Positions 1 to 64,000 of a DNA stretch of 64,000 bases are shown piece by piece. Positions within the stretch are counted from its first letter, which is position 1, and each line of letters begins with the position of its first letter. The notes under the pieces are model-generated. The model saw only the letters and a list, made by a program, of their open reading frames with translations, did not search any database and had not been told where the DNA came from. Made by a program: the position numbers and the translations under genes. This DNA is from Bacteroidia bacterium (GTDB lineage: Bacteria; Bacteroidota; Bacteroidia; CAIKAF01), in assembly GCA_016742095.1 (NCBI GenBank), contig JACVCJ010000005.1:67335-131334 (forward strand). The letters are read 5' to 3'.

Positions 1-1200
1 CGCCTGTACAAAATGCTCGACCATGAGTACCAGCTGCTGAACGAACGCCTGATAGACCGGGCCGAGGATACCTGCTTTTTCGTGTTTGCCAATACCGTAG
101 CCACCATCAATTACCATAAGACCAAACCCGGGCACGGCTGGATCGGCTGCCGCTTCCAGATACGTCCCAATACACCGCCCAACGACGTAGTGATACACGT
201 ACGTCTGAAAGAACAGGAAAAACTGCTGCAGCATAAGACCCTGGGCATACTGGGCGTAAACCTCATTTTTGCCTGCCGCTACTACCACAACGATGCCACT
301 ACGCTCATGATGTCGCTCATGGACAATCTTACCTGGGACAAGGTGGAAATTGATATGTTCCGCGCCACGGGGCCCGATTTCAGCGATGTGGACAACCGCC
401 TCATGAGCCTGCGCCTGGTGCGTTACGGACTTACGGACGCCACCATGTTCCTGCCCGACGGCAAGGTGGTACAGGCCTCGGACCTGCTGTACAAAAAGAA
501 CGTACTGCTGCTGCGCAGCCGCTTTAAGCCCATCACCAGCCTCAGCATCGACATGCTTACCAATGCCATACGCGACTTTTCGGCCATGCTCGAGGAAGGC
601 GCCGGCGAACCCCTGGTCATCTCCGAACTTTCGCTCAATAACCTGTACCTCAAAGATACCGATATCGACGAGCGGGATTTCCTCGACCGTGCCGATACGC
701 TCTGCGCCCTGGGCCATACCGTAATGATCTCCAACTTTATGGAGCATTACATCCTGTCGCAATATTTTTCAAGGCATTATACGCGCGAACAGATCTGTGT
801 GGTAATGGGCATGCCCAATATCGTGGACATGTTCAACGAAGACCTGTACAGCCACCTGCCCGGCGGTATCCTGGAAGCCATGTCGAGGCTGTTCAATAAC
901 CAGGCCACGGTACTGGTGTATCCTATGATCGATAAGGACGGCCGCATACTCACCCTGGATAATTTTGAGTGTGCCGGGAACGTGAGGCCCCTGTACGATT
1001 ACCTGCTCAAAAACGGCCGCATGCGCAATATTTCGCACTACAACCCGGCCCTGCTGGGTATTTATGCCGATAAGGTGCTGAAAATGTTACAGGAAGGTAA
1101 TCCCGAATGGGAAAAATACGTGCCCAGCTACGTAGCCAATATCATCAAGGACAAGAAAATTTTCGGGTATAAAGACCCCGCCTACAGCAGGGAACACTAA
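1..1200 (+). CDS. Conserved cytosolic protein of unknown function, 5' truncated
   Basis: The reading frame is open to the first base of the window, so the true start lies outside it and the ATG at 13 is probably internal. About 399 residues are visible. There is no signal peptide or membrane segment in the visible part. The sequence is mixed alpha/beta with long conserved-looking stretches (HGWIGCRFQI, FLDRADTLCALGHTVMIS). I recognise it as a protein conserved across Bacteroidota that automatic pipelines have labelled with unrelated names such as nicotinate-nucleotide adenylyltransferase; I see no HxGH nucleotidyltransferase motif in the visible part that would support that label. The stop is 1 base from the stop of the convergent gene at 1202. 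Function unknown. Confidence 0.85.
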   Translation, partial: RLYKMLDHEYQLLNERLIDRAEDTCFFVFANTVATINYHKTKPGHGWIGCRFQIRPNTPPNDVVIHVRLKEQEKLLQHKTLGILGVNLIFACRYYHNDATTLMMSLMDNLTWDKVEIDMFRATGPDFSDVDNRLMSLRLVRYGLTDATMFLPDGKVVQASDLLYKKNVLLLRSRFKPITSLSIDMLTNAIRDFSAMLEEGAGEPLVISELSLNNLYLKDTDIDERDFLDRADTLCALGHTVMISNFMEHYILSQYFSRHYTREQICVVMGMPNIVDMFNEDLYSHLPGGILEAMSRLFNNQATVLVYPMIDKDGRILTLDNFECAGNVRPLYDYLLKNGRMRNISHYNPALLGIYADKVLKMLQEGNPEWEKYVPSYVANIIKDKKIFGYKDPAYSREH

Positions 1201-1201
1201 G

Positions 1202-1723
1202 CTATTTCCACTTTTTATTGAAATGGCGGATCACGCTGCGTACCGAGGGTCTATCGTCCCCGGCGAGCAGCTGCAGGGTCTCGCGCACTTCAGGTGCCAG
1301 TTCGGGCCAGCGGCGCAGGAACCAGTGTTCGGTCAGCTTCAGCGCGTTTACTTTTACGGCGGGTTTGCTCTCCGGGTCGCGCAGGTAGTGCAGCAGACGG
1401 TCGAACCAGGCCGTTTCGGCGTCCAGGGGCGGCAGGTTCAGGAAAATGCAGAGCATGTTGCGCTTCAGCGTGCCGTTCTGTGTCTGTTCCAGGCATTGCA
1501 GAAACTGTGGCACAAAAGGAAAGAGCAGCGGCGGGTATTTGGCGGCAAAATGCACCAGTATCCAGGAAATGTGTTCGGCGTAGGGCGATCGTTCCTGCAG
1601 AATGATGCGGACCATTCCCTCCAGGTGTGCTTCCTTCTGTAAAATGAAGGCATTGGCCTGTTCAAAGCTGCGGTGCTCCCGGAAGCCTTCGGTAAACGTG
1701 AGAATATCCTGTTCGGTGCTCAT
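1202..1723 (-). CDS. Small helical-repeat (HEAT-like) protein
   Basis: The product is 173 residues, soluble and almost entirely helical, with short paired helices of the type FVPQFLQCLEQ and FDRLLHYLRDP that resemble HEAT/ARM repeats. It ends in a basic tail (RHFNKKWK). No catalytic motif or signal peptide is seen. I chose the ATG at 1723 (MSTEQ) because the frame extension further upstream encodes a poor N-terminus; a TATTTTTG box on the same strand (1763-1770) lies 39 nt upstream. HEAT-like folds usually serve as protein-binding scaffolds, but no partner is suggested by the neighbours. It could equally be a divergent member of an unrelated helical family. Confidence 0.75.
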   Translation of the reverse strand: MSTEQDILTFTEGFREHRSFEQANAFILQKEAHLEGMVRIILQERSPYAEHISWILVHFAAKYPPLLFPFVPQFLQCLEQTQNGTLKRNMLCIFLNLPPLDAETAWFDRLLHYLRDPESKPAVKVNALKLTEHWFLRRWPELAPEVRETLQLLAGDDRPSVRSVIRHFNKKWK

Positions 1724-1849
1724 TTTCAATGGTTTTTTGCGATCTGCTCCAACGTGTCCCTGCAAAAATAAGAGGATCGGTTTATAGATGTATATTTACA
1801 GGCTTTTTCGCATTCCATTTGCTTATAAAACACCAAAGACCAGATAATT

Positions 1850-2641
1850 ATGGACACAGCATTCGAAAAGATACGCGCTGCGACCGGGCCTTACCGCCGG
1901 CAGATCCTGGAGCATCCGCTGTACATGAACATAAATGAACCTGCTGATATTAAATTATTTATGCAGTTTCACGTATTTGCCGTATGGGATTTTATGTCCC
2001 TGCTGAAGGCATTGCAGAATCATCTTACCTGCACGCGGGTGCCCTGGGTGCCCGTAGGCGATGCAGATACGCGTTTTCTCATCAACGAGATCGTAGTGGG
2101 CGAGGAAAGTGATGTAGACGAGAACGGCGAACGCCGCAGTCATTTCGAAATGTACCTGCGGGCCATGGAACAGTGCGGCGCCGATACCTCGCAGATGCAG
2201 CAGCTGATCGGCTTCCTGCAGTCGGGCTCCGGTGTGGCTTCGGCTCTTAAAATGGCCGGCGTGGCGCCCGAGGCCGAAACTTTTGTGAATTTTACCTTCG
2301 GGGCCATTGCGCAGGATAAGGCGCATATACTGGCGGCGGTATTCACCTTCGGACGGGAAGATCTGATCCCCGGCATGTTCTATGCCCTGGTGAACGAACT
2401 CAACCAGCGTTTCCCGGGAATGCTCAGCGCCTTTAAATACTACCTGGACCGCCACATAGAGGTAGACGGCGACCATCACAGTCACCTGGCCCTGGAAATG
2501 ACGGCCCGCCTCTGCGGCAACGATCCCCTGAAGTGGCAGGAAGCCTCCGCCATGGCCGTGGAAAGCCTCAAGGCGCGTCTCACTCTCTGGGACGGCGCCC
2601 TGCGTGCCATCTGTGCACACAAAACCGCCGGCGTACACTAA
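1850..2641 (+). CDS. DUF3050 family protein, heme-oxygenase-like fold
   Basis: The 263-residue product matches the DUF3050 family from end to end, including the N-terminal pattern I..HPLY..I....DIKLFMQFHVFAVWDFMSLLK, the ...FLINEIVVGEESD... segment, and the His-containing C-terminal stretch HIEVDGDHHSHLA. Family members have a heme-oxygenase or TenA-like helical bundle in which His and Glu residues could bind a di-metal or heme centre. The biochemical role is not established. It is cytosolic, with no signal peptide. It is followed 41 bases later by a ketoacyl synthase gene on the same strand, which could be co-transcribed, though a -7-like box lies between the two. Confidence 0.88.
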   Translation: MDTAFEKIRAATGPYRRQILEHPLYMNINEPADIKLFMQFHVFAVWDFMSLLKALQNHLTCTRVPWVPVGDADTRFLINEIVVGEESDVDENGERRSHFEMYLRAMEQCGADTSQMQQLIGFLQSGSGVASALKMAGVAPEAETFVNFTFGAIAQDKAHILAAVFTFGREDLIPGMFYALVNELNQRFPGMLSAFKYYLDRHIEVDGDHHSHLALEMTARLCGNDPLKWQEASAMAVESLKARLTLWDGALRAICAHKTAGVH

Positions 2642-2682
2642 AAAGGCGCCGGGCATTTTCTTTTTTTGCGACCTTTGCGCCC

Positions 2683-3816
2683 ATGAAAGGGGTATATATC
2701 CACGGGTTTTCCGCCGTGTCTTCGCTGGGCACTTCGTCTGCGGAGGCCGCGGCGCTGTATGCCGCACCCCGTTCCCTTTCCGTACTGCGTAACGAACAGG
2801 CGGTCTTCCCGCTTTCCGCTTCGGCCGAAACGGGGTTACAGGCCTTCCTGGAAGAACACAGCTGGCTCCGGAAACACAGCCGTACCATACAGCTGGCCGT
2901 TTTTGCCACATCCCTGCTGTCGGCCTTACCGGGGCAGAGAACCCTGGTAAATGTCGGCTCCTCCCGAGGCAGCACCGATTTGTGGGAACAGTTCCACCGG
3001 GCTTCCCTGCAGGAGGGACGCCTGAACCCGGCGGCCTCGCCGTCTACCACGCCGGGCAATATTGCCTCCTCCGTGGCCCGTTACCTGGCTTCGGGATCGG
3101 TTCCGCTCGATCACAGCATTACCTGCGGCTCGGGCCTGCAGTCCATTGCCAATGCCTGTGCCTGGATCCGCGCCGGTATGTGTACGCAGGCCCTGGCCGG
3201 CGGAACGGAAGCGCCCCTGAGCGATTTTACCCAGGCCCAGTTTCGTTCCCTGGGCATTGTAAGTCGTAATACAGAAGGTTTTACCTGCAAGCCGCTGTAT
3301 AAAAACAAAGAGAACAATACACTTTGCCTGGGAGAGGCCGCCGGAATGGTGCTGCTTTCGCCCGAAACCTCGGCATACCGCATAGCGGGCATCGGTTTTG
3401 GTACGGAACAGGCGGCCAGTTTAAGCGGGATCACCCCCGCGGGAAAAGCCCTGCAGCGGTCCATGCGCGAAGCCCTGGAACAGGCTGGCATAGAAAGACC
3501 GGATGCCGTTATTGCCCATGCTCCGGGCACGCTCAAGGGCGATGCGGCTGAAACGGCCGCGCTGAAACTGCTTTTCGGGACCGCTATGCCGGTGTACAGC
3601 ACCAAATATCTTACGGGACATACCCTGGGCGCTTCGGGCATGCTGAGCCTGCAACTGGCCCTGCTGCTGCTGGACGGTCAGCGGCCCCGCATGCCTTACG
3701 AAACGGAGTTCGCTACGCTGCCTGCCGCGCCGCTGCGGACGGTACTGATCAATGCCACCGGTTTCGGCGGAAATGCCGTTTCAGTACTGATACGTAAAGA
3801 GGAAATTACTTCTTGA
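2683..3816 (+). CDS. Beta-ketoacyl-ACP synthase family protein (orphan)
   Basis: The 377-residue product has the thiolase-type ketosynthase fold with a complete Cys-His-His triad: Cys148 (SITCGSG), His279 (AHAPGT) and His313 (TGHTLGASG). It is shorter than FabF (about 415 residues), and the loop after the first His reads HAPGTLKGD where FabF has HGTSTPLGD. I chose the ATG at 2683 because it gives the standard N-terminal strand (VYIHGFSAVSSLGT), and a GACCTTTG -7-like box ends 6 nt before it. The family condenses acyl primers with malonyl-ACP; this divergent type occurs in pigment (flexirubin or aryl polyene) pathways, but no such cluster is here. Its last 11 bases overlap the end of rbfA on the other strand. 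Confidence 0.87.
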   Translation: MKGVYIHGFSAVSSLGTSSAEAAALYAAPRSLSVLRNEQAVFPLSASAETGLQAFLEEHSWLRKHSRTIQLAVFATSLLSALPGQRTLVNVGSSRGSTDLWEQFHRASLQEGRLNPAASPSTTPGNIASSVARYLASGSVPLDHSITCGSGLQSIANACAWIRAGMCTQALAGGTEAPLSDFTQAQFRSLGIVSRNTEGFTCKPLYKNKENNTLCLGEAAGMVLLSPETSAYRIAGIGFGTEQAASLSGITPAGKALQRSMREALEQAGIERPDAVIAHAPGTLKGDAAETAALKLLFGTAMPVYSTKYLTGHTLGASGMLSLQLALLLLDGQRPRMPYETEFATLPAAPLRTVLINATGFGGNAVSVLIRKEEITS

Positions 3817-4144
3817 GCAGATTTTCGATGTGCTGCACCCGGTCGAAGGTATCGTCGATATAAAAATACAGATCGGGAATTTTACGGAGCTGATTCTTAA
3901 GACCCTGACCGATTTCCATGCGGATGCGGCGGGTATTGGCCTCGATAACGCCGAGGGTCTTTTCGCGAGCCTCATTGGGGAAAATACTGATGTGAATGCG
4001 GGCCACCGAAAGATCGGGCGAAACCCGCAGATCGGTCACCGAGACCATTACATTGCCATACAGCATACGCCCGTCGCGCATGAAATATTCCCCGAGTTCT
4101 TTTTGTATGAGACGTGCTACCTTATGCTGACGTGTGCTATCCAT
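3806..4144 (-). CDS. rbfA: Ribosome-binding factor A
   Basis: RbfA binds the free 30S subunit and helps mature the 5' end of 16S rRNA. The 112-residue product has the family's compact KH-like layout: the N-terminal helix RQHKVARLIQKELGEYF, the VSVTDLRVSPDLSVARIHISIF strand region and the C-terminal RKIPDLYFYIDDTFDRVQHIENLL helix. I chose the ATG at 4144 (MDSTRQ) because a perfect TACCTTTG promoter box (4152-4159) ends only 7 nt upstream. The gene converges on the ketosynthase gene with an 11-base overlap. It stands alone rather than in the nusA-infB cluster seen in many bacteria. Confidence 0.95.
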   Translation of the reverse strand: MDSTRQHKVARLIQKELGEYFMRDGRMLYGNVMVSVTDLRVSPDLSVARIHISIFPNEAREKTLGVIEANTRRIRMEIGQGLKNQLRKIPDLYFYIDDTFDRVQHIENLLKK

Positions 4145-4151
4145 GAGACGG

Positions 4152-4159
4152 CAAAGGTA
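4152..4159 (-). promoter_or_regulatory. -7 promoter box for rbfA
   Basis: Reading the minus strand, TACCTTTG matches the Bacteroidota consensus TAnnTTTG. It ends 7 nt before the rbfA ATG, so the predicted transcript would have a leader of only a few bases. Confidence 0.6.
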
Positions 4160-4208
4160 CAAAAAAAGCCCCGACAGGCACTCATAATGTTTCGTTTAAC
4201 AATACAAC

Positions 4209-5021
4209 TCAGAATTTATAGCCTGCATACCAGTTGAACTGGATCTTGGGATCGCCGAAAACGCGTTCGTCGGTATATTCGGTGTCCGTAAAATCGTACT
4301 GGGTACCCAGGCCCATGTCGAAACCGAAACGGAACTGCGGCACAGGCGTAAATACCACGCCGTTGTACACCATAATACGCATCGTGCTTACCGGGTGATT
4401 ACCCACCGGCACCGAACCGACCAGTGGTCCGCGCTTGTTGTTGAGGATGTAGTGAAGGCCGGGACCGACCACATAGCGCGCCTTGCCCTGTCCGCCGGGA
4501 TAAAAACGGGCATCCAGTCCGATGCTGAAAATGCGGTTCCTGCGGAAAACGTAGGGATTTTCGATCTTGGAATCGGTATTGAAATAATTGTTGTTAAAGC
4601 CTACGGTGACCGGGATACGGAAGCCGATGCGGTTGTTCTTCAGCAGGTATTCGTAATGCAGGGTAATATCGGTACGGAAGAGGTCGGCCAGGTTCAGCCC
4701 GATGAAGTGCCTGCCGTAATCCTCGCCGGCCCTGCGTTCCCGTATGGGTTTTTCGGGACGGGGAGTCGCGGTCCTTTCAAAGGTTTCGGACGTGCCGTTC
4801 TCATACACGATGGAACGTACCTGCCGCCTGTCGATGCTGTACACCGGTCCGTCGGGATTGTTGCGGGCGCGGTATTTTACCGCTGAAGGGGTAATTTCCG
4901 TAACTTTTACGTCCAGCATACTGCCGTCTTTCAGGTGCACAACATCCTGCGTATAGCTGTAAGAAATGCAGAAAAACGTGAACAGTATGGATAAAAATGC
5001 GTTACTTAGTATGTGGGTCAT
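4209..5021 (-). CDS. Exported outer-membrane beta-barrel-like protein
   Basis: The 270-residue product starts with a signal peptide (FLSILFTFFCISYSYTQ, cleavage near residue 25). A small beta domain follows (DVVHLKDGSMLDVKVTEITPSAVKYR), of a type common in Bacteroidota exported proteins that respond to YxxxDxxxVxxI-type repeats. From about residue 105 the sequence is a run of amphipathic strands with aromatic girdles (HYEYLL, RIGFRIPVTVGF, FRFGFDMGLG) ending in Tyr-Lys-Phe, typical of an outer-membrane barrel. The role is unknown. It is transcribed divergently from the sorbosone-dehydrogenase-like gene, with only about 70 bases between the start codons. Confidence 0.8.
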   Translation of the reverse strand: MTHILSNAFLSILFTFFCISYSYTQDVVHLKDGSMLDVKVTEITPSAVKYRARNNPDGPVYSIDRRQVRSIVYENGTSETFERTATPRPEKPIRERRAGEDYGRHFIGLNLADLFRTDITLHYEYLLKNNRIGFRIPVTVGFNNNYFNTDSKIENPYVFRRNRIFSIGLDARFYPGGQGKARYVVGPGLHYILNNKRGPLVGSVPVGNHPVSTMRIMVYNGVVFTPVPQFRFGFDMGLGTQYDFTDTEYTDERVFGDPKIQFNWYAGYKF

Positions 5022-5092
5022 GAGAGTCGCTTTTTTTGAACTATTTTATACCCAAAAGAACAGGTGAAAACCAAATATACAATAAAATACGT

Positions 5093-6286
5093 ATGCAAGG
5101 AACTAAACTATTTTCCGGGGAAAAAGGCCTCCGTTTCCTGTACAGGAGCTCGGGGCTGATGATGGCACCACTGCTGATCCTGCTTTTCACCTTTTCAACC
5201 TGCCGGGTAAATCCGCCCATGAACAAACCGGCTGCAGGCCCGGAAAAGTTATCGCTCATAAAACTGCCTCCCGGTTTTAAGATCGATCTTTATGCATCCG
5301 ATGTGAAGAACGTACGCGCCATTACCTGGGGCGCGGACAATGTGCTGTTCGGCGGCAGCCGCAGCGAAGGAAAGGTATACGCCATGGTGGATAAGAACGG
5401 CGATAAAAAAGCCGATGAGATCGTAACCGTGGCCGAAGATCTGCATATGCCCACGGGTATCGCCTATAAAGACGGCAACCTGTATGTGAGCGAGGTATCA
5501 CGCGTGCTGGTGTTTAAAAATATCGATAAGAACTTCCGCAATAAACCCTCTTTTGAAGTGCTGCCCTACACTTTCCCGGAAGAAGAACACCACGGCTGGA
5601 AATACCTGAAATTCGGCCCGGACGGAAAGCTGTACGTACCGGTAGGCGCCCCCTGCAACATTTGTAAACGGGACGATGATCCGCGTTTTGCCTCTATTAT
5701 GCGTATGAATCCCGACGGCAGCGCTGCCGAGATATTTGCCTCCGGCATCCGGAATTCGGTGGGCTTTGACTGGCACCCGGTCTCTAAAACACTGTATTTT
5801 ACCGAGAACGGCCGCGACTGGATGGGTGACGATATTCCGCCCTGCGAACTGAACCACGCGCCCGAAAAAGGCATGCATTTCGGTTTCCCCTATTGCCACG
5901 GCGGTACTCTGCCCGATACGGAATACGGCAAGGAAAAACCCTGCAGCGATTTTGCGCCACCCCTGCAAAACCTGGGTCCGCACGTAGCCCCGCTGGGCAT
6001 GACCTTTTACACGGGCACGGCTTTCCCCGAAGAATACCGCAACGGCATTTTTATGGCCGAGCACGGCTCCTGGAACCGCACCAAACCCCTGGGTTACCGG
6101 GTAAGTTTTGTGGCGTTGGATGAAAACGGTAAAAGTAAAGGCTATACCATCTTTGCCGAAGGCTGGCTCGAAGATGACGGCAGCCGTTGGGGCCGGCCGG
6201 TGGATATACTGATGCATCCCGACGGTTCTTTACTGGTGAGCGACGATTTCGGCGATGCCGTTTACCGCATCTATTACCAGCCTTAA
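5093..6286 (+). CDS. Sorbosone/PQQ-dependent sugar dehydrogenase-like protein, probable lipoprotein
   Basis: From about residue 55 to the end this is a glucose/sorbosone dehydrogenase-type six-bladed propeller: MPTGIAYKDGNLYVSE, HGWKYLKFGPDGKLYVPVG, ASGIRNSVGFDWHP, FTENGRDWMGDDIPP and a closing blade with DGSLLVSDDFG. Several acidic loops could bind calcium, as in PQQ enzymes. Relatives oxidise sugars or aldehydes in the periplasm. A hydrophobic segment ending FTFSTC suggests a lipoprotein or exported form. The start is uncertain: the ATG at 5093 (397 residues) and the ATG pair at 5159/5162 are both plausible, and a TTG at 5036 is less likely. The stop overlaps the convergent YkgJ-type gene by 4 bases. 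Confidence 0.87.
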   Translation: MQGTKLFSGEKGLRFLYRSSGLMMAPLLILLFTFSTCRVNPPMNKPAAGPEKLSLIKLPPGFKIDLYASDVKNVRAITWGADNVLFGGSRSEGKVYAMVDKNGDKKADEIVTVAEDLHMPTGIAYKDGNLYVSEVSRVLVFKNIDKNFRNKPSFEVLPYTFPEEEHHGWKYLKFGPDGKLYVPVGAPCNICKRDDDPRFASIMRMNPDGSAAEIFASGIRNSVGFDWHPVSKTLYFTENGRDWMGDDIPPCELNHAPEKGMHFGFPYCHGGTLPDTEYGKEKPCSDFAPPLQNLGPHVAPLGMTFYTGTAFPEEYRNGIFMAEHGSWNRTKPLGYRVSFVALDENGKSKGYTIFAEGWLEDDGSRWGRPVDILMHPDGSLLVSDDFGDAVYRIYYQP

Positions 6287-6768
6287 CGGACCTTTGCGGC
6301 CAGTTCCTTCATTTTTTCCACGGCCAGGAAGGCGGCAGGGCACACAAAGGTGTTCTGCAGCGTGGTAGAAGGCCGTTTAAAGAATACATCGCTGTCGGTA
6401 TAGGGATAATTGCGGCAGTCGCCCGGGCGCGCCTCGTAAATGGAGCAGTAGTTATCGGTGCCCAGGAAGGGGCAGGGACTGCTCTGCACTACGTAATCCC
6501 CGTCTTCGTCCAGGCGCAGGTACTGTTCGATAAGTGCCGATTCTTTTATGCGTAAATGTTTGGCTATGCGCGAAATATCGGGGGTGCGGAAACGCGGACT
6601 GATGCTCTTGCAGCAACCGGCACATTGCAGGCAATCTACCTCTTCAAAAACTTCCTCGTGTACCTGCGGCAGATAGCGCAGCAGGGTCTTCGTTTTTGGG
6701 CCGTTCAGGAATTTTTTGTTCTCCTTCTGCTTTTCGCGGGCTTTTTCCGGCAGTTTTTCGCGGTTCAT
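6283..6768 (-). CDS. YkgJ-type cysteine-cluster protein
   Basis: The 161-residue product carries the CxxCxxCC signature (CLQCAGCC) near residue 46, followed by the second cluster SPCPFL...YCSIYEARPGDCRNYP that defines the zinc/iron-chelating YkgJ (UPF0153) family. The N-terminal 30 residues are highly charged (NREKLPEKAREKQKENKK). The eight clustered cysteines probably bind a metal; the biochemical role is unknown. I chose the ATG at 6768 because a perfect TACGTTTG box on the same strand (6773-6780) ends 4 nt before it, which excludes the longer frame starting at 6801. The gene overlaps its convergent neighbour by 4 bases. Confidence 0.92.
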   Translation of the reverse strand: MNREKLPEKAREKQKENKKFLNGPKTKTLLRYLPQVHEEVFEEVDCLQCAGCCKSISPRFRTPDISRIAKHLRIKESALIEQYLRLDEDGDYVVQSSPCPFLGTDNYCSIYEARPGDCRNYPYTDSDVFFKRPSTTLQNTFVCPAAFLAVEKMKELAAKVR

Positions 6769-6772
6769 GGTA

Positions 6773-6801
6773 CAAACGTACGCAAGATTTAGTCTGTGCA
6801 A
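6773..6801 (-). promoter_or_regulatory. Promoter of the YkgJ-type gene, near-leaderless
   Basis: On the minus strand TACGTTTG (6773-6780) is preceded by TTG (6799-6801) with an 18-nt spacer. The box ends 4 nt before the ATG, so transcription probably begins at or next to the start codon. Confidence 0.6.
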
Positions 6802-6818
6802 CAGCCCGGTCTTGTTTT

Positions 6819-7373
6819 TTAGTTGCAGAGCAGGAAGAAATCCACCCGGATATTCCTGGGCGTATGGGGCAGCGTATCCATGGAAAAGACCGTGTAATGT
6901 CCCGTAAAACCGGTTACGGCCTCTATGTATCCGCGTATCGGCTTTCTTCCGCCTGCGGTGCTGCCGGTGCTTTTGTAGATCTCGGCCTTCAGGCTGCTTC
7001 CGGGATCGCCGCTGCTGCTGCGGTAGTAGTTCGAGGAATAATTGCCCCAGTTACCTATGGTGCTTATTTCACTTTCGTATACCAGTGAAAAAGAGCCGGA
7101 ATAACTGCCAGGTTCATATATGCCCGGGCCCTTGTAGGGTGAGATCCGCATAAAGAGTGCTTTTCCGTTGGTGGCTTTTCCACCGGGAATATACTGCTGC
7201 GATACCGTAAAATACAGGCCGTATGGTTCGCTGACCATAATATCGGTATGCCCCATTTCGATCGCCTGGCCATCCACAAGTACCGTAAGGTAATAAGGAT
7301 TCTCTTCCTTTTTTGTGCAGGAACTGAGAATTAAAAGTGTGAATACGAGTGTTTTGGATAGTTTATTTTGCAT
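6819..7373 (-). CDS. Lipoprotein of unknown function
   Basis: The 184-residue product has a lipoprotein signal (KTLVFTLLILSSC, Cys19) followed by a charged linker and a beta-rich domain. The body resembles the many small Bacteroidota lipoproteins with an immunoglobulin or jelly-roll-like fold (YYLTVLVDGQAIEMG, GIYEPGSYSGSFSLVYES). No catalytic motif is visible. It probably sits in the inner or outer membrane facing the periplasm. It is divergent from the choice-of-anchor-L gene to its right. Confidence 0.75.
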   Translation of the reverse strand: MQNKLSKTLVFTLLILSSCTKKEENPYYLTVLVDGQAIEMGHTDIMVSEPYGLYFTVSQQYIPGGKATNGKALFMRISPYKGPGIYEPGSYSGSFSLVYESEISTIGNWGNYSSNYYRSSSGDPGSSLKAEIYKSTGSTAGGRKPIRGYIEAVTGFTGHYTVFSMDTLPHTPRNIRVDFFLLCN

Positions 7374-7490
7374 GGGTCTAAAGCGTTGTGAAAAGATAGT
7401 AAATTATCCTGTACACATTACGCCGTGCAATACTTTTGCGGCTTTTGTGTTTTGTTAATAGTGCAGGGTTATACTTTAGTATCCGGTAAG

Positions 7491-8729
7491 ATGAACATAA
7501 AAGCTTTTTACATACTCCTTATTTTTCTTTTTCCCTCCCTGCTTTTTGCACAGAAGTACGAAGTGAATACCCTGGTAAAGGTAGACGACCTGGTGAAAAA
7601 GATCTTTATCGGAACGCCGGAAATTGCCGTTTCCAATGTAAAATTCAAGGGGCCGCGCAATGGCCTGGCCTATTTTCGTTTTCCGCCCAAAGGCCGCCTG
7701 GGCATATCCGAAGGGATCCTGATGACCACCGGTTCGGCCATCGGCACCCAGGGTCCCAATACCAGTCCCATCAACGGTACGGACAATTCGGCCCCCGGCG
7801 ACCCGGACCTGGACAAGCTGGCCCGCACCACCACCTACGACGCCGTAGTGCTGGAATTCGATTTTGTGCCGGTCTCCGACTACATCTCCTTCCGCTACGT
7901 ATTTGCCAGTGAAGAATACCTCGAGTACGTGGACCGCGGCTACAACGATGCCTTTGGCTTTTACCTTTCGGGGCACGATATTTCCGCACCCATCAACCTG
8001 GCCCTGGTGCCCGGTACCCGCGACGTGGTGAGCGTGAACACCATCAACAGCGAAAAGAACACCAATTTTTACATCGATAACGGTTCCACCACCGATACCC
8101 GGAATTTCCGCACGGTGAATACGGCCGGCATTGTGGAACCTCTGCTGGAATGGGACGGTTTTACCCGTGCGCTCACCGTACGTTACAAGGTTATACCGCA
8201 CGAGACCTACCACATAAAACTGGCCATTGCCGATGCGGGTGACCGCCTGGTGGACAGCGGGGTGTACCTGGAAGGGAAGAGCTTTAAGGCCGAGGGCCGT
8301 ATGGTGTGGCCGCCGCCTTCTGCCGCCGTAAAAGCCGTACAGAAGCGCAAGACCCTGCCCCGCGAAATGCTGGTGGAGTTCGATTTTGATTCCTGGCGTA
8401 TCCCCGATACCTCGCGGGAAAAGCTGTATATCCTCTGGAACATCCTGCGCGATTATCCGCAATCCAAATTCCAGCTGTACGGGCATACCGATCACATGGG
8501 CAGCACTTCGTACAACCAGGCTTTGTCCGAAAGACGGGTACGGGCAGTAATGGCCTTCCTGGAAAGGCTGGGCTGTCCGCGGAGCCGTATTATTTTTGCG
8601 CAGGGCCTGGGCGAGAATAAGCCCAAGGCGGAGAACCTGACCAGTTTCGGGCGGCAACGCAACCGGCGGGTAGAGATCAAGATCCACTGGCCCAAACCGG
8701 GCGATGCGGACTTTATTCCGCCGAAATAA
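7491..8729 (+). CDS. Choice-of-anchor L domain fused to an OmpA peptidoglycan-binding domain
   Basis: The 412-residue product has a signal peptide (FYILLIFLFPSLLFAQ). A choice-of-anchor L domain follows (about 25-260), recognised by TGSAIGTQGPN, AVVLEFDFVPVSDYISFRYVFASEEYLEYV, NDAFGFYLSG and IADAGDRLVDSGVYLEG. A C-terminal OmpA-type domain (about 300-400) has the motif YGHTDHMGSTSYNQALSERR and ends NRRVEIKI. The first domain is normally found in secreted surface adhesins, where variable C-terminal anchors are used; the second ties proteins to peptidoglycan. I infer a periplasmic or outer-membrane protein anchored to the wall rather than secreted by the T9SS. Start chosen at the ATG before the signal peptide; a TACTTTTG box lies at 7431-7438. 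Confidence 0.88.
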   Translation: MNIKAFYILLIFLFPSLLFAQKYEVNTLVKVDDLVKKIFIGTPEIAVSNVKFKGPRNGLAYFRFPPKGRLGISEGILMTTGSAIGTQGPNTSPINGTDNSAPGDPDLDKLARTTTYDAVVLEFDFVPVSDYISFRYVFASEEYLEYVDRGYNDAFGFYLSGHDISAPINLALVPGTRDVVSVNTINSEKNTNFYIDNGSTTDTRNFRTVNTAGIVEPLLEWDGFTRALTVRYKVIPHETYHIKLAIADAGDRLVDSGVYLEGKSFKAEGRMVWPPPSAAVKAVQKRKTLPREMLVEFDFDSWRIPDTSREKLYILWNILRDYPQSKFQLYGHTDHMGSTSYNQALSERRVRAVMAFLERLGCPRSRIIFAQGLGENKPKAENLTSFGRQRNRRVEIKIHWPKPGDADFIPPK

Positions 8730-8743
8730 ATGTTGTTTTAGGG

Positions 8744-9364
8744 TTAGATACGTTCGCGGATCTCCCGGATATACTCGGCAACACTTATTTTCTGAATGTA
8801 ATTGATCGCAATACTTTCTGACTTGAATTCCCTCCGCTTTTCTTCGAACAAACTGGTATTGAAGTCAGCAAAGTCATAGTACTGCTGCAATGGCGGCGCC
8901 TGTTTGTGGATCTTTACTGTTTCACTGAACCAACTGTACAAGCATTCAAACAGGGTCTGTGTATCGTTTTTATGAACTTTGACGTCCAGGCCGTTTATAT
9001 CTGAAATGGCCTTCATATAATCGTATCTGGTTGCTTCCAGGATAAGAAACTTTTTTTGTGCGAGTTTTCCTTCAGAAGCTGATTTAATTCCATAGTCGAT
9101 CCCCAGCTCAAATGGCATATTCATGCGGGCGTATTCGCCGGCTTCTGTTGATCTTACTTTTGACAGATCATGGATACTGTACCGGCAGTCTTTTATGATC
9201 CCGGTTATTTTTTCAAGCCTGAACTGTGCTGAATCGGATACTTCAAGGGCTAAACGGGGAGTGAACCCGTTGCGGACGATGACGTAAAGCATGGGCTTTA
9301 AAAGGTCATCTTTGTACCCGGAATCAAAAGGGCAGTTGATAAAGACATTTTTGGTAAAGAGCAT
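8744..9364 (-). CDS. INCPFD-motif Rossmann-like protein, possible NADase/deoxyribosyltransferase-like effector
   Basis: The 206-residue soluble product has an opening strand and loop VFINCPFD (residues 7-14), then RLALEVSDSAQFRLEKI, SIHDLS (63-68), MPFELGIDYG (83-92) and a late KKFLILE strand. I recognise this as a recurrent but uncharacterised bacterial family. The order of a PFD loop, a mid-domain Asp/Ser strand and an FELG motif with a conserved Glu (Glu86) recalls nucleoside 2-deoxyribosyltransferase and TIR-like folds, where the corresponding Glu is catalytic; that resemblance is my inference from pattern only. It lies 17 bases downstream of a DUF2188 gene on the same strand and is almost certainly co-transcribed with it. 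The pair looks like an accessory, possibly defensive, cassette. Confidence 0.8.
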   Translation of the reverse strand: MLFTKNVFINCPFDSGYKDDLLKPMLYVIVRNGFTPRLALEVSDSAQFRLEKITGIIKDCRYSIHDLSKVRSTEAGEYARMNMPFELGIDYGIKSASEGKLAQKKFLILEATRYDYMKAISDINGLDVKVHKNDTQTLFECLYSWFSETVKIHKQAPPLQQYYDFADFNTSLFEEKRREFKSESIAINYIQKISVAEYIREIRERI

Positions 9365-9381
9365 TCTAAGGGTGGCAGGTG

Positions 9382-9591
9382 TTATTTTACATATGAATTT
9401 TTGTTTTGGACCATACCGTTCCTTTTATGGATATACAGTTCGGTTTTTTCGGTCTTACTGAGTTTCCTTCCGTATTCTACGGCTTCTTTTTTAGTCCCGA
9501 AAGTTCTTGAGGCCCGGGCAGCCCCGGTCTTTCTTACCACCCATCCGGACGATTTTGAGGGAACCACATGATTTGATCTTTTAGTGGTCAT
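9382..9591 (-). CDS. DUF2188 family small protein
   Basis: The 69-residue, strongly basic product matches DUF2188: VVPSKSSGWVVRKTGAARASRTFGTKKEAVEYGR followed by LYIHKRNG. Members are small beta-alpha proteins found in many bacteria and often near mobile or defence genes; no function is established. It is the first gene of a two-gene unit with the INCPFD-motif protein 17 bases downstream. The size, charge and first position in the pair would fit a regulator, an antitoxin-like partner or a nucleic-acid sensor, but nothing in the sequence decides among these. Confidence 0.85.
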   Translation of the reverse strand: MTTKRSNHVVPSKSSGWVVRKTGAARASRTFGTKKEAVEYGRKLSKTEKTELYIHKRNGMVQNKNSYVK

Positions 9592-9631
9592 TTTTTTCTT
9601 TTAAAAATACGAAAATTTTTGGTGTTCGCCG

Positions 9632-9662
9632 AAATAAAAAAGACCCCGCTGCAAGCGAGGTC
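9632..9662 (-). terminator. Rho-independent terminator
   Basis: GACCCCGCT (9642-9650) pairs with AGCGAGGTC (9654-9662) with one mismatch. On the minus strand the stem is followed by a T-rich tract, so it ends the transcript of the coiled-coil protein gene that stops at 9694. Confidence 0.8.
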
Positions 9663-9693
9663 CTGTTCAAAGTCTAAAACGTGTGTAAATGCT

Positions 9694-10302
9694 TTATTTG
9701 CGGGCCTTCAGGGCTTCCAGGGCGGCGCGCTGTTTTTCCATTTCGGCTTTTTTGTTGGCCTGGTCCTGTTTGTTCTCTTCCAGTTTTTTAGCCAGATCTT
9801 CACCGTCTTTTACGCTCTTATCGTGCGCTTTTACGGCTTCTTCGGCTATTTTGGTCTGGGCGGCAATGTCCAGCGTCAGCTGGTGTGCCGATACGTCGGC
9901 CACGAAACTGTTGAGGAACCCTTTGGCTTTTTCGATCAGGTCACGGTCGGCATTACCGTCCACGAAGTTTCCGTAGCCTTTGGACATAGAAATGTACACC
10001 AGCGATTCTTCCTTGATCTTACCATTCTGTTCCACCTTGAAATAGTAATCCATTTTTGTATCGCTGATCTTGCTGAAGAGCGCGCCTTCGTAAAGCGACC
10101 AGCCCTTAACGTTCTTGGAGCCTTTCAGCCCTTCGGCCTTCAGTTTGCTGTCTAATGCTTCCTGGGTGGTTTTGGGATTATTTTTAATCGTTATCTGCAC
10201 CGCAGGACGCATCGTCTTATCAATCTCCGCATTGGCTTCCATGGCTTGGGAAAAGGCGAACCCACTGCTCAGAAAACCCAGAATCACAAGTACTCTTTTC
10301 AT
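9694..10302 (-). CDS. Exported protein with C-terminal coiled coil
   Basis: The 202-residue product has a signal peptide (LVILGFLSSGFAFSQ), a central beta-rich domain (about 30-125) and a long charged alpha-helical tail (about 140-202; HDKSVKDGEDLAKKLEENKQ and onward) predicted as coiled coil. No known domain is recognised. It is followed by a clear terminator and has its own upstream gap of about 70 AT-rich bases, so it is probably a single-gene unit. The coiled coil suggests oligomerisation in the periplasm. Confidence 0.8.
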   Translation of the reverse strand: MKRVLVILGFLSSGFAFSQAMEANAEIDKTMRPAVQITIKNNPKTTQEALDSKLKAEGLKGSKNVKGWSLYEGALFSKISDTKMDYYFKVEQNGKIKEESLVYISMSKGYGNFVDGNADRDLIEKAKGFLNSFVADVSAHQLTLDIAAQTKIAEEAVKAHDKSVKDGEDLAKKLEENKQDQANKKAEMEKQRAALEALKARK

Positions 10303-10371
10303 AATTTCTCTGTTTTTTGTTACTTACTTTTACTAATATACGATTTTTTTACATATCTGCAAGAAAAAGCT

Positions 10372-11793
10372 TCACTGCTTTATCTCTTCCAGTTTACGCA
10401 GGAACCAGGTGCGGTCTATGAGTCCGACCTGTTCAGAGAGTTTTGTGTGTAATTTTTCGGCGCCTTTAATATCTTTTTCACTGCGCAGGCGGGCCAGTTG
10501 TTTTATGTATTTTATGAACTCGAGATGGGCTTCTTTCTGGAACTCGGCAATTACCTTGTTCCGGCGCAGGTATACGTAAAACGATTCGCAGAGGGCATAA
10601 AAGGCGTCCTGGTCGTCGGTCTCGTAAAAGATCTTCAGTTGCAGGCATTTGCTGCCCAGCAGGTAGAAGATATCGGCAAATTCGGCCTGGGAAAGCAGGC
10701 GCAGCGCGCTTTTAAAGTCCCGGCGGGCATACTGCAGCCAGGCGGTATTGTACAGGATGGCGCTCTCGCGTTTATCGGCCTCCAGTTTGTTCTTGTAATT
10801 CTCGATGAACTGCTCCACAAAATCGTACTCGCCCAGGCGTATGCCTACGGTAACGATGTTCTTGAACACATTGAGGCGGATATGGCCTACGTCGTCGTAA
10901 ATAGCCTCCAGTTCGATCATTTTCTTAAAAAGGTTGAACACCTCCTGCAGGAATTCGATCTTACCGGCATTGATGCGGGCCGTGCAATAGTTCTGTGCAA
11001 ACACGTACAGGTCAACCAGTTCCTCACGTGTGAACTGATCGCGGTTCTCGTCGAGCAGGGTCAGCAGCCGGTAGTAATATTCCACGCTCTCGGGCTGCAG
11101 GTGCATCTGTACCACGCAGAAGTACATTTCCACGGCCATATAGCCTTCGATCTCGCGCAGTTCCAGGAAACGCAGCACATCGCTGAGCAGGGGCTTCTTG
11201 TATTCCACGCGTAGCAGGGCCTCACGGGTAAGCATTTCGCCGGAATGCTTCAGTTTGTTGGAGATGTAAAAAAGGTCCAGGTAGTTTACGAGCGTCTGCA
11301 GGTTGTTATCGAGCGAGCGCGATTTTTTGAGCTGGGAGTACATGTACACGTTCTCCTCGAGCAGGTACTGGTTAAAGAACCAGGTGGAATCCTTTATGGG
11401 GTCTTTGATCTGCTGTTTGGTAGCTTCGTCGAAGATCTGGTAAAAGTATTTTTCGAGATCGGTCTTGCGGTAATAATCCAGCAGGTACAGGCGTTTCTTG
11501 GCCTCACTCTTCTGAAATTCATGCCACATAATATAATCTTCGAGCAGTTTGGCCAGGTCGGAAGCGGCGTAGCGCAGTTTGTTCTCTTCGGGCTCCCCGA
11601 AAAGGCGTTCGGCCACAATGGTACGGTTCAGTTTTTCGGAAGTAAAGTCGGGGAAATACTCTTTTAATATTTCAAATAACTGTATAACGGCCTTATTTAC
11701 ATTGAAGAGGGACGAGTGGAGGTACCGCTCGAATTCCTGCATCTGGTTTTTATCAAAAGTGCGAAGTATGTGTATGGGTTTACTGTTTAGCAT
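10372..11793 (-). CDS. Large helical cytosolic protein of unknown function
   Basis: The 473-residue product has no signal peptide and is almost wholly helical, with tandem helix pairs that look like degenerate TPR or HEAT-type solenoid repeats (for example FEILKEYFPDF, LAKLLEDYIMWHEFQ, DFKSALRLLSQAEFADIFYLLGSKCLQLK). Similar orphan helical proteins occur widely in Chitinophagales, and I know no function for them. I chose the ATG at 11793 (MLNSKPIHILRTF) over the upstream one at 11856 because the extra segment is low-complexity and AT-rich. It is divergent from the small T9SS protein to its right. Confidence 0.8.
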   Translation of the reverse strand: MLNSKPIHILRTFDKNQMQEFERYLHSSLFNVNKAVIQLFEILKEYFPDFTSEKLNRTIVAERLFGEPEENKLRYAASDLAKLLEDYIMWHEFQKSEAKKRLYLLDYYRKTDLEKYFYQIFDEATKQQIKDPIKDSTWFFNQYLLEENVYMYSQLKKSRSLDNNLQTLVNYLDLFYISNKLKHSGEMLTREALLRVEYKKPLLSDVLRFLELREIEGYMAVEMYFCVVQMHLQPESVEYYYRLLTLLDENRDQFTREELVDLYVFAQNYCTARINAGKIEFLQEVFNLFKKMIELEAIYDDVGHIRLNVFKNIVTVGIRLGEYDFVEQFIENYKNKLEADKRESAILYNTAWLQYARRDFKSALRLLSQAEFADIFYLLGSKCLQLKIFYETDDQDAFYALCESFYVYLRRNKVIAEFQKEAHLEFIKYIKQLARLRSEKDIKGAEKLHTKLSEQVGLIDRTWFLRKLEEIKQ

Positions 11794-11911
11794 GATTTTT
11801 GATGGAGTAAAAGTAAACGTTTTGATAAAAATATCCGTTATAAAAATCATATGCAATTAAAACAGAGCATTTATGAGTAAACGGGAATCCGACAAACTGT
11901 TTTTTTTGTCA

Positions 11912-11943
11912 TTGGCAGGTTAAGGATATTTTATGTAAATTTG
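11912..11943 (+). promoter_or_regulatory. Promoter of the small T9SS protein gene
   Basis: TTG (11912-11914), a 21-nt spacer and TAAATTTG (11936-11943) match the Bacteroidota -33/-7 pattern. The ATG is 23 nt downstream. Confidence 0.65.
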
Positions 11944-11966
11944 AAATCACTAAAAAACACAGGCGT

Positions 11967-12614
11967 ATGAAGAATATTTTGTACTCTACAATGATCGCCG
12001 GCTTTTTACTCGCCGGTAACGTCGTGTACGCACAGGCCAACCTGGCGGCAGAAAATAACAGCGGCGACCTGGAGCAGGCTCCTGCCGAAGTTCTCGAAAG
12101 CACATCCGGCGGTGGTGTTTCCACTCCCTACAACGGCAATCCGGCCGGGGCGTCCTCAGCCAATGACCATCGCCAGCAGGGCGGCGGCCATGTTACGGTG
12201 CAGGATATCCTGGGTGTAGACAATAATTCGCCCGCACAAACGGTAAATGATAATGTGAACCTTACGGGTACGCCTTCTCCGGTAGGTGGCTCCGGTTCGG
12301 TTCCCTTGAACAGCGCAGCGCCCCAGGGCGGCGGAGGTTCCGGCACTTCAGCGGCACCGGCCGTGAGCATTTCCATCTACCCGAACCCGACCACCGATGG
12401 TGTGAACGTGGTAACGGAAGGTGAAATTATCTTCGGAGTGGTAGAGGTGATCGACCTTACCGGTAAAACCGTTAAGAAGACCAATGCCCCTTCCGGCAAT
12501 GACGGAAACTCTTCCAACATGTACATTTCCCTTTCTGAGCTGAAATCCGGAATGTACCTGCTGCGCTTCCAGACCGATAAGAACATTTACGTAAAACGTA
12601 TTCAGGTAAAATAA
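11967..12614 (+). CDS. Small T9SS-secreted protein with Gly/Ser/Pro-rich body
   Basis: The 215-residue product has a signal peptide (MIAGFLLAGNVVYAQ), a low-complexity region rich in Gly, Asn, Ser and Pro (about 25-135), and a type A T9SS sorting domain (about 135-215) with ISIYPNPTTDGVNV, VIDLTGKTV and the closing MYLLRFQTDKNIYVKRIQVK pattern. The sorting domain targets the protein through the type IX system to the cell surface or medium. With so little sequence between signal and sorting domain, it may be a surface-coat or filler protein. It ends in a strong terminator. Confidence 0.88.
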   Translation: MKNILYSTMIAGFLLAGNVVYAQANLAAENNSGDLEQAPAEVLESTSGGGVSTPYNGNPAGASSANDHRQQGGGHVTVQDILGVDNNSPAQTVNDNVNLTGTPSPVGGSGSVPLNSAAPQGGGGSGTSAAPAVSISIYPNPTTDGVNVVTEGEIIFGVVEVIDLTGKTVKKTNAPSGNDGNSSNMYISLSELKSGMYLLRFQTDKNIYVKRIQVK

Positions 12615-12635
12615 AGACACATCGTCTTAAAAAAC

Positions 12636-12668
12636 AAAACCGCCTCGCTTCAGCGAGACGGTTTTTTT
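12636..12668. terminator. Bidirectional terminator
   Basis: AACCGCCTCGCT and AGCGAGACGGTT (about 12638-12662) form a GC-rich hairpin with one mismatch, flanked by an A-run on the left and a T-run on the right. It separates two convergent genes. Confidence 0.85.
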
Positions 12669-12694
12669 GTTCCTATGCTTTTAGAAAGCGGCTC

Positions 12695-13201
12695 TTAGTG
12701 CTGGTGGCCGCCTTCGCCGTGTACGTGTCCGTGTGCGATCTCGTCGGCGCTGGCTTCGCGTACGTCCAGAACTTCGCCGGTAAAGTGCAGGGTTTTGTCG
12801 GCCAGGGGGTGGTTAAAGTCTACGGTAACAAACTCCAGGGAGCGTTTCAGTACCACACCGCTCAGGGGCATACCGTCCTGGTTACGCAGGTGTACGGTAT
12901 TACCAACCGTGATCATATCTTCCTGTAAAACACCGTCCACGATAAACACGTCCAGCGGAATATCTACCACGGCCTGTTCTTCGCGAACACCGTAACCATC
13001 CTGGGGAGACAGGGTCATTTCGTAGCTGTCGCCTACGGTTTTGCCCTGCAGGTTCTCTTCGAATTTCGGAAGCAGTTGTCCGTAACCGAAAAGGAACACC
13101 AGGGGGCTGGAATTATCTACCTGCTGTACCAGTTCGCCCTCGGCGTGGTCCAGACGCAGCGTATATGTAATGGATACGACCTTGTTCTTTGAGATGCTCA
13201 T
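12695..13201 (-). CDS. slyD: SlyD-like FKBP-type peptidyl-prolyl isomerase
   Basis: The 168-residue product has the SlyD layout: an FKBP domain interrupted by an IF (insert-in-flap) chaperone domain, with signatures PLVFLFGYGQLLPKFEENLQGKTVGD, PQDGYG and VDFNHPLADKTLHFTGEV. The C-terminus is His-rich (HGHVHGEGGHQH), as in metal-binding SlyD proteins. It is cytosolic and catalyses prolyl isomerisation during folding; in other bacteria SlyD also supplies nickel to enzymes. It lies 21 bases downstream of the acyltransferase gene on the same strand and may be co-transcribed. Confidence 0.93.
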   Translation of the reverse strand: MSISKNKVVSITYTLRLDHAEGELVQQVDNSSPLVFLFGYGQLLPKFEENLQGKTVGDSYEMTLSPQDGYGVREEQAVVDIPLDVFIVDGVLQEDMITVGNTVHLRNQDGMPLSGVVLKRSLEFVTVDFNHPLADKTLHFTGEVLDVREASADEIAHGHVHGEGGHQH

Positions 13202-13222
13202 TTCTATTTTTGTTTTAATTGA

Positions 13223-13801
13223 TTAAACGAATCGGCTGTCCACACTGAAATTCTCGGGGAATTTAGGCGTAATATTGCGGTAGAACTGCATGATCTGCTT
13301 CAGGTCCTGTTCCATATTGTCGGTAGGTTGAAGCACCAGGCCCACCCCGGCGTGTTTTTTGGAATAATCGAGCCAGCCGCATGCGATCGGTACACCGGCC
13401 ATTTTAGCTACATAGTAAAAGCCGGTCTTCCATTCGGTTTGTTTTTTACGGGTGCCTTCGGGCGTTACCAGTACCACCAGGTCCCTGTATTTCTGAAAAA
13501 GCTCGGCCATGGCCTCCGTGGAACTTTTGCGGGGTTTGCCCTCTTCTTTGGGCGAGCGGTCGATGGCAATGCCGCCCATGAAATTGAAAAAGAGGTTGAA
13601 CGGGAAACGGAACCACTCCTTTTTTATCGTAAATTTTACGGGGATGCGCATAATGGCAAAAGCTGCCCTTGCAATAACAAAATCCCAGTTACTGGTGTGG
13701 GGTGCCGCGATCATTACGCATCTGCGCAGGTCTTTCGGCGGTTTGGCTACCAATTTCCAGCCGAGAAGGAAAAAAATGAATTTGCCTATATAATACCCCA
13801 T
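13223..13801 (-). CDS. PlsC-family acyltransferase
   Basis: The 192-residue product has the acyltransferase HX4D motif (HTSNWD, His35-Asp40), a GIAIDR block near residue 77 and the phosphate-binding EGTRKK motif (115-120). Such enzymes move acyl groups to lysophospholipids or similar acceptors at the inner membrane. The N-terminal hydrophobic stretch (KFIFFLLGWKLVA) would provide membrane attachment. It is shorter than PlsC (about 240 residues), and the exact acceptor cannot be told. A TAATTTTG box on the same strand (13818-13825) lies 16 nt upstream of the start. Confidence 0.9.
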   Translation of the reverse strand: MGYYIGKFIFFLLGWKLVAKPPKDLRRCVMIAAPHTSNWDFVIARAAFAIMRIPVKFTIKKEWFRFPFNLFFNFMGGIAIDRSPKEEGKPRKSSTEAMAELFQKYRDLVVLVTPEGTRKKQTEWKTGFYYVAKMAGVPIACGWLDYSKKHAGVGLVLQPTDNMEQDLKQIMQFYRNITPKFPENFSVDSRFV

Positions 13802-13850
13802 CCGGGTGCTTTTAGGGCAAAATTAATAAAAAATACGGGGCGTGACACAC

Positions 13851-15254
13851 TTATTTTCGCCGACTTTGCTGCTGAACGCTCTGTATAAGCACCTGCGGAG
13901 CCTGGGCAGGATCCCTGATCCTGGTAAAGGTGCCGCCGCCTTCCACGGCAATGGCTTCCAGGTTCTTCAGTGCGTCCATACTGGTGCCCAGGGCCATTAC
14001 CGAAAGAGTGATACCTTCCTGCTGCATGTCCTTTACCAGTTTTTGTCCGTTGATGTCGGAATCCACCATTTTAAAAATGCCGTCCGTAGCCAGCAGTACG
14101 GTATTGTTGCCGTCGGGGATAAAGTTTTTGCGGGCCAGTTCGTAGGCGGTCTGCAGACCTTTTACCCCATTGGTGCTGCCCGAGCCGCGTATGGCATTGA
14201 TGATGCTGACCACCGTATCGCGGTCGCTGCCGGTGATATTGCTGGCCACCACTTTGCTTTGTGTGGAAAAGGTAACAAAGCTTACCCGGTCCGAACGTCG
14301 CAGCACGCCGGCCAGTTCCAGCAGGGCCAGTTTCAGCAGGGGCATGCGGGCGGGTCCGTTCATGGAGGATGATACGTCCAGCAGGAAAACGATGTTGTTG
14401 GACTTGTATTCATTGAACGGCAGCACGTCGTTGCTGGCCAGCGGATCGGTCTTCCAGGAGGTATCCGCCGATATGGGCTGCACGGTTACGGGCACCTGTT
14501 CCGGCTTGCGGGGCGTTTCGGGTACCTGCCGGGGCAGTGTGTCGGGTACTTCGGCCAGTATGGGTTCCGGTAGGGTCTCCTTGCGCAGGCGGTAAATAAT
14601 TTCCTGTGTGCCCGCCCGGAAGGAGAGGGCCGAGTCTACGGGAATATATCCCTGTGCTTCTACCCTGGAGCCGTACATGCCACCCGGGATCGAGGTCTGT
14701 GCCGTGCCGTTGCGGCCGGTCTTGAGCACACCCAGCAACTCGCCGCGCTGGTAAATGGTAATGAGCGACATGGAGATGGGTTTGCCCGTTTCATCGTCCA
14801 GTACCAGGAAGCTGCGGTCAAATTCCAGGGGTTTGCTTTCGGGTTTCTGCCATACCGGGCAGGCGGTAAGCGCATTGCTGGCAAAACCGCGGATATTGCC
14901 TTTAAGCATCACCTGTATGGGTTCGGGCTCCAAACTCACATATATTTTCACCGGGAGGGCAAAACTACCGGCTTCTTCGGTGTAGTAGATGAAGGTAATT
15001 TCGGCCGTCCGCCCCGGTTCGATATAGGTTTTGGGATAATCGTACCAGATGCCGCGCGGAGCGTCTACCCGCAGCACGGCCATAGAGCGGCTGCCGGTAT
15101 TCTGTATCTCGATAAAGCCGGCCGGGTTGTCCCAGGCAATGTGCTTGCCGTAATCTATTTCCTGCGACGAGAGTTTTATATTCTGTGCCCTGAGCGGAGC
15201 TGTAAAAGATAAAAGTAAAAGGGCCGCAGCTGCGGCCCGGTTTTTTACTGCCAT
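13851..15254 (-). CDS. Exported von Willebrand factor A-domain protein with DUF1573-like N-domain
   Basis: The 467-residue product has a signal peptide (AAAAALLLLSFTAPLRAQ). An N-terminal immunoglobulin-like domain follows (about 25-135; IEIQNTGSRSMAVLRVDAPRG, IEPGRTAEITFIYYTEEAG) that resembles DUF1573. A proline-rich linker leads to a von Willebrand A domain from about 285 with the full MIDAS signature DVSSSM (near 293), a later Thr, and LLATDGIF. The MIDAS motif binds a divalent cation and usually mediates protein binding. The gene follows the giant T9SS protein gene by 55 bases on the same strand, so the two may act together at the surface. Confidence 0.88.
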   Translation of the reverse strand: MAVKNRAAAAALLLLSFTAPLRAQNIKLSSQEIDYGKHIAWDNPAGFIEIQNTGSRSMAVLRVDAPRGIWYDYPKTYIEPGRTAEITFIYYTEEAGSFALPVKIYVSLEPEPIQVMLKGNIRGFASNALTACPVWQKPESKPLEFDRSFLVLDDETGKPISMSLITIYQRGELLGVLKTGRNGTAQTSIPGGMYGSRVEAQGYIPVDSALSFRAGTQEIIYRLRKETLPEPILAEVPDTLPRQVPETPRKPEQVPVTVQPISADTSWKTDPLASNDVLPFNEYKSNNIVFLLDVSSSMNGPARMPLLKLALLELAGVLRRSDRVSFVTFSTQSKVVASNITGSDRDTVVSIINAIRGSGSTNGVKGLQTAYELARKNFIPDGNNTVLLATDGIFKMVDSDINGQKLVKDMQQEGITLSVMALGTSMDALKNLEAIAVEGGGTFTRIRDPAQAPQVLIQSVQQQSRRK

Positions 15255-15309
15255 ACTATGTAAAACGGCTTTATATCGTACAGGTTCTGTTTTTAGTTTT
15301 TTTTAATGT

Positions 15310-18102
15310 CTAATCACCGCTGAGCAGGAGTATGTGCCCGAAGAACTCGTACTCCTTGCCGTACTTGTCTTTTACGTACATCTTGTACACATAGGTGTCG
15401 CTTTTGTAAGGCTGACCGTTACTGCGGCGGCCGTTCCAGCCGTAGCTGACCATATCGCTGTTGGCCTGGAAGATCCGTTCGCCCCAGCGGTCAAAGATAA
15501 AGTACTCGAGGTAGGCAATGTTCTCGCCCTTCGGTTCCCATACGGGGTTTACGCTGTTGTTATCCGGGGAGAAGGCATTCGGGATAAAGAACGTATGTTC
15601 TCCTTCCACGATCACGGTCTTTTCTACGGTATCGCGGCAGCCATATTCATTCTCTACGTACAGGTACACGTCGTATTCGCCCGGCAGGGTAAAGGTATGC
15701 TCAAAGTCGGCGGTATTGTAGCTGGCTCCGTCTACTTCGTACATCCAGCTGCTTACATCCAGAGAGGACGCATTGGTGAAGCTGGCCAGCGGATTTACCT
15801 CGGTAACGGGATCCGGTGTCCACCAGAAATTGCCGATCGGTTTGGGGTGAATGGTCACCACCTTGGTCACCGTATCGTAACAGTTGGGGAAATCGGTGCC
15901 CACCACCAGGGTTACGTTGTAATTGCCGGCCGTTGTGAACGAATGTGTCCAGTTGGCAGCGCTCGAATAGGTATCGTAGTTATCGTTTACGTACAGCCAG
16001 GAATTCAGATTGCCGTACTGGGTGCCCGACTGGTCGGTAAAGGACACCACGGAAGGTTCACAGAAATCGTGCGAAGTAAATGTGAAATCTGCCGTAGGCG
16101 GATAGAATACCGTTACTTCTACCGTATCGCTGGATACGCGGCCGCAGCTGTCAGTAACCGTTACGGCATAGGTGGTATTCTGCGCAGGCTGTACAAAGAT
16201 CTGCTGGGTATTGAAGCCGTTGGACCAGGTATAGCTGTACGGTGCAATACCGGCGCTTCCGTTACCGGTAAGCGTCTGCTGTACAATGGGACAGCCTGTG
16301 CTCAGGTCCGGGCCGGCATCCACCTGCACGGGATCTACATTTCGTATATTAATGCGTATGCTGTCCTTAACCACCGGGCCGGCGCAGGTAGAGTCGATGG
16401 TAACCAGGTAAATGTATTCCAGCGGCTCCTGTATCATGTCGTAAATGCCTGTGAGCGAAAGCGTATCGGCGGTTTGCCCGGAGGCAAAATTCACGGTGGC
16501 AGGCACGTTAAAGTCGATCGTGTTCTGTGCGGTCCCCGATCCGATCCAGATCTGGTACGAAAGCGGCTGTGTAAGCAGGTTCACCCGCGAAATGCCGAAC
16601 AGGGCCTCTCCGCAGGATTCGTTGGTAACGGCCTGGCCTACATTGTAAATATTCAGGTTGGCGAAGGGATCCGATTTCTTATCCGCAAACACGGTGTCCG
16701 TAGCGGTAACCCCACACTGGTCCGTGACCACAAGTACAAAGTTCATGTCGTTGGGCAGCGGGTAGTTGGCAATAAAAGGCGAATTGCTGAGACCGTTGTT
16801 CCAGTTGTACTGGTAGGCCGGTACCCCGCCTGTGACCTGCGGCATAATGCTTACGGTGGTACAGGTGGACAGGTCGGGCCCGAGGTTCACCTGCAGCGGG
16901 TTTACGTTCTTGATGAGGAATACGATGGTACTGCTGATCACCGAACCTACGGCTCCGCAAACCGTGCTGTCGGAAATGGTGATGGACAGTGTGTAGTCGG
17001 ACTGTGAACCCAGGTTCTGCAGGGCGTCGATGGTAAAAACCGCTGTACTGTCGCCGGCATTGAAGGTTACCGTGGCCGGTACGCCGCTGTAATCCACACC
17101 GTCGGTAGCGGTGCCGCCTACGGTAAGGTTGTAGGTGCGTGCCGAGTCGATATCGAAGTTACGGCGCACGGTAATGGTGGCATTGGTACAGCCTTCGTAC
17201 AGCAGGGTATCTACCGCGCCGATGAGTCCGCCGCCCAGTTGCGGGCTGGAATCGAACAGCAGCTGCGGCGAAACAAAGGAGTTCTGCTCCAGGAACACCC
17301 AGGAGTCGTAGGCACTGTCGCCGCCGTCGGCAATGGCCAGGCGTATGGTATAGGTCTGGCAGCGTACCACGGGCGCAATGGCCGTGAGCCTTACCGTAAA
17401 GCCGTCACAGGCTATGCCGGAGGGCGCTCCGCAGAGATTGTCCACGTAGTAGTTGCAGTAGGGTGTGCCGGGGTTACCCGTATTACAGGTACCCGTACAG
17501 CCGAAAAAGTTGCCGTTGTTCACGGTATTGATACTTACAGGTACGGTGGTGCCGGGTAAAAGGGCAATGTTCTCATTGTTGTAGGTGCCGCCTGCGGGAT
17601 CGGGACCGGTGAGCAGGAAGGCGAAAACGTCGTTCACACCGCCGTTCACGAATTCGTTGTATTCTTCGGACCCGAATACGTAATTGAATTTGAGCGTATC
17701 TCCGAGGGGAATGAAATCGAAGGAGAGTACGGCCGCATCGTTCGTGTTCACGCCTGCGATCTGGCTCAGAAGGGGATCACCCGGCGTGCCGTTGCCGGTA
17801 GTACAAAAGTTGGTGGGATTTCCGTTGAGGAGCGGATTCGTAGCATTTCCGGTAGAAATAATAAGACCTGAAGCAATGGGCAGGTTCGTTCCTGTGGCCG
17901 TATACTGGGCCAGGGCCGTTGCAGCGCCCGTATAGGTAACGTTCGATGCGTTCACACCGCCGCCGATAAGTACATTTCCTACTGCCTGTACCGGGGTAAC
18001 CGGGGTAGTGGTTACCTGACCAAACATGGCACCCGTCCCTGCCGAAGCAAGCACGGCCGCCGCGCCGATATTCAAAAAGAATGACTTAGGATAATTTCTC
18101 AT
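15310..18102 (-). CDS. Giant secreted adhesin-like protein: choice-of-anchor L, Calx-beta-like, PKD and T9SS type B tail
   Basis: The 930-residue product has a signal peptide, then a choice-of-anchor L domain (about 35-265; ASGLIISTG, VLSFDFIPLGDTLKFNYVFGSEEY, LAIADGGDSAYDSWVFLEQN). A Calx-beta-like repeat (about 285-390; GTATDGVDYSGVPATVTFNAGDS) and several Ig/PKD-type repeats follow, including ITVR.., DTVTKVVTIHPKP and DTVEKTVIVEG. The last 85 residues are the gliding-motility-associated C-terminal domain (FFIPNAFSPDNN...YFIFDRWGERIF...WNGR...YVYKMYVKD), the T9SS type B signal. Type B cargo often sits beside a PorP/SprF gene, but none is seen here. It is probably a surface adhesin or structural filament protein. 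A canonical promoter sits immediately upstream. Confidence 0.93.
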   Translation of the reverse strand: MRNYPKSFFLNIGAAAVLASAGTGAMFGQVTTTPVTPVQAVGNVLIGGGVNASNVTYTGAATALAQYTATGTNLPIASGLIISTGNATNPLLNGNPTNFCTTGNGTPGDPLLSQIAGVNTNDAAVLSFDFIPLGDTLKFNYVFGSEEYNEFVNGGVNDVFAFLLTGPDPAGGTYNNENIALLPGTTVPVSINTVNNGNFFGCTGTCNTGNPGTPYCNYYVDNLCGAPSGIACDGFTVRLTAIAPVVRCQTYTIRLAIADGGDSAYDSWVFLEQNSFVSPQLLFDSSPQLGGGLIGAVDTLLYEGCTNATITVRRNFDIDSARTYNLTVGGTATDGVDYSGVPATVTFNAGDSTAVFTIDALQNLGSQSDYTLSITISDSTVCGAVGSVISSTIVFLIKNVNPLQVNLGPDLSTCTTVSIMPQVTGGVPAYQYNWNNGLSNSPFIANYPLPNDMNFVLVVTDQCGVTATDTVFADKKSDPFANLNIYNVGQAVTNESCGEALFGISRVNLLTQPLSYQIWIGSGTAQNTIDFNVPATVNFASGQTADTLSLTGIYDMIQEPLEYIYLVTIDSTCAGPVVKDSIRINIRNVDPVQVDAGPDLSTGCPIVQQTLTGNGSAGIAPYSYTWSNGFNTQQIFVQPAQNTTYAVTVTDSCGRVSSDTVEVTVFYPPTADFTFTSHDFCEPSVVSFTDQSGTQYGNLNSWLYVNDNYDTYSSAANWTHSFTTAGNYNVTLVVGTDFPNCYDTVTKVVTIHPKPIGNFWWTPDPVTEVNPLASFTNASSLDVSSWMYEVDGASYNTADFEHTFTLPGEYDVYLYVENEYGCRDTVEKTVIVEGEHTFFIPNAFSPDNNSVNPVWEPKGENIAYLEYFIFDRWGERIFQANSDMVSYGWNGRRSNGQPYKSDTYVYKMYVKDKYGKEYEFFGHILLLSGD

Positions 18103-18109
18103 ACATTAA

Positions 18110-18141
18110 CAAAGATATAAACATTTGTTAATTATTAACAA
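18110..18141 (-). promoter_or_regulatory. Promoter of the giant T9SS type B gene
   Basis: Minus-strand TTG (18139-18141), a 21-nt spacer and TATCTTTG (18110-18117) match the consensus. The box ends 7 nt before the ATG, predicting a near-leaderless mRNA. Confidence 0.7.
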
Positions 18142-18165
18142 AAAATAACAAGTCCTTTTTGCGGA

Positions 18166-18603
18166 TCAGCGAAAGTGTTTTTGGTAGATCCCGCGCCGGT
18201 AAAAGAATTGCAGCCAGAAAACGGGGTATAAAAAAAAGTTCAGCCACTTCCAGCGGCATTTAAAGTGAATATCGTCAATAATATAGGTGTGTTCCCCGAC
18301 GCGGGTTACAATATGATCGTGCCGCCAGTAGTTTAACGGAAAAGGGAGCATAATGCCCTCATCGGTAAAGGAGCAGTGTTCTTCCGAAAAACGGTGGTTC
18401 ACGACCAGGCTGCGCCAGTAGCCGAGGTACCAGGGACCCCAGCAGATGCGCATCGAAATTTCGGAACCGGTGGTATTGCCGGTAAAATCTTCCAGGAAAA
18501 CCCGTATCCCGGGCGGGTTCAGGGCAAGGAACAGCTGCCGGTCGAACCGGTTCATGATATCCGCGGGCCGGCCCTTTACTTTATGACGAAGTAAGATCCG
18601 CAT
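18166..18603 (-). CDS. SRPBCC-fold ligand-binding protein
   Basis: The 145-residue product matches the START/SRPBCC (Bet v1-like) cyclase/dehydrase-type family often annotated next to cell-division or oxidoreductase genes: FLEDFTGNTTGSEISMRI, NHRFSEEHCSFTDEGIMLPFPLNYWRHDHIV and a C-terminal aromatic helix YPVFWLQFFYRRGIYQKHF. These proteins bind small hydrophobic ligands in a deep cavity; the ligand here is unknown. It lies 33 bases after the DUF4241 gene on the same strand and is likely in one transcript with it. Confidence 0.8.
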   Translation of the reverse strand: MRILLRHKVKGRPADIMNRFDRQLFLALNPPGIRVFLEDFTGNTTGSEISMRICWGPWYLGYWRSLVVNHRFSEEHCSFTDEGIMLPFPLNYWRHDHIVTRVGEHTYIIDDIHFKCRWKWLNFFLYPVFWLQFFYRRGIYQKHFR

Positions 18604-18636
18604 GATGTTTGTATGAACGGGCGGCCGGGCCGGTTC

Positions 18637-19251
18637 TTAAAGTTCTTCTTCGGTAAAGAATACGTCCAGGTCCATGGCCAGTGCACACACCTTCCCGTTT
18701 TCGTCCAGGCCCCAGTAGCAGGCGTAGTTGCCGTCGCCGTAGCCACTGCTGAATGCGGCAATATTATGTCCGCCGGGCAGGGGTGCCAGGGCCCAGTCGC
18801 CGCCGTTCTCATCGAGCAGGGGGCCCAGGAACACGCTTTCGGAGGCTTCTTCGCCTTCGCCGGCCTGGTCTTCCAGTTTCAGGAACTCGGCAGAACCCTG
18901 CGGGTCCATAAAACAGGCCAGCCCGCTCTCTACGGGGAAGCCGAGTATATATCCTTCTTCAAGGTCTTCGTCCGAGATGGTCTCACCGGGTACGGTGGCC
19001 ATTTTCCACTCGCTGATGTTCGTTGTTCTTTCGAACCACACCACGGCCATACCCACCAGGTCGGTATCTTCTTCCAGGTACAGTTCCACGGGGTATTTAC
19101 CCGGTTTCACTTCCTGCTCAAAGCCGGTAAAATAGCTTTCGATCAGGGGATCACAGGCACATATCTTTCCACTTGTAATATTCAGTTCGCCCAGTTTAAT
19201 GATCTGAGCCACTCCGCTTTTGCCGATGATAATGTCGTTTAACGCTTGCAT
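18637..19251 (-). CDS. DUF4241 domain protein
   Basis: The 204-residue product matches DUF4241 throughout: ICACDPLIESYFTGFEQEVKPGKYPVELYL, WKMATVPGE, GYILGFPVESGLACFMDP and the closing SSGYGDGNYACYWGLDENGKVCALAMDLDVFF. The family is widespread in bacteria and found alone or next to toxin-immunity loci; its function is unknown. It is soluble and acidic. It is probably co-transcribed with the SRPBCC gene 33 bases downstream. Confidence 0.88.
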   Translation of the reverse strand: MQALNDIIIGKSGVAQIIKLGELNITSGKICACDPLIESYFTGFEQEVKPGKYPVELYLEEDTDLVGMAVVWFERTTNISEWKMATVPGETISDEDLEEGYILGFPVESGLACFMDPQGSAEFLKLEDQAGEGEEASESVFLGPLLDENGGDWALAPLPGGHNIAAFSSGYGDGNYACYWGLDENGKVCALAMDLDVFFTEEEL

Positions 19252-19316
19252 AATTTCTTAAAATCAGCTGTAAAGATACTCTATTTGTCCGGAATATCAC
19301 GTTTCTTTGCAGGCAC

Positions 19317-19985
19317 ATGGAAGGCAGCGGAGAAGAGCCGTTCTACATAGCGGTGGAAGGAAATATTGGCGCGGGAAAAAGCACCCTTACCCGCCTGTGG
19401 GGGGCACAGCCCGGAACACAGACGGTATTTGAGAACTTTGCCGAAAATCCTTTCCTGCCCGAATTTTACCGCGATCCCGAAGGGATGGCCTTTCAGCTGG
19501 AGATCTCTTTCCTGGCCGAACGCTTTGCACAGCTGCAGAAGGCGTTTGAGAAGGCCGGACTGTTTGAGCCGAACATTGTTTCCGATTATCTTTTTGCCAA
19601 GTCTTTCGTTTTTGCCCGCAACAACCTGGGCCCGGGAGAATTCGACCTTTTCCGCAAAGTGTTCGATATTATGAACCGGGTGCTGCCCCTGCCCAACCGC
19701 ATGGTGTACATACACCGCGACGTGGAGTACCTGCTGGCCAATATCCGTAAAAGAGGCCGCAGCTACGAACAGGAGATACGGCCCGGATACCTGCTGAATA
19801 TCCAGAACGGCTATTTCGAATACCTGCGCACAGTGACGCAAATACCTGTGATACTGATCGATGTGGAGAATTACGACTTCGAGAACGACCCCCGTGTACT
19901 GGCCGTTATCAGCGAATTCGTACTGGAAAGGAATCACCCGCCCGGACTGCAAAAGTGGCAGCTCAAAGACCTCATGAGGGATTAA
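19317..19985 (+). CDS. Deoxynucleoside kinase
   Basis: The 222-residue product belongs to the dNK/dGK family: P-loop GNIGAGKST (15-23), the base-selecting FENFAENPFLPEFYRDP segment, a DYLFAKSFVF stretch in the place of the DRS motif, RVLPLPNRMVYIHRDVEYLLANIRKRGR and the LID-type arginines. It phosphorylates deoxyadenosine or deoxyguanosine for salvage. In many Bacteroidota the gene lies beside folK; here it is alone, between DUF4241 and an outer-membrane lipoprotein gene. A TTTCTTTG box (19302-19309) ends 7 nt before the ATG. Confidence 0.93.
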   Translation: MEGSGEEPFYIAVEGNIGAGKSTLTRLWGAQPGTQTVFENFAENPFLPEFYRDPEGMAFQLEISFLAERFAQLQKAFEKAGLFEPNIVSDYLFAKSFVFARNNLGPGEFDLFRKVFDIMNRVLPLPNRMVYIHRDVEYLLANIRKRGRSYEQEIRPGYLLNIQNGYFEYLRTVTQIPVILIDVENYDFENDPRVLAVISEFVLERNHPPGLQKWQLKDLMRD

Positions 19986-20090
19986 TTCTGTTTTATTTTT
20001 CGGAAACCTTCTATTTTTATTTGATTAAATGTACCGAAATGTTTTATTTTGGGGATTGAATACATATTTTGAATATAAAAGCGAGTTGTT

Positions 20091-21797
20091 ATGAAATTAA
20101 AAAGTACCTTAATTCCCGTGTCGTGTTCGGTGGTGTTGCTCGCGGCATGTTCTAAGTTTAACTTGGACAAGGTGACCTACAAAGTGACTCCCGATCCGCT
20201 GGAGTACAAGAACGACAGTGTTGCATTGAACATTTCGGGCGAGTACCCGAAAAAATCGATCCCGAAGAAAGGCCGTGCCGTACTGACGCCGGTTTTCGAA
20301 TTCAACGGACAGACCGTGGAAGCGAAACCGCTGCTGGTTAAAGGCGCTAAGAACAAAGGCGAAGGGATCATCCTGGACAAAACCGGCGGTAAATTCACCT
20401 ACAGCGATGTGGTGCAGTACAAACCCGGTATGGAAGTTGCCGAACTGCACGTAGGTGCCAAAGGTTACATCAAGGATAAAACTACGGAGAAATTCAACGC
20501 AAAAACGACCGAGCCGATCGATAAAGGTGTAAGCATCACGCCGCTGCTGGTACAGAAAGAGACCAGCACAACCGTGGGTAAACACAACTATGGCCCGGTA
20601 AATAAAACGCACAGCGCGCTTATTTACTTCGCCTACAACAGCAAAGCGGTTCGCCCGTCTGAGCTGAAAAGCGAAGATATCGCCGCTTTCCGCGCGTTTG
20701 TAACAGAACACAGCGGAAACGGAAGCACTTTCAAGAAAATGGACGTGGTCGGATGGGCTTCTCCGGAAGGTTCCGACGAGTACAACCAGGTACTGTCTGA
20801 CGGACGTGCTACCGAAACCAAAGGCGTAGTTCAGAAAGAACTGAAAAAACTGAATAAAGTACTTGCCGAGAACAGCGCTTTTGTAAGCAGCCAGGGTAAA
20901 GGCCGCGACATCGCTGGTTTCGAAGCGAAAGTGAAAGAGAAGAACGGTTCTTCCCAGGTTGCCCAGATCGTTAAAACCGGTGTAAGCCGTAACGAGCTGC
21001 AGAAACAACTGAAATCCGTTAGCGGCGCCACACTGGCTTCTGTAGAGGCCGACCTGCTGTCTCCGCTGCGTCGTGCCGAGATCCTGACCACCGTTCAGCT
21101 GCGCGAAAAAACAGCCGACGAAATGAAAGCCCTCGGCATTTCAAACCCGGATTCACTCACACTGGAAGAGCAGCTGTATACGGCCCAGAACCTGATCACC
21201 GACGAGGAGCAGCGTCTCAAACTGTACCAGGCCGCCCAGCGTAAAGCTCCCGAAGACTGGAGAGGTTACAACAACGCCGGTGTAAGCTATGCGAACATGG
21301 GCAAATGGAACGAAGCTGAAATGGAATTCCGTAAAGCCGAGAAGATCGCTCCGAACGAAAAGACCATCCTTTCTAACCTGGGTAAATACTCTTACCAGAA
21401 AGGCGATACACAGAAAGCCATTGATTACTTCAAGAAAGCTGCCGGTTTCCAGGATGCTGACCGCGCTTTAGGTTCCATCTATATCCTGAAAGGTAAATAC
21501 AACGAATCTGTTTCCCTGTACGGAGATGCCAAAACCTTCAACGCTGCACTTGCCAAACTGCTGGCCGGTAAACCGGGCGATGTGGACGCTACCATCAACG
21601 GTGGCGACGATCAGGACAAAGCGCTGTCTTACTACCTGAAAGCCATCGCTGCTTCACGTCAGAAAAACAAATCGGGCGTAGTAAGCAACCTGAAAGAAGC
21701 CTTCACACGTGACGGCTCTCTGAAAGCAAAAGCTAAAACCGATGTAGAGTTCCAGAACTTCTTTGAAGACAGTGACTTCAAATCGGCTGTGAACTAA
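20091..21797 (+). CDS. OmpA-like/TPR outer-membrane lipoprotein
   Basis: The 568-residue product has a lipoprotein signal (SCSVVLLAAC, Cys20) and an N-terminal beta-rich domain (about 25-165). An OmpA-like domain follows (about 180-350; IYFAYNSKAVRPSELKSEDI, VVGWASPEGSDEYNQVLSDGRA) with a long insertion. The C-terminal half holds TPR repeats (about 385-490; YNNAGVSYANMGKWNEAEMEFRKAEKIAP). It matches the abundant OmpA/TPR lipoproteins of Bacteroidota, thought to link outer membrane and peptidoglycan. Codon use is more uniform than in its neighbours (many AAA, GGT, GAA, AAC codons), which suggests high expression. A terminator follows at once. Confidence 0.9.
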   Translation: MKLKSTLIPVSCSVVLLAACSKFNLDKVTYKVTPDPLEYKNDSVALNISGEYPKKSIPKKGRAVLTPVFEFNGQTVEAKPLLVKGAKNKGEGIILDKTGGKFTYSDVVQYKPGMEVAELHVGAKGYIKDKTTEKFNAKTTEPIDKGVSITPLLVQKETSTTVGKHNYGPVNKTHSALIYFAYNSKAVRPSELKSEDIAAFRAFVTEHSGNGSTFKKMDVVGWASPEGSDEYNQVLSDGRATETKGVVQKELKKLNKVLAENSAFVSSQGKGRDIAGFEAKVKEKNGSSQVAQIVKTGVSRNELQKQLKSVSGATLASVEADLLSPLRRAEILTTVQLREKTADEMKALGISNPDSLTLEEQLYTAQNLITDEEQRLKLYQAAQRKAPEDWRGYNNAGVSYANMGKWNEAEMEFRKAEKIAPNEKTILSNLGKYSYQKGDTQKAIDYFKKAAGFQDADRALGSIYILKGKYNESVSLYGDAKTFNAALAKLLAGKPGDVDATINGGDDQDKALSYYLKAIAASRQKNKSGVVSNLKEAFTRDGSLKAKAKTDVEFQNFFEDSDFKSAVN

Positions 21798-21820
21798 GCA
21801 TATTTTTTAACCGAAAGGGA

Positions 21821-21849
21821 AACCCGTTCCAAAAGGAGCGGGTTTTTTT
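21821..21849 (+). terminator. Rho-independent terminator
   Basis: AACCCGTTCC, an AAAA loop and GGAGCGGGTT form a hairpin with one mismatch followed by seven Ts, 24 bases after the lipoprotein stop. Confidence 0.85.
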
Positions 21850-22009
21850 GTGCCCGCACATACCAGCCGGCAGAAAGTCTGCGTTTTATCTCTGCAGGCC
21901 CTCAGAGGCAGCAGCAGGGGACCTGTTGCCACGGGATTACATATTATTTTTTCTGCCTGCACTTCCTGTTCCGTAAAAAATTACTTCTTTCGCAAAAAAA
22001 CCGAAAACT

Positions 22010-22702
22010 ATGACCGCTAAAAAACTCCTGTATGTATGCAGCTTTGCCGTCGCTTCGCTGCTGGTGGCCGCCTGTGCCAAAGAAAACGCTTCCGATGTGA
22101 ACCAGAACAAGATCTACACCGATTACGAGGTCTTCTACAACAAGAACACCGATAAAACCTGGGTAGTGGCCCGTTTCCGTTTCGGCGGGGCCACCGGTAC
22201 GGTGCTGGAGCTGGATTCCGGCGCCTATGTAACCTTCAACAACGATACCCTGCCCTACAATGCCGTATTTATGGGGCATTACAAGGAATACGCCGGCCAC
22301 ATCAGCTCGGGCACCTTTACCTACCATAACCTGAGCGGACAAAACTTTGTGAACACGCTGCCCGTATGCGATACCCTGGCTTTCCAGCCCGGCTTTGATA
22401 CCCTGCAGAAATCGCAGGCACAGACCATCGGCTGGGACGGCCCGGCACTGGCCCCGAACCAGGGCGTGGGTATTTTTGTGGGAGGCTGGACCTGGGGCGA
22501 CGATGCCCTGGCCTACCAGGACGGCGACGGCGCCACTTCGCTGGTGCTGGGCATCAACCAGATGAACAGTCTGCCCGTTGGCCCCGCTACCGTATACATG
22601 GACCGCCAGACGGAACTGAACGTAGCCCAGGGAACATCCGAAGGCGGTAAGATACGGGCTAAGTTCCGTGCCAAGAACCGCGTGGTACAGGTAGTGAATT
22701 AA
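22010..22702 (+). CDS. Lipoprotein of unknown function
   Basis: The 230-residue product has a lipoprotein signal (FAVASLLVAAC, Cys22) and a beta-rich body with no recognised domain (YTDYEVFYNKNTDKTWVVARFRFGG, GTVLELDSGAYVTFN, PATVYMDRQTEL). It resembles other small Chitinophagales lipoproteins of unknown role. It is single, with a terminator hairpin shared with the convergent etfA gene. Confidence 0.75.
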   Translation: MTAKKLLYVCSFAVASLLVAACAKENASDVNQNKIYTDYEVFYNKNTDKTWVVARFRFGGATGTVLELDSGAYVTFNNDTLPYNAVFMGHYKEYAGHISSGTFTYHNLSGQNFVNTLPVCDTLAFQPGFDTLQKSQAQTIGWDGPALAPNQGVGIFVGGWTWGDDALAYQDGDGATSLVLGINQMNSLPVGPATVYMDRQTELNVAQGTSEGGKIRAKFRAKNRVVQVVN

Positions 22703-22720
22703 CAGAACCGTTATAAACAG

Positions 22721-22748
22721 AAAAGGCTCCCGGAAAGGAGCCTTTTTT
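22721..22748. terminator. Bidirectional terminator
   Basis: AAAAGGCTCC (22721-22730) pairs perfectly with GGAGCCTTTT (22737-22746). A and T runs on both sides serve the lipoprotein gene and convergent etfA. Confidence 0.85.
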
Positions 22749-22768
22749 TATGCAGTATCTTTTGGAGA

Positions 22769-23731
22769 TCAGTGTGCAGCTTTGAACTTTTTCACGCTTT
22801 CGATCAGGCGCGGCAGCACTTCAAAGGCGTCGCCCACGATACCGTAGTCGGCCGCTTTAAAGAAGGGCGCTTCCGGGTCTTTGTTGATCACCACGATCAC
22901 CTTGCTCTGGTTTACACCGGCCAGGTGCTGTATGGCGCCGGAGATACCCACGGCAATGTACAGGTTGGGGCGAACGGTGATACCGGTCTGTCCCACGTGT
23001 TCGTGGTGCGGACGCCATCCGATGTCTGAAACCGGGCGTGAGCAGGCCGTAGCGGCGCCCAGTACGTGTGCCAGTTCTTCGATCAGGCCCCAGTTCTCAG
23101 GCCCTTTCATACCGCGGCCGGCAGAAACCACCAGTTCGGCTTCGGGCAGCGGAATTTCGCCTTCCTGTTTCTTCACTTCCACCTGTTTGATCCTGGAAGC
23201 GCGCATGTTCGGAGCAAAAGCCTCTACGTTGGCCGTTCCGCCTACTTTGTTGAGGCCGGTGGCGTTCGGTGAAAAGGCAATTACCTTGATGTCGGTGGCC
23301 ATTTCTACGTGAGCGATGGCTTTACCGGAGAATACGTTCTTTTTAACCACGATGCCGCTGCCCGATGTTTCGGGGTAGGCAATGGCGCCCGATACCAGTC
23401 CGGCGCCCAGGCGTGCGGCCAGGCGCGGGGCAATGGCTTTTCCCAGCACATCGAACGGGAAAATAATGGTTTTGGCGCCTGCTTTTTCAGCAGCGGCCTG
23501 TACGGCATCGAGCATACCGGTTGTATCGGCCTCGTTGCTTACGTGCAGTACCGTAGTGGCGCCGTACTCGCCCAGGGAGGCGAGCTCAGCGGCGTCGGCA
23601 GCCCCGAATACGATGGCTGTTACGGCTCCGCCGCCTGTTTTGTCGGCGGTGTTCTTAGCGTAAGATACGCCTTCGAAACCGGCCTTTTTTATCTTTCCGT
23701 TTGCGCTTTCAACAAATGCTAAAACTGACAT
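22769..23731 (-). CDS. etfA: Electron transfer flavoprotein, alpha subunit
   Basis: The 320-residue product has the ETF alpha layout: an N-terminal Rossmann-like domain (SVLAFVESANGKIKK), and the C-terminal FAD-binding domain with SAGRGMKGPENW, the VSDIGWRPHHEHVGQTG flavin-binding loop, LYIAVGISGAIQHLAGVNQSKVIVVINKDPEAPFF and ADYGIVGDAFEVLP. With EtfB it carries electrons from acyl-CoA and related dehydrogenases to the quinone pool. It lies 34 bases downstream of etfB in the same operon. Confidence 0.97.
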   Translation of the reverse strand: MSVLAFVESANGKIKKAGFEGVSYAKNTADKTGGGAVTAIVFGAADAAELASLGEYGATTVLHVSNEADTTGMLDAVQAAAEKAGAKTIIFPFDVLGKAIAPRLAARLGAGLVSGAIAYPETSGSGIVVKKNVFSGKAIAHVEMATDIKVIAFSPNATGLNKVGGTANVEAFAPNMRASRIKQVEVKKQEGEIPLPEAELVVSAGRGMKGPENWGLIEELAHVLGAATACSRPVSDIGWRPHHEHVGQTGITVRPNLYIAVGISGAIQHLAGVNQSKVIVVINKDPEAPFFKAADYGIVGDAFEVLPRLIESVKKFKAAH

Positions 23732-23765
23732 GACAATATTTTTCTGTTATATTATACAATAGAAT

Positions 23766-24509
23766 TTAGATCACTTTGGCTTCGGTATGCAGTAACTGTA
23801 CCAGCTCGTCGGTGTTTTCCGGGGCAATGAGTTTAACCCCTGCCTTGGCCGGCGGAAGTTCAAATTTTACCACGTTCACTTTCGGGTGCGGAGAAGCGGG
23901 CTCAACCACGGTAATGGGTTTGGTACGCGCGGCCATAATGCCTTTCATGTTCGGGATGCGCTGCTCGGCCATACCTTTGGCGGCAGAAAGTACCAGGGGC
24001 AGTTCGGCCTCGAACACGTAGGTGGCTCCGCCGGTTTCGCTTTCCACGCGGGCTGTACGTCCGTTAATGTCCAGTTTGTTGGCCGGACTGATGAATTCCA
24101 TGCCCAGCAGTTCGGCAACCATACCGCCCACTTCGGAGTTATTGTGATCGATGGTCTCCTTACCGGTAAGGATCAGATCGAAATTCTGCGTTTTTGCATA
24201 ATCGGCGATCGCCGCAGCTACGGAATACGAATCTTTCGGATCCAGGTTTACACGTACCGCATTGTCGGCACCTACCGCCAGGGCTTTGCGGATCACCGCA
24301 TCGTCTTCGGCCGGACCTACGGTAATAATGGTAACATTTCCCGCACCCAGCGATTCTTTAATTTCAAGCGCTCTAACGAGGGCATACCACTCATCGGAAG
24401 GATTCACGATCCAGGTAACCCCCTGTGTGTTGAATTTAGTATCACCATCCGTAAAGGCTATCTTCGAGGTGGTGTCAGGAACTTTACTGATACAAACTAA
24501 AATGTTCAT
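23766..24509 (-). CDS. etfB: Electron transfer flavoprotein, beta subunit
   Basis: The 247-residue product starts MNILVCISKVPDT and carries the AMP-binding region characteristic of ETF beta (DLILTGKETIDHNNSEVGGMVAELLGMEFIS, LPLVLSAAKGMAEQRIPNMKGIMAARTKPI). It pairs with EtfA in the heterodimer. I chose the ATG at 24509, since the 12-residue extension to 24545 does not match the family. It is the first gene of the etfBA operon, and a good promoter lies upstream. Confidence 0.97.
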   Translation of the reverse strand: MNILVCISKVPDTTSKIAFTDGDTKFNTQGVTWIVNPSDEWYALVRALEIKESLGAGNVTIITVGPAEDDAVIRKALAVGADNAVRVNLDPKDSYSVAAAIADYAKTQNFDLILTGKETIDHNNSEVGGMVAELLGMEFISPANKLDINGRTARVESETGGATYVFEAELPLVLSAAKGMAEQRIPNMKGIMAARTKPITVVEPASPHPKVNVVKFELPPAKAGVKLIAPENTDELVQLLHTEAKVI

Positions 24510-24543
24510 GTTGATCGGATTTTCAATTTTCGTTAATCGGAAC

Positions 24544-24574
24544 AAATGTAAAAAAAAGTATGCATGACGAACAA
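24544..24574 (-). promoter_or_regulatory. Promoter of etfBA
   Basis: Minus-strand TTG (24572-24574), a 20-nt spacer and TACATTTG (24544-24551) fit the Bacteroidota consensus, 34 nt before the etfB ATG. Confidence 0.65.
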
Positions 24575-24685
24575 TTTCTGGTTCAATTCGATGACATACC
24601 CGTCAAATTTCGGCAAAAATAGCTTAAAACGGGGGTAAAACACAAGGCCGCTCCCCTAAAGAAGTGTAAAACCGATAAACTTTTA

Positions 24686-24693
24686 TACTTTTG
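24686..24693 (+). promoter_or_regulatory. -7 promoter box for pdhB
   Basis: TACTTTTG matches TAnnTTTG, 50 nt before the pdhB ATG. No clear -33 element is seen. Confidence 0.5.
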
Positions 24694-24743
24694 CCATGCT
24701 TCTGTAACAGGAGGCTGCAAACAAATCACAGAACATTCGTAAT

Positions 24744-25721
24744 ATGAGAGAGATACAATTTCGTGATGCCCTTCGCGAGGCCATGGTAGAAGAAATGCGC
24801 CGCGATGAAAATGTATTCCTGATGGGAGAAGAAGTAGCCGAATACGACGGCGCTTACAAGGTTTCCAAGGGAATGCTGGCTGAATTCGGCGAAAAACGCG
24901 TGATCGATACCCCGATCGCCGAACTGGGTTTTGCGGGCATCGGTGTGGGTGCGGCCATGAACGGCATTCGCCCGATCATTGAGTTCATGACCTTTAACTT
25001 TTCGCTGGTAGGTATTGACCAGATCATCAATAACGCCGCCAAGATCTACCAGATGAGCAACGGCCAGTTCAACATACCCATCGTTTTCCGCGGTCCTACG
25101 GGTTCTGCCGGTCAGCTGGCCGCCACGCACTCGCAGAACTTCGAGAACTGGTATGCCAACTGTCCCGGTCTTAAAGTGGTGATCCCTTCAAATCCATACG
25201 ACGCCAAAGGTCTGCTGAAGACCGCCATCCGCGATAACGACCCCGTGATCTTCATGGAAAGCGAGCAGATGTACGGCGACAAGGGCGAGGTGCCCGAAGA
25301 GGAATACCTGTTGCCCATTGGTAAAGCAAAAATTACACGCAGCGGAAACGATATTACCCTGGTGTCTTTCGGTAAAATGATGAAGATCGTGCACAAAGCC
25401 GCTGAAGAGCTGGCCGGCATGGGCATCGACGCCGAAGTGATCGACCTGATGTCGGTACGCCCGATCGACTACGATACCGTAATTGAATCGGTGAAAAAGA
25501 CCAACCGCATGGTGATCATTGAAGAGAGCTGGCCGCTGGGCAACATTGCCACCGAAGTAACGTATATGGTACAGAAGAGAGCCTTCGATCACCTGGATGC
25601 GCCTGTGGTACGCGTTACCGGACGTGATGTGCCTTTCCCTTTTGCCACTTCGCTTATTGAAGCTTACCTGCCCAATGTGGCCCGTATCATCGAGGCTGCA
25701 AGACAGGTTACGTATAAATAA
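24744..25721 (+). CDS. pdhB: Pyruvate dehydrogenase E1 component, beta subunit
   Basis: The 325-residue product matches the beta subunit of two-chain E1: MREIQFRDALREAMVEEMRRDENVFLMGEEVAEYDGAYKVSKGM, the IDTPIAELGFAGIGVGAAMNG block (Glu near the TPP site), GPTGSAGQLAATHSQ and the C-terminal VTGRDVPFPFA. With the alpha subunit it decarboxylates pyruvate and passes acetyl groups to E2. The alpha subunit gene is not next to it. A branched-chain 2-oxoacid E1 beta is the main alternative, but the sequence favours pyruvate. The gene is single and ends in a very strong terminator. Confidence 0.93.
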   Translation: MREIQFRDALREAMVEEMRRDENVFLMGEEVAEYDGAYKVSKGMLAEFGEKRVIDTPIAELGFAGIGVGAAMNGIRPIIEFMTFNFSLVGIDQIINNAAKIYQMSNGQFNIPIVFRGPTGSAGQLAATHSQNFENWYANCPGLKVVIPSNPYDAKGLLKTAIRDNDPVIFMESEQMYGDKGEVPEEEYLLPIGKAKITRSGNDITLVSFGKMMKIVHKAAEELAGMGIDAEVIDLMSVRPIDYDTVIESVKKTNRMVIIEESWPLGNIATEVTYMVQKRAFDHLDAPVVRVTGRDVPFPFATSLIEAYLPNVARIIEAARQVTYK

Positions 25722-25740
25722 CAATAAACAGATCTCAGGA

Positions 25741-25783
25741 AGACGCCTCGTCCCGCTTGAAGCGAGACGAGGCGTCTTTTTTG
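25741..25783 (+). terminator. Strong Rho-independent terminator
   Basis: AGACGCCTCGTC (25741-25752) and GACGAGGCGTCT (25766-25777) pair perfectly, and the inner CGCTT/AAGCG extends the stem. A T-run follows. Confidence 0.92.
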
Positions 25784-25865
25784 TTTTTTTACGCTCTTTT
25801 TTTAATTCTAAACCCTTGATGTATGCGGGGTTGAAAAGATAAAATGCAGCATTGTAGGCAAAGAA

Positions 25866-25898
25866 TTTGGCTATACGTTTTAATTTTTATTTACTTTG
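25866..25898 (+). promoter_or_regulatory. Promoter of acpP-fabF-rnc
   Basis: TTTG (25866-25869), a 21-nt spacer and TTACTTTG (25891-25898, one mismatch to TAnnTTTG) lie 31 nt before the acpP ATG. Confidence 0.6.
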
Positions 25899-25929
25899 CA
25901 CCCGGTAAAACCTATTAAACAATACGTTT

Positions 25930-26169
25930 ATGTCAGAAATTGCAGCAAAAGTAAAGGCTATTATCGTTGACAAACTGGGCGTTGACGAAAGCGAAGTAAC
26001 CGAAAATGCGAGCTTCACCAACGATTTGGGTGCTGATTCACTGGATACGGTAGAATTGATCATGGAATTTGAAAAAGAATTCGAAATCGCCATTCCTGAC
26101 GAACAGGCTGAAAAGATCGGTACTGTAGGCGAAGCGATCAAATACATCGAGGAAAACGCTAACAAGTAA
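25930..26169 (+). CDS. acpP: Acyl carrier protein
   Basis: The 79-residue acidic product is a standard acyl carrier protein. The phosphopantetheine site is Ser37 in the motif [16 protein letters not shown]. It carries growing acyl chains for the type II fatty acid synthase in the cytosol. It is followed 26 bases later by fabF, the enzyme that uses it, and then rnc, an arrangement conserved in many Bacteroidota and beyond. Confidence 0.98.
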
Positions 26170-26195
26170 TAGTAGTCTAACCAAAATTATTTCGA

Positions 26196-27443
26196 ATGAC
26201 GTTAAAACGGGTAGTAGTAACCGGCATGGGCGCACTGACGCCTATTGGAAACACCGCTGAAGAGTTCAGACAGGCATTGTTTGCAGGCAAAAGCGGTGCG
26301 GCTCCCATTACCCGTTTTGATGCATCGAAATTTAAAACGCGCTTTGCCTGCGAAGTCAAGAACTTTGACCCCACGGCATTCATGGACCGCAAAGAGGCCC
26401 GCAAAGTGGATGCTTTTACGCAGTACGCGATCGTAACGGCCGATGAAGCCATCCAGATGGCCGGCCTTACCGAAGGTTCCTACGATCCGGACCGTGTGGG
26501 CGTGATCTGGGCTTCCGGCATCGGCGGACTGGATACGCTGGTGGAAGAGCTGGTCGCCTTTGGTAAAGGCGACGGCACTCCCCGTTTTAATCCGTTCTTT
26601 ATTCCTAAAACGATCGTAGATATCGCCGCAGGGCATATCTCCATCAAACACGGTTTCCGCGGCCCCAACTACGCGGCGGTTTCGGCCTGTGCCTCTTCTA
26701 CGCACGCCATTATCGACGCCGTAAATACCATCCGCTACGGTAAAGCGGACATCATCGTTACCGGCGGATCGGAAGCCGCCATCAACATCGGAGGTATCGG
26801 CGGTTTCAATGCCATGCACGCTCTTTCTACCAATAACGAACAGTACGAATCGGCCTCCCGTCCGTTTGACAAGACCCGCGACGGTTTTGTACTGGGCGAA
26901 GGTGCCGGCGCACTGATCCTGGAAGAATACGAGCATGCCGTAAAACGCGGAGCCACTATTTATGCCGAAATTGCGGGCGGTGCGGCCACAGCCGATGCCA
27001 ACCACATTACGGCCCCGCATCCCGAAGGTCTGGGCGCCAGGAACGTAATGACCCTGGCCCTGAAAGATGCCGGTATGAAGCCCGAAGACATCGGTTACGT
27101 GAACGTACACGGCACATCTACCCCGCTGGGCGATATTGCCGAGACCAAAGCGATCCTGGGCGTATTCGGCGATCATGCCTACAACCTGAACATCAGTTCT
27201 ACCAAAAGTATGACGGGCCACCTGCTGGGTGCCGCCGGCGTTATCGAGACCCTGGCCTGTATCTTCGCCATCCGCGAAGGTAAAATTCCGCCTACGATCA
27301 ACCACTTCGAAGACGATCCGGAGATCGACCCCAAGCTGAACCTCACCTTCAACACGGCCCAGTCGCGCGAAGTACATGCTGCACTCAGCAATACCTTCGG
27401 TTTTGGCGGGCACAACGCCTCTGTTGTGGTTAAAAAAGTTTAA
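26196..27443 (+). CDS. fabF: 3-oxoacyl-ACP synthase II
   Basis: The 415-residue product is full-length FabF with the triad Cys165 (SACASST), His305 (VHGTSTPLGD) and His342 (MTGHLLGAAG), plus the GFGGHNAS C-terminus. It elongates acyl-ACP with malonyl-ACP and controls long-chain and unsaturated chain length. It lies between acpP and rnc in one operon. The lone ketosynthase at 2683 shares the triad but is otherwise clearly different. Confidence 0.98.
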   Translation: MTLKRVVVTGMGALTPIGNTAEEFRQALFAGKSGAAPITRFDASKFKTRFACEVKNFDPTAFMDRKEARKVDAFTQYAIVTADEAIQMAGLTEGSYDPDRVGVIWASGIGGLDTLVEELVAFGKGDGTPRFNPFFIPKTIVDIAAGHISIKHGFRGPNYAAVSACASSTHAIIDAVNTIRYGKADIIVTGGSEAAINIGGIGGFNAMHALSTNNEQYESASRPFDKTRDGFVLGEGAGALILEEYEHAVKRGATIYAEIAGGAATADANHITAPHPEGLGARNVMTLALKDAGMKPEDIGYVNVHGTSTPLGDIAETKAILGVFGDHAYNLNISSTKSMTGHLLGAAGVIETLACIFAIREGKIPPTINHFEDDPEIDPKLNLTFNTAQSREVHAALSNTFGFGGHNASVVVKKV

Positions 27444-27482
27444 TCACACGGAATCCCCGATTTTTTACTACATTTAGGGAGT

Positions 27483-28199
27483 ATGTTCCCATTTCTCCCA
27501 CATACAGCGCCATCTTACATTCAGAAGGGCTTTGAAAAGCGCCTGCGGAAAATCATTGGTTACACCCCGAGAGATTATGCCAATTATTACCGGGCGTTCT
27601 TACATGCATCCTTTGCCAATGCACAGGAGGACCTGTACCGGCAGCACAACGAGCGCCTGGAATTCCTGGGAGACGTGATCCTGGACGCCGTTATTGCCGA
27701 TTACCTCTTCCGCACCTTTCCGCATATGGACGAAGGCAGTCTTACCAAACTCAAGACCCGTTTTGTAAGCCGCAATACCCTGAACCATCTGGCCGATAAG
27801 ATCGGTCTGCCCGAACTGATCGTGGGCGAATTCCGCAACGGCATTATGCCCGAGGACGTAAAGGGAAATGCCCTGGAAGCACTGATCGGAGCCATGTACC
27901 TGGACAAGGGCTATAATTTTACCTTTAAGAAGATCATTGCCCTGTTCGATAAGAACATCAATATGCTGGCCCTCGTGAACAGCGATAACGACTATAAGAG
28001 CAAGCTCATCAAATGGGGGCAGAAGAACCGGCACAACGTACGCTTTGAGCATACCGCCACCCGTATCGAGAACAACGATAAGGTTTATACGGTGACCGTT
28101 TTCATCAACGAAAGTGAAGAAGCCTCGGCTGAGGCAAAAAATAAAAAAACCGCCGAACAGAAAGCCGCCGAAGTTGTTTGTAACAAGTGGTACGTATAA
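27483..28199 (+). CDS. rnc: Ribonuclease III
   Basis: The 238-residue product has the RNase III signature ERLEFLGDVILDAVI and the second metal-binding block EDVKGNALEALIGAMYLDKGY. A double-stranded-RNA-binding domain follows (about 160-238; KSKLIKWGQKNRHNVRFEH, KNKKTAEQKAAEVVCNKW). It cuts double-stranded RNA in rRNA maturation and mRNA turnover. It lies 39 bases after fabF. The downstream gene's -7 promoter box begins within its stop codon. Confidence 0.96.
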   Translation: MFPFLPHTAPSYIQKGFEKRLRKIIGYTPRDYANYYRAFLHASFANAQEDLYRQHNERLEFLGDVILDAVIADYLFRTFPHMDEGSLTKLKTRFVSRNTLNHLADKIGLPELIVGEFRNGIMPEDVKGNALEALIGAMYLDKGYNFTFKKIIALFDKNINMLALVNSDNDYKSKLIKWGQKNRHNVRFEHTATRIENNDKVYTVTVFINESEEASAEAKNKKTAEQKAAEVVCNKWYV

Positions 28200-28204
28200 A
28201 TTTG
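28174..28204 (+). promoter_or_regulatory. Promoter of the DUF1295 gene, overlapping the rnc stop codon
   Basis: TTG (28174-28176), a 20-nt spacer and TAAATTTG (28197-28204) match the consensus. The first three bases of the box are the TAA stop of rnc; the next ATG is 19 nt downstream. Confidence 0.65.
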
Positions 28205-28223
28205 CGCGGCCATTTTGCACGAT

Positions 28224-29111
28224 ATGAAAGCTAACTATACCCGTTCCTTTTCCTTTATTCTTATTGCCATAGCCTACCTTACCGCCTTCGGGGCCGGAAG
28301 CGGGGTGCTGTACGCATTGCCGGATATGCATCCGCTGTGGAAACTGTTCATTGCCGACGTAACGGCCACCTTTGTGATCTGGCTCTTCAGCCTGGGATTT
28401 AAGAACAGCAGTTTTTACGATGCCTACTGGAGCGTGGCGCCGATGGTATTCGTGTTTTATTTTGCCCAGGTGGCCCTGCCGGATGCCGATAGTTTCCGCC
28501 AGGTGCTGCTGTTCATTGCCGTACAGGTATGGGGCCTGAGGCTTACCCTGAACTGGGCCCGCGGCTGGCCGGGCATACGCCACGAAGACTGGCGCTATGG
28601 CATGCTGAAACAGGGCAACAAAGCCAGAAAACTGGTCATCGACTGGTTCGGGATCCATTTTTTTCCCACGGTGCAGGTGTTCCTGGGCTGTCTGCCCATG
28701 TACCCGGCCATGTCACTGCCGGGCAATGAAGTGAACGGTTACGACATCATCGCATTTGCCATCTGCCTTTCCGGGGCCGTGGTATCGCTCATCTCTGACG
28801 AACAGCTGCGCCTGTTCCGCAAACGCATCAAAGCCCCGGGCGAATTTATGCAGGGCGGTCTGTGGAAGTACAGCCGGCACCCCAATTACCTGGGCGAACT
28901 GTTGTTCTGGCTGGGTGTGTACGCCTTCGGGCTCAGCGCCCGCTGGGATTATGCCTGGACGGGTGTGGGGGTACTGGCCATGTATGCCATGTTCCGCCTG
29001 GCTTCCATACCCATTATGGAAAAACACATGCTGGAAAAACGTCCGGAGTACAAAAACTACCAGAAGAAAACGCCGGTTTTCCTGCCCATTTTCATCAGGC
29101 CGGGCAGCTGA
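28224..29111 (+). CDS. DUF1295 integral membrane protein, steroid-reductase/ICMT-like
   Basis: The 295-residue product has about seven hydrophobic segments and the DUF1295 signature LRLTLNWARGWPGIRHEDWRY. The C-terminal KYSRHPNYLGELLFWLGVYAFGL block is shared by isoprenylcysteine methyltransferases and steroid 5-alpha-reductases and forms a cofactor-binding site in them. The reaction is unknown; an NADPH-dependent reductase or SAM-dependent methyltransferase is possible. I chose the ATG at 28224, since a TTG at 28215 would place the start closer to the promoter box without added support. It abuts the convergent lipoprotein gene with no spacer. Confidence 0.9.
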   Translation: MKANYTRSFSFILIAIAYLTAFGAGSGVLYALPDMHPLWKLFIADVTATFVIWLFSLGFKNSSFYDAYWSVAPMVFVFYFAQVALPDADSFRQVLLFIAVQVWGLRLTLNWARGWPGIRHEDWRYGMLKQGNKARKLVIDWFGIHFFPTVQVFLGCLPMYPAMSLPGNEVNGYDIIAFAICLSGAVVSLISDEQLRLFRKRIKAPGEFMQGGLWKYSRHPNYLGELLFWLGVYAFGLSARWDYAWTGVGVLAMYAMFRLASIPIMEKHMLEKRPEYKNYQKKTPVFLPIFIRPGS

Positions 29112-29570
29112 TCAGGGGCGTGCGGGCAGGCAGGGATTACAGCCTTTGTAAAGCTGCAGTTCCAGCGATGTACGGGCCGGGCTCAGGTCGATGATGGTAT
29201 CGGCACGGCTTTTCCAGTCGGGGCAGCTGCGCATGTCGGCCCGGTCGGGCGTATCGATCTTTTCTGCAAAAAACACTTTGTACAGGGCCGGCTGCAATGT
29301 AAGGCGCCCGCTGCCGTCCGCATTCAGGAAGAGGCGTACGGAGTCTTTACGGGCATCGTTCACCAGCATCAGATCGCCGTTGCGGAAGGGTTTCTGTTTT
29401 TCAAAATCGAGCTGCATCTCATCGCTGATACGGGCCCCGCCGCAGTATTTTTCCTGCACCTGTACCCTAAATACAAATTCGGTCTTTGCCGGTACGGTTT
29501 TTTGTGCTGTTTTACAGCCGGCGCCAAGAGCAGTTACAGAAAGAATAAATAAAGTTTTGTAGGTTCGCAT
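29112..29570 (-). CDS. Small lipoprotein
   Basis: The 152-residue product has a lipoprotein signal (LFILSVTALGAGC, Cys19) and a short beta-rich body (TEFVFRVQVQEKYCGGARISDEM, GSGRLTLQPALYKVFF) containing several cysteines (EKYCGGA, MRSCPDW, GCNPCLP). I chose the ATG at 29570, which gives the proper lipoprotein signal; the frame remains open far upstream but overlaps the divergent GNAT gene. The function is unknown. Only 18 bases separate its start from the divergent gene's start, so the promoters overlap the two coding starts. Confidence 0.75.
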   Translation of the reverse strand: MRTYKTLFILSVTALGAGCKTAQKTVPAKTEFVFRVQVQEKYCGGARISDEMQLDFEKQKPFRNGDLMLVNDARKDSVRLFLNADGSGRLTLQPALYKVFFAEKIDTPDRADMRSCPDWKSRADTIIDLSPARTSLELQLYKGCNPCLPARP

Positions 29571-29588
29571 ATTCAAAGTTACCATTTT

Positions 29589-30092
29589 ATGCAGGAATGT
29601 AGTATCCGCAGAGCCTCGAAAAACGATGTGCCCCTGATCCGGCGCCTGGCAGAGATCATCTGGAGGGAACATTACCCGGCCATCATCGGCACGGAACAGG
29701 TGGAATACATGTTGCAGAGAATGTACTCCGAATTTGAACTGGAACGCCAGATAGGCGAAGGTCAGGTATTTTACATATGTCACATCAACAACGAGGCGCT
29801 GGGCTTTTTTTCCGTGCAGGTGAAGGAGGACGGCAGCGGGTTCATTCCCAAATTTTACCTGGCCCGGGAACAACGGGGCAGGGGAGTGGCAGCAGCGATG
29901 ATGAACGAAGCGCTGCGCTACCTGAGCGCCCATGGTTGCAAAGAAGTACGGCTGCAGGTGAACCGCATGAATATACGTCCGCTGAATTTCTATTTTAAAC
30001 AGGGGTTTAAGATCGAAAAGGCGGCGGACCTCGATATCGGCGATGGCTTTTTCATGAACGATTTTATTATGCTCAAAAAGCTGGGAGACTGA
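29589..30092 (+). CDS. GNAT-family N-acetyltransferase
   Basis: The 167-residue product has the GNAT fold: an N-terminal SIRRASKNDVPLIRRLAEIIW, motif A with the acetyl-CoA pyrophosphate loop EQRGRGVAAAMM (near residue 97), and motif B with NIRPLNFYFKQGFKIEKAADLDIGDGFFMNDFIMLKKL. It transfers an acetyl group from acetyl-CoA to an amine. The acceptor cannot be told from sequence; small-molecule and protein N-termini are both possible. Confidence 0.92.
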   Translation: MQECSIRRASKNDVPLIRRLAEIIWREHYPAIIGTEQVEYMLQRMYSEFELERQIGEGQVFYICHINNEALGFFSVQVKEDGSGFIPKFYLAREQRGRGVAAAMMNEALRYLSAHGCKEVRLQVNRMNIRPLNFYFKQGFKIEKAADLDIGDGFFMNDFIMLKKLGD

Positions 30093-30154
30093 CCGTCGTC
30101 ATAGTTTCGGACGTTCTTTCTGCGGAACTTTGTCGTGTTAATCTCAGCACACAC

Positions 30155-32563
30155 ATGAAAGTATTGCATCCGGCTACCTCCCGGACCCTTTGCTACCACT
30201 GCGGCGATCCCTGCCTGCAGGAAGAGATCGCATACGACGATAAAACTTTTTGCTGCGCGGGCTGCCGCAACGTATACAGTCTTTTTACAGAGAACGGCCT
30301 TTGCGAATACTACGAACTAAACCAGGGAGCCGGGGCCAGTATGCGCAACCGCCGCGAAGACGGTTTTGCCTTCCTGGATGAGCCGGCCATGGCCGATCGC
30401 CTGCTGCAGTACCGCGATGATGAAGTGGCCCGCGTAGTGCTGTACATTCCACAGATACACTGCAGTTCCTGTATATGGCTGCTGGAAAACCTGCAGGTAC
30501 TGGTGCCCGGCGTGCAATACAGTTCGGTGGACTTTGTACAGAAGCAGCTTACCGTACAGTTCCTGCACGCAGAGATCTCGTTCCGCGAACTGGCCTGTAC
30601 ACTCGACAGCCTGGGTTACGGCCCCGTTTTTCACAGTGCCGACCTGAAAAAGGAAAAAAAGAAACGCGACCGCCGGCACTGGTACCGCATCGGGGTGGCT
30701 GGTTTTGGCTTCGGGAACATCATGCTGCTGAGCCTGCCCGAGTATTTTGATGCCGCCATGACCCATACTCCCGGCTTTGCGCTGTTCTTCCGCCTGGCCA
30801 ATATTGCTTTTGCCCTGCCGGTACTGCTCTACAGCTCGATGGAATACCTGCGTTCGGGCTGGAATGCCCTGCGTTCCCGCACACTCAACATCGACATACC
30901 CATTGCCCTGGGCATTATTGTACTGTTCGGCCGCAGCCTGGTGGAAATAGCGCTGGACCTGGGGCCGGGCTATCTCGACTCTTTCTGCGGACTGATCTTC
31001 TTTATGAGCATCGGCCGCGCCTTTCAGCAGAAGACCTACGAGGGCATTTCCTTCGACCGCGATTATACCTCGTATTTCCCCATTTCGGTGCAACGCGAAA
31101 AAGGCAGCGCCTGGGAATATGTGCCCGTAACGGATATACGGCCCGGAGACCGCATCCGGGTGAAGAACCAGGAGATCATACCGGCCGACAGTATCCTGCT
31201 GGATGCAGAGGTACACCTGGACGCGTCCTTTGTTACCGGTGAATCGCGCGAGGTGCATATACAGCGCGGCGAACGTGCTTATGCGGGCTGTAAGGTGCAG
31301 GGTGCCGCCGCCTGCTTCCGGGTAGAAAAAGAAATGGCCGACGGACACCTGACGCAGCTCTGGAATCACCAGGCCTTTCAGAAAAAAGGGGCCGTAATAC
31401 GCAATATTACCGACCGGCTCAGTTACTATTTTACCCCGCTCATTCTCCTTATTGCGCTGGGAGCCCTGCTCTGGCACGGTCTGTACGGCAGCGGCTGGGC
31501 CACGGGCATTAACGCGCTCACGGCCGTGCTTATCATCGCCTGCCCCTGCGCACTGGGACTGGCCGCGCCTTTCGGATTCGGGACCTTTATACGCCAGGCC
31601 GCTAAAAAAGGACTTTTTCTCAAAAATGCCGAATCGGCTGAACTGCTTACCGGCATTACGCATGTGGTCTTCGATAAAACGGGCACGCTTACCGTTCCCG
31701 AAAAAAGTATTCCCCGCTGGCAGGGTGCAGCACTCAGCGGCATACAGCAACGTATCCTGGCCTCTATGGTATCGCATTCCACGCACCCGCTGAGCAGGGC
31801 CCTGAACGAACAGATGCACGATGAAGAGCATTTGCCCCTGGAAACCTACAGCGAACAGGCCGGCTGCGGTATCGAGGCCGTAGTAAACGGGAACACCTAC
31901 CGGCTTGGTTCGGCCGAATTCTGCGGAACGGTAGGCAACAATGCCGGTTTTACCCGTGTTTTTTACAGTGAGAACGGGCAACTGCTGGGTTGTTTCCTCT
32001 TTAGCAATGTATACCGCGAAGGTCTGCCGGAACTGCTGAAGAGTATGGAAAGATCGTTTCGCTTCACGGTCCTTTCGGGCGATTCGGATGCGGAACGGGA
32101 GCGCCTGCAGCAGCTGTTCCCGCCGGGCACGGAAATGCATTTCCACTGTAGTCCCGCGCAGAAGCTCGAATACGTGGAGGCCCTTCAACAGCGGGGCGAA
32201 CAGGTGCTGATGCTGGGCGACGGTCTCAACGATGCCGGAGCGCTTAAAGTAGCCCGCATGGGCATCAGCATCACGGACAACAACAACCAGTTCTGTCCGG
32301 CGGCCGATGCCATACTGGAAGCCCGTTCCTTTACACAGCTGCAGCGGTTCATGAAACTGGCCCGCCGCAGCATAGCTTCCATACGCCTCGGTTTTGTCAT
32401 CAGCCTGCTGTACAATGTGCTGGGCATAGCCGTGGCCGTAAGCGGTGGACTTTCGCCCGTGTTTGCCGCCATACTGATGCCGCTCAGTTCGGTTACGGTG
32501 GTCAGTGTGGTCAGTCTGTCCGTGAAACTCCATACGCGGCAGGTGTTCAAAGAAAGAATCTGA
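30155..32563 (+). CDS. Heavy-metal P-type ATPase, CcoI/FixI-like copper exporter
   Basis: The 802-residue product begins with the extra N-terminal domain typical of CcoI (CYHCGDPC, FCCAGCRNVY), followed by an HMA domain with CSSC (residues 103-106) and eight predicted membrane helices. The transport motif is CPC near residue 462 and the phosphorylation site DKTGT is near 507, with TGES, GDGLND and HP motifs present. CcoI-type pumps deliver copper for assembly of cbb3 cytochrome oxidase rather than for detoxification. No ccoS or ccoNOP gene follows, so it stands apart from the oxidase operon. The start ATG at 30155 gives the cysteine-rich N-terminus at once. Confidence 0.93.
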   Translation: MKVLHPATSRTLCYHCGDPCLQEEIAYDDKTFCCAGCRNVYSLFTENGLCEYYELNQGAGASMRNRREDGFAFLDEPAMADRLLQYRDDEVARVVLYIPQIHCSSCIWLLENLQVLVPGVQYSSVDFVQKQLTVQFLHAEISFRELACTLDSLGYGPVFHSADLKKEKKKRDRRHWYRIGVAGFGFGNIMLLSLPEYFDAAMTHTPGFALFFRLANIAFALPVLLYSSMEYLRSGWNALRSRTLNIDIPIALGIIVLFGRSLVEIALDLGPGYLDSFCGLIFFMSIGRAFQQKTYEGISFDRDYTSYFPISVQREKGSAWEYVPVTDIRPGDRIRVKNQEIIPADSILLDAEVHLDASFVTGESREVHIQRGERAYAGCKVQGAAACFRVEKEMADGHLTQLWNHQAFQKKGAVIRNITDRLSYYFTPLILLIALGALLWHGLYGSGWATGINALTAVLIIACPCALGLAAPFGFGTFIRQAAKKGLFLKNAESAELLTGITHVVFDKTGTLTVPEKSIPRWQGAALSGIQQRILASMVSHSTHPLSRALNEQMHDEEHLPLETYSEQAGCGIEAVVNGNTYRLGSAEFCGTVGNNAGFTRVFYSENGQLLGCFLFSNVYREGLPELLKSMERSFRFTVLSGDSDAERERLQQLFPPGTEMHFHCSPAQKLEYVEALQQRGEQVLMLGDGLNDAGALKVARMGISITDNNNQFCPAADAILEARSFTQLQRFMKLARRSIASIRLGFVISLLYNVLGIAVAVSGGLSPVFAAILMPLSSVTVVSVVSLSVKLHTRQVFKERI

Positions 32564-32645
32564 TAACCATGTTTTTAGAATGAGATCGGGACGTATTCAG
32601 CAGGACGGGTACTCACTACTTAACATCTTTTTAAGGACGACAGGG

Positions 32646-32678
32646 TTTGTTAGTCCCGGCCGGCTTTTTATATCTTTG
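32646..32678 (+). promoter_or_regulatory. Promoter of the MORN-repeat gene
   Basis: TTTG (32646-32649), a 21-nt spacer and TATCTTTG (32671-32678) are a textbook match. The box ends 7 nt before the ATG at 32686, predicting a leader of only a few bases. Confidence 0.75.
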
Positions 32679-32685
32679 TAATACC

Positions 32686-33432
32686 ATGAAAACCCGGTTC
32701 ATCATACTTTTATGCATAGGACTGCTGTCTTTCAGTAGCTTGTATGCACAAAAGGGAGCCATCCGCAAAGGCACCTACCAGGGCGAAGGCACACTGAGCT
32801 TTCCCGATGGAAGCACGTATACCGGGCAGTTCAAAGACGGAAAATTTAACGGAAGCGGCACCTACACCTGGGTGAACGGCGACGTGTATACGGGTGAGTT
32901 CAAGGCTGGCCAGCGCAACGGCATGGGCGAGATACACTATGCCAACGGCACGATGTACCGGGGGTTCTGGCAGAACGACCAGTATCACAAGCATGGCATC
33001 CTGGTTTTTTCTGACAGTACCTGGTACGAAGGTGCTTTTTTCGAAGGCAAGAAACAGGGCCGGGGCACACTGGTCTGGAGCAGCGGAGAAACCTACCAGG
33101 GACTCTTTTTTGCGGATGTATACCATGGTAAGGGCAACCTGCGCCTGCCCGACGGAAATACCTACGCGGGTAATTTTGAACTGGGCCGTTACCAGGGCGA
33201 AGGCACCATGTGGTATGCCTCGGGCGATGTATACGAGGGCACCTGGGTACGCGGTCTGCGGCACGGACAGGGCACCTATACCTTTAAAGCCTCCGGTGTG
33301 GTATATAAGGGCGGCTGGTCGCACGATCAGTACCACGGCGAGGGAATTTTTCACTACCCCGACGGTACCGTGCTGCGGGGGCGTTTCGATAACGGTAAAT
33401 CCGTGCTCGGCTCGCTTACACGCAACGAATAA
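32686..33432 (+). CDS. Exported MORN-repeat protein
   Basis: The 248-residue product has a signal peptide (FIILLCIGLLSFSSLYAQ) and then nine or ten MORN repeats of about 23 residues, each with the core YxGxFxxGxxxGxGxxxxxxG (for example YTGQFKDGKFNGSGTYTWVNG). The repeats run to the C-terminus with no other domain. MORN proteins form elongated beta-hairpin sheets that bind lipids or proteins. It is periplasmic or envelope-bound in this bacterium; the role is unknown. The start is fixed by the signal peptide and the promoter box at 32671. Confidence 0.92.
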   Translation: MKTRFIILLCIGLLSFSSLYAQKGAIRKGTYQGEGTLSFPDGSTYTGQFKDGKFNGSGTYTWVNGDVYTGEFKAGQRNGMGEIHYANGTMYRGFWQNDQYHKHGILVFSDSTWYEGAFFEGKKQGRGTLVWSSGETYQGLFFADVYHGKGNLRLPDGNTYAGNFELGRYQGEGTMWYASGDVYEGTWVRGLRHGQGTYTFKASGVVYKGGWSHDQYHGEGIFHYPDGTVLRGRFDNGKSVLGSLTRNE

Positions 33433-33457
33433 AGTTCCGAAAGTGAAGTTTGGATAG

Positions 33458-33465
33458 TATCTTTG
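33458..33465 (+). promoter_or_regulatory. -7 promoter box for queD-folE
   Basis: TATCTTTG matches TAnnTTTG, 17 nt before the queD ATG at 33483. Confidence 0.6.
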
Positions 33466-33482
33466 TGCCCGAATTTGTATAC

Positions 33483-33899
33483 ATGATCTGCGTAACAAGA
33501 AAAGAACATTTTAATGCTGCACACAAGCTGTGGCGGGAGGATTGGACGGACGAGGAAAATGAACGCGTTTTCGGAAAATGTGCCAATAAGAACTGGCATG
33601 GTCATAATTTTAATCTTTTCGTTACCGTAAAAGGCACTCCGCGGCAGGACACGGGTTTTGTGATCGATCTCAAATTCCTGAGCCGGCTTATCCGCGAACG
33701 GGTTATCGAAGAACTCGACCATAAGAACCTGAATATGGACGTACCCTTTATGAAAGGTAAAATGGCCTCCACCGAAATACTGGCCATGGAGATCTGGAAG
33801 ATACTGCAGCCGGAGATCAACCGTTTTGACAACTGTTTTCTTTATAAAATAACGCTCTACGAAACCGAAAATAACTTTGTAGAGTACTACGGAGAATAA
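33483..33899 (+). CDS. queD: 6-carboxytetrahydropterin synthase / 6-pyruvoyl tetrahydropterin synthase
   Basis: The 138-residue product has the PTPS zinc site: His14 in FNAAHKLW, and His39 and His41 in NWHGHNF, with Cys33 (GKCANKNW) as the catalytic Cys. The enzyme turns dihydroneopterin triphosphate into 6-carboxytetrahydropterin on the way to queuosine, or into 6-pyruvoyl tetrahydropterin in related pathways. The gene lies 3 bases before folE, whose product makes its substrate, so the pair is one short pathway unit. The later queuosine genes are not in this window. Confidence 0.93.
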   Translation: MICVTRKEHFNAAHKLWREDWTDEENERVFGKCANKNWHGHNFNLFVTVKGTPRQDTGFVIDLKFLSRLIRERVIEELDHKNLNMDVPFMKGKMASTEILAMEIWKILQPEINRFDNCFLYKITLYETENNFVEYYGE

Positions 33900-33902
33900 A
33901 CC

Positions 33903-34487
33903 ATGAGTGAAGAGAAAAAAAGCGATTCGCTGAAGATATTGACCGACAGCTACTTTACCCTTATTGATTCCATCGGTGAGAACCCTCAGCGCGACGGGCT
34001 TCTGAAAACCCCGGAACGGGCTGCCAAAGCCCTGCAGTTCCTTACCCGTGGTTATGCCGAAGATCCGGAGGCCATTCTGAAGGGCGCCATGTTCCAGGAA
34101 CCTTACCAGGAAATGGTGGTGGTAAAAAATATTGAAATGTACAGCCTTTGCGAGCACCATATGCTGCCCTTCTTCGGAAAGGCACATATCGCCTATATAC
34201 CCAATGGCTATATTGTAGGGCTGAGCAAAATTCCCCGCATCGTAGATGCTTTTGCACGTCGCCTGCAGGTGCAGGAACGCCTTACCACGGATATACGCGA
34301 TTGCATCGACCGCACACTGAAGCCCCTGGGCGTGGCCGTAGTGATCGAAGCTTCGCACATGTGTATGCAGATGCGCGGTGTGGAGAAGCAGAACAGCGTT
34401 ACCACCACTTCGGCCTTTACGGGCGAATTCCTGAAAGAGCCCACCCGTAAGGAATTCCTGAGCCTTATTTCTTCCCGCCTGAGCTAA
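33903..34487 (+). CDS. folE: GTP cyclohydrolase I
   Basis: The 194-residue product is type I GTP cyclohydrolase with its zinc ligands Cys83 and His86 ([12 protein letters not shown]) and Cys154 (HMCMQMRGV), plus the substrate loop [20 protein letters not shown] and the end block TSAFTGEFL. It converts GTP to 7,8-dihydroneopterin triphosphate, the precursor of folate and of queuosine through QueD. It is cotranscribed with queD, 3 bases apart. Confidence 0.97.
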
Positions 34488-34903
34488 ACGGCTCATACCG
34501 GATCCGTTACACAAATCTACCGTTCAGGTGGACTGCATGCCTTTGCCTGCGGGCGATACACGAAATGATAACAGTCCGGGCCTGTTATCGGGCTTGTCAC
34601 ATTCACAAAAGATTTTTGTTAAAAAACTTCAAATCGTATGAAGATTTTTTTAATATTGTGTTAAGGAACTAACAAAAATGGAATCGTTATAAGATCGATT
34701 CGGCATAACCCATCTCATCACCGAACGAAATTGTAACCCTGATCACCAGCTTCTCTCCAGGAAAATCCACTTTTTTTATTTCCTCTTTGCTAACCCTTAT
34801 GGACCCGCATGGACCTCCGTGGTGGTAACGCGTACCCTTGTGTTATCCGTTCGGCATATCCATGCAGGGGAAATATGTGTGGAATTACCTGAACTAACAA
34901 ACT
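34488..34903 (+). other. Long gene-free leader between folE and the giant T9SS gene
   Basis: This 416-base interval has no convincing coding region. It holds a weak AT-rich hairpin (34621-34651; CTTCA/TGAAG arms with flanking A and T runs) that may terminate the queD-folE transcript. It also holds two copies of GAACTAACAAA, at 34666-34676 and 34891-34901, the latter just before the next start codon. No TAnnTTTG box was found close to the start of the T9SS gene. Confidence 0.5.
34621..34651 (+). terminator. Possible terminator of queD-folE
   Basis: AAAAAACTTCA and TGAAGATTTTTTT can pair with one bulge and a T-run follows, but the stem is AT-rich, so the call is weak. Confidence 0.4.
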
Positions 34904-37900
34904 ATGATATCCAGACTACCATCGTTGTTTACGCATAGTGTATGTGTAAAAAAAGCCTTCGTTCTCCTTCTTTTCTCTTCTGCAGGCATTGCAGGTGTGC
35001 AGGCGCAGGCTATTCTTCCGGCATATTGTACGCATTTTAACGCGTCTATTCCCCTGGGGTTCAGCGGCGCCACCGGTGGTACTACCGCTTCGCTGGATGC
35101 CTGCGGAGGCGTATCTGCCATGCTGAATGGAGTGGGACAGAATGTGCAGATGAACTTCAGCGGAACGGCAACCAATGTACAGTACTACCTGCGCAGCAAT
35201 TCGGCGTCGGGTAACCGTACGGTACTGCTGCAGGAGTCGCCCGACGGCGTTACCTGGACCACCATTGCCACGCATACCCAGGCAACCGTACCTACAACGG
35301 CAACCTTGTACAGTTCTCCGCTGGCAGCGACCACACGCTATGTGCGTCTGAATATGACGGTACGTGCCAGTAACCGTATCGAGCTCGACGGGTTCCAGGC
35401 CTATAACGGAACTCCTTTTAACTGTTATTGTGCTTCTACTTCTTCCAGCGGAAGTTTCGAGTACATCAATTCGGTGGGAGGAACGCTGAATACCATTACC
35501 TCGGGCCGCAGCAATTATGCCAGCTATATTTCCTTTGGCGCCATCAGCAGCATGGCAGCCGGTGCAACGTCTACGATAACAGTGGGTGTTAACGGTGGTT
35601 ATGCTTCCGACAACATTTACATTTTTGCTGACTGGAACCAGGACGGCGACTTTGTGGATGCCGGCGAGTTGTGCGGAACTTCTTCGGGTGCAGCGGCTAC
35701 GCAGAACGTAACCGTTACCGTGCCTGCAGGAGCCCTGAGCGGTAATACCCTAATGCGTGTAAAACTTATGGACGGTACCAATAATACACCCTGCCAGGCA
35801 AGTTATTCCTATGGCGAGGTAGAGGACTACTATATTACCGTGACTGCGGGCTGCCCGGTAACGGTAACCGGCACCACGCCCGGCAGCCGCTGCGGAACGG
35901 GAGCGGTACAGCTGGCGGCCACTTCCAACACCCCGGGCGCCACTTTTAACCTGTATACTACCGCAAGCGGCGGTACGGCCGTGGCTACGGGGCTTAGCTC
36001 ACCGTTCAACACACCTTCCATCAGCAGCACAACGATCTATTATGTTTCGGCAAGCAATGGCAGCTGCGAATCAAATACCCGCATGGCCGTAGTGGCTACG
36101 GTAAATACGCCGCCCGCACTTAATTCCGTTACGCCTTCCGGTAACCAGACCATCTGCACCGGAACAGCCCAGTCGCTTACCGTAAGCGGTTCCCAGGTAA
36201 ATACCCTGTATTCCGAGAATTTCAATACCATACTTACAGACCCGGTACAGTCGGTTACCCTGCAGGATTTCGGGAGTTCCGCCAACGGTTTCTGGTACAT
36301 AGAAACGAGCCCCAGTTCCTATATCAGCTACGGGTCCGTAAATTCGGGGTCGGGAGCTTTTGCCGCCGCGGATGTGAATTACGACATCTATGGGTATACC
36401 AATTCGGCCCTGGCCATGACGAATTCTATAAGTACCAGCGGTTATACCAGTCTCAGTCTTACGTTCCGTCATTATTACTATTATTCGAACTACGAATCAC
36501 CGGACATGGCCATTGTAGAGGTAAATACCGACGGCAATATCAACGGTACCTGGACCGCCGTGCAGACCTACACGTCCACACAGGGCTCGGCCACGGCCTT
36601 TGCAACGGCTACGATAGACCTTTCGACCTATGTGAACCAGCCTACGCTGCGGGTACGTTTCCGCTATCTCAGCGGCTGGAATTACGGCTGGAACATCGAC
36701 GATATCGTTATTACAGGCAGCGCAGCCACTACCTACAGCTGGTCGGCCACTCCTTCCACAGGGGCCGGACTGCCCCCGGGAGCGGGTACCAGCTCTGCCG
36801 GCAATGCCTCTGTAAATGCAACACCAACGGCTGCCGGTACGTATACCTATACAGCAACGGTTACTTCTACAAACGGTTGTACCGTGCAGGGCAACACGGG
36901 TACCATAACCGTAAATCCCGGCCCGGTGGACGGTTCGCTGAGCGCTTCCGCACTCACGCTCTGCGCCGGACAAAGTGTAACGGTAACCCCCTCGGGCGGT
37001 ACCGGAACGCCGTATTACTGGATCTCTTCCAACGGTGGCGGTACCTGGGACATCGTGGCACAACAGGCAGCGAACGGCCCGGGTGACAGTTATGTGTTCA
37101 CCCCGTCGGCGGGTGGTACGTACCTGATCCTTGCCCGCTGGAACACCAGCTGCGGATTTTGCTTCGACCTGCCGGGCGGCATGGCCAACTGTACGTCCTC
37201 TCCGAGCGTGACGGTGAGTCAGCCGGTAGCTTCGAACACGCTGTCGGTAGATAATTCCGACGGTACCTGTATTGTAAACCAGAACGGGTATGTACATTTC
37301 ATGGACGTTTCCGGCCGCCTGATCGCTTCCGTGAATTCCAACGGGCAGAACCTGGGCAGCGTTACGGCACGTTCTTACGTGAGCGGCTCACCCATTACCA
37401 TACAGGCCTGCGGTACCACACAGCCCGAAGATGCTTCGGCCGCTGCGGGTCGTCGCTGGACCATTACGCCCACCATACAGCCATCTTCGCCGGTGAACGT
37501 GCGCCTGTACCTGGACCAGGGCGAGTACAGCCTGCTGGCCGCCAGTGCCAACAGCAACACCAATCCGGCCGACGATGTAAGCAGCCTGGGCGATATAGAC
37601 CTTACCAAATACAGCGGTGTAAACGAAAACAATACATTTACCGATAACTGCGGCGGTTCCATCAGTCTGCATATGAACGGCGGTTCCGGTGTAGCTTCGG
37701 CCGTAGTGAGCGGTTTCGATCCCAATGGCCGTTATATGGACTTTGTGATATCGTCTTTCTCCGAATTCTGGCTCAGCGGCACAGGCAACAACAGCCCGCT
37801 GCCCGTTACGCTCAGCGCATTCGACGGGGAATGTACCACGGGTGGGGTAAAACTGACCTGGACCACCGCCAGTGAATTCAACAGCGATCATTTTGAGATA

Positions 37901-38359
37901 CAACGCAGCGCCGATGCCTCCGCCTGGGAATCCCTGGGTAAAGTAACGGCTGCCGGCAACAGCAACAGCCTGCTGAACTATACCTTTACGGATGCACGTC
38001 CGCTGAACGGATTCGGCTATTACCGCCTGATACAGCGTGATTACGACCTTACGGAGACCGTTTACGGCAATGTAAGCGTAGCCTGTTCTGCCGCGGAAAG
38101 CCCGGAAGTATCGGTATTCCCGAACCCGGCCACGGACCTGGTGACCTTCAGCATGGCAAACCCGGAAAGCAAACTGGTGCTGACGGCCATAACGGAAACG
38201 GGCGGCCGCACCCTGCTGCGCTATGCAGGCACAGTGCCTGTACAAAGCCTTTCCGTGCCGTTGCAGCAATTAAAGCCCGGCATGTATTATGCACATCTGA
38301 AACTTACCCTGCCCGACGGCTCCGTGAAGGAAACAGTACGCCCCTTCGTGCGCAGGTAA
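34904..38359 (+). CDS. Giant T9SS-secreted multidomain protein (GEVED and Ig-like domains)
   Basis: The 1151-residue product has a signal peptide (FVLLLFSSAGIAGVQAQ). An F5/8-type or discoidin-like domain follows (about 55-165; ESPDGVTWTTIATHTQ, YVRLNMTVRASNRIELDGFQAY), then a GEVED domain (about 170-305) ending SYGEVEDYYITV. Several Ig-like repeats and a MAM/lectin-like domain (about 430-600; FNTIL...WNIDDIVITG) come next, then a long beta-rich region with an Ala-Pro-rich patch. The tail is a type A T9SS sorting domain (about 1060-1151; SVFPNPATDLVTF...LKPGMYYAHLKL). It is a large surface or secreted protein, possibly an adhesin or polymer-binding enzyme scaffold. No catalytic domain is recognised. 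Confidence 0.88.
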   Translation: MISRLPSLFTHSVCVKKAFVLLLFSSAGIAGVQAQAILPAYCTHFNASIPLGFSGATGGTTASLDACGGVSAMLNGVGQNVQMNFSGTATNVQYYLRSNSASGNRTVLLQESPDGVTWTTIATHTQATVPTTATLYSSPLAATTRYVRLNMTVRASNRIELDGFQAYNGTPFNCYCASTSSSGSFEYINSVGGTLNTITSGRSNYASYISFGAISSMAAGATSTITVGVNGGYASDNIYIFADWNQDGDFVDAGELCGTSSGAAATQNVTVTVPAGALSGNTLMRVKLMDGTNNTPCQASYSYGEVEDYYITVTAGCPVTVTGTTPGSRCGTGAVQLAATSNTPGATFNLYTTASGGTAVATGLSSPFNTPSISSTTIYYVSASNGSCESNTRMAVVATVNTPPALNSVTPSGNQTICTGTAQSLTVSGSQVNTLYSENFNTILTDPVQSVTLQDFGSSANGFWYIETSPSSYISYGSVNSGSGAFAAADVNYDIYGYTNSALAMTNSISTSGYTSLSLTFRHYYYYSNYESPDMAIVEVNTDGNINGTWTAVQTYTSTQGSATAFATATIDLSTYVNQPTLRVRFRYLSGWNYGWNIDDIVITGSAATTYSWSATPSTGAGLPPGAGTSSAGNASVNATPTAAGTYTYTATVTSTNGCTVQGNTGTITVNPGPVDGSLSASALTLCAGQSVTVTPSGGTGTPYYWISSNGGGTWDIVAQQAANGPGDSYVFTPSAGGTYLILARWNTSCGFCFDLPGGMANCTSSPSVTVSQPVASNTLSVDNSDGTCIVNQNGYVHFMDVSGRLIASVNSNGQNLGSVTARSYVSGSPITIQACGTTQPEDASAAAGRRWTITPTIQPSSPVNVRLYLDQGEYSLLAASANSNTNPADDVSSLGDIDLTKYSGVNENNTFTDNCGGSISLHMNGGSGVASAVVSGFDPNGRYMDFVISSFSEFWLSGTGNNSPLPVTLSAFDGECTTGGVKLTWTTASEFNSDHFEIQRSADASAWESLGKVTAAGNSNSLLNYTFTDARPLNGFGYYRLIQRDYDLTETVYGNVSVACSAAESPEVSVFPNPATDLVTFSMANPESKLVLTAITETGGRTLLRYAGTVPVQSLSVPLQQLKPGMYYAHLKLTLPDGSVKETVRPFVRR

Positions 38360-38396
38360 AGAGAACCGCTTTTGTTAGTTCTAAACCTAAGAAAGA

Positions 38397-38427
38397 AAGC
38401 CTGCATCATTAAGATGCGGGCTTTTTT
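38397..38427 (+). terminator. Rho-independent terminator
   Basis: AAGCCTGCATC (38397-38407) and GATGCGGGCTT (38413-38423) form a hairpin with one mismatch followed by six Ts, 37 bases after the T9SS gene. Confidence 0.85.
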
Positions 38428-38523
38428 ATGGCGGGTCCCGCAGGATGAGGCCGGGCTATAAAACAAATACCGACCCGGATTCCCGGATCGGCATTTGCAT
38501 CTGTGTGTTATGTATAGCCTCTT

Positions 38524-38973
38524 TTAGTTGCTGCCGAAGAGCAGATCGTTACTGTGTGATCCGCTGTCGGAGGCAAATTCATTGAAATCGTTGCCCGAAG
38601 GTTCGGCCGGGGCCGGGGTTTCGGGTTCAGCCGGACCGGAAACGGCAAAAGGCGTTTCTTCCAGTTCGGGTGAAGTAAGATCAATGGTCGTTTCTTTTTT
38701 GGAAGGAGCTTTGGCCACTTTGGTAGCGCGGGCGGCTACCTGGGCTTTGGGGGCGGCCGGTTGCAGACCTACGGCTTCCAGACGGTTCTCGCGCAGGAAC
38801 ATACCCAGGGCAACGGCACCCATAATATCGCTGATACCCAGTTCAAACTCCCATTCGTCAGGAGTTAAACGGGGCGAAGCGCTGAATTTCAACTTATTTT
38901 CAATACAATAGTCAAGAACAAGAGACATGTTCTTCACTTTTACGATCACTTTTGGCTTGTCTGTTATTTCCAT
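38524..38973 (-). CDS. Small protein with Ala/Pro/Glu-rich tail, unknown function
   Basis: The 149-residue product has a compact N-terminal domain of about 75 residues (MEITDKPKVIVKVKNMSLVLDYCIENKLKFSASP...FELGISDIMGAVALGMFLRENRLEAVGL). A disordered tail rich in Ala, Pro, Glu and Ser follows and ends DLLFGSN. No domain is recognised. I chose the ATG at 38973 because the stretch up to 39015 is cysteine-rich and unlike the rest. The tail suggests a linker or a protein-binding region. It is a single gene between a terminator and pyk. Confidence 0.7.
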   Translation of the reverse strand: MEITDKPKVIVKVKNMSLVLDYCIENKLKFSASPRLTPDEWEFELGISDIMGAVALGMFLRENRLEAVGLQPAAPKAQVAARATKVAKAPSKKETTIDLTSPELEETPFAVSGPAEPETPAPAEPSGNDFNEFASDSGSHSNDLLFGSN

Positions 38974-39112
38974 CTCTATTTTGAACACGTTACTGCAATC
39001 ACAAATGTACAACACACCGGCATACCTCGCAAAAAGTTATTAACAGGTTTGTGTTTTTGTGAATAACTAAGTTGAGCCCTGCCGGAATGCTATCTGCAAA
39101 TGAATGTGCAGG

Positions 39113-40552
39113 TTATACTACGGAGATCTTCAGCATGTTCGACATACCTTTGCTCTCCATGGGAATGCTGGCGATGTTCACGATCAGGTCGCCGTCGTTC
39201 ACGTACCCGTGTTTACGCAGGATGTAGCGGATATCGGCAATGGTATGGTCGGTCGATACGAACTTATCGTAGTAAAAGGCACGCACGCCCCATACCAGGC
39301 TCATTGCATTCAGAATGAAGCGGTTGGCCGTAAAAGCATAGATGTCGGCTTTGGGACGGTAACCGGCCACTTTCATGGCGGAATAGCCACTGCCGGTCAT
39401 GGCCACAATGGCGCGGGCTCCCGCCTCGTTGCTCACGCGGCAGCCTGTGCGGCAGATATGGTCAGACACGTAACGTTCGCGGTTAATGTCTTCTTTTTCA
39501 AGGAATTCAATGTCGAAATTGTAGAGCAGTTTCTGGTTCTCCACATGCTGTATGATCTTCTTAACCGCCTGGATCACCTTTACGGGGTGTTTGCCCGTGC
39601 TGGTCTCCCCGCTGAGCATTACGGCATCGGCGCCGTCGAGGATGCTGTTGGCGGCATCGTTCACTTCGGCACGGGTGGGCGATATGTTCACGATCATGCT
39701 TTCCATCATCTGGGTGGCAATGATCACGGGAATACCGGCCTGCATACATTTTTTCACCAGCATTTTCTGCACGGTGGGCACCTGTTCCATAGGCAGTTCC
39801 ACACCCAGGTCGCCCCGGGCCACCATGAGGGCATCGGTTTCCTTAATGATATCGTCGATGTCTTTCAGGGCTTCGGGTTTCTCAATTTTGGCCACGATGC
39901 CGCTGTGTTTACGGGCTTTCTGGACCAGGTGGCGCAACTCGATGATGTCGCTGGCCGAGCGTACGAACGAAAGGCCGATCCATTCCACATCGTTTTCCAG
40001 CACAAAATCCAGGTCTTCGCGGTCTTTTTCGGTAAGACAGGGGAGAGAGACCTTGGTATTGGGCAGGTTCACTCCCTTGCGTGAGCTCAGGATGCCGCCG
40101 CTTACCACGCGGGCGCGCACTTCGTCGCTGCCGTTGGTGGCAAGTACTTTGAGGACCAGTTTACCGTCGTCGAGCAGTACATTTTCGCCGGGGCGCACGT
40201 CCTGCGGGAAAAGATCGTAGGTGATGTATACGCGTTCGGCCGTGCTGATGGCCTTTTTTGTAGTAATAACAAGTTCGTTGCCTTCCACCAGCATTACGCC
40301 GTTGTCCTGCACCTCGCCTACGCGCAGTTTGGGGCCCTGCAGGTCGGCCAGGATGCCCACGCTGCTGTCGAGTTCTTTATTGATGCGGCGTACGTTCCCG
40401 ATGATGTTCTTGAGGTCGGCATGGGTCCCGTGTGAGCAGTTGATACGGCAAACATTTACGCCGGCAAGGATCATTTCTTTCAGTACTTCATACGAGGCAC
40501 TTGCCGGTCCGATGGTAGCTACGATTTTGGTTTTAGTGTAATTCGAATTCAT
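39113..40552 (-). CDS. pyk: Pyruvate kinase
   Basis: The 479-residue product has all pyruvate kinase landmarks: KIVATIGPAS, CRINCSHGT, LADLQGPKLRVGE, KIEKPEALKDIDDIIKETDALMVARGDLGVELP (the metal/substrate loop) and a C-terminal allosteric domain. It makes ATP and pyruvate from phosphoenolpyruvate, the last step of glycolysis. It follows the IPExxxVDY gene by 4 bases, a pairing kept across Bacteroidota. Confidence 0.98.
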   Translation of the reverse strand: MNSNYTKTKIVATIGPASASYEVLKEMILAGVNVCRINCSHGTHADLKNIIGNVRRINKELDSSVGILADLQGPKLRVGEVQDNGVMLVEGNELVITTKKAISTAERVYITYDLFPQDVRPGENVLLDDGKLVLKVLATNGSDEVRARVVSGGILSSRKGVNLPNTKVSLPCLTEKDREDLDFVLENDVEWIGLSFVRSASDIIELRHLVQKARKHSGIVAKIEKPEALKDIDDIIKETDALMVARGDLGVELPMEQVPTVQKMLVKKCMQAGIPVIIATQMMESMIVNISPTRAEVNDAANSILDGADAVMLSGETSTGKHPVKVIQAVKKIIQHVENQKLLYNFDIEFLEKEDINRERYVSDHICRTGCRVSNEAGARAIVAMTGSGYSAMKVAGYRPKADIYAFTANRFILNAMSLVWGVRAFYYDKFVSTDHTIADIRYILRKHGYVNDGDLIVNIASIPMESKGMSNMLKISVV

Positions 40553-40556
40553 ATGT

Positions 40557-40976
40557 TTATGATTGCATCAGTACGTAAGGGTTTTTAATACGGAGGGGGT
40601 CCACCAGGAAGGCCATCTGCACAAAACGATGTTCGCGCAGGTGTTCCAGCAGGCGTTCGGCTATGGTGCCGTCGGCCTCGCCCGACATGATGAGCAGGTA
40701 GTTGAAAGCGCTGAAATCCCGCAGCAGCACCTGGTTCTGATCTTTATTGGAGAGCAGTCGCCAGAAGCGGAAATGTTCCTCTTCGTAACATTCAAAAACC
40801 GGAAAGGGGTGCTGGTGATTTTTTTCGACGGGGGCCAGAAAATCGTCTTTCCGCTCCAGCTGAAGTCCGAAAGACCTGTTCAATCCCCAGCAAAGGCGGT
40901 GTTCCGCTTCCTGGCTGGCTACAACAAACAGTAAGCCGTCAAAATCAAAATCCAAGCGTAAAGATTCCCTGGCCAT
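40557..40976 (-). CDS. IPExxxVDY family protein
   Basis: The 139-residue product belongs to a small Bacteroidota-specific family named for a conserved motif (here in the region HFRFWRLLSNKDQNQVLLRDFSAFNYLLIMSGEAD) and starts ARESLRLDFDFDGLLFVVAS. Its gene is consistently next to pyruvate kinase, as here (4 bases apart), so a role connected to pyruvate kinase is likely but unproven. I chose the ATG at 40976 because a TACCTTTG box on the same strand (40986-40993) ends 9 nt before it. Confidence 0.88.
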   Translation of the reverse strand: MARESLRLDFDFDGLLFVVASQEAEHRLCWGLNRSFGLQLERKDDFLAPVEKNHQHPFPVFECYEEEHFRFWRLLSNKDQNQVLLRDFSAFNYLLIMSGEADGTIAERLLEHLREHRFVQMAFLVDPLRIKNPYVLMQS

Positions 40977-40985
40977 ATCAGGATA

Positions 40986-40993
40986 CAAAGGTA
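40986..40993 (-). promoter_or_regulatory. -7 promoter box for IPExxxVDY-pyk
   Basis: Minus-strand TACCTTTG ends 9 nt before the ATG of the IPExxxVDY gene, so the leader is very short. Confidence 0.6.
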
Positions 40994-41074
40994 ATATAAT
41001 AAAAGCAAACCGTGTTAAGTGTCAGTTACCACTGCGTGTGCGGGATAAGCCTCCGGGGCCGGTGTGCCGGGAAA

Positions 41075-41200
41075 TAAAAAACCCGGGAAACAGCAATGAT
41101 ATTTCCCGGGGTTGGTTAAGAGGGATTTACGTTTATCCTTTAATAAGGGTAGGTAAACGTATGTTTGTCTTACCTTAATTAATTCTACAGGACAAAGATG
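41075..41200 (-). ncRNA. Candidate small RNA with two hairpins
   Basis: On the minus strand, the box-like CATCTTTG (41193-41200) is followed by a hairpin with arms TACGTTTA/TAAACGTA (41128-41161), then a second perfect stem CCCGGGAAA/TTTCCCGGG (41082-41110) and a T-rich tract, as in a terminator. The transcript would be about 110 nt and has no ATG. It lies downstream of the 125-residue regulator gene and could instead be that gene's 3' end. The function is unknown. Confidence 0.4.
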
Positions 41201-41241
41201 GGGGCCGGTGTCCATTTCCGCAAGAGGATTTTTCCTGTTTC

Positions 41242-41619
41242 TTACCCCGTTTTTTCCTGTACGGCAGGGATATAACCTGTGTCTTCGCCGGAGGCGGCCA
41301 GCTGCTCGCGCAGGAAGCGGATCTCGTTCTTCAGGTGCCGGATGTATTCCTCGTTGTGTGAGAAGGTAGAGCGCAGGAAAAGCGGCTGGGGTACCGGCGG
41401 CAGGGCCAGTTGCCGGGGCGTGTACTGGATCAGTTCGGCCAGGCTGCAACCCAGGTAACGGCCGATACGGTCGGCTTTTTCAATATCGAGCCGGGTAAGT
41501 CCGCGTTCCAGGCGCGAATAGGCGGATTTGTCCATGTCGAGCGCATCGGCTGCCTCTTCGACGGAAATACCCTTCAGCAGGCGCAGTACACGTATCTTTT
41601 CATGCAGTTTCAGATCCAT
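41242..41619 (-). CDS. XRE-family DNA-binding protein with C-terminal coiled coil
   Basis: The 125-residue product has an N-terminal helix-turn-helix domain of the XRE/Cro type (about 7-66; KIRVLRLLKGISVEEAADALDMDKSAYSRLERGLTRLDIEKADRIGRYLGCSLAELI). A Pro-rich linker and a C-terminal helix with coiled-coil character follow (EYIRHLKNEIRFLREQLAA). It probably binds DNA as a dimer or oligomer. A second protein of the same design is encoded at 48610. A candidate small RNA lies immediately downstream. Confidence 0.85.
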   Translation of the reverse strand: MDLKLHEKIRVLRLLKGISVEEAADALDMDKSAYSRLERGLTRLDIEKADRIGRYLGCSLAELIQYTPRQLALPPVPQPLFLRSTFSHNEEYIRHLKNEIRFLREQLAASGEDTGYIPAVQEKTG

Positions 41620-41758
41620 ACCCGCATCTAAAGTAGATGTTTTACAGGGTTTTCCATTGTGTATTTTGGTGCAGGTAAAAAAATGGGTTGTAAGTGAATG
41701 TTTATGAGTAGTTTACATTCGTAAAGTTATTTACGACGTTGGTTTAATTCATTGAAAA

Positions 41759-42142
41759 TCAGTCTATTTTTATTTTGGCTGTCGGACGGTATTCCCAGGC
41801 GGCAAAAAGCAGGCAACCGGCGGCGTATACGGCCACATCCAGGGGGTCGGCCGTAAAGTCGGCATTGTAGCGCGGTAGTATGGCCTCAAAGTACAGGGCA
41901 AACATAAAAAAGGCCGTAAGTACAAAATAGGGCGGAAGGCGTCGGGGTCTGTTGCGCAGGGGCAGCAGCTGCAATATGCAGCGCGCCAGCAGCAGTACCA
42001 GGGGCATGCACAGCAGATCGTCCAGGTAATTGCGGAAAAAGGCGGGCGTGGCAAAATGCCGAATGTACAGCTGGTTCAGCAGGAAGCCGGAGGCCAGCAG
42101 GCCCAGCAGCCAAAGATCGTTCCTGTGTGGGCGCGGTACCAT
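41759..42142 (-). CDS. Small integral membrane protein
   Basis: The 127-residue product has four predicted membrane helices (about 10-27, 40-60, 72-89 and 102-119), with a conserved-looking LDDLLCMPLVLLLARCILQLL stretch. I recognise the pattern as a hypothetical Bacteroidota membrane protein but know no function. It overlaps no gene and lies 3 bases after the zinc-ribbon gene, so the two are co-transcribed. Confidence 0.7.
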   Translation of the reverse strand: MVPRPHRNDLWLLGLLASGFLLNQLYIRHFATPAFFRNYLDDLLCMPLVLLLARCILQLLPLRNRPRRLPPYFVLTAFFMFALYFEAILPRYNADFTADPLDVAVYAAGCLLFAAWEYRPTAKIKID

Positions 42143-42145
42143 GCG

Positions 42146-42454
42146 TTAACCGGCTACCGTGGTAATGAACCACACCACGGCGGCCATGATACCCACGAAA
42201 ATAAAATATACAAAATTGATGCCTTTGTAAACGGCCTGCAGCCAGGCGGGCTCGCTGCCCTTGATGGTAATGAGGCCGGCGGGTTTCCGGTAAAAACGTT
42301 CTTTACGGATCTCTTCCTTCCGGATGCTCTCGGCCATCAGTTCAAAACCACAATGTATACAACGGTCGTGCGGCTGTTTGCTCCAGGTGGTCCATTGTCC
42401 GCAGGAAGGACAGATCTTTTCGGACGTTTCGGATAGTTTTACGTCGCGTTCCAT
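42146..42454 (-). CDS. Zinc-ribbon protein with a C-terminal membrane helix
   Basis: The 102-residue product has two CxxC pairs (Cys15/Cys18 in CPSCG and Cys32/Cys35 in CIHCG) forming a zinc ribbon, and one membrane helix near the C-terminus (about 77-99, FVYFIFVGIMAAVVWFITTV). It is first in a two-gene unit with the four-helix membrane protein 3 bases downstream. The pair is divergent from the TetR regulator, and both sides share the promoter region that holds the palindrome. The function is unknown. Confidence 0.75.
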   Translation of the reverse strand: MERDVKLSETSEKICPSCGQWTTWSKQPHDRCIHCGFELMAESIRKEEIRKERFYRKPAGLITIKGSEPAWLQAVYKGINFVYFIFVGIMAAVVWFITTVAG

Positions 42455-42499
42455 GGGTATTCGGATTTGAAATACGGGTCAAAGTTAGGAAAAGTTGCC

Positions 42500-42521
42500 T
42501 ATCTTAGCGCAAATGCGCTAA
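42500..42521 (+). promoter_or_regulatory. TetR operator palindrome overlapping the -7 box
   Basis: TTAGCGCA (42504-42511) and TGCGCTAA (42514-42521) form a perfect inverted repeat with a 2-base AA centre. The first arm overlaps a -7-like box TATCTTAG (42500-42507), just before the TetR start. This is where a TetR repressor would be expected to bind to control its own gene and perhaps the divergent zinc-ribbon pair. Confidence 0.7.
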
Positions 42522-42524
42522 ATT

Positions 42525-43136
42525 TTGAAAGAGCAGATTTTACAGAAGGCGGCGGCGCTTTTCAACCGGAACGGCGCCGAAACGGTATCGCTTCGTGCCA
42601 TTGCGGCGGAGCTGGGTATCAGCGACGGGCACCTGCGTTATTATTTCAAGACGAAGGAGGATATTCTCACCGCCCTGTTCGACCGCCTGGAGGGCTCCAT
42701 TTCTTCGCAGATACCGCCGGAGGAATTCCTGGTACATCCCGAGGCCCTCACCCTTTCCCTGTATGCCAGTTTCGATTTCCTGTACGAGTACCGGTTCTTT
42801 TTCCAGTGTTCGCCGGCCATGTACCGTAAGTACCCGGCCCTGGTGCAGCGCCTGCACACCCTGAAACGCGTGCGCGGCGAACAGATGCTGGCCGTGTTCG
42901 GGGTATTCCGCCGCAAAGGTCTGCTGGATCCCGCCACCACTACCCGGCAGCTGGAAATAGTATTTGAGCAGTTCTTTATTATCAGCGATAGTTTTATTAA
43001 GTATGTAAGCAACGGATTCTACGGTAATACCGAAGAAGAGGCGAAAGAAGCCTACCTGCAGATCACGCTCAGCCTGTTTATTCCCTACTGCACACCGCAT
43101 TACCGTGAAATATTCAGGAGTAAAACGGGCAGTTGA
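42525..43136 (+). CDS. TetR/AcrR-family transcriptional regulator
   Basis: The 203-residue product has an N-terminal TetR helix-turn-helix (about 7-55; KAAALFNRNGAETVSLRAIAAELGISDGHLRYYFKTKEDILTALF) and a helical ligand/dimer domain. The only good start is the TTG at 42525; the nearby ATG at 42513 hits a stop after two codons. The 18-base palindrome 4 bases upstream is its likely operator. Divergent from the zinc-ribbon/membrane pair, which is the obvious target. The effector is unknown. Confidence 0.92.
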   Translation: MKEQILQKAAALFNRNGAETVSLRAIAAELGISDGHLRYYFKTKEDILTALFDRLEGSISSQIPPEEFLVHPEALTLSLYASFDFLYEYRFFFQCSPAMYRKYPALVQRLHTLKRVRGEQMLAVFGVFRRKGLLDPATTTRQLEIVFEQFFIISDSFIKYVSNGFYGNTEEEAKEAYLQITLSLFIPYCTPHYREIFRSKTGS

Positions 43137-43418
43137 AAAGCAGAAAACGCTGTACATAAATGTGAAAAAATGTGATAATTTACATAGTCATCACACACGA
43201 GGACCTCTTTTTATTCCTTTTATTATCAGCGAATTTTAGAATAAGGATGGACGAAATCTCCTAAAATAGTATACACATCGGAAGATATTTTTCCGTTAAT
43301 CTCTTGCACGATAATAAAAAACGTGTTTTATTTGTCTTGTAAACAATCCTTATAGTGCCTCCCTGAAGTACCACCTATCCCATCGTTTCTTTTAGGAAGC
43401 ATCTTTAAGACCGTTTTA
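43137..43418. other. AT-rich gene-free segment upstream of a candidate small RNA
   Basis: About 280 bases after the TetR gene contain no convincing coding frame, hairpin or promoter box. The following bases hold the small-RNA candidate, so this part may be its upstream region or simply spacer. Confidence 0.5.
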
Positions 43419-43583
43419 TATCTCTGCACGTAAAAACCACGCATTCCCGCTCCGGACTGCCGGTGCCGTATACCTGTATTGTCTCTCCCCGGCAATACAG
43501 CCGAACTTGTTAATGGGTAAACCTTTCCGGTAAGGAAGGTTAAACGATGGATGAACCCCGGTGTAACAGCCGGGGTTTTTTGT
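43419..43583 (+). ncRNA. Candidate structured small RNA
   Basis: A box TATCTCTG (43419-43426, one change from TAnnTTTG) is followed by three hairpins: a short CCGG/CCGG stem near 43452-43463, the perfect 8-base CTGTATTG/CAATACAG stem (43474-43500, 11-nt loop) and AACCTTtCC/GGAAGGTT (43520-43541). A GC-rich terminator AACCCCGG/CCGGGGTT with a T-run closes it (43554-43583). The unit is about 150 nt and has only a six-codon frame inside. It does not match the sequence marks I know for RNase P, SRP or tmRNA. 6S RNA is possible but not shown. Confidence 0.55.
43554..43583 (+). terminator. Terminator of the small-RNA candidate
   Basis: AACCCCGG (43554-43561) and CCGGGGTT (43570-43577) pair perfectly around an 8-nt loop and are followed by a T-run. 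The nearest plus-strand gene ended 420 bases earlier. Confidence 0.85.
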
Positions 43584-43602
43584 TTTACACGCTGCCGGAC
43601 AT

Positions 43603-43634
43603 AAAAAAAAGAGGATCCGCGGGGACCCTCTTTT
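43603..43634 (-). terminator. Terminator of the exported-protein pair
   Basis: AAAAGAGGATCC (43607-43618) and GGGACCCTCTTTT (43622-43634) form a hairpin with one mismatch, and the minus strand continues into a T-run. Confidence 0.8.
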
Positions 43635-43654
43635 CAGCAGGAATATATTGTTCT

Positions 43655-44782
43655 TTATTGTTTTACGATGATCACCGTCATTACACCCTGTATGTAGTTG
43701 CCGGTGCCGCTTACGTTCACGTCAGCGGTACCGTTGCCGTCGCGCACGCGTACGTCGATGGTATGGGTACCCGGCGTAAGGCTGTAGCTTTTGCCGAAGG
43801 ACCAGTTATCGAACATATTGCCCAGCCCTTGGGTATTGGCGGAAACTACGAGCTGGGTGCTTCCGGCGCCCATAATGGCTCCGTCCACGTGTATAGCAAA
43901 ATCGGCCACCCCGTATGCCGTACCGGTACCTACGGTCTGCAGTCCGCCGTTGGTGTGCACATATACTTTGGCATTGGCCGGTACGGTAATGCTTTGTGAA
44001 AGTCCGGGTATCACCACGTACGAGGTGCTGGCGGCGGTGAGCGTTACCTGGCCGGTGCCGTAGGAATCGGTAATGTTCTGGCCGCTGGTGGAAGAAGGAA
44101 TGGACGAGCAGGTCCAGCTGCTACCGTTGAAAACAGGTATCTGGTTGGCCCCGCAGGAGAGGCTGCCCAGTACATCGTCGTCGCCGTCGAGCAGGTAGGA
44201 GGGAATATTGTTGATGTTGCTCCAGTTAAGGCTGCCGCCCCCGCTCATATTGCCGCATACCCAGGTGCTGCCGTTGAATACGGCTACCTGGTTGGGTCCG
44301 CAGCTCAGAGAGGCCAGTACGTCGCCGTCGCCGTCGGCAATGCCGGGAGGAATGTTCGAAATGGACGACCAGTCTACATTGCTTACCGAAGCCGCGCTGA
44401 GCGCATAGGGTACCGAAAGCAGCTGCGAGGTGCCCAGCAGGCTGTAGGACGTGCCGCCCGAAGCATCCATTTCCGTTTTTATAAAATGTACGTTGCCGCC
44501 CCAGTTGATGGCCGAAAAACTACCGGATACCAGTGTTCCCCCGCCGATCTGTACGTTAAAGATGCCGTTGCCGTTGCTGGTTACCGTATGGGTTTCGCTG
44601 TACATAACGGTGCCGTTGACCCCGCCGCTGAGTATGCTGATGCGGAGGCCCAGCGCCTGGTTGATGAGGGCCGAACCGCTGGCCGTGCGTGCTACGCCCT
44701 GGTAATTGAAGCGCTGCGGAGCCTGGGCAAAAAGTGAATAAGCAAGAATAAGGGAGAAAACAGTAGTGAGCAGTTTTTTCAT
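43655..44782 (-). CDS. Exported tail-fibre-like or collagen-like repeat protein
   Basis: The 375-residue product has a signal peptide (VFSLILAYSLFAQ) and an N-terminal domain (about 20-130; FNYQGVARTASGSALINQALGLRISIL, SVPYALSAASVSNV) seen in many Bacteroidota surface proteins that carry phage-tail-like repeats. Repeat units follow with the core CGPNQVAVFNGSTWVC and CGANQIPVFNGSSWTC (two copies, 140-215). A beta-sandwich C-terminal domain closes it. No T9SS tail is seen. It is downstream of the small T9SS protein by 6 bases, so the pair shares a transcript. Confidence 0.8.
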   Translation of the reverse strand: MKKLLTTVFSLILAYSLFAQAPQRFNYQGVARTASGSALINQALGLRISILSGGVNGTVMYSETHTVTSNGNGIFNVQIGGGTLVSGSFSAINWGGNVHFIKTEMDASGGTSYSLLGTSQLLSVPYALSAASVSNVDWSSISNIPPGIADGDGDVLASLSCGPNQVAVFNGSTWVCGNMSGGGSLNWSNINNIPSYLLDGDDDVLGSLSCGANQIPVFNGSSWTCSSIPSSTSGQNITDSYGTGQVTLTAASTSYVVIPGLSQSITVPANAKVYVHTNGGLQTVGTGTAYGVADFAIHVDGAIMGAGSTQLVVSANTQGLGNMFDNWSFGKSYSLTPGTHTIDVRVRDGNGTADVNVSGTGNYIQGVMTVIIVKQ

Positions 44783-44788
44783 AGGATC

Positions 44789-45268
44789 TTAGTGTGTTTT
44801 TAGAATCTGGTATGTTTTGTGCAGAGAGCCGTTCAGGGAACGGACGTTTAAGAAATAGCTCCCGGGAGCCAGCTGTTCGAGACTGAGCTGGAAGCTGTGG
44901 GCCGAGCGGCTGCTGAGTACCTGTTTGCCGCTGAGATCGACAATGCTGAACTGCAGCATTTCGTTCTGGGATTCAAACTGTACGTTCAGTACGCCGGAAG
45001 TGGGATTGGGGAATACAGACAGGGCCCAGTCGGGGCTCAGGTCCTCCAGTCCGGTGATCTTGAGTTCGGGCTGATGAAAACCCTGTGTGAGGACTGCGTT
45101 TCCATTGCTTTCGGTTTCCGTAACTACTTCGCCCAGGGTCCATTCCAGCTGCATCTGCCCGTTCTGGAACTGTTGCCCCGAAGTGGCGATCACTTCCGGA
45201 CTGACCGACTGTGCGTACGTAATTGCAGAAAATGCAGCCATGGAAATGGTTACATACATTTTCTTCAT
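44789..45268 (-). CDS. Small T9SS-secreted protein
   Basis: The 159-residue product has a signal peptide (ISMAAFSAITYAQ) and a short N-terminal domain. A type A T9SS sorting domain makes up most of the protein (about 78-159; WALSVFPNPTSGVLNVQF, FSIVDLSGKQVLSSR, LAPGSYFLNVRSLNG). It is the first gene of a two-gene unit with the repeat protein 6 bases downstream. Such tiny sorting-domain proteins next to repeat proteins are common in Bacteroidota; the division of labour is unknown. Confidence 0.85.
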   Translation of the reverse strand: MKKMYVTISMAAFSAITYAQSVSPEVIATSGQQFQNGQMQLEWTLGEVVTETESNGNAVLTQGFHQPELKITGLEDLSPDWALSVFPNPTSGVLNVQFESQNEMLQFSIVDLSGKQVLSSRSAHSFQLSLEQLAPGSYFLNVRSLNGSLHKTYQILKTH

Positions 45269-45289
45269 TTTGTTGTTTAGTTAATCTCT

Positions 45290-45320
45290 CAAAGTTATCG
45301 AAATGTAAAGGAATTGCAAA
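45290..45320 (-). promoter_or_regulatory. Promoter of the small T9SS/repeat-protein pair
   Basis: Minus-strand TTTG (45317-45320), a 19-nt spacer and TAACTTTG (45290-45297) match the consensus, 21 nt before the ATG at 45268. Confidence 0.7.
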
Positions 45321-45404
45321 TAAAAGACACCACTGTAAAAGGCTCCGGAACAGGCGTTTTTAGAACGGACCGGCAGTATTCTTCCGGAAATCCGATCATA
45401 AAGC

Positions 45405-45412
45405 TATTTTTG
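45405..45412 (+). promoter_or_regulatory. -7 box for the mannosyltransferase-like gene
   Basis: TATTTTTG lies 13 nt before the ATG at 45426 and matches TAnnTTTG. Confidence 0.5.
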
Positions 45413-45425
45413 TAGAACATCGTCC

Positions 45426-46919
45426 ATGAAAAATACGCCTTTTTATACGCTGATAGTTTGCACGGCCTGCCTGGTGTACGTGCTTACGGCCTTTTTCAGT
45501 TCGGGCTATTACCATGCCGATGAACAATACCAGATCATCGAGTTTGCCGGGTATAAACTGGGCACGCACCAGCCGCATGAACTGGCCTGGGAGTTCAGGG
45601 AACGCATCCGACCCTCGCTGCAGCCGGTGCTGGCCTCGGGTGTACTGGCTACGCTTTCGGGCCTGGGGATCCGTGATGTATATACGCAGGCTTTTGTACT
45701 GCGCCTGCTTACCGCTTTATTTGCCCTGTTTACGGTACACCGTTTTGTACAGGCCACCCTGTACCTGGTGCGCCGCCGCAACCGCAGCCTGTATGCGGGT
45801 CTTTCGTTCCTGCTCTGGTTTTTGCCGGTACTGTACGTGCGTTTTTCGTCGGAGACCTGGTCGGGACTGACTTTCCTGCTGGCCCTGGGCATGCTGCTTT
45901 CCCGGAAGAAAGAGCAGAACTTTTTCGGCATCGGCGCTTTGCTGGGCCTCAGCTTCCTGTTTCGCTTCCAGTCGGCATTCATGAGCGGGGGACTGCTGCT
46001 CTGGATGCTTTTTATACAGCGTACCAAATGGCAGGACCTGCTGCGTACGGTAGGCGGCGGACTGGCCGTACTGTTGCCTGGACTCCTGAGCGACTACCTT
46101 TTTTACGGCACTTTTACCTGCACGTTCTGGAATTATTTCCACGCCAATATTGTAAAAGATGTGGCTTCCGAATACGGCGTATCGCCCTGGTTCTATTACC
46201 TGGAAAGTATCATCAATTACCCTACGCACTTTTTTGGTATATGCATCCTGCTGGCTTTTGTAACGCTTCTCGTACGCGATCCGAAGAACGTATTGTTGTG
46301 GGTAATGGTTCCCTTTATCGTACTGCATTCCTTTATACCGCATAAAGAAGAACGTTTCCTTTTCCCGCTGGCCGGTATGGTGCCGCTTTTACTGGTACTG
46401 GCCTGGCAGCAGTGGCAGGGAATACGGCTGCCGTCCCTGTGGCAGAAAGGAATGCGTGTGGCAGGCATTGTCATTTTTAGTATACTCTTTATTGTGAATG
46501 CCACGGGGCTGGCCGCCATGATGCTGAAGCCGGCCGGTCTGGGCCGCATGAAAGTAAGTGCGTATATACAACGGCATTACCCGGAGCAGGACATTCACCT
46601 GGTGTTTTGCAGCTGGAGTAATCCTTACACACCCTGGTCCCTGGAGGCAAAATTCTACCGCAATCCACAGGTAAAGGCCACGGAGATCAGCACACTGGCA
46701 GAACTGGATACCCTGCAGCTGAAACGGGCGCCTGTGCAGCTGGTAGTGGCCAGGAAGGAAGATATCGCCTACAACAACGGCGCGGCGGCGCTGCAACGTA
46801 ATGGATATACTAAAAAAATGCAGAGCGTCCCGCAGTGGATCGTCTGCATCAACAGCCGGCTTAAGCTGCTGGACAACAAGCAGGTGCTGGAGCTTTACGC
46901 CCGTGAGCCCGAACGCTGA
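45426..46919 (+). CDS. Membrane mannosyltransferase-like protein (GT22/ALG9-PIGB type)
   Basis: The 497-residue product has about ten to twelve membrane helices and the GT-C first-loop acidic motif YYHADEQYQIIEFAGYKLG. The late HKEERFLFPLAGMVPLLLVLAW block matches the signature of the ALG9/PIG-B/GPI mannosyltransferase family. These enzymes use polyprenyl-phosphate mannose outside the inner membrane. In Bacteroidota the acceptor may be a lipid-linked or surface glycan; the donor is likely a polyprenyl sugar. Single gene, with a -7 box 13 nt before the ATG. Confidence 0.87.
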   Translation: MKNTPFYTLIVCTACLVYVLTAFFSSGYYHADEQYQIIEFAGYKLGTHQPHELAWEFRERIRPSLQPVLASGVLATLSGLGIRDVYTQAFVLRLLTALFALFTVHRFVQATLYLVRRRNRSLYAGLSFLLWFLPVLYVRFSSETWSGLTFLLALGMLLSRKKEQNFFGIGALLGLSFLFRFQSAFMSGGLLLWMLFIQRTKWQDLLRTVGGGLAVLLPGLLSDYLFYGTFTCTFWNYFHANIVKDVASEYGVSPWFYYLESIINYPTHFFGICILLAFVTLLVRDPKNVLLWVMVPFIVLHSFIPHKEERFLFPLAGMVPLLLVLAWQQWQGIRLPSLWQKGMRVAGIVIFSILFIVNATGLAAMMLKPAGLGRMKVSAYIQRHYPEQDIHLVFCSWSNPYTPWSLEAKFYRNPQVKATEISTLAELDTLQLKRAPVQLVVARKEDIAYNNGAAALQRNGYTKKMQSVPQWIVCINSRLKLLDNKQVLELYAREPER

Positions 46920-46940
46920 GAGCGTATATATATGTAATCG

Positions 46941-46948
46941 TATCTTTG
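46941..46948 (+). promoter_or_regulatory. -7 box for the MscS-family gene
   Basis: TATCTTTG matches TAnnTTTG, 25 nt before the ATG at 46974. Confidence 0.55.
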
Positions 46949-46973
46949 TACCGCAAAACGAAAAACGCGAGCT

Positions 46974-48287
46974 ATGAAAATGAAAATCCATCAGCAGATC
47001 CATGACTGGTCTTACCATTTTCTGCTGGACGCCGGTGTTTCGCACGAACTGGCACCTTACCTGAACGTACTGATCCTGGCGGCTTCTGCCCTGCTGAGCA
47101 TGTGGCTGCTGGCCATTATTTCGAGAACGGTGGCCAATTTTGTTTTCGGACAGATCGCCGGCAAGACCCGCACCCAGCTCGACAATTACCTGCTCAACAA
47201 CAAGGTGATCACCTATCTCTCGCGCCTGGTGCCCTTCCTGTTCATTGTAAACGTATTGCCGGTCATCTTCACGCGTTTTCCCGAGTACCAGGGCCCGGTA
47301 AAACATCTTACAGACATCTACCTGGTGCTGTGGATGGTATGGATCTTTAAGGCGATACTCAACAGTATACGCGATTACCTGAAGACCAAGGACGCTTACC
47401 GCGATAAACCGCTCGACAGCTTTGTACAGGTACTGGTGATCCTGGCCTGGCTGGTGGCTGCGGTGGTACTGTTCTCCATTCTTACGGGCAAATCGGTGAC
47501 CACCTTTCTCACGGCCATGGGGGCGGCTTCGGCCATTATCCTGCTTATTTTCAAGGATACGATACTGGGTTTTGTGGCCAGTATACAGGTTTCGGCCAAT
47601 GATATGGTGCGCATCGGCGACTGGATCACAATGGAAAAGTACGGCGCCGACGGCGATGTGGTAGAAATTAACCTGGCCACGGTCAAGGTGCAGAATTTCG
47701 ACAAGACCATCACGACCATTCCCACCTATTACCTTATTTCGGACTCATTCAAGAACTGGCGCGGGATGCAGCAGGCGGGCGGCCGTCGTATCAAACGCTC
47801 GGTGAAGATCAAGGTATCGAGTATCCGTTACCTTACCGAAGAGGATATCGAAAAATTCAGCCGCATCAGTCTCATCAGCGAATACCTGAAAACGAAGGGC
47901 GCCGAACTGCGTGCCTACAACCAGATGATCAACGGGGACACGCGTCTGCCCATCAACGGACGACATTTTACCAATATCGGGGTGTACCGCAAATACATCG
48001 ATGCGTACATAAAAGCGAACGAACATCTGCACAAAGGGATGACGATGATGGCCCGTCAGCTGGAACCTTCGATCACGGGAATTCCGATCGAATTGTATGT
48101 TTTTACGAACGATGTACGCTGGGAGAACTACGAGCACATCATGGCTGACCTGTTCGATCACCTGCTGGCGGCTGTATCGTATTTCGATCTGGAAGTATTT
48201 GAAATGCCGAATTCCGGCGATGTGCGGCACCTGGCGGGTTCTGTGCGGCCGTCTGACCTTGGGGGCGGAGCGGTCTCCGGGGAATGA
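46974..48287 (+). CDS. MscS-family mechanosensitive channel
   Basis: The 437-residue product has about five N-terminal membrane helices (LNVLILAASALLSMWLLAIIS, FLFIVNVLPVIF and onward). The MscS pore and beta domain come next (TTFLTAMGAASAIILLIFKDTILGFVASIQVSANDMVRIGDWITM; NFDKTITTIPTYYLISDSFKNWRGM) and a large cytosolic C-domain follows. It resembles the YbdG/MscM-type channels that open under osmotic stress and release solutes. The gene is single. Confidence 0.95.
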   Translation: MKMKIHQQIHDWSYHFLLDAGVSHELAPYLNVLILAASALLSMWLLAIISRTVANFVFGQIAGKTRTQLDNYLLNNKVITYLSRLVPFLFIVNVLPVIFTRFPEYQGPVKHLTDIYLVLWMVWIFKAILNSIRDYLKTKDAYRDKPLDSFVQVLVILAWLVAAVVLFSILTGKSVTTFLTAMGAASAIILLIFKDTILGFVASIQVSANDMVRIGDWITMEKYGADGDVVEINLATVKVQNFDKTITTIPTYYLISDSFKNWRGMQQAGGRRIKRSVKIKVSSIRYLTEEDIEKFSRISLISEYLKTKGAELRAYNQMINGDTRLPINGRHFTNIGVYRKYIDAYIKANEHLHKGMTMMARQLEPSITGIPIELYVFTNDVRWENYEHIMADLFDHLLAAVSYFDLEVFEMPNSGDVRHLAGSVRPSDLGGGAVSGE

Positions 48288-48365
48288 TATTAGATGTACC
48301 ACTAAAAATGTAAGAGGAGCGGGAGAGCTGTTTCCCGGCTTTTTGCCGTATTTTCAAGTTTAGCT
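48288..48365. other. Gene-free spacer after the MscS gene
   Basis: About 80 bases after the channel gene hold no gene. The remainder of the gap to 48609 is described by the peptide-gene candidate, its terminator and promoter. Confidence 0.5.
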
Positions 48366-48397
48366 AAAAAAGGGCGGTGCCATTCCGGCAACCGCCC
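48366..48397 (-). terminator. Terminator on the minus strand downstream of the peptide gene
   Basis: GGGCGGTGCC (48372-48381) pairs with GGCAACCGCCC (48387-48397) with one bulge. On the minus strand a T-run follows, yet no long minus-strand gene lies upstream, which points to a short transcript. Confidence 0.75.
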
Positions 48398-48418
48398 CCC
48401 GTTTACCAACCCTTGTCT

Positions 48419-48475
48419 TTAATGTATTTCCAGGGCCTTCACCATGTAATTATTTACGATACAACGGCACCTCAT
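48419..48475 (-). CDS. Candidate 18-residue peptide
   Basis: The minus strand encodes MRCRCIVNNYMVKALEIH and a TAA stop between a good promoter (48525-48553) and a terminator (48366-48397), with a leader of about 45 nt. The peptide is basic and has two cysteines. No Shine-Dalgarno is seen, which is usual in Bacteroidota. It may be a leader peptide, a small regulator or a chance frame in a non-coding RNA. It is divergent from the XRE regulator at 48610. Confidence 0.35.
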   Translation of the reverse strand: MRCRCIVNNYMVKALEIH

Positions 48476-48524
48476 GTTGATGTATTGTTAACCGCTGCTA
48501 TGTGTATTGTTTAAAATAACAAAG

Positions 48525-48553
48525 CAAATGTAAAAAATTTATATTCAAACAAA
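48525..48553 (-). promoter_or_regulatory. Promoter for the candidate peptide or small RNA
   Basis: Minus-strand TTTG (48550-48553), a 17-nt spacer and TACATTTG (48525-48532) match the consensus. No other gene on this strand begins nearby. Confidence 0.55.
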
Positions 48554-48609
48554 AAATTAATACATCGAAACTTCATAAATTAAAATGCAACGTTGGTTAA
48601 TTTTACTTC

Positions 48610-48981
48610 ATGAAAGAAAAGATAGCGGACAAAATTCGGCTCTTCAGACTGTCGAAGAACTACAGTCAGCAGAATATGGCAGACGAACTGGGCATTACCG
48701 TGGCTGCTTATTCCAATATTGAACGCGGTGTTACAGATATTACGGTAACGCGTCTTTTTCAGATCGCTGAGATCCTCGAGATGTCGGCGCTGCGTTTCCT
48801 GAGAGATGAAGGCCCTTATGTAATTACCGAAGATGAAAAACTGTACAACCCGATCGATCGTTCTTCGGGAGAGATCGTGCAGGTGATCCGCCAGTTGCAG
48901 CAGCAATTGTACGATCTTCAGAAGGAAGTGGATGCCCTGCGGCCCGAGATCAAGAAGCCGCGCCGCAAAAAACAGGCCTGA
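48610..48981 (+). CDS. XRE-family DNA-binding protein with C-terminal coiled coil
   Basis: The 123-residue product has an N-terminal XRE helix-turn-helix (about 6-66; KIRLFRLSKNYSQQNMADELGITVAAYSNIERGVTDITVTRLFQIAEILEMSALRFL), a short acidic linker and a C-terminal coiled coil (QVIRQLQQQLYDLQKEVDALRPEIKKPRRKK) ending in a basic tail. It is built like the protein at 41242, and the two are probably paralogues. It likely binds DNA as a dimer; its targets are unknown. It lies convergent to polA with 22 bases between stops. Confidence 0.87.
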   Translation: MKEKIADKIRLFRLSKNYSQQNMADELGITVAAYSNIERGVTDITVTRLFQIAEILEMSALRFLRDEGPYVITEDEKLYNPIDRSSGEIVQVIRQLQQQLYDLQKEVDALRPEIKKPRRKKQA

Positions 48982-49003
48982 TATACCGTTTACCGGCCCT
49001 GTT

Positions 49004-51799
49004 TTAGTGAGCGTCGAGCCAGTTGACGCCCGTTCCGGTCTCTACTTCGAGCGGCACGTCCAGTTTTACGGCATTCTGCATGTAATCGCGCACCAGTTCC
49101 TGCATTTCTTCGAGTTCGGGCCTGTATACATCGAACACCAGTTCGTCATGTACCTGCAGCACCATGCGGCTGCGCAGTCCGCGTTTATCGAGCTCGTTCC
49201 CGATACGGATCATCGCCATCTTAATGATATCGGCCGCTGAACCCTGTATCGGAGCGTTGATGGCGTTGCGTTCGGCAAAACCGCGTACGGTGTGGTTGGC
49301 GCTGTTGATATCGCGCAGGTAACGGCGGCGGCCGCTGATGGTGCTTACAAAGCCCTTTTCGCGTGCCAGGCCGATCTGGTCGTTCATATAGGTCTTGATG
49401 CGGGGATAACTGCGGAAATAGCTTTCGATGATCTCGGCGGCTTCCGTGCGGCTGATGTTCACGCGCTGGGCAAGCCCGAATGCCGAGATACCGTAGATGA
49501 TACCGAAGTTCACCGTTTTGGCATTGCTGCGCATTTCGCGGGTGACCTCGCTGCTGCTTATGTTGTACAGGCGGGCGGCAGTGGTCGTGTGAATGTCCAT
49601 ACCCGAACGGAAGGCTTCGATCATGTGTTCCTCGCCGCTGAGCGCTGCAATAATGCGCAGTTCTACCTGTGAATAGTCGGCAGAAAGCAGGATGTGCTCC
49701 TCGTCGCGGGCAATGAAGGCCTTGCGGATCTCGCGGCCCTTTTCGCTGCGGATGGGAATGTTCTGCAGGTTGGGATTCTGGCTGCTGAGTCGCCCCGTAC
49801 TGGCCACCGCCTGCATAAAGCTCGTGTGTACGCGGCCCGTAAGCGGGTGTATCAGTGCGGGAAGAGCGTCTACGTAGGTGCTTTTTAATTTCTGTACCTC
49901 GCGGTAGCTGAGTATCTTATCAATAATGGGGTGCTTCCCCGCCAGTTTGCTCAGCACTTCTTCGTTGGTGCTGTACTGACCGGTACGTGTCTTTTTGGCC
50001 TTGGGATCGAGTTTCAGGATCTCGAAAAGTACGTCGCCCAGCTGCCTGGGAGAGGCAATGTTAAAGCGCATGCCGGCCAGTTCAATGATCTCGTTCTCGA
50101 GGCTGAGCGCTTCCGTGCCCAGCAGCTGAGAGTATTCCTGCAGGTTCTGCGTGTCTATTTTTACACCTTCCATTTCCATGGCGGCCAGTACCGGCATCAG
50201 GGGCATTTCGATGTCGGTGAAGCAGCTCAGGGTGGCGGTCTCTACCAGGCGCGGGGCAAACAGCTGTTTCAGCTGCAGGGTCACATCGGCGTCCTCGCAG
50301 GCATAGGGTACGATCTTGTCGTATTCCACATCGCGCATGTTCAGTTGTCCCTTGCCTTTTTTGCCGATCAGGGTTTCGATGCTGATGGGCGTATAGCCCA
50401 GGTAGCTTTCGGACAGGAAGTCCATGTTGTGCCGCTGATCGGGCTCCAGTATGTAATGGGCCAGCATGGTATCGAACATGGGGCCGCTGAGCCGGATGCC
50501 GTATTTAAGCAGTACGGAATAATCGTACTTGATGTTCTGACCTATTTTCGTATATGCTTCGCCGCAAAGGAAGGGACGCAGACGTTCCAGTATTTTTTTG
50601 CATTCTTCAGCATCTTCCGGGAAAGAGATGTACCAGCCCTTATCCTTGTGCGTGCTGATGCTCATGCCCACCAGTTCGGCCGTAAGTTCGTCGAGGCCGG
50701 TGGTTTCGGTATCTACGCAGAATTCGGCCTGTCCGGCCAGTTCGGTAAGCAGTTCGCCCCACTGTTCTTCGGTCTGGCAGTGTATGTACTGCTGGGTTTC
50801 GGGATTATAGGACGCGAACTGTACAATATCGAGGGCTTCTTCGGTAGGGGCATTGTCCTGGTCGAACAGCGAGAGCGTGGCTCCGGCCATGGGTTTTACC
50901 GAGGTGGTAGCGGTAAGGGTCTCCCCGAAAACACGTTTGTGCATGTTGCGGAATTCCAGTTCGGCAAACAGTTCTTTCAGGGCTTCTTCATTGGGCGGGT
51001 CCAGCTGCAGCGATTCTTCGTGAAATTCGATCGGCACACTGGTAATTACCGTGGCCAGCTGTTTGGAAAGGATGGCCATTTCGGCGCCCGCCTCCACTTT
51101 TTCCTTCATCTTGCCTTTCAGCTGGTGGGTATTGGCCAGCAGGCCTTCCACGCTGCCGAATTCCTGTATGAACTTCTGGGCGGTCTTTTCACCCACGCCG
51201 GGGATCCCGGGTATATTGTCCACGGCATCGCCCATGAGCCCCAGCAGGTCGATCACCTGTTTGGGATGGGTTACGCCGAATTTTTCGCATACTTTCTGTT
51301 CGTCGAACACCTCGTCGGGGTTGCCCATACGGCCCGGGCGGAACCAGAAGATACCGGGCGCCACCATTTGCGAAAGGTCTTTATCGGGACTCATGATGTA
51401 CACGTCGAACTCGTCTTTGGGGGCCATCAGGGCCAGGGTGCCGATCACGTCGTCGGCCTCGTAGCCTTCCATCACCAGCAGGGGAATGTTAAAGGCATGT
51501 ACAATGCGCTCGATATAGGGCAGGGCATTGCATATGTCCTCGGGCATTTCCTGGCGGTTGGCCTTGTATCCGGTAAAGACGCTGCTGCGCTCGGAACTTT
51601 CCTCGCGCGGATCGAATACCACGGCCAGGTGCGTGGGTTTCTGCTTCTGTATAACGTCGAGCAGGGTGTTGGTAAAGCCAAACTCCGTGCTGGTATTGCG
51701 GCCGGACGAACTAATGCGCGGGTTGTTGATAAAGGCGAAGTAGGAACGGTATACCAGGGCAAAGCCGTCGAGAAGGAAGAGTTTCTTTTTGCTGCTCAT
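49004..51799 (-). CDS. polA: DNA polymerase I
   Basis: The 931-residue product is full-length PolA with three domains. The 5'-3' exonuclease (about 1-290) has LFLLDGFALVYRSYFAF and DKDLSQMV. The 3'-5' proofreading domain (about 330-520) keeps its acidic residues in FCVDTETTGLD, IGQNIKYDYSVL and YACEDADVTLQL. The polymerase domain (about 550-931) has SADYSQVELRIIAALSGE, NFGIIYGISAFGLAQR and LQVHDELVFDV. It fills gaps in repair and removes RNA primers. All key residues are visible, so proofreading should be active. Confidence 0.98.
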   Translation of the reverse strand: MSSKKKLFLLDGFALVYRSYFAFINNPRISSSGRNTSTEFGFTNTLLDVIQKQKPTHLAVVFDPREESSERSSVFTGYKANRQEMPEDICNALPYIERIVHAFNIPLLVMEGYEADDVIGTLALMAPKDEFDVYIMSPDKDLSQMVAPGIFWFRPGRMGNPDEVFDEQKVCEKFGVTHPKQVIDLLGLMGDAVDNIPGIPGVGEKTAQKFIQEFGSVEGLLANTHQLKGKMKEKVEAGAEMAILSKQLATVITSVPIEFHEESLQLDPPNEEALKELFAELEFRNMHKRVFGETLTATTSVKPMAGATLSLFDQDNAPTEEALDIVQFASYNPETQQYIHCQTEEQWGELLTELAGQAEFCVDTETTGLDELTAELVGMSISTHKDKGWYISFPEDAEECKKILERLRPFLCGEAYTKIGQNIKYDYSVLLKYGIRLSGPMFDTMLAHYILEPDQRHNMDFLSESYLGYTPISIETLIGKKGKGQLNMRDVEYDKIVPYACEDADVTLQLKQLFAPRLVETATLSCFTDIEMPLMPVLAAMEMEGVKIDTQNLQEYSQLLGTEALSLENEIIELAGMRFNIASPRQLGDVLFEILKLDPKAKKTRTGQYSTNEEVLSKLAGKHPIIDKILSYREVQKLKSTYVDALPALIHPLTGRVHTSFMQAVASTGRLSSQNPNLQNIPIRSEKGREIRKAFIARDEEHILLSADYSQVELRIIAALSGEEHMIEAFRSGMDIHTTTAARLYNISSSEVTREMRSNAKTVNFGIIYGISAFGLAQRVNISRTEAAEIIESYFRSYPRIKTYMNDQIGLAREKGFVSTISGRRRYLRDINSANHTVRGFAERNAINAPIQGSAADIIKMAMIRIGNELDKRGLRSRMVLQVHDELVFDVYRPELEEMQELVRDYMQNAVKLDVPLEVETGTGVNWLDAH

Positions 51800-51945
51800 T
51801 TCGAAATTTCAGAATAGAGCGCAATGTACAAATTTGCCCCGGCTTCTGTATACAGACGGCACCCCGTAACCGATCCGCAAAAGGGTCAGGGGCGCCTGAT
51901 GCGACGCAGGTTGCACACAGAATGCGCCGCTTGGGTATGTTGAAA
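51800..51945. other. Upstream region of polA
   Basis: These 146 bases must hold the polA promoter, yet I found no good TAnnTTTG box on the minus strand. There is no coding frame of interest. Confidence 0.4.
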
Positions 51946-51979
51946 AAAGACGGGCCCCCGGGGTGGGGACCTGTCTTTG
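51946..51979 (-). terminator. Terminator-like hairpin
   Basis: AAAGAC and GTCTTT arms enclose a GC-rich core, and on the minus strand a T-run follows. It probably ends transcription from the T9SS gene at 52147 or from an RNA in between. Confidence 0.6.
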
Positions 51980-52137
51980 TAAAGTCCCGGGTGAACGGAA
52001 AAACAGGTAAGTTTTTTATCACAAATTGTGTCATGGAAAAACGCCGTTGCTGCGTGTCCATGGGGTTTACCCGGGATAATTCTATTAATGATCGCCGGTT
52101 CCCTATCCGGTATGGGTGGCGCGCAGACCACCCATAG
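51946..52137 (-). other. Structured intergenic region with nested inverted repeats
   Basis: The minus strand can form a hairpin TATGGGTGG/CCACCCATA (52111-52136), then a long stem TCCCGGGT/ACCCGGGA (51985-52076) enclosing a smaller CATGGA/TCCATG stem. A terminator-like hairpin AAAGAC.GG/CC.GTCTTT follows with a T-run (51946-51979). It may be a small RNA, a 3' untranslated region of the T9SS gene at 52147, or both. Confidence 0.4.
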
Positions 52138-52146
52138 GGATAAGGT

Positions 52147-53103
52147 TTATCGGGAGACTATGAATGTTTTTGTATGGCTCTGTGCCGCATGGATCTTTAC
52201 CACATAAATTCCGGGAGAGAGAAAAGCTACGGGTACAGCCTGTAACTCTCCGTTCTGTGCGGCATGCGCTGCCAGGCGGCGTCCCTGCAGGTCGAATATC
52301 TCTATACTTTTTACGGGTAACGGTCCTGCATTGATATACAGCGTTTCTGCAGCGGGATTGGGATATACCTGTACGGAAACACTTTCTGCTTCCTCTACAG
52401 ATACATTGGCCGTAGATTCATAGGAATAAAAGCAGGAATCGTGGTCGGGACTGTCGTAGATCTGGGTAAGGCTGTCGTAAGCGCAGCTTAGTTTGAGGCG
52501 CGGGCCCCAGTCGTCGGTCAGCATGGGATATGCGGCCATCTGCCAGCCTTTGATACTGCCGATGCCTTCGATCCAGACAATGTTTTTTTCCACGAGAGGC
52601 TGTTGTGTGGAAACGGCGTCCGAAAAGGTGAACACACGGCGCTGTACGCCCATGAACGTGAGTGTCTGTATGCTTCCCAGCACGGGTTTCTGCACTTCGT
52701 CCGTGTACATTTCGGGGAAATTGAGCGTATCGCCCGGGTTCATATTGTAGTCTATTATTTTGTATTCGGTCTGTGCGGTGGTGTCGTAACGGTACACAAC
52801 GCCGCCGGCTTCGCGCAGAAAAAATACCTGGTAGCCAAAGTGCGTGTTGGAATCGGGAATGTATTCGGGAGCCTGCGGTTGTGTGAACAGTACATGGGAA
52901 TAGCAGACCCGGTAGGTACTCCCGTTGATGAGCGAATCGCCGTAGAGCCATTCACCTACCGTAGCCAGGAACGATTCGGCCGGGGTGGAGCCTGTCTGGA
53001 AACTGAGGTACTGGTAACGTCCGTTCTTCAGGGTTTGCAGGCTCTGCGCGGATGCGAGCGCGGTGTACAGTGACACCAGGATCATGATGTAGAGTTTTTT
53101 CAT
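52147..53103 (-). CDS. T9SS-secreted protein of unknown function
   Basis: The 318-residue product has a signal peptide (IMILVSLYTALASAQ), a beta-rich body with many aromatic residues (about 20-235), and a type A T9SS tail (about 240-318; VQVYPNPAAETLYIN, IEIFDLQGRRLAAHAA, LSPGIYVVKIHAAQSHTKTFIV). No catalytic motif is seen in the body. It would be delivered to the surface or medium by the type IX system. Single gene, with a gap of about 350 bases upstream. Confidence 0.85.
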   Translation of the reverse strand: MKKLYIMILVSLYTALASAQSLQTLKNGRYQYLSFQTGSTPAESFLATVGEWLYGDSLINGSTYRVCYSHVLFTQPQAPEYIPDSNTHFGYQVFFLREAGGVVYRYDTTAQTEYKIIDYNMNPGDTLNFPEMYTDEVQKPVLGSIQTLTFMGVQRRVFTFSDAVSTQQPLVEKNIVWIEGIGSIKGWQMAAYPMLTDDWGPRLKLSCAYDSLTQIYDSPDHDSCFYSYESTANVSVEEAESVSVQVYPNPAAETLYINAGPLPVKSIEIFDLQGRRLAAHAAQNGELQAVPVAFLSPGIYVVKIHAAQSHTKTFIVSR

Positions 53104-53454
53104 AGTTGTCGTATATAAAATAAAAAATATAGTAAGCGGATCTTACGTGTATAGTACTTGAAATGTATCAGTTGTAAGGATCGGGATGTTTAGCATGATA
53201 AAATTATAATGCATTTTTCCTAAAAAAAAAGACATATTTTATCCTTTGTCGAAATGCGACACTATTGTTGTTTTTTTATCACAAAGTGCCATTCCGGGTG
53301 GAAAAAGAGGAGCCATGACCCTTTCTGTCCTTTCTTTGAGAAACGGCGAAGAAAGTGTATCTTTTCTGAAATAAATAACTGAAAATAAGCCATTTGATCC
53401 TTTTAGTACAGCTTTAGGCCTTTGTCGCCCTCAAAAAGAAAAAACGGGCACTGT
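53104..53454. other. Gene-free AT-rich interval
   Basis: About 350 bases with no convincing gene. There is a short inverted repeat TGTCG/CGACA (53247-53261) followed by a T-rich stretch, too small to call a terminator with confidence. The promoter of the T9SS gene at 52147 should lie at its left end, but no TAnnTTTG box was found there. Confidence 0.5.
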
Positions 53455-54465
53455 TTATTCTGCGATCAGCAGGCTGCAGCCGCGCACATCGCTGTGATCG
53501 AAGCGGCCCAGTACTTCAAAACGGCCGTCTGCATGCTTTTTGCCCAGGTCCTGCGTGGCAATGAAGGCACAGGTATCGATATTGGCGCCGTCGATCACGT
53601 GAATGGCCCCGGTCTTCCCGCTGGCCGTGGCTGAAAAAGGATCGTCCGTATCGAAGATCTGTATGTCCATCCAGGGAGGCGCTTCAAACAGTCCTTCGCC
53701 TTTGCTGTAGGCCTGGGAGAGCAGTTCGGTCATGCCGTATTCCGAGTGAATGTGCCGTACGTTGAACTGCCGGCAGTAGATCTCGTGCAGTTCGGCCCGG
53801 GTGGGTTCGGTGCGGCGGCCTTTCATTCCGCCGGTTTCCATAACGATACAGTCCGAAAAGTTGAACTGTCCGCTTTCGGCCAGGTCCAGCAGGGCAAAAG
53901 AAACGCCCAGGAGCAGTACGAGTATGCCCTGTTTTTTACAGGTATCGATGGCATTCAGCAAGGCTTCGCCGGTATGCAGGTAAAAGCCGCTTTGTTCAAA
54001 ACGGCTTCGCAGGCGCAGCTGTTCGCACATATAGATCAGTGAAGAACCTTCGCGTTCCATGTAGGACGGCAGCAGGAAGAAAAAAGCAAAACCGGCCGGA
54101 TCGCCGTAAAAACGGGTGAACGCGTGCAGGAAGCTATCGGTATAGAGCGTTTCTTCATAAAGCAGGTGGCTGCTGGTCTGCATACCCGCGGTACCGCTGC
54201 TGCTGAAGCGCAAAACGGGCTCCCAGCTGCCGCTCTGTACGGTGTGTGTTTTAAAAAAGGAAACGGGCAGAAAGGGAATGGCCTGCCGCTGCTGCACCTT
54301 GTCCGGGGTTTTACCCAGCAGATCGCAGAATTGCCGGTACAGGGGATTGTAGGTATACTGAAAGGCAAACAGGTCCAGGAAATAGGCGTCGCGTTCCTGT
54401 TCCGTTGCCGGCAGGAAGACACGTTGGCGCAAACGGGCCCGGTGTTGCAGGTAAGCCTGGTCCAT
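53455..54465 (-). CDS. LuxE-like acyl-protein synthetase family protein
   Basis: The 336-residue product belongs to the acyl-protein synthetase/LuxE family of adenylate-forming enzymes: FLPVSFFKTHTVQSGSWEPVLRFSSSGTAGMQTSSHLL (the Ser/Thr/Gly nucleotide loop), DCIVMETGGMKGRRTEPTRAEL and HIHSEYGMTELLSQAYSKG. Such enzymes activate a carboxylic acid with ATP and may transfer it to a thiol or protein. The substrate here is unknown. I chose the ATG at 54465 because a TACCTTTG box (54471-54478) ends 5 nt before it. It follows pfkA by 16 bases and may also be read from that gene. Confidence 0.85.
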   Translation of the reverse strand: MDQAYLQHRARLRQRVFLPATEQERDAYFLDLFAFQYTYNPLYRQFCDLLGKTPDKVQQRQAIPFLPVSFFKTHTVQSGSWEPVLRFSSSGTAGMQTSSHLLYEETLYTDSFLHAFTRFYGDPAGFAFFFLLPSYMEREGSSLIYMCEQLRLRSRFEQSGFYLHTGEALLNAIDTCKKQGILVLLLGVSFALLDLAESGQFNFSDCIVMETGGMKGRRTEPTRAELHEIYCRQFNVRHIHSEYGMTELLSQAYSKGEGLFEAPPWMDIQIFDTDDPFSATASGKTGAIHVIDGANIDTCAFIATQDLGKKHADGRFEVLGRFDHSDVRGCSLLIAE

Positions 54466-54470
54466 GGGCA

Positions 54471-54478
54471 CAAAGGTA
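54471..54478 (-). promoter_or_regulatory. -7 box for the LuxE-like gene, near-leaderless
   Basis: Minus-strand TACCTTTG ends 5 nt before the ATG and sits in the gap after pfkA. No -33 element is visible in the pfkA end. Confidence 0.5.
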
Positions 54479-54481
54479 GCT

Positions 54482-55456
54482 TTATTCCGAGAGAATATCC
54501 ATGGCGTGCATGAGGCCTTTATCCATTTTATAGGCGTTTTTGGCCGCTTTTTCCATGGATACCAGCTGGTATTTGCCGCCGGTGAAGCCGGTATAAAAAC
54601 CGCTCTGTCCCTTCACCAGGGCTTCCACGGCCATTACGCCCCAGCGGGCGCCGATCACGCGGTCGCGCTGTGTGGGCGATCCGCCGCGCTGCACGTGTCC
54701 GAGTACCGTTACCCGGGTGTCGAATTCGGGGAAGAGCGCACGCACGCGGCTGGCCACCTTGTAGGCGCTGCCTTCGTCATTGCCTTCGGCCACAATGGCC
54801 AGCAGGGCATGCGATATCGGTTCTTTGCTGCGCTGGTTCAGCAGGTGGAAAAATTCTTTCAGTTCGCCTTTTTTCTCGGGCAGGAATACGGCTTCGGCAC
54901 CGCTGGCCACGGCTGCGTTCAGGGCAATGTGACCCGAGTCGCGCCCCATTACTTCCACCAGGAACAGGCGGTTGTGTGCCTCGGCGGTGTCCATGATCTT
55001 GTCGATGGCGTTCATGGCGTTGTTCACCGCGGTATCGAAGCCCAGGGTATATTCGGTGCCGTGGAGGTCGTTATCGATGGTGCCGGGAATGCCGATCACG
55101 GGCACGGGGTAATCTTCCATCCACTGCACGGCGCCCTTAAAGGTCCCGTCGCCGCCGATGGCAATGAGCCCGTCCAGTTCGTATTGTTTTAGGTTCTCAA
55201 AGGCCCGTGCGCGCCCTTCGGCTGTGAGGAATTCTGCACTGCGCGCGGTTTTCAGTATGGTGCCGCCGCGTTTTTCAATGCCGCGGGTATTCTCTACGTC
55301 CAGCGGACTCATCAGTCCTTCTACCAGTCCGTTATATCCTTCAAAAATTCCGATACATTCTATTTCGGCCTTACGGCAGGCCTTAACAATGGCTCTGAGG
55401 CAGGCGTTCATGCCGGGCGCGTCGCCGCCGCTTGTAAATACTCCGATCCGTTTCAT
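54482..55456 (-). CDS. pfkA: ATP-dependent 6-phosphofructokinase
   Basis: The 324-residue product has FTSGGDAPGMN, GGDGTFKGA (Gly rather than Asp after GGD, which marks the ATP-dependent type), PGTIDND with the catalytic Asp, VMGRDSGHIALNAAVASGAEAVFLPE and the effector-site regions. It phosphorylates fructose 6-phosphate in glycolysis. I chose the second ATG at 55456 because an AAAGG stretch lies about 10 bases before it. The LuxE-like gene follows 16 bases later. Confidence 0.97.
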   Translation of the reverse strand: MKRIGVFTSGGDAPGMNACLRAIVKACRKAEIECIGIFEGYNGLVEGLMSPLDVENTRGIEKRGGTILKTARSAEFLTAEGRARAFENLKQYELDGLIAIGGDGTFKGAVQWMEDYPVPVIGIPGTIDNDLHGTEYTLGFDTAVNNAMNAIDKIMDTAEAHNRLFLVEVMGRDSGHIALNAAVASGAEAVFLPEKKGELKEFFHLLNQRSKEPISHALLAIVAEGNDEGSAYKVASRVRALFPEFDTRVTVLGHVQRGGSPTQRDRVIGARWGVMAVEALVKGQSGFYTGFTGGKYQLVSMEKAAKNAYKMDKGLMHAMDILSE

Positions 55457-55537
55457 ATAAGTCATACCTTTATAACTGAGGAGTATCGATTCGTATTGTT
55501 TAAACAGGGTCTATTTCATAGAATCAATACTTTGCTA

Positions 55538-55545
55538 TACTTTTG
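55538..55545 (+). promoter_or_regulatory. -7 box for dcd
   Basis: TACTTTTG matches TAnnTTTG, 22 nt before the dcd ATG at 55568. Confidence 0.55.
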
Positions 55546-55567
55546 CCTCGTAAAGTTATTACAATCT

Positions 55568-56086
55568 ATGATTCTTTCCGGATTAGAAATTAAAAAACGC
55601 CTGGGCGAAACTCTTTTTATCGAACCGTATGAGCCTTCGCAGCTGAATCCCAACAGCTATAACCTGCGTCTGCACAACGAGCTGATGGTGTATACGGACG
55701 AGGAACTCGATATGAAGAAACTGCCTGCTACGGAAAAGATCATCATTCCGGAAGAAGGTTTTGTGCTGCAACCCGGTAAACTGTACCTGGGCCGCACGGT
55801 GGAATTTACCCGCAGCGAAGGCGTAGTGCCTATGCTGGAGGGACGTTCCTCGATCGGCCGACTGGGCCTGTACATACATGTTACGGCCGGTTTCGGCGAT
55901 GTGGGCTTTTCCGGTTTCTGGACCCTGGAAATGCACTGCATACACCCGATACGTATATATCCGGGCGTACAGATCTGCCAGATCTTTTACCACGAGATCA
56001 AGGGCGAGTACGAAAATTACAAGAGCGGTAAATACCAGCACAACGAAGGCATTCAGCCCAGTCTGCTGTACCGCGATTTCAAGTAG
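55568..56086 (+). CDS. dcd: dCTP deaminase
   Basis: The 172-residue product is a dCTP deaminase of the trimeric dUTPase-like fold: NPNSYNLRLHNEL, GRSSIGRLGLYIHVTAGFGDVGFSGFWTLEMHC (substrate loop and catalytic Glu) and YQHNEGIQPSLLYRDF. It deaminates dCTP to dUTP for thymidylate synthesis. I chose the ATG at 55568 because upstream codons in the frame give no signal and the family starts here. Its stop lies 1 base from the convergent response-regulator gene's stop. Confidence 0.93.
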   Translation: MILSGLEIKKRLGETLFIEPYEPSQLNPNSYNLRLHNELMVYTDEELDMKKLPATEKIIIPEEGFVLQPGKLYLGRTVEFTRSEGVVPMLEGRSSIGRLGLYIHVTAGFGDVGFSGFWTLEMHCIHPIRIYPGVQICQIFYHEIKGEYENYKSGKYQHNEGIQPSLLYRDFK

Positions 56087-56087
56087 A

Positions 56088-56762
56088 TCATTCCGGTTCC
56101 GGGCTCACCAGGCCGGTACGCAGCCCGTACAGCACGAGGCCTGCGCGCGATCTTACGTTCAGTTTTTCAAAGGCAGAGGCCCGGTATCCCTCAATGGTCT
56201 TGAGACTGAGGAACATTTTATCGGCAATTTCCTGGTAGGTATCTTCGGAGCAGGCCAGTTTCACAAACTGTAATTCCCGGTCGTTGAGCAGGGGATGGGT
56301 AAGGGGCGCTTCGGGTTCTCCTTCGGGATGCAGCACCATGTTCAGCAGTTTACCCGAAATAAAATCGGTAAAATAGAACTGTCCGCTCATTACGGTCTGT
56401 ATGGCATTGTTGAGTTCGAGCGGGGCCACGTCCTTGGTCAGGTAGCCTTTGATGCCGCTGCGCAGCATACGTACGATGGTCTCTTCGCGGCTGATCATGG
56501 AAACCACCAGTATGCGTATGGAAGGATAGATGCGGCGGAGTTTCTGCACGAGTTCAAAGCCGTTCATGCGGGGCATGTCGATGTCGAGCACGGCTATCTG
56601 GGGCAGGTTATCGTCTTTGAGCAGGCCCAGGAATTCGGCGCCGTCGCCGGCCTCGATGATAATTTCATAGGCAGGATCGAAGGACTGAATGAGCGAGATA
56701 AGTCCCTTACGGAACAGCGTATGGTCGTCGACCACGGCAATTTTCAGGGGAGCAACGGGCAT
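56088..56762 (-). CDS. NarL/LuxR-type response regulator
   Basis: The 224-residue product has an N-terminal receiver domain (KIAVVDDHTLFRKGL; phospho-acceptor Asp in VLDIDMPRMNG; Lys in KGYLTKDV) and a C-terminal LuxR helix-turn-helix (LNDRELQFVKLACSEDTYQEIADKMFLSLKTIEGYRASAFEKLNVRSRAGLV). It is phosphorylated by the kinase whose gene lies 13 bases upstream and then binds DNA. It is the last gene of a five-gene unit that also holds a seven-helix membrane protein and two exported paralogues. Confidence 0.95.
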   Translation of the reverse strand: MPVAPLKIAVVDDHTLFRKGLISLIQSFDPAYEIIIEAGDGAEFLGLLKDDNLPQIAVLDIDMPRMNGFELVQKLRRIYPSIRILVVSMISREETIVRMLRSGIKGYLTKDVAPLELNNAIQTVMSGQFYFTDFISGKLLNMVLHPEGEPEAPLTHPLLNDRELQFVKLACSEDTYQEIADKMFLSLKTIEGYRASAFEKLNVRSRAGLVLYGLRTGLVSPEPE

Positions 56763-56775
56763 GTTTTCAGGTGTT

Positions 56776-57576
56776 TTACAGCGGTAATTTAAGAATAAAA
56801 CGGCTTCCTTCACCGGGGGCGCTTTCTATTTCCAGGCCGGCATGTATCCATTCACAGCGTTTCTGCAGGTTACGCAGTCCCGATCTACGGCGGGCGGCCC
56901 CTTCCTGCAGGGCCAGATCGGGGTTAAAGCCGATGCCGTTGTCACGGAAGCTGATGGCCAGGTGTTCGGGTTGCAGTTCAAGGTCTATGTGTATCTCCGT
57001 GGCCTGTGCATGCTTCAGCATATTGTTGAGGATCTCCTGGCTGATGCGGAAGAGGAAGACCTCGATGTTCTTATCAAGCTGCGGAACGGGTGCAGGCAGG
57101 TTCAGGTGTACGGACACGATACCGGTGCGGGCAATGCGCTCGCTTTCTTCTTCCAGTGCGCGGAAAAAGCCTTTCTCAGAAAGATGTTCGGTGTTCAGGC
57201 TCTGGGAAAGTTGTCGCATATCGCGGGTGAGCCGCCGCAGGAGTTCGCGGGATTCCTGCAGTTTGGCCTCGGCCTGCGGATTTTCGGGCGGCGGAAAGGT
57301 ATGCAGGTGGATATTGATGAGGGAGGCGATCTGCCCCAGGTTATCGTGAATTTCGGAGGAAACATGCTGCAGGATCTGGGTCTGTATCTCCATGCGGGAT
57401 TCCATAACGGCCTCCTGGTACTGGGCTTCGAGGCGTTTTTGTTCGTTGGCGTGCAATAGCTGTTTCTGCCGGTAGAGGAACATGAAGTAAATGATGAAAC
57501 CGGCGAGGATCAGAAAAACGATAGAGCCGGCGATCATGGCTATCAGTAGCTCTTTATTTTCCAGGTTGATTGTCAT
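56776..57576 (-). CDS. Histidine kinase with a single membrane helix
   Basis: The 266-residue product has a short N-terminus, one membrane helix (about 10-33), a helical linker and a catalytic core. The phospho-accepting His is in SEIHDNLGQIASL, and the ATPase domain shows the N box (QEILNNMLKHA), DNGIGF and the GLRNLQKR and GEGSRFI boxes. Almost no part lies outside the membrane, so it cannot sense an external signal alone. Its first 23 bases overlap the end of the upstream seven-helix membrane protein gene, which suggests coupled translation and a shared complex. The partner regulator follows 13 bases later. Confidence 0.95.
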   Translation of the reverse strand: MTINLENKELLIAMIAGSIVFLILAGFIIYFMFLYRQKQLLHANEQKRLEAQYQEAVMESRMEIQTQILQHVSSEIHDNLGQIASLINIHLHTFPPPENPQAEAKLQESRELLRRLTRDMRQLSQSLNTEHLSEKGFFRALEEESERIARTGIVSVHLNLPAPVPQLDKNIEVFLFRISQEILNNMLKHAQATEIHIDLELQPEHLAISFRDNGIGFNPDLALQEGAARRRSGLRNLQKRCEWIHAGLEIESAPGEGSRFILKLPL

Positions 57577-58216
57577 GGGATGGAGTCTTTTTATTTCCTA
57601 AGTACAGCGAAATTCCATAAAAGGTATAAGCCAGTATGGTAAAAACGGCAATTACACTTTCATATACATCAGGTATGCCCCCGGAAGCAATAAGAATATT
57701 GTAGAAAGCAAAATAGAGGAAGGATGTAGTGTATAGTACCAGGTTGGCCGTATTGAACCAAAAAGACGCTTCAGCAAGCAGGGGCCTTTCTCCCGGGGAG
57801 CGAAGCATAAGAACAAAAGAGCTCAGAATGAGAATGAGCGTAAAGATACTTGCGAGTAGTATAGCGTACGAAGGAAAAGTGAGGGGCCGCTGAATAAAAA
57901 TACTGTTGGTCAAGGAAAAAATGCATAGAATAATGGCCGTAACGATAGCATAATTTCTTATGAAACCTATGTTTTTGTATAATTTCGTATATACATAACA
58001 TTGTAGTAGGTAACAAAGTATAACGTGGATATGATAAGGTGGGCTGCTGTTGCGTATTGTATAGGACAATACGCGCGCCAAAACTTCTGTGCTAAAGGTG
58101 AGTATGCATATGAGCGTTAGCGTTTTAAGCCAGGCGGGCATTTCCCGGAAGTGGAAAATGCCGTAACCTGAGCTTACAAGTAGAATGGTAAAGTAGATCC
58201 AGAAGTCGGGAGTCAT
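57554..58216 (-). CDS. Seven-helix membrane protein, putative sensor partner of the kinase
   Basis: The 220-residue product has seven predicted membrane helices (about 6-22, 30-50, 61-79, 86-108, 114-138, 149-176 and 185-206) and a short cytosolic tail. I recognise no named family, though small seven-helix proteins beside kinases are frequent in Bacteroidota. Its 3' end overlaps the kinase start by 23 bases. Base composition is visibly more AT-rich than the flanking genes. I infer that it senses a signal in or outside the membrane and controls the kinase; that is unproven. Confidence 0.8.
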   Translation of the reverse strand: MTPDFWIYFTILLVSSGYGIFHFREMPAWLKTLTLICILTFSTEVLARVLSYTIRNSSPPYHIHVILCYLLQCYVYTKLYKNIGFIRNYAIVTAIILCIFSLTNSIFIQRPLTFPSYAILLASIFTLILILSSFVLMLRSPGERPLLAEASFWFNTANLVLYTTSFLYFAFYNILIASGGIPDVYESVIAVFTILAYTFYGISLYLGNKKTPSHDNQPGK

Positions 58217-58240
58217 AGCGCAAGTTGTTAAATTTTAATT

Positions 58241-58921
58241 TTAGTGTAAAGGATAGGTATATGCCGGATCTTTAAAAATGCTGTCTATATTGTCCGGACA
58301 ATTATCCGGGCAGGGTTTCAGATATTCAAAAAATACTCTTCTTGTGTTTGATTTGTCGAAAACTATGTCTCCGTTTTTCCCATTTGGTTTTATACCCGCG
58401 ATTAATAAACTTACATATTTTGTAGATGGAGTGCTATCTGGTTCCGGGCGCATTATCGGTACAAGAAAAATTTCGGTTATCTGATCATTTTGTATAGAAC
58501 CACCTTTCCGTCTGCGCTCCTGTTGTTGTGTAGGCCTCTGATCATATAGGTCTAAGAGTGGTTTAATTGAGGCTATATCCATTCGCCATCCGCGTAAAGG
58601 TTTATCTTCAAATGGATTTTTATGTGGGTCTTTACCATCAGTTAAGATGTTATTTTGCATTAACTTTTCATAAGCCTTTTTACATATTACAGCTGTACGA
58701 TAGTTTATTTGTTTTGTAGTAATTTTGTTTCCCTTCTTGTCGACTAATTCTTCAAAGCGTAACCCGTTAAACGAATTTAAGTTCGGCTGTTCTGAAGACT
58801 TTTGTGCGATTGCCGTGAGAAAAAGAGAATCTTCTTTTTCAATTAAGCGAAAGGATAATGCGGCAATAATTAAGAGAAGCAGCGCGATCACCCCGATCGC
58901 AGGTTTGGAAAACGTTTTCAT
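58241..58921 (-). CDS. Exported or membrane-anchored protein with EYLKPCPDNCP motif (paralogue B)
   Basis: The 226-residue product has one N-terminal hydrophobic helix (about 7-23) and a soluble body outside the cytosol. The second half shares with the upstream neighbour the motifs PLRGWRMDIASIKPLL, LVPIMRP, YVSLLIAGI and EYLKPCPDNCPDNIDSIF. The two cysteines in the last motif could form a disulfide. I know no family for it. The gene is AT-rich and lies 24 bases before the seven-helix protein gene, so it is probably part of the same operon. Confidence 0.78.
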   Translation of the reverse strand: MKTFSKPAIGVIALLLLIIAALSFRLIEKEDSLFLTAIAQKSSEQPNLNSFNGLRFEELVDKKGNKITTKQINYRTAVICKKAYEKLMQNNILTDGKDPHKNPFEDKPLRGWRMDIASIKPLLDLYDQRPTQQQERRRKGGSIQNDQITEIFLVPIMRPEPDSTPSTKYVSLLIAGIKPNGKNGDIVFDKSNTRRVFFEYLKPCPDNCPDNIDSIFKDPAYTYPLH

Positions 58922-58964
58922 AATTTCAGAGATTTAGGATTTAAGGCTAATATAAACAAATGAT

Positions 58965-59687
58965 TTACTGTTGTTTGTTAAAAATGTCGTTCATTTTTTT
59001 CGGACAGTTATTGGGGCAGGGCTTCAGGTATTCGTACAGATCGGCTCTGCCGTCGCTTTTGCGTATGATGTTGTTGTTTGCGTCGATGCCGGCTACGATG
59101 AGTGTAAGATAACGCCCGGGATCAATGCAGCTGCCGGGATTGTCCGAAGGTCTCAGGGCCGGGATCAGCAACAGTTCTTTGGCCGGTGCTATGCCGGACA
59201 TCGGGGACGGATTAAGCAGGCTTTTAATGCTGTCCAGTTCCAGGCGCCAGCCTTTCAGAGGTGCCTCCGATACATCAGGCCCTTCGATGGTATCCACCCG
59301 GAAATAAGAGCCCATGAACACATCGAACGAATCTCTGATGCAGGCGGCCACACTGGATAGAACCGGTTTGGTATCTCCCCGGTCTTCCATTTTCAGGCTG
59401 AACAGGTTGTAAATTAACAGTTCCTGTACACGCGGAGAGGTAGCGACGATATAAAGGGCTTCAGCCTCCTGCGTGCTGTAATGACTGCCCAGGCCTTCTC
59501 TCAGCTCTTTCCGCTGGGTGTTTTTATTCTGGAGTATTCCCTTTTCATTCAGGAGTTTCTGCAACGCCTCACTTCCCGGTGGCGGCGTCAGTACCTGCGC
59601 ACGCAGGCCCGACAGAGGACTGAAAATAAGGACGAAAAAGAAAACGACCCCAAGCGTTTTCCGACGGATGTTGTTTTGTGCATTCAT
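58965..59687 (-). CDS. Exported protein with EYLKPCPNNCP motif (paralogue A)
   Basis: The 240-residue product has a signal peptide (LGVVFFFVLIFSPLSGLRAQ, cleavage near residue 31). A helical region and a C-terminal domain follow with PLKGWRLELDSIKSLL, LLIPALRP, YLTLIVAGI and YEYLKPCPNNCPKKMNDIF. It is clearly paralogous to the next gene, 43 bases downstream. It differs from that neighbour in having a cleavable signal rather than an anchoring helix. It is the first gene of the five-gene unit, and the function is unknown. Confidence 0.8.
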   Translation of the reverse strand: MNAQNNIRRKTLGVVFFFVLIFSPLSGLRAQVLTPPPGSEALQKLLNEKGILQNKNTQRKELREGLGSHYSTQEAEALYIVATSPRVQELLIYNLFSLKMEDRGDTKPVLSSVAACIRDSFDVFMGSYFRVDTIEGPDVSEAPLKGWRLELDSIKSLLNPSPMSGIAPAKELLLIPALRPSDNPGSCIDPGRYLTLIVAGIDANNNIIRKSDGRADLYEYLKPCPNNCPKKMNDIFNKQQ

Positions 59688-59972
59688 AAATTTTGTAGAA
59701 TTAATGGTTTAGGCCAAAATTAAAAGGCTATTTCCGCCTGTGCACGGCCACAGGTCCGATTCAGGGATAATCCTTTCCTTCCCCTTTTTTTAATGCATTT
59801 TTTATGAGTTTGTTATCGGTTTTTTCGTGAAAAATTTGTATCTTAATACACTGAAAATGCCCGTGTGCCTTCTCTGGTTTTTCCCTGTCCATTCCAGGGT
59901 TTTACCCCATAGAGGTCCCGGAATATTTTCCTATCCTCCCTCACCCGAACGGTAACTAATTTTAAACCATAT
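59688..59972. other. Divergent intergenic region
   Basis: These 285 bases separate the five-gene minus-strand unit from the plus-strand unknown gene. No strong promoter box was recognised on either strand, and there is no coding frame of interest. Confidence 0.45.
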
Positions 59973-60674
59973 ATGGCAAACCGGATCACGGTACAGAAAT
60001 TCCGTAAGCTCTACAACAATGCCCTGCTCTTCAATCCCTCCTCCGCGAACTATGAAGTGGGCTGCCAGTTCGAATACGAAGCCGGCAGCGGTCGCCGTAT
60101 GTTCGAGATCGGCACCTACTTCAGCTCCTATATTCCCCTGGCCGACGCCGATAACGAGTATTTCGAGACCTATTTCGACAAGATCGGTACCGATGAACCC
60201 GACCAGGCCGTTTTCGCCGGACTTGATATCACCACCAGCATCGATATTAAACTCGGACTGAAAATTCCCTATGTGAAAATGGATATCGGCGCCACCATCA
60301 ATTATGCCGATGTCACCCGCATCTCCTTCGAGGAAGTGAGCTGCCGCAGCCTGATGCACGATAAGAAAACGGCCGGACGTATCATCAAGACCCTGAGCGA
60401 TTCCAAAACCAAAAATCCGAAGCAGTTCAAACGCCTCATCGAGCCGGTAATGTTCCTGCATGACGTGTATTATGCGAAAAAAGTGAAGATATCCATCGAT
60501 AACGGCTGGGGCGCCAACCTGAAAGTGAAACTGGAAGACCTGGGCATCGGCTTTGATGTGGACGGAAACCTGAAAACCCTGTCTACTTTTACCTTCGAAG
60601 GGAATACAAAGGTGCCTTTTGCCGGCCGCATAGAATCCCTGGGCGACCTCATCAAAAGTACCCGCGGACGTTAA
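59973..60674 (+). CDS. Cytosolic beta-rich protein of unknown function
   Basis: The 233-residue product has no signal peptide or membrane helix. It begins MANRITVQKFRKLYNNALLF and is mixed: a helical N-terminal stretch, beta-rich sections (YEVGCQFEYEAGSGRRMFEIGTYFSSYI, VKISIDNGWGANLKVKLEDLGIGFDV) and a central helix (GRIIKTLSDSKTKNPKQFKRLIEPV). I recognise no family. I considered a pore-forming protein such as a bacterial gasdermin and found no supporting motif. It is a single gene, convergent to radA with 10 bases between stops. Confidence 0.75.
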   Translation: MANRITVQKFRKLYNNALLFNPSSANYEVGCQFEYEAGSGRRMFEIGTYFSSYIPLADADNEYFETYFDKIGTDEPDQAVFAGLDITTSIDIKLGLKIPYVKMDIGATINYADVTRISFEEVSCRSLMHDKKTAGRIIKTLSDSKTKNPKQFKRLIEPVMFLHDVYYAKKVKISIDNGWGANLKVKLEDLGIGFDVDGNLKTLSTFTFEGNTKVPFAGRIESLGDLIKSTRGR

Positions 60675-60684
60675 AAAGATACGC

Positions 60685-62043
60685 TTAGAGCTGGCGGTAC
60701 AGGTCCTCGATGCGGCTTACCCCGCTTACCTGCATGCCTGCGTTCTTGGCCGACAGACCTTTGAGGTTGCTCTGTGCCACGAATATACGTTCAAAACCCA
60801 GTTTCTGTGCCTCGGCAATGCGGGCCTCGATGCGGCTCACCGGACGTATTTCGCCGGTAAGTCCCACCTCTCCGGCAAAACATACATTGCGGGGCAGAGC
60901 CAGGTCTTCGTTGCTCGAAAGTATGGCAGCCACTACCGAAAGGTCGGCAGCCGGCTCTTCCAGGCGGATACCGCCCGTAACGTTCAGGAACACGTCTTTG
61001 GTGCCCAGGTGAAAACCGCAGCGTTTTTCCAGTACGGCCAGCAGCATGTTCAGCCGGCGTACGTCAAAACCATTGGCCGCGCGCTGGGGCGTGCCGTACA
61101 CCGCCGTGCTCACCAGGGCCTGTACTTCCACCAGCAGCGGGCGTAAGCCTTCGGTAATGGCGGCAATGGTAGTGCCGCTGAGTTGCAGGTCGCTTTCGGA
61201 AAGCAGCAGGGCCGAGGGATTGGGTACTTCTTCCAGGCCGAATTGCTTCATTTCGTATATGCCTATTTCGGAGGTGCTGCCGAAACGGTTCTTCATGGCC
61301 CGTATAATGCGGAAAATATGATTGCGGTCGCCCTCGAACTGCAGCACTACGTCTACCATGTGTTCCAGGATCTTGGGACCGGCTATGCTGCCTTCCTTGT
61401 TGATGTGCCCCACCAGTATGGTAGGCGTGCCGGTGGCTTTCGCATAGCGGATCAGCTTGGAGGCGCACTCGCGGATCTGTGACACGCTGCCGGCCGAACT
61501 TTCAATAAATTCGGTATGCAGGGTCTGTATGGAGTCGGCGATCACCACTTCGGGCTGTAAGGCCTCGATCTGCTGTATGATCTGTTCCAGGTTGGTCTCG
61601 GTAAGTACGTAACAGTCGCTGTTGCGGTAGGGGGTGCGTTCGGCGCGCAGCTTGATCTGGGCCTCGCTTTCCTCGCCGGAGATATAGAGTATTTTTTTGC
61701 CCTGCAGTTTCAGAACGGTCTGCAGGAGTAAGGTCGATTTACCTATGCCCGGTTCCCCGCCCAGCAGTATTACGCTGCCCGGCACCATGCCGCCGCCTAA
61801 AACACGGTCCAGCTCGGCATCGCGCGTAGAGATGCGCTCCGAACTTTCGGTACGTACTTCTTCAAGTTTTTGTGGTCTGGAACTCTGGGCCGAACTGCGG
61901 AGCAGCATCGATCTGTCGGAACTTTTCTGCTGAATTTCTTCTACAAAAGAGTTCCAGGCGCCGCAGGAACTGCATTTGCCCATCCATTTGGGGGTGCTGA
62001 ACCCGCAACTCTGGCAGACAAATGCGGTTTTTATTTTAGACAT
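60685..62043 (-). CDS. radA: DNA repair protein RadA
   Basis: The 452-residue product is RadA (Sms): an N-terminal C4 zinc finger (CQSCGFSTPKWMGKCSSCGAW), Walker A GGEPGIGKSTLLLQ, the RadA-specific MKNRFGSTSEIGIYEM motif and the C-terminal Lon-like domain (ALPRNVCFAGEVGLTGEIRPVSRIEARI). It helps branch migration in recombination repair. It lies 15 bases downstream of the small lipocalin-like lipoprotein gene and may share its promoter. Confidence 0.97.
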   Translation of the reverse strand: MSKIKTAFVCQSCGFSTPKWMGKCSSCGAWNSFVEEIQQKSSDRSMLLRSSAQSSRPQKLEEVRTESSERISTRDAELDRVLGGGMVPGSVILLGGEPGIGKSTLLLQTVLKLQGKKILYISGEESEAQIKLRAERTPYRNSDCYVLTETNLEQIIQQIEALQPEVVIADSIQTLHTEFIESSAGSVSQIRECASKLIRYAKATGTPTILVGHINKEGSIAGPKILEHMVDVVLQFEGDRNHIFRIIRAMKNRFGSTSEIGIYEMKQFGLEEVPNPSALLLSESDLQLSGTTIAAITEGLRPLLVEVQALVSTAVYGTPQRAANGFDVRRLNMLLAVLEKRCGFHLGTKDVFLNVTGGIRLEEPAADLSVVAAILSSNEDLALPRNVCFAGEVGLTGEIRPVSRIEARIAEAQKLGFERIFVAQSNLKGLSAKNAGMQVSGVSRIEDLYRQL

Positions 62044-62058
62044 GGTATCCTGCTCTCC

Positions 62059-62460
62059 TTAACGCGTAAACTCGCGCAGGACCACGCCTTTACCTTCCTG
62101 TCCGGGGGCAGGCTGGTTGTGTGCCATAACGAGCATGTTCGATTTCAGTTTAATGATCTCCCAATCGGCATTCACCGGCTCAAAATTACCTTTGATGCTG
62201 TCGAGTCCGTTGATCTTTATGTAATTGGTAAATCCCTTGCTGAATACTTTGTACGATCCGGAAGAAGATTCGCCGGGGTAGGCCGGGTAGGTAACGGTAA
62301 CGGTACCGCCGTTGAAATCCCAGATCGCCTCTTCGCCGACGAAATCGGCCGTTTTGACCAGGGTCCATTTCCCGTTGAGTTTGGAATCGGCCTGTTTGGC
62401 GCAGGATGCAAAGCTAAGTGCGGTGATAACCAGTAATGTGTATAGGGCTACTTTTTTCAT
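62059..62460 (-). CDS. Small lipocalin-like lipoprotein
   Basis: The 133-residue product has a lipoprotein signal (TLLVITALSFASC, Cys20) and a beta-barrel-like body with the opening LNGKWTLVKTADF and a later ANWEI-like strand (VNADWEIIKLKSNMLVMAH), a pattern of the lipocalin-like lipoproteins common in Bacteroidota. The ligand is unknown. I chose the ATG at 62460; the ATG at 62466 is an alternative. It is divergent from the esterase gene and upstream of radA. Confidence 0.8.
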   Translation of the reverse strand: MKKVALYTLLVITALSFASCAKQADSKLNGKWTLVKTADFVGEEAIWDFNGGTVTVTYPAYPGESSSGSYKVFSKGFTNYIKINGLDSIKGNFEPVNADWEIIKLKSNMLVMAHNQPAPGQEGKGVVLREFTR

Positions 62461-62489
62461 ATGCATGTAAAAACGGGTCTAAATTACAT

Positions 62490-62497
62490 TAAATTTG
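62490..62497 (+). promoter_or_regulatory. -7 box for the esterase gene
   Basis: TAAATTTG matches TAnnTTTG and ends 10 nt before the ATG at 62508. No -33 element is clear. Confidence 0.55.
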
Positions 62498-62507
62498 TGA
62501 ATTGTAA

Positions 62508-63653
62508 ATGATTATGACTTCGTTAAAAAATCTGCACCGGAAGAAAATGCTTTGCTGCAGCGCGTTTCTGTTGGTACTGGGGATACAGGCACAGACCACG
62601 CCGGTTACTTTTCCCTGGGACGGGCAGAGCCGCAATGTAATTGTACACCTGCCGCCCGGCTACAATGCCGCAAACAGTTATCCGCTGGTGTTCAACCTGC
62701 ACGGTTACCAGTCCAGCGCCCAGCAGCAGATGCTGTACAGCGGAATGAACGGCACGGCCGATACCTATAACTTTATCGTGGCCTATCCCGACGGGCTCAA
62801 CAATCAGTGGAACAGCGGCTGGACCGGCGTCTACGGCAGCGGTACCGACGATATCGGGTTCATCGATGCCTTTATCGATTACATGGACCAGCATTTTTCC
62901 ATAGACCTGGACCGCGTATATGCATGCGGAATGAGCAACGGCGGCTACCAGGTGAACCGTATGGCCTGTGAACTGAGTCACCGCATTGCGGCCGTAGCTT
63001 CGGTAACCGGGCTTATGACCGACAGTACGCATGTGCATTGTGCGCCCCAGCGTGCCGTACCCATGATGCAGGTACACGGCACCGCCGATCCCATTGTGCC
63101 CGCTTCGGGTCCGCCGCTTTCCCTGAGCGAAGAGGAGACCATTTTGTACTGGGTGCAGGAAAACGGCTGCGATACCACAGCAAACACCACAACCCTGCCC
63201 GACACCGATCCCAATGACGGCTGTACGGCCACTAAACGGGTATATGCATCCTGTGCCGTCGGTACGGAGAACTGGCGTTATATCATTCAGAATGGTGGAC
63301 ATACCTGGCCCGGAGCCATTTCCATACCGGCCTTCGGCAATACCTGCAAGGATTTTGACGCTTCGGAACATATCTGGTTCTTTTTCAGCAAATACAGCCT
63401 GCTGGGCCCGCTTTCTGCGGAAGAACAGCTTTCTGCCGCAACGATGGAGGTATATCCGAACCCGGCCGCGGGATTTATATACGTAAACGGCACAAAAGGT
63501 GAACGTATACAGGTACTGGGTACATCCGGTGCCGTACTGAAGGAAGTTGTACTGAGCGGCGGAAAGCAGCAGCTCGATCTTTCCCTGCTGAAACCGGGGA
63601 TATACTGGCTGCGCAGCGAAACGGGCAGCAGCACAAAGATCGTGCGCCTGTAA
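62508..63653 (+). CDS. Secreted PHB-depolymerase/feruloyl-esterase family hydrolase with T9SS tail
   Basis: The 381-residue product has a signal peptide (CSAFLLVLGIQAQ) and an alpha/beta-hydrolase of the LpqC/PHB depolymerase family (about 30-295): RNVIVHLPPGY, VFNLHGYQ (oxyanion), nucleophile Ser143 in GMSNGG, Asp194 in GTADPIVP and His265 in NGGHTWPG. A type A T9SS tail follows (about 300-381; MEVYPNPAAGFIYVN, QVLGTSGAVLKEVVL, LKPGIYWLRSETG). It probably cleaves esters in plant polymers or polyesters outside the cell. The ATG at 62508 was chosen; the ATG at 62514 is possible. Confidence 0.93.
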   Translation: MIMTSLKNLHRKKMLCCSAFLLVLGIQAQTTPVTFPWDGQSRNVIVHLPPGYNAANSYPLVFNLHGYQSSAQQQMLYSGMNGTADTYNFIVAYPDGLNNQWNSGWTGVYGSGTDDIGFIDAFIDYMDQHFSIDLDRVYACGMSNGGYQVNRMACELSHRIAAVASVTGLMTDSTHVHCAPQRAVPMMQVHGTADPIVPASGPPLSLSEEETILYWVQENGCDTTANTTTLPDTDPNDGCTATKRVYASCAVGTENWRYIIQNGGHTWPGAISIPAFGNTCKDFDASEHIWFFFSKYSLLGPLSAEEQLSAATMEVYPNPAAGFIYVNGTKGERIQVLGTSGAVLKEVVLSGGKQQLDLSLLKPGIYWLRSETGSSTKIVRL

Positions 63654-63655
63654 AA

Positions 63656-63687
63656 TAAAAACACCCTGCCGGAGGACAGGGTGTTTA
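63656..63687. terminator. Bidirectional terminator
   Basis: ACACCCTG (63661-63668) pairs with CAGGGTGT (63677-63684), with A-rich bases on the left and a T-rich stretch on the right. It serves the esterase gene and the convergent T9SS gene. Confidence 0.8.
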
Positions 63688-63714
63688 TTGAACCGAACGT
63701 GTATATGTAACTGT

Positions 63715-64000
63715 CTATTGCCGGATGATCTTCCGGAAAATTTCTCCTTTTTCTGTTTCTATACGCAACAGGTAAATGCCCTGCGGTAAATGTTCCAGGT
63801 CGAGGCTTTGCGTATGTCCTGTTGTGTTCTTCTGCAACACCGTTTTGCCGCTGATGTCCGTAATGTGTATACGTTGTATGGAAGCGTCGCCGCTTTGTAT
63901 GTTCAGCACGCTGTGCACCGGCACGGGATACAGCTGTACGGACGGTTCTCCGGCTGTTTCCAGGCCCGAACTCAGGTTTATGTTGTAGGTGGTATTGGTG
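63715..64000 (-). CDS. C-terminal part of a T9SS-secreted protein, 5' truncated
   Basis: The frame is open to the window edge, so only the last 94 residues or so are seen. They form a type A T9SS sorting domain: VQLYPVPVHSVLNIQ, IHITDISGKTVLQKN, LEHLPQGIYLLRIETEKG and FRKIIRQ at the end. The catalytic or binding part lies outside the window. It is convergent to the esterase gene and may be related in function, but that cannot be judged. Confidence 0.85.
   Translation of the reverse strand, partial: TNTTYNINLSSGLETAGEPSVQLYPVPVHSVLNIQSGDASIQRIHITDISGKTVLQKNTTGHTQSLDLEHLPQGIYLLRIETEKGEIFRKIIRQ

Follow-up and report, generated by a model that had tools for sequence, protein, structure and literature searches.

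Introduction

The UhpC-UhpB-UhpA system, which senses sugar phosphates, combines a HisKA_3 kinase and a NarL-type regulator with a membrane sensor partner that works on the kinase in trans: UhpC is a 12-helix relative of transporters, and the membrane domain of UhpB is large. LiaF is the accessory partner of the Lia-type kinase, and Sco proteins possess a CxxxCP copper site. The kinases of the LiaFSR/VraTSR and Bce-type systems lack an extracytoplasmic domain and rely on a membrane accessory protein or are restrained by one; BceS has two membrane helices and an ABC transporter as its partner (PMC8534201). LiaF is also named as the partner in Lia-type systems in a second source (PMC3543457). 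Finally, in QseEGF an envelope accessory protein is encoded together with the kinase and the regulator: the lipoprotein QseG activates the kinase QseE (PMC12691602).

Here, we describe a five-gene unit in the window, i.e. the whole stretch of 64,000 nucleotides of Bacteroidia bacterium DNA that was analysed. This unit is one copy of a Bacteroidota cassette with the order CPxxC protein, seven-helix membrane protein, one-helix HisKA_3 kinase and NarL-type regulator. A literature search limited to open-access papers returned no description of this cassette.

Results

The unit comprises the following features:

59688..59972, minus strand: 285-base region upstream of P0001, read from the sequence
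58965..59687, minus strand: CPxxC protein 1 (P0001, 240 aa), open reading frame, first gene, with signal peptide
59004..59018, minus strand: CPNNC(P) motif of P0001 (C224-C228), the near-invariant C-terminal family motif
58241..58921, minus strand: CPxxC protein 2 (P0002, 226 aa), open reading frame, paralogue of P0001 with an N-terminal membrane helix, subgroup profile match
58298..58312, minus strand: CPDNC(P) motif of P0002 (C204-C208), the near-invariant C-terminal family motif
57554..58216, minus strand: seven-helix membrane protein (P0003, 220 aa), AlphaFold2 model
56776..57576, minus strand: HisKA_3 histidine kinase (P0004, 266 aa), PF07730 at 7e-7 and PF02518 at 7e-13
56088..56762, minus strand: NarL/LuxR-type response regulator (P0005), PF00072 at 7.5e-23 and PF00196 at 2.5e-10

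The preliminary description had placed five minus-strand genes at 56088-59687 with gaps of 43, 24, -23 and 13 bases from P0001 to P0005; all open reading frames are present and all coordinates are correct. The negative value reflects the overlap, also noted there, of the kinase start with the end of the P0003 gene. The 13-base gap presumes that P0005 starts with the ATG at 56762; its frame can likewise be read from a GTG at 56813. A single promoter for the unit is likely to lie in the 285-base upstream region: the latter contains the element TAATTTTG, which resembles the Bacteroidota -7 box by consensus match only and is located 35 bases ahead of the P0001 start codon, and reading this region revealed no -33 box.

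A one-helix HisKA_3 kinase and a NarL-type regulator are genetically linked to the seven-helix and CPxxC proteins well outside the window. The same genome contains four more copies of the cassette in identical order and one lone seven-helix gene. Since the order recurs at these four places and at dozens of loci in the phylum, the arrangement is not due to chance. At 67 loci seeded on the seven-helix protein alone, the adjoining genes included the kinase (62 loci), the regulator (56) and a CPxxC-type protein (52), and in all sets together the four genes were found at 72 of 96 seven-helix genes. Of 37 CPxxC-seeded loci with sufficient room, 31 continued with a polytopic gene, 28 with the kinase and 27 with the regulator. 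From both sides, the homologues are thus linked to the kinase rather than scattered, and the earlier idea of one multi-part signalling unit that matches no described system is strongly supported. Kinase and regulator belong to common families and NarL-type pairs are abundant in Bacteroidota, and one might regard the locus as an ordinary two-component pair that has two unrelated genes beside it by chance in this genome. However, the order is kept at many loci in many families, irrespective of the seed and with unrelated flanks; this explanation is vanishingly improbable and already refuted by the conserved linkage.

The family and the gene-order searches covered the same 16 genomes. At least one-fifth to one-quarter of the sampled genomes carry the cassette, often in several copies; it reaches other classes of Bacteroidota and is also found on an annotated plasmid of Spirosoma oryzicola. 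Scans of genome contigs yielded only three close loci for a single compact CPxxC protein, of which one seems to be the source record, and no conserved stretch for the seven-helix alignment. The median spacings within the cassette are 7.5, -30 and 0 bases. Only the cassette genes are common to the loci. As the next outside gene is on the same strand in roughly half of the cases (37/71 and 29/69) and these genes are of mixed families, the unit ends at four genes. Neither clustering nor counting the Pfam families of 114 flanking proteins revealed a conserved target gene that stands out, the most frequent being other response regulators (7) and PixA inclusion-body proteins (3). Since no neighbour is conserved, the target genes of the regulator would lie elsewhere. 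A role in anti-phage defence or a phage origin was rejected: PADLOC gave no match for the seven-helix and CPxxC proteins and a weak one for the regulator only, and PHROG gave none.

The distances among the seven-helix proteins, kinases and regulators covary more strongly than expected from within-genome swaps (rho 0.54-0.68); only 0-11 in 1000 and 0-43 in 2000 swaps gave values as high. The distances of the CPxxC proteins to those of the other three have rho near 0, though slightly above the swaps; as they do not track the three, a dedicated one-to-one contact of the CPxxC protein is unproven.

The domains of the kinase and the regulator are those of a two-component pair. P0004 has HisKA_3 and HATPase_c domains with intact catalytic boxes (phospho-acceptor H77, NNMLKH at 184, DNGIGF at 212), i.e. 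conserved His, N and G boxes, and the adjacent P0005 combines a receiver, with the LDIDMP motif, and a DNA-binding GerE/LuxR domain. The kinase had been described as having one membrane helix and almost no external part; indeed, about 9 residues precede the helix, and there is no sensor domain. A single membrane helix is also found in the kinases of 66 of the 72 cassettes. Since nearly all kinases are single-helix proteins without a sensor domain, sensing would have to lie in the partner proteins. Counted against this four-part reading are two cassettes (L143, L155) in which the protein in the kinase slot has no kinase-profile match, and a few CPxxC proteins without a kinase (L147, L154, L156, L160).

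The AlphaFold2 model of P0003 (pLDDT 93.9) bears out the seven membrane helices proposed previously. The overall arrangement of the predicted structure is that of microbial rhodopsins and GPCRs, which are its best structural matches (Foldseek, VIA), including the SRII/HtrII complex. The similarity to the rhodopsin fold (VIA: Z 12.9, rmsd 4.2, 198/217 residues; Foldseek: E 0.02, TM 0.5-0.6) barely reaches the level of chance matches between helical bundles and lies in their chance range, with GPCRs tying; this, too, counts against the four-part reading. Neither P0003 nor its family matches a Pfam family, the Pfam rhodopsins included. P0003 has no helix-7 lysine for retinal, and among 64 family members none is conserved: the central columns hold 0 to 2 lysines, and frequent ones occur only at the cytoplasmic end of the helix. 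Membership in the microbial rhodopsins was rejected because this lysine is missing.

Over about 130 residues, P0001 and P0002 are 36% identical (E 4e-12). The preliminary description of two exported paralogues is correct for this locus, with a signal peptide that looks cleavable in P0001 (..FSPLSGLRAQ) and an N-terminal helix that looks uncleaved in P0002, but it does not apply to the system at large: the CPxxC protein is usually encoded by a single gene and cytosolic, and about 50 of 72 cassettes have no export signal on it. Eight of the 72 are lipoproteins; neither P0001 nor P0002 contains a lipobox. A tandem pair is also present in a sister genus, where the first protein lacks a signal, and the exported pair in the window is a variant of the cassette. 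The subgroup of P0001 and P0002 matches the compact CPxxC family at profile level (97.1% probability, E 6.6e-11). No family was found for P0001 in Pfam, NCBIfam, PADLOC or PHROG, and the CPxxC family matches no Pfam family and is unnamed in any protein database searched.

The order of a small first gene, a polytopic second one and a terminal kinase and regulator, a cysteine motif close to the C-terminus of the small protein and several paralogous cassettes per genome are reminiscent of secreted-peptide quorum sensing as in Agr or ComQXPA: the CPxxC protein would be a cysteine-bearing pheromone precursor that is processed or exported by the seven-helix protein and sensed by the kinase and regulator. 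However, most CPxxC proteins lack an export signal, no conserved transporter gene adjoins the cassette, the homology extends along a domain of about 100 residues and does not show the pattern of a leader followed by a variable tail, and no peptidase family is matched by more than one of the 64 seven-helix members. We consider a pheromone precursor very unlikely and have set it aside as first choice on these grounds.

Another alternative is a metal or redox sensor, in which the C-x3-C(P) pair and a His/Glu site in the seven-helix bundle would coordinate a metal, be it copper or a different one, or act as a disulphide switch, to gate the kinase. The CPxxC motif is present in 62 of 72 cassettes and resembles the copper site of Sco proteins, and the seven-helix family commonly has an intramembrane set, H62/E68/E122/H189 (HEEH in 19 of 64 members), in which H189 shows links to both E122 and W186. 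Yet, some CPxxC proteins have replaced the cysteines and kept the prolines (TPPF, SPPY, PPK), and P0003 retains the first His without the common E, E and H, which also counts against the four-part reading. Moreover, the CPxxC model (pLDDT 77.5) has no fold match above noise and none of the thioredoxin type, its best weak match being CopG at noise level (Z 3.2); given its medium confidence, we do not claim a new fold. We regard a metal or redox sensor as an unlikely explanation.

Discussion

Our work supports the idea that the cassette, with five genes here, is probably a self-contained four-part relay of Bacteroidota, in which the seven-helix protein serves the kinase as a receptor in trans, with the CPxxC protein as a modulator. 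From the missing sensor of the kinase and the co-conservation we infer that these two proteins are the physical input. The seven-helix protein would be the membrane receptor and pair in trans with the single membrane helix of the kinase, itself a dimer, in the way that sensory rhodopsin II pairs with its transducer and UhpC with UhpB. A shift of the helix bundle driven by a ligand would then alter the kinase or phosphatase activity towards the regulator. As a soluble or envelope-tethered modulator, the CPxxC protein may bind the receptor or the kinase and bring in the signal, which could be a ligand, the state of a protein, or a redox or metal state. In most copies, a single CPxxC protein would work from the cytosol; in the window, the secreted and the membrane-anchored paralogue would act on the outer face. 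It is tempting to speculate that the seven-helix family comprises rhodopsin/GPCR-shaped chemoreceptors that signal in trans via a sensor-less kinase throughout the Bacteroidota, with the CPxxC protein as a dedicated signal-binding partner, mostly in the cytosol and otherwise in the envelope; we put this forward tentatively.

The cassette defines two unnamed protein families, CPxxC and seven-helix; where an annotated record was found, it is annotated as two hypothetical proteins, a generic kinase and a regulator. Among the NarL-type pairs of Bacteroidota, many that look like orphans could be reinterpreted as its output half. The cassette provides a test case for how a rhodopsin-shaped membrane protein, as a separate polypeptide, drives a sensor-less kinase, and several copies in one genome permit direct tests of pairing specificity.

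The resemblance to UhpABC lies in the partner in trans on the same type of kinase and regulator, and P0004 scores against the models of UhpB and LiaS, below both cut-offs. In contrast to UhpC, the partner in the cassette is not MFS-like, with seven helices in 220 aa and no Pfam family; its kinase is a one-helix protein, and the cassette includes a fourth component. As in the Lia- and Bce-type systems, the kinase lacks an extracytoplasmic sensor domain; however, it has one helix rather than two joined by a very short loop, and the partner genes match neither the LiaF nor the ABC-transporter family. The lipoproteins among the CPxxC proteins recall QseG, whereas most members are cytosolic and without a named family; QseEGF is not known to have a seven-helix partner. 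Sco-type proteins have a thioredoxin fold and an N-terminal CxxxCP, whereas the CPxxC motif is C-terminal and the medium-confidence model has no thioredoxin match. Like sensory rhodopsin II with HtrII, the cassette pairs a small seven-helix protein with a helical membrane protein; it differs in the missing conserved lysine and Pfam rhodopsin match, and in having a kinase where HtrII is a methyl-accepting transducer. Finally, unlike in the 7TMR-type receptor kinases, the seven-helix part and the output module are encoded by separate genes, both in the window and in all 72 full cassettes.

Organization and conservation of the cassette

Our work identifies a cassette that encodes, in this order, a CPxxC protein (named for a cysteine-proline motif near the C-terminus), a seven-helix membrane protein, a one-helix HisKA_3 kinase and a NarL-type regulator. 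It is characterized by conserved linkage and order, tight spacing, co-divergence of three of its parts, intact catalytic motifs and a kinase that lacks a sensor domain. In the window, five genes are located exactly where the preliminary description had placed them, with gaps of 43, 24, -23 and 13 bases:

58965-59687, minus strand: P0001, CPxxC protein of 240 residues with a signal peptide; first in transcription order
58241-58921, minus strand: P0002, paralogue of P0001, 226 residues, N-terminal membrane helix
57554-58216, minus strand: P0003, seven-helix protein of 220 residues
56776-57576, minus strand: P0004, HisKA_3/HATPase_c kinase, single membrane helix after about nine residues
56088-56762, minus strand: P0005, receiver and LuxR-type regulator

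The motifs of the kinase and of the receiver in P0005 are intact. Both exported proteins, P0001 and P0002, end in the common motif EYLKPCP(N/D)NCP, and neither they nor P0003 have a match in Pfam, NCBIfam, PADLOC or PHROGs. A divergent gene upstream of the unit (59973-60674) encodes a 233-residue protein without a Pfam family, and a gene for a LuxE-like acyl-protein synthetase is present at 53455-54471.

Within the class, the seven-helix profile matched 95 of 395 genomes; in a phylum-level set of 395, it matched 79, of which eight belong to other classes. These counts are lower bounds, with only the best few candidates scored per genome, and the CPxxC search revealed cassettes whose seven-helix gene the profile had overlooked. 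Linkage was assessed from both ends. Of 67 loci (the surroundings of 60 profile hits plus the loci of the window's genome and of the sister-genus genome G012), 62 have a kinase beside the seven-helix gene, 56 a regulator and 52 a CPxxC-type protein. Contig ends, start-codon artefacts and motif variants without cysteine account for many of the misses. The CPxxC family was found in 92 of 395 genomes; among 40 regions seeded with it, 37 had room to look; among these, 31 have a polytopic gene in the following position, 28 have a kinase and 27 have a regulator. With both sets pooled, 72 of 96 seven-helix genes belong to complete cassettes. Median spacings between the genes are 7.5, -30 and 0 bases, the overlaps being overstated by the use of longest ORFs. 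Loci from other classes keep the order, some with tandem seven-helix genes. On the annotated plasmid of Spirosoma oryzicola, the cassette is labelled "hypothetical, hypothetical, histidine kinase, response regulator".

At the regulator end, the nearest outside gene shares the strand of the cassette in 37 of 71 cases; at the CPxxC end, this is so in 29 of 69. Such fractions are close to those expected of random orientation, and the flanking proteins are spread over many unrelated families. Thus, the unit consists of the four genes, and its targets are encoded elsewhere. Three tail-fibre genes directly follow the plasmid cassette (L200:6550-8222, NZ_CP089539.1), and three other cassettes have PixA inclusion-body proteins as neighbours.

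Several compared loci depart from the common form: (i) Tandem seven-helix genes occur within one cassette at L095, L152, L182, L183 and L189, each paired with its own CPxxC gene at L152 and L189. (ii) At L143:3160-3873 and L155 (genome G371), the kinase slot after the CPxxC and seven-helix genes holds a protein of 237-242 residues without a kinase-profile match, possibly a degenerate kinase; the L143 protein carries a membrane helix at its N-terminus and lacks Pfam domains. (iii) At L181 and L188, proteins of 667 and 684 residues, possibly hybrid kinases, follow the seven-helix gene where a short kinase is expected. (iv) L154:4244-4714 and L156:4565-5014 encode exported CPxxC proteins without a seven-helix gene, in both genomes divergent from a gene for a membrane-anchored TPR-type protein.

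In the window's own genome, protein searches detected matching cassettes on contigs C3, C55, C37 and C30, all four in the order CPxxC protein, seven-helix protein, kinase, regulator; C37 also bears a lone seven-helix gene away from its cassette. Identity to the window's proteins is mostly 13-41%, which marks these cassettes as old paralogues. The pair of CPxxC paralogues that had been described as part of the unit is present in the window, but the four other copies have one CPxxC protein each. The five-gene form recurs in G012, where the first paralogue has no signal peptide. LanC-like, HopA1-family and APH-like genes, resembling a lanthipeptide-synthesis cluster, adjoin the C30 cassette (L017:7185-10490).

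Pairwise distances among seven-helix proteins, kinases and regulators correlate (rho 0.54-0.68), and swaps within genomes attained such values in 0-11 of 1000 and 0-43 of 2000 trials; cassettes thus tend to diverge whole rather than trade parts. CPxxC distances gave rho near zero against the other parts, barely above swaps, and are too noisy for use.

Two unnamed protein families

Two of the four cassette families are unnamed in Pfam: the seven-helix members gave stray single matches only, and none of 50 CPxxC members matched at 1e-3. From its charged loops, the window's seven-helix protein is predicted to have its N-terminus outside and its C-terminus inside. The P0003 model (pLDDT 93.9) finds its best structural matches among microbial rhodopsins (sensory rhodopsin II/HtrII is one of them) and GPCRs. 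Since unrelated helical bundles reach the same Foldseek (E 0.02, TM 0.5-0.6) and VIA values (Z 12.9, rmsd 4.2 over 198 residues), we call the protein rhodopsin-shaped, not a rhodopsin; the family has no conserved retinal lysine. Its common intramembrane residues are H62, E68, E122, W153, W186 and H189. The window's protein and those closest to it (the C3 and G012 subgroup) lack E122 and H189, which suggests that this subgroup has a different ligand.

Compact CPxxC members (100-130 residues) have no export signal; the others are lipoproteins, signal-anchored or secreted. In the 72 cassettes, a rough count by hydropathy and lipobox classed 51 proteins as soluble and 8 as lipoproteins; the remaining 13 have a helix or signal peptide at the N-terminus. 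At least one "soluble" call, at L012, rests on a doubtful start. Profile comparison shows the subgroup of the window to be related to the compact members (97.1% probability, E 6.6e-11). The motif proper is present in 62 of the 72 cassettes, and some members keep the prolines alone (TPPF, SPPY); the cysteines are therefore not a strict requirement. The model of the C37 paralogue, of medium confidence (pLDDT 77.5), yielded no structural matches that rise above noise.

A two-component system with accessory parts

In the most probable reading, the seven-helix protein would act as the receptor, in contact with the single helix of the kinase, the CPxxC protein would be a modulator working from the cytosol or the envelope, and unlinked genes would be the targets of the regulator. 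We found no described match for the whole cassette in the open-access literature; it may have been described elsewhere. In kind, the cassette belongs to the two-component systems, with accessory parts added. According to published work, membrane partners can pass signals to kinases without an extracytoplasmic domain (PMC8534201), and direct activation of a kinase by an accessory lipoprotein is possible as well (PMC12691602).
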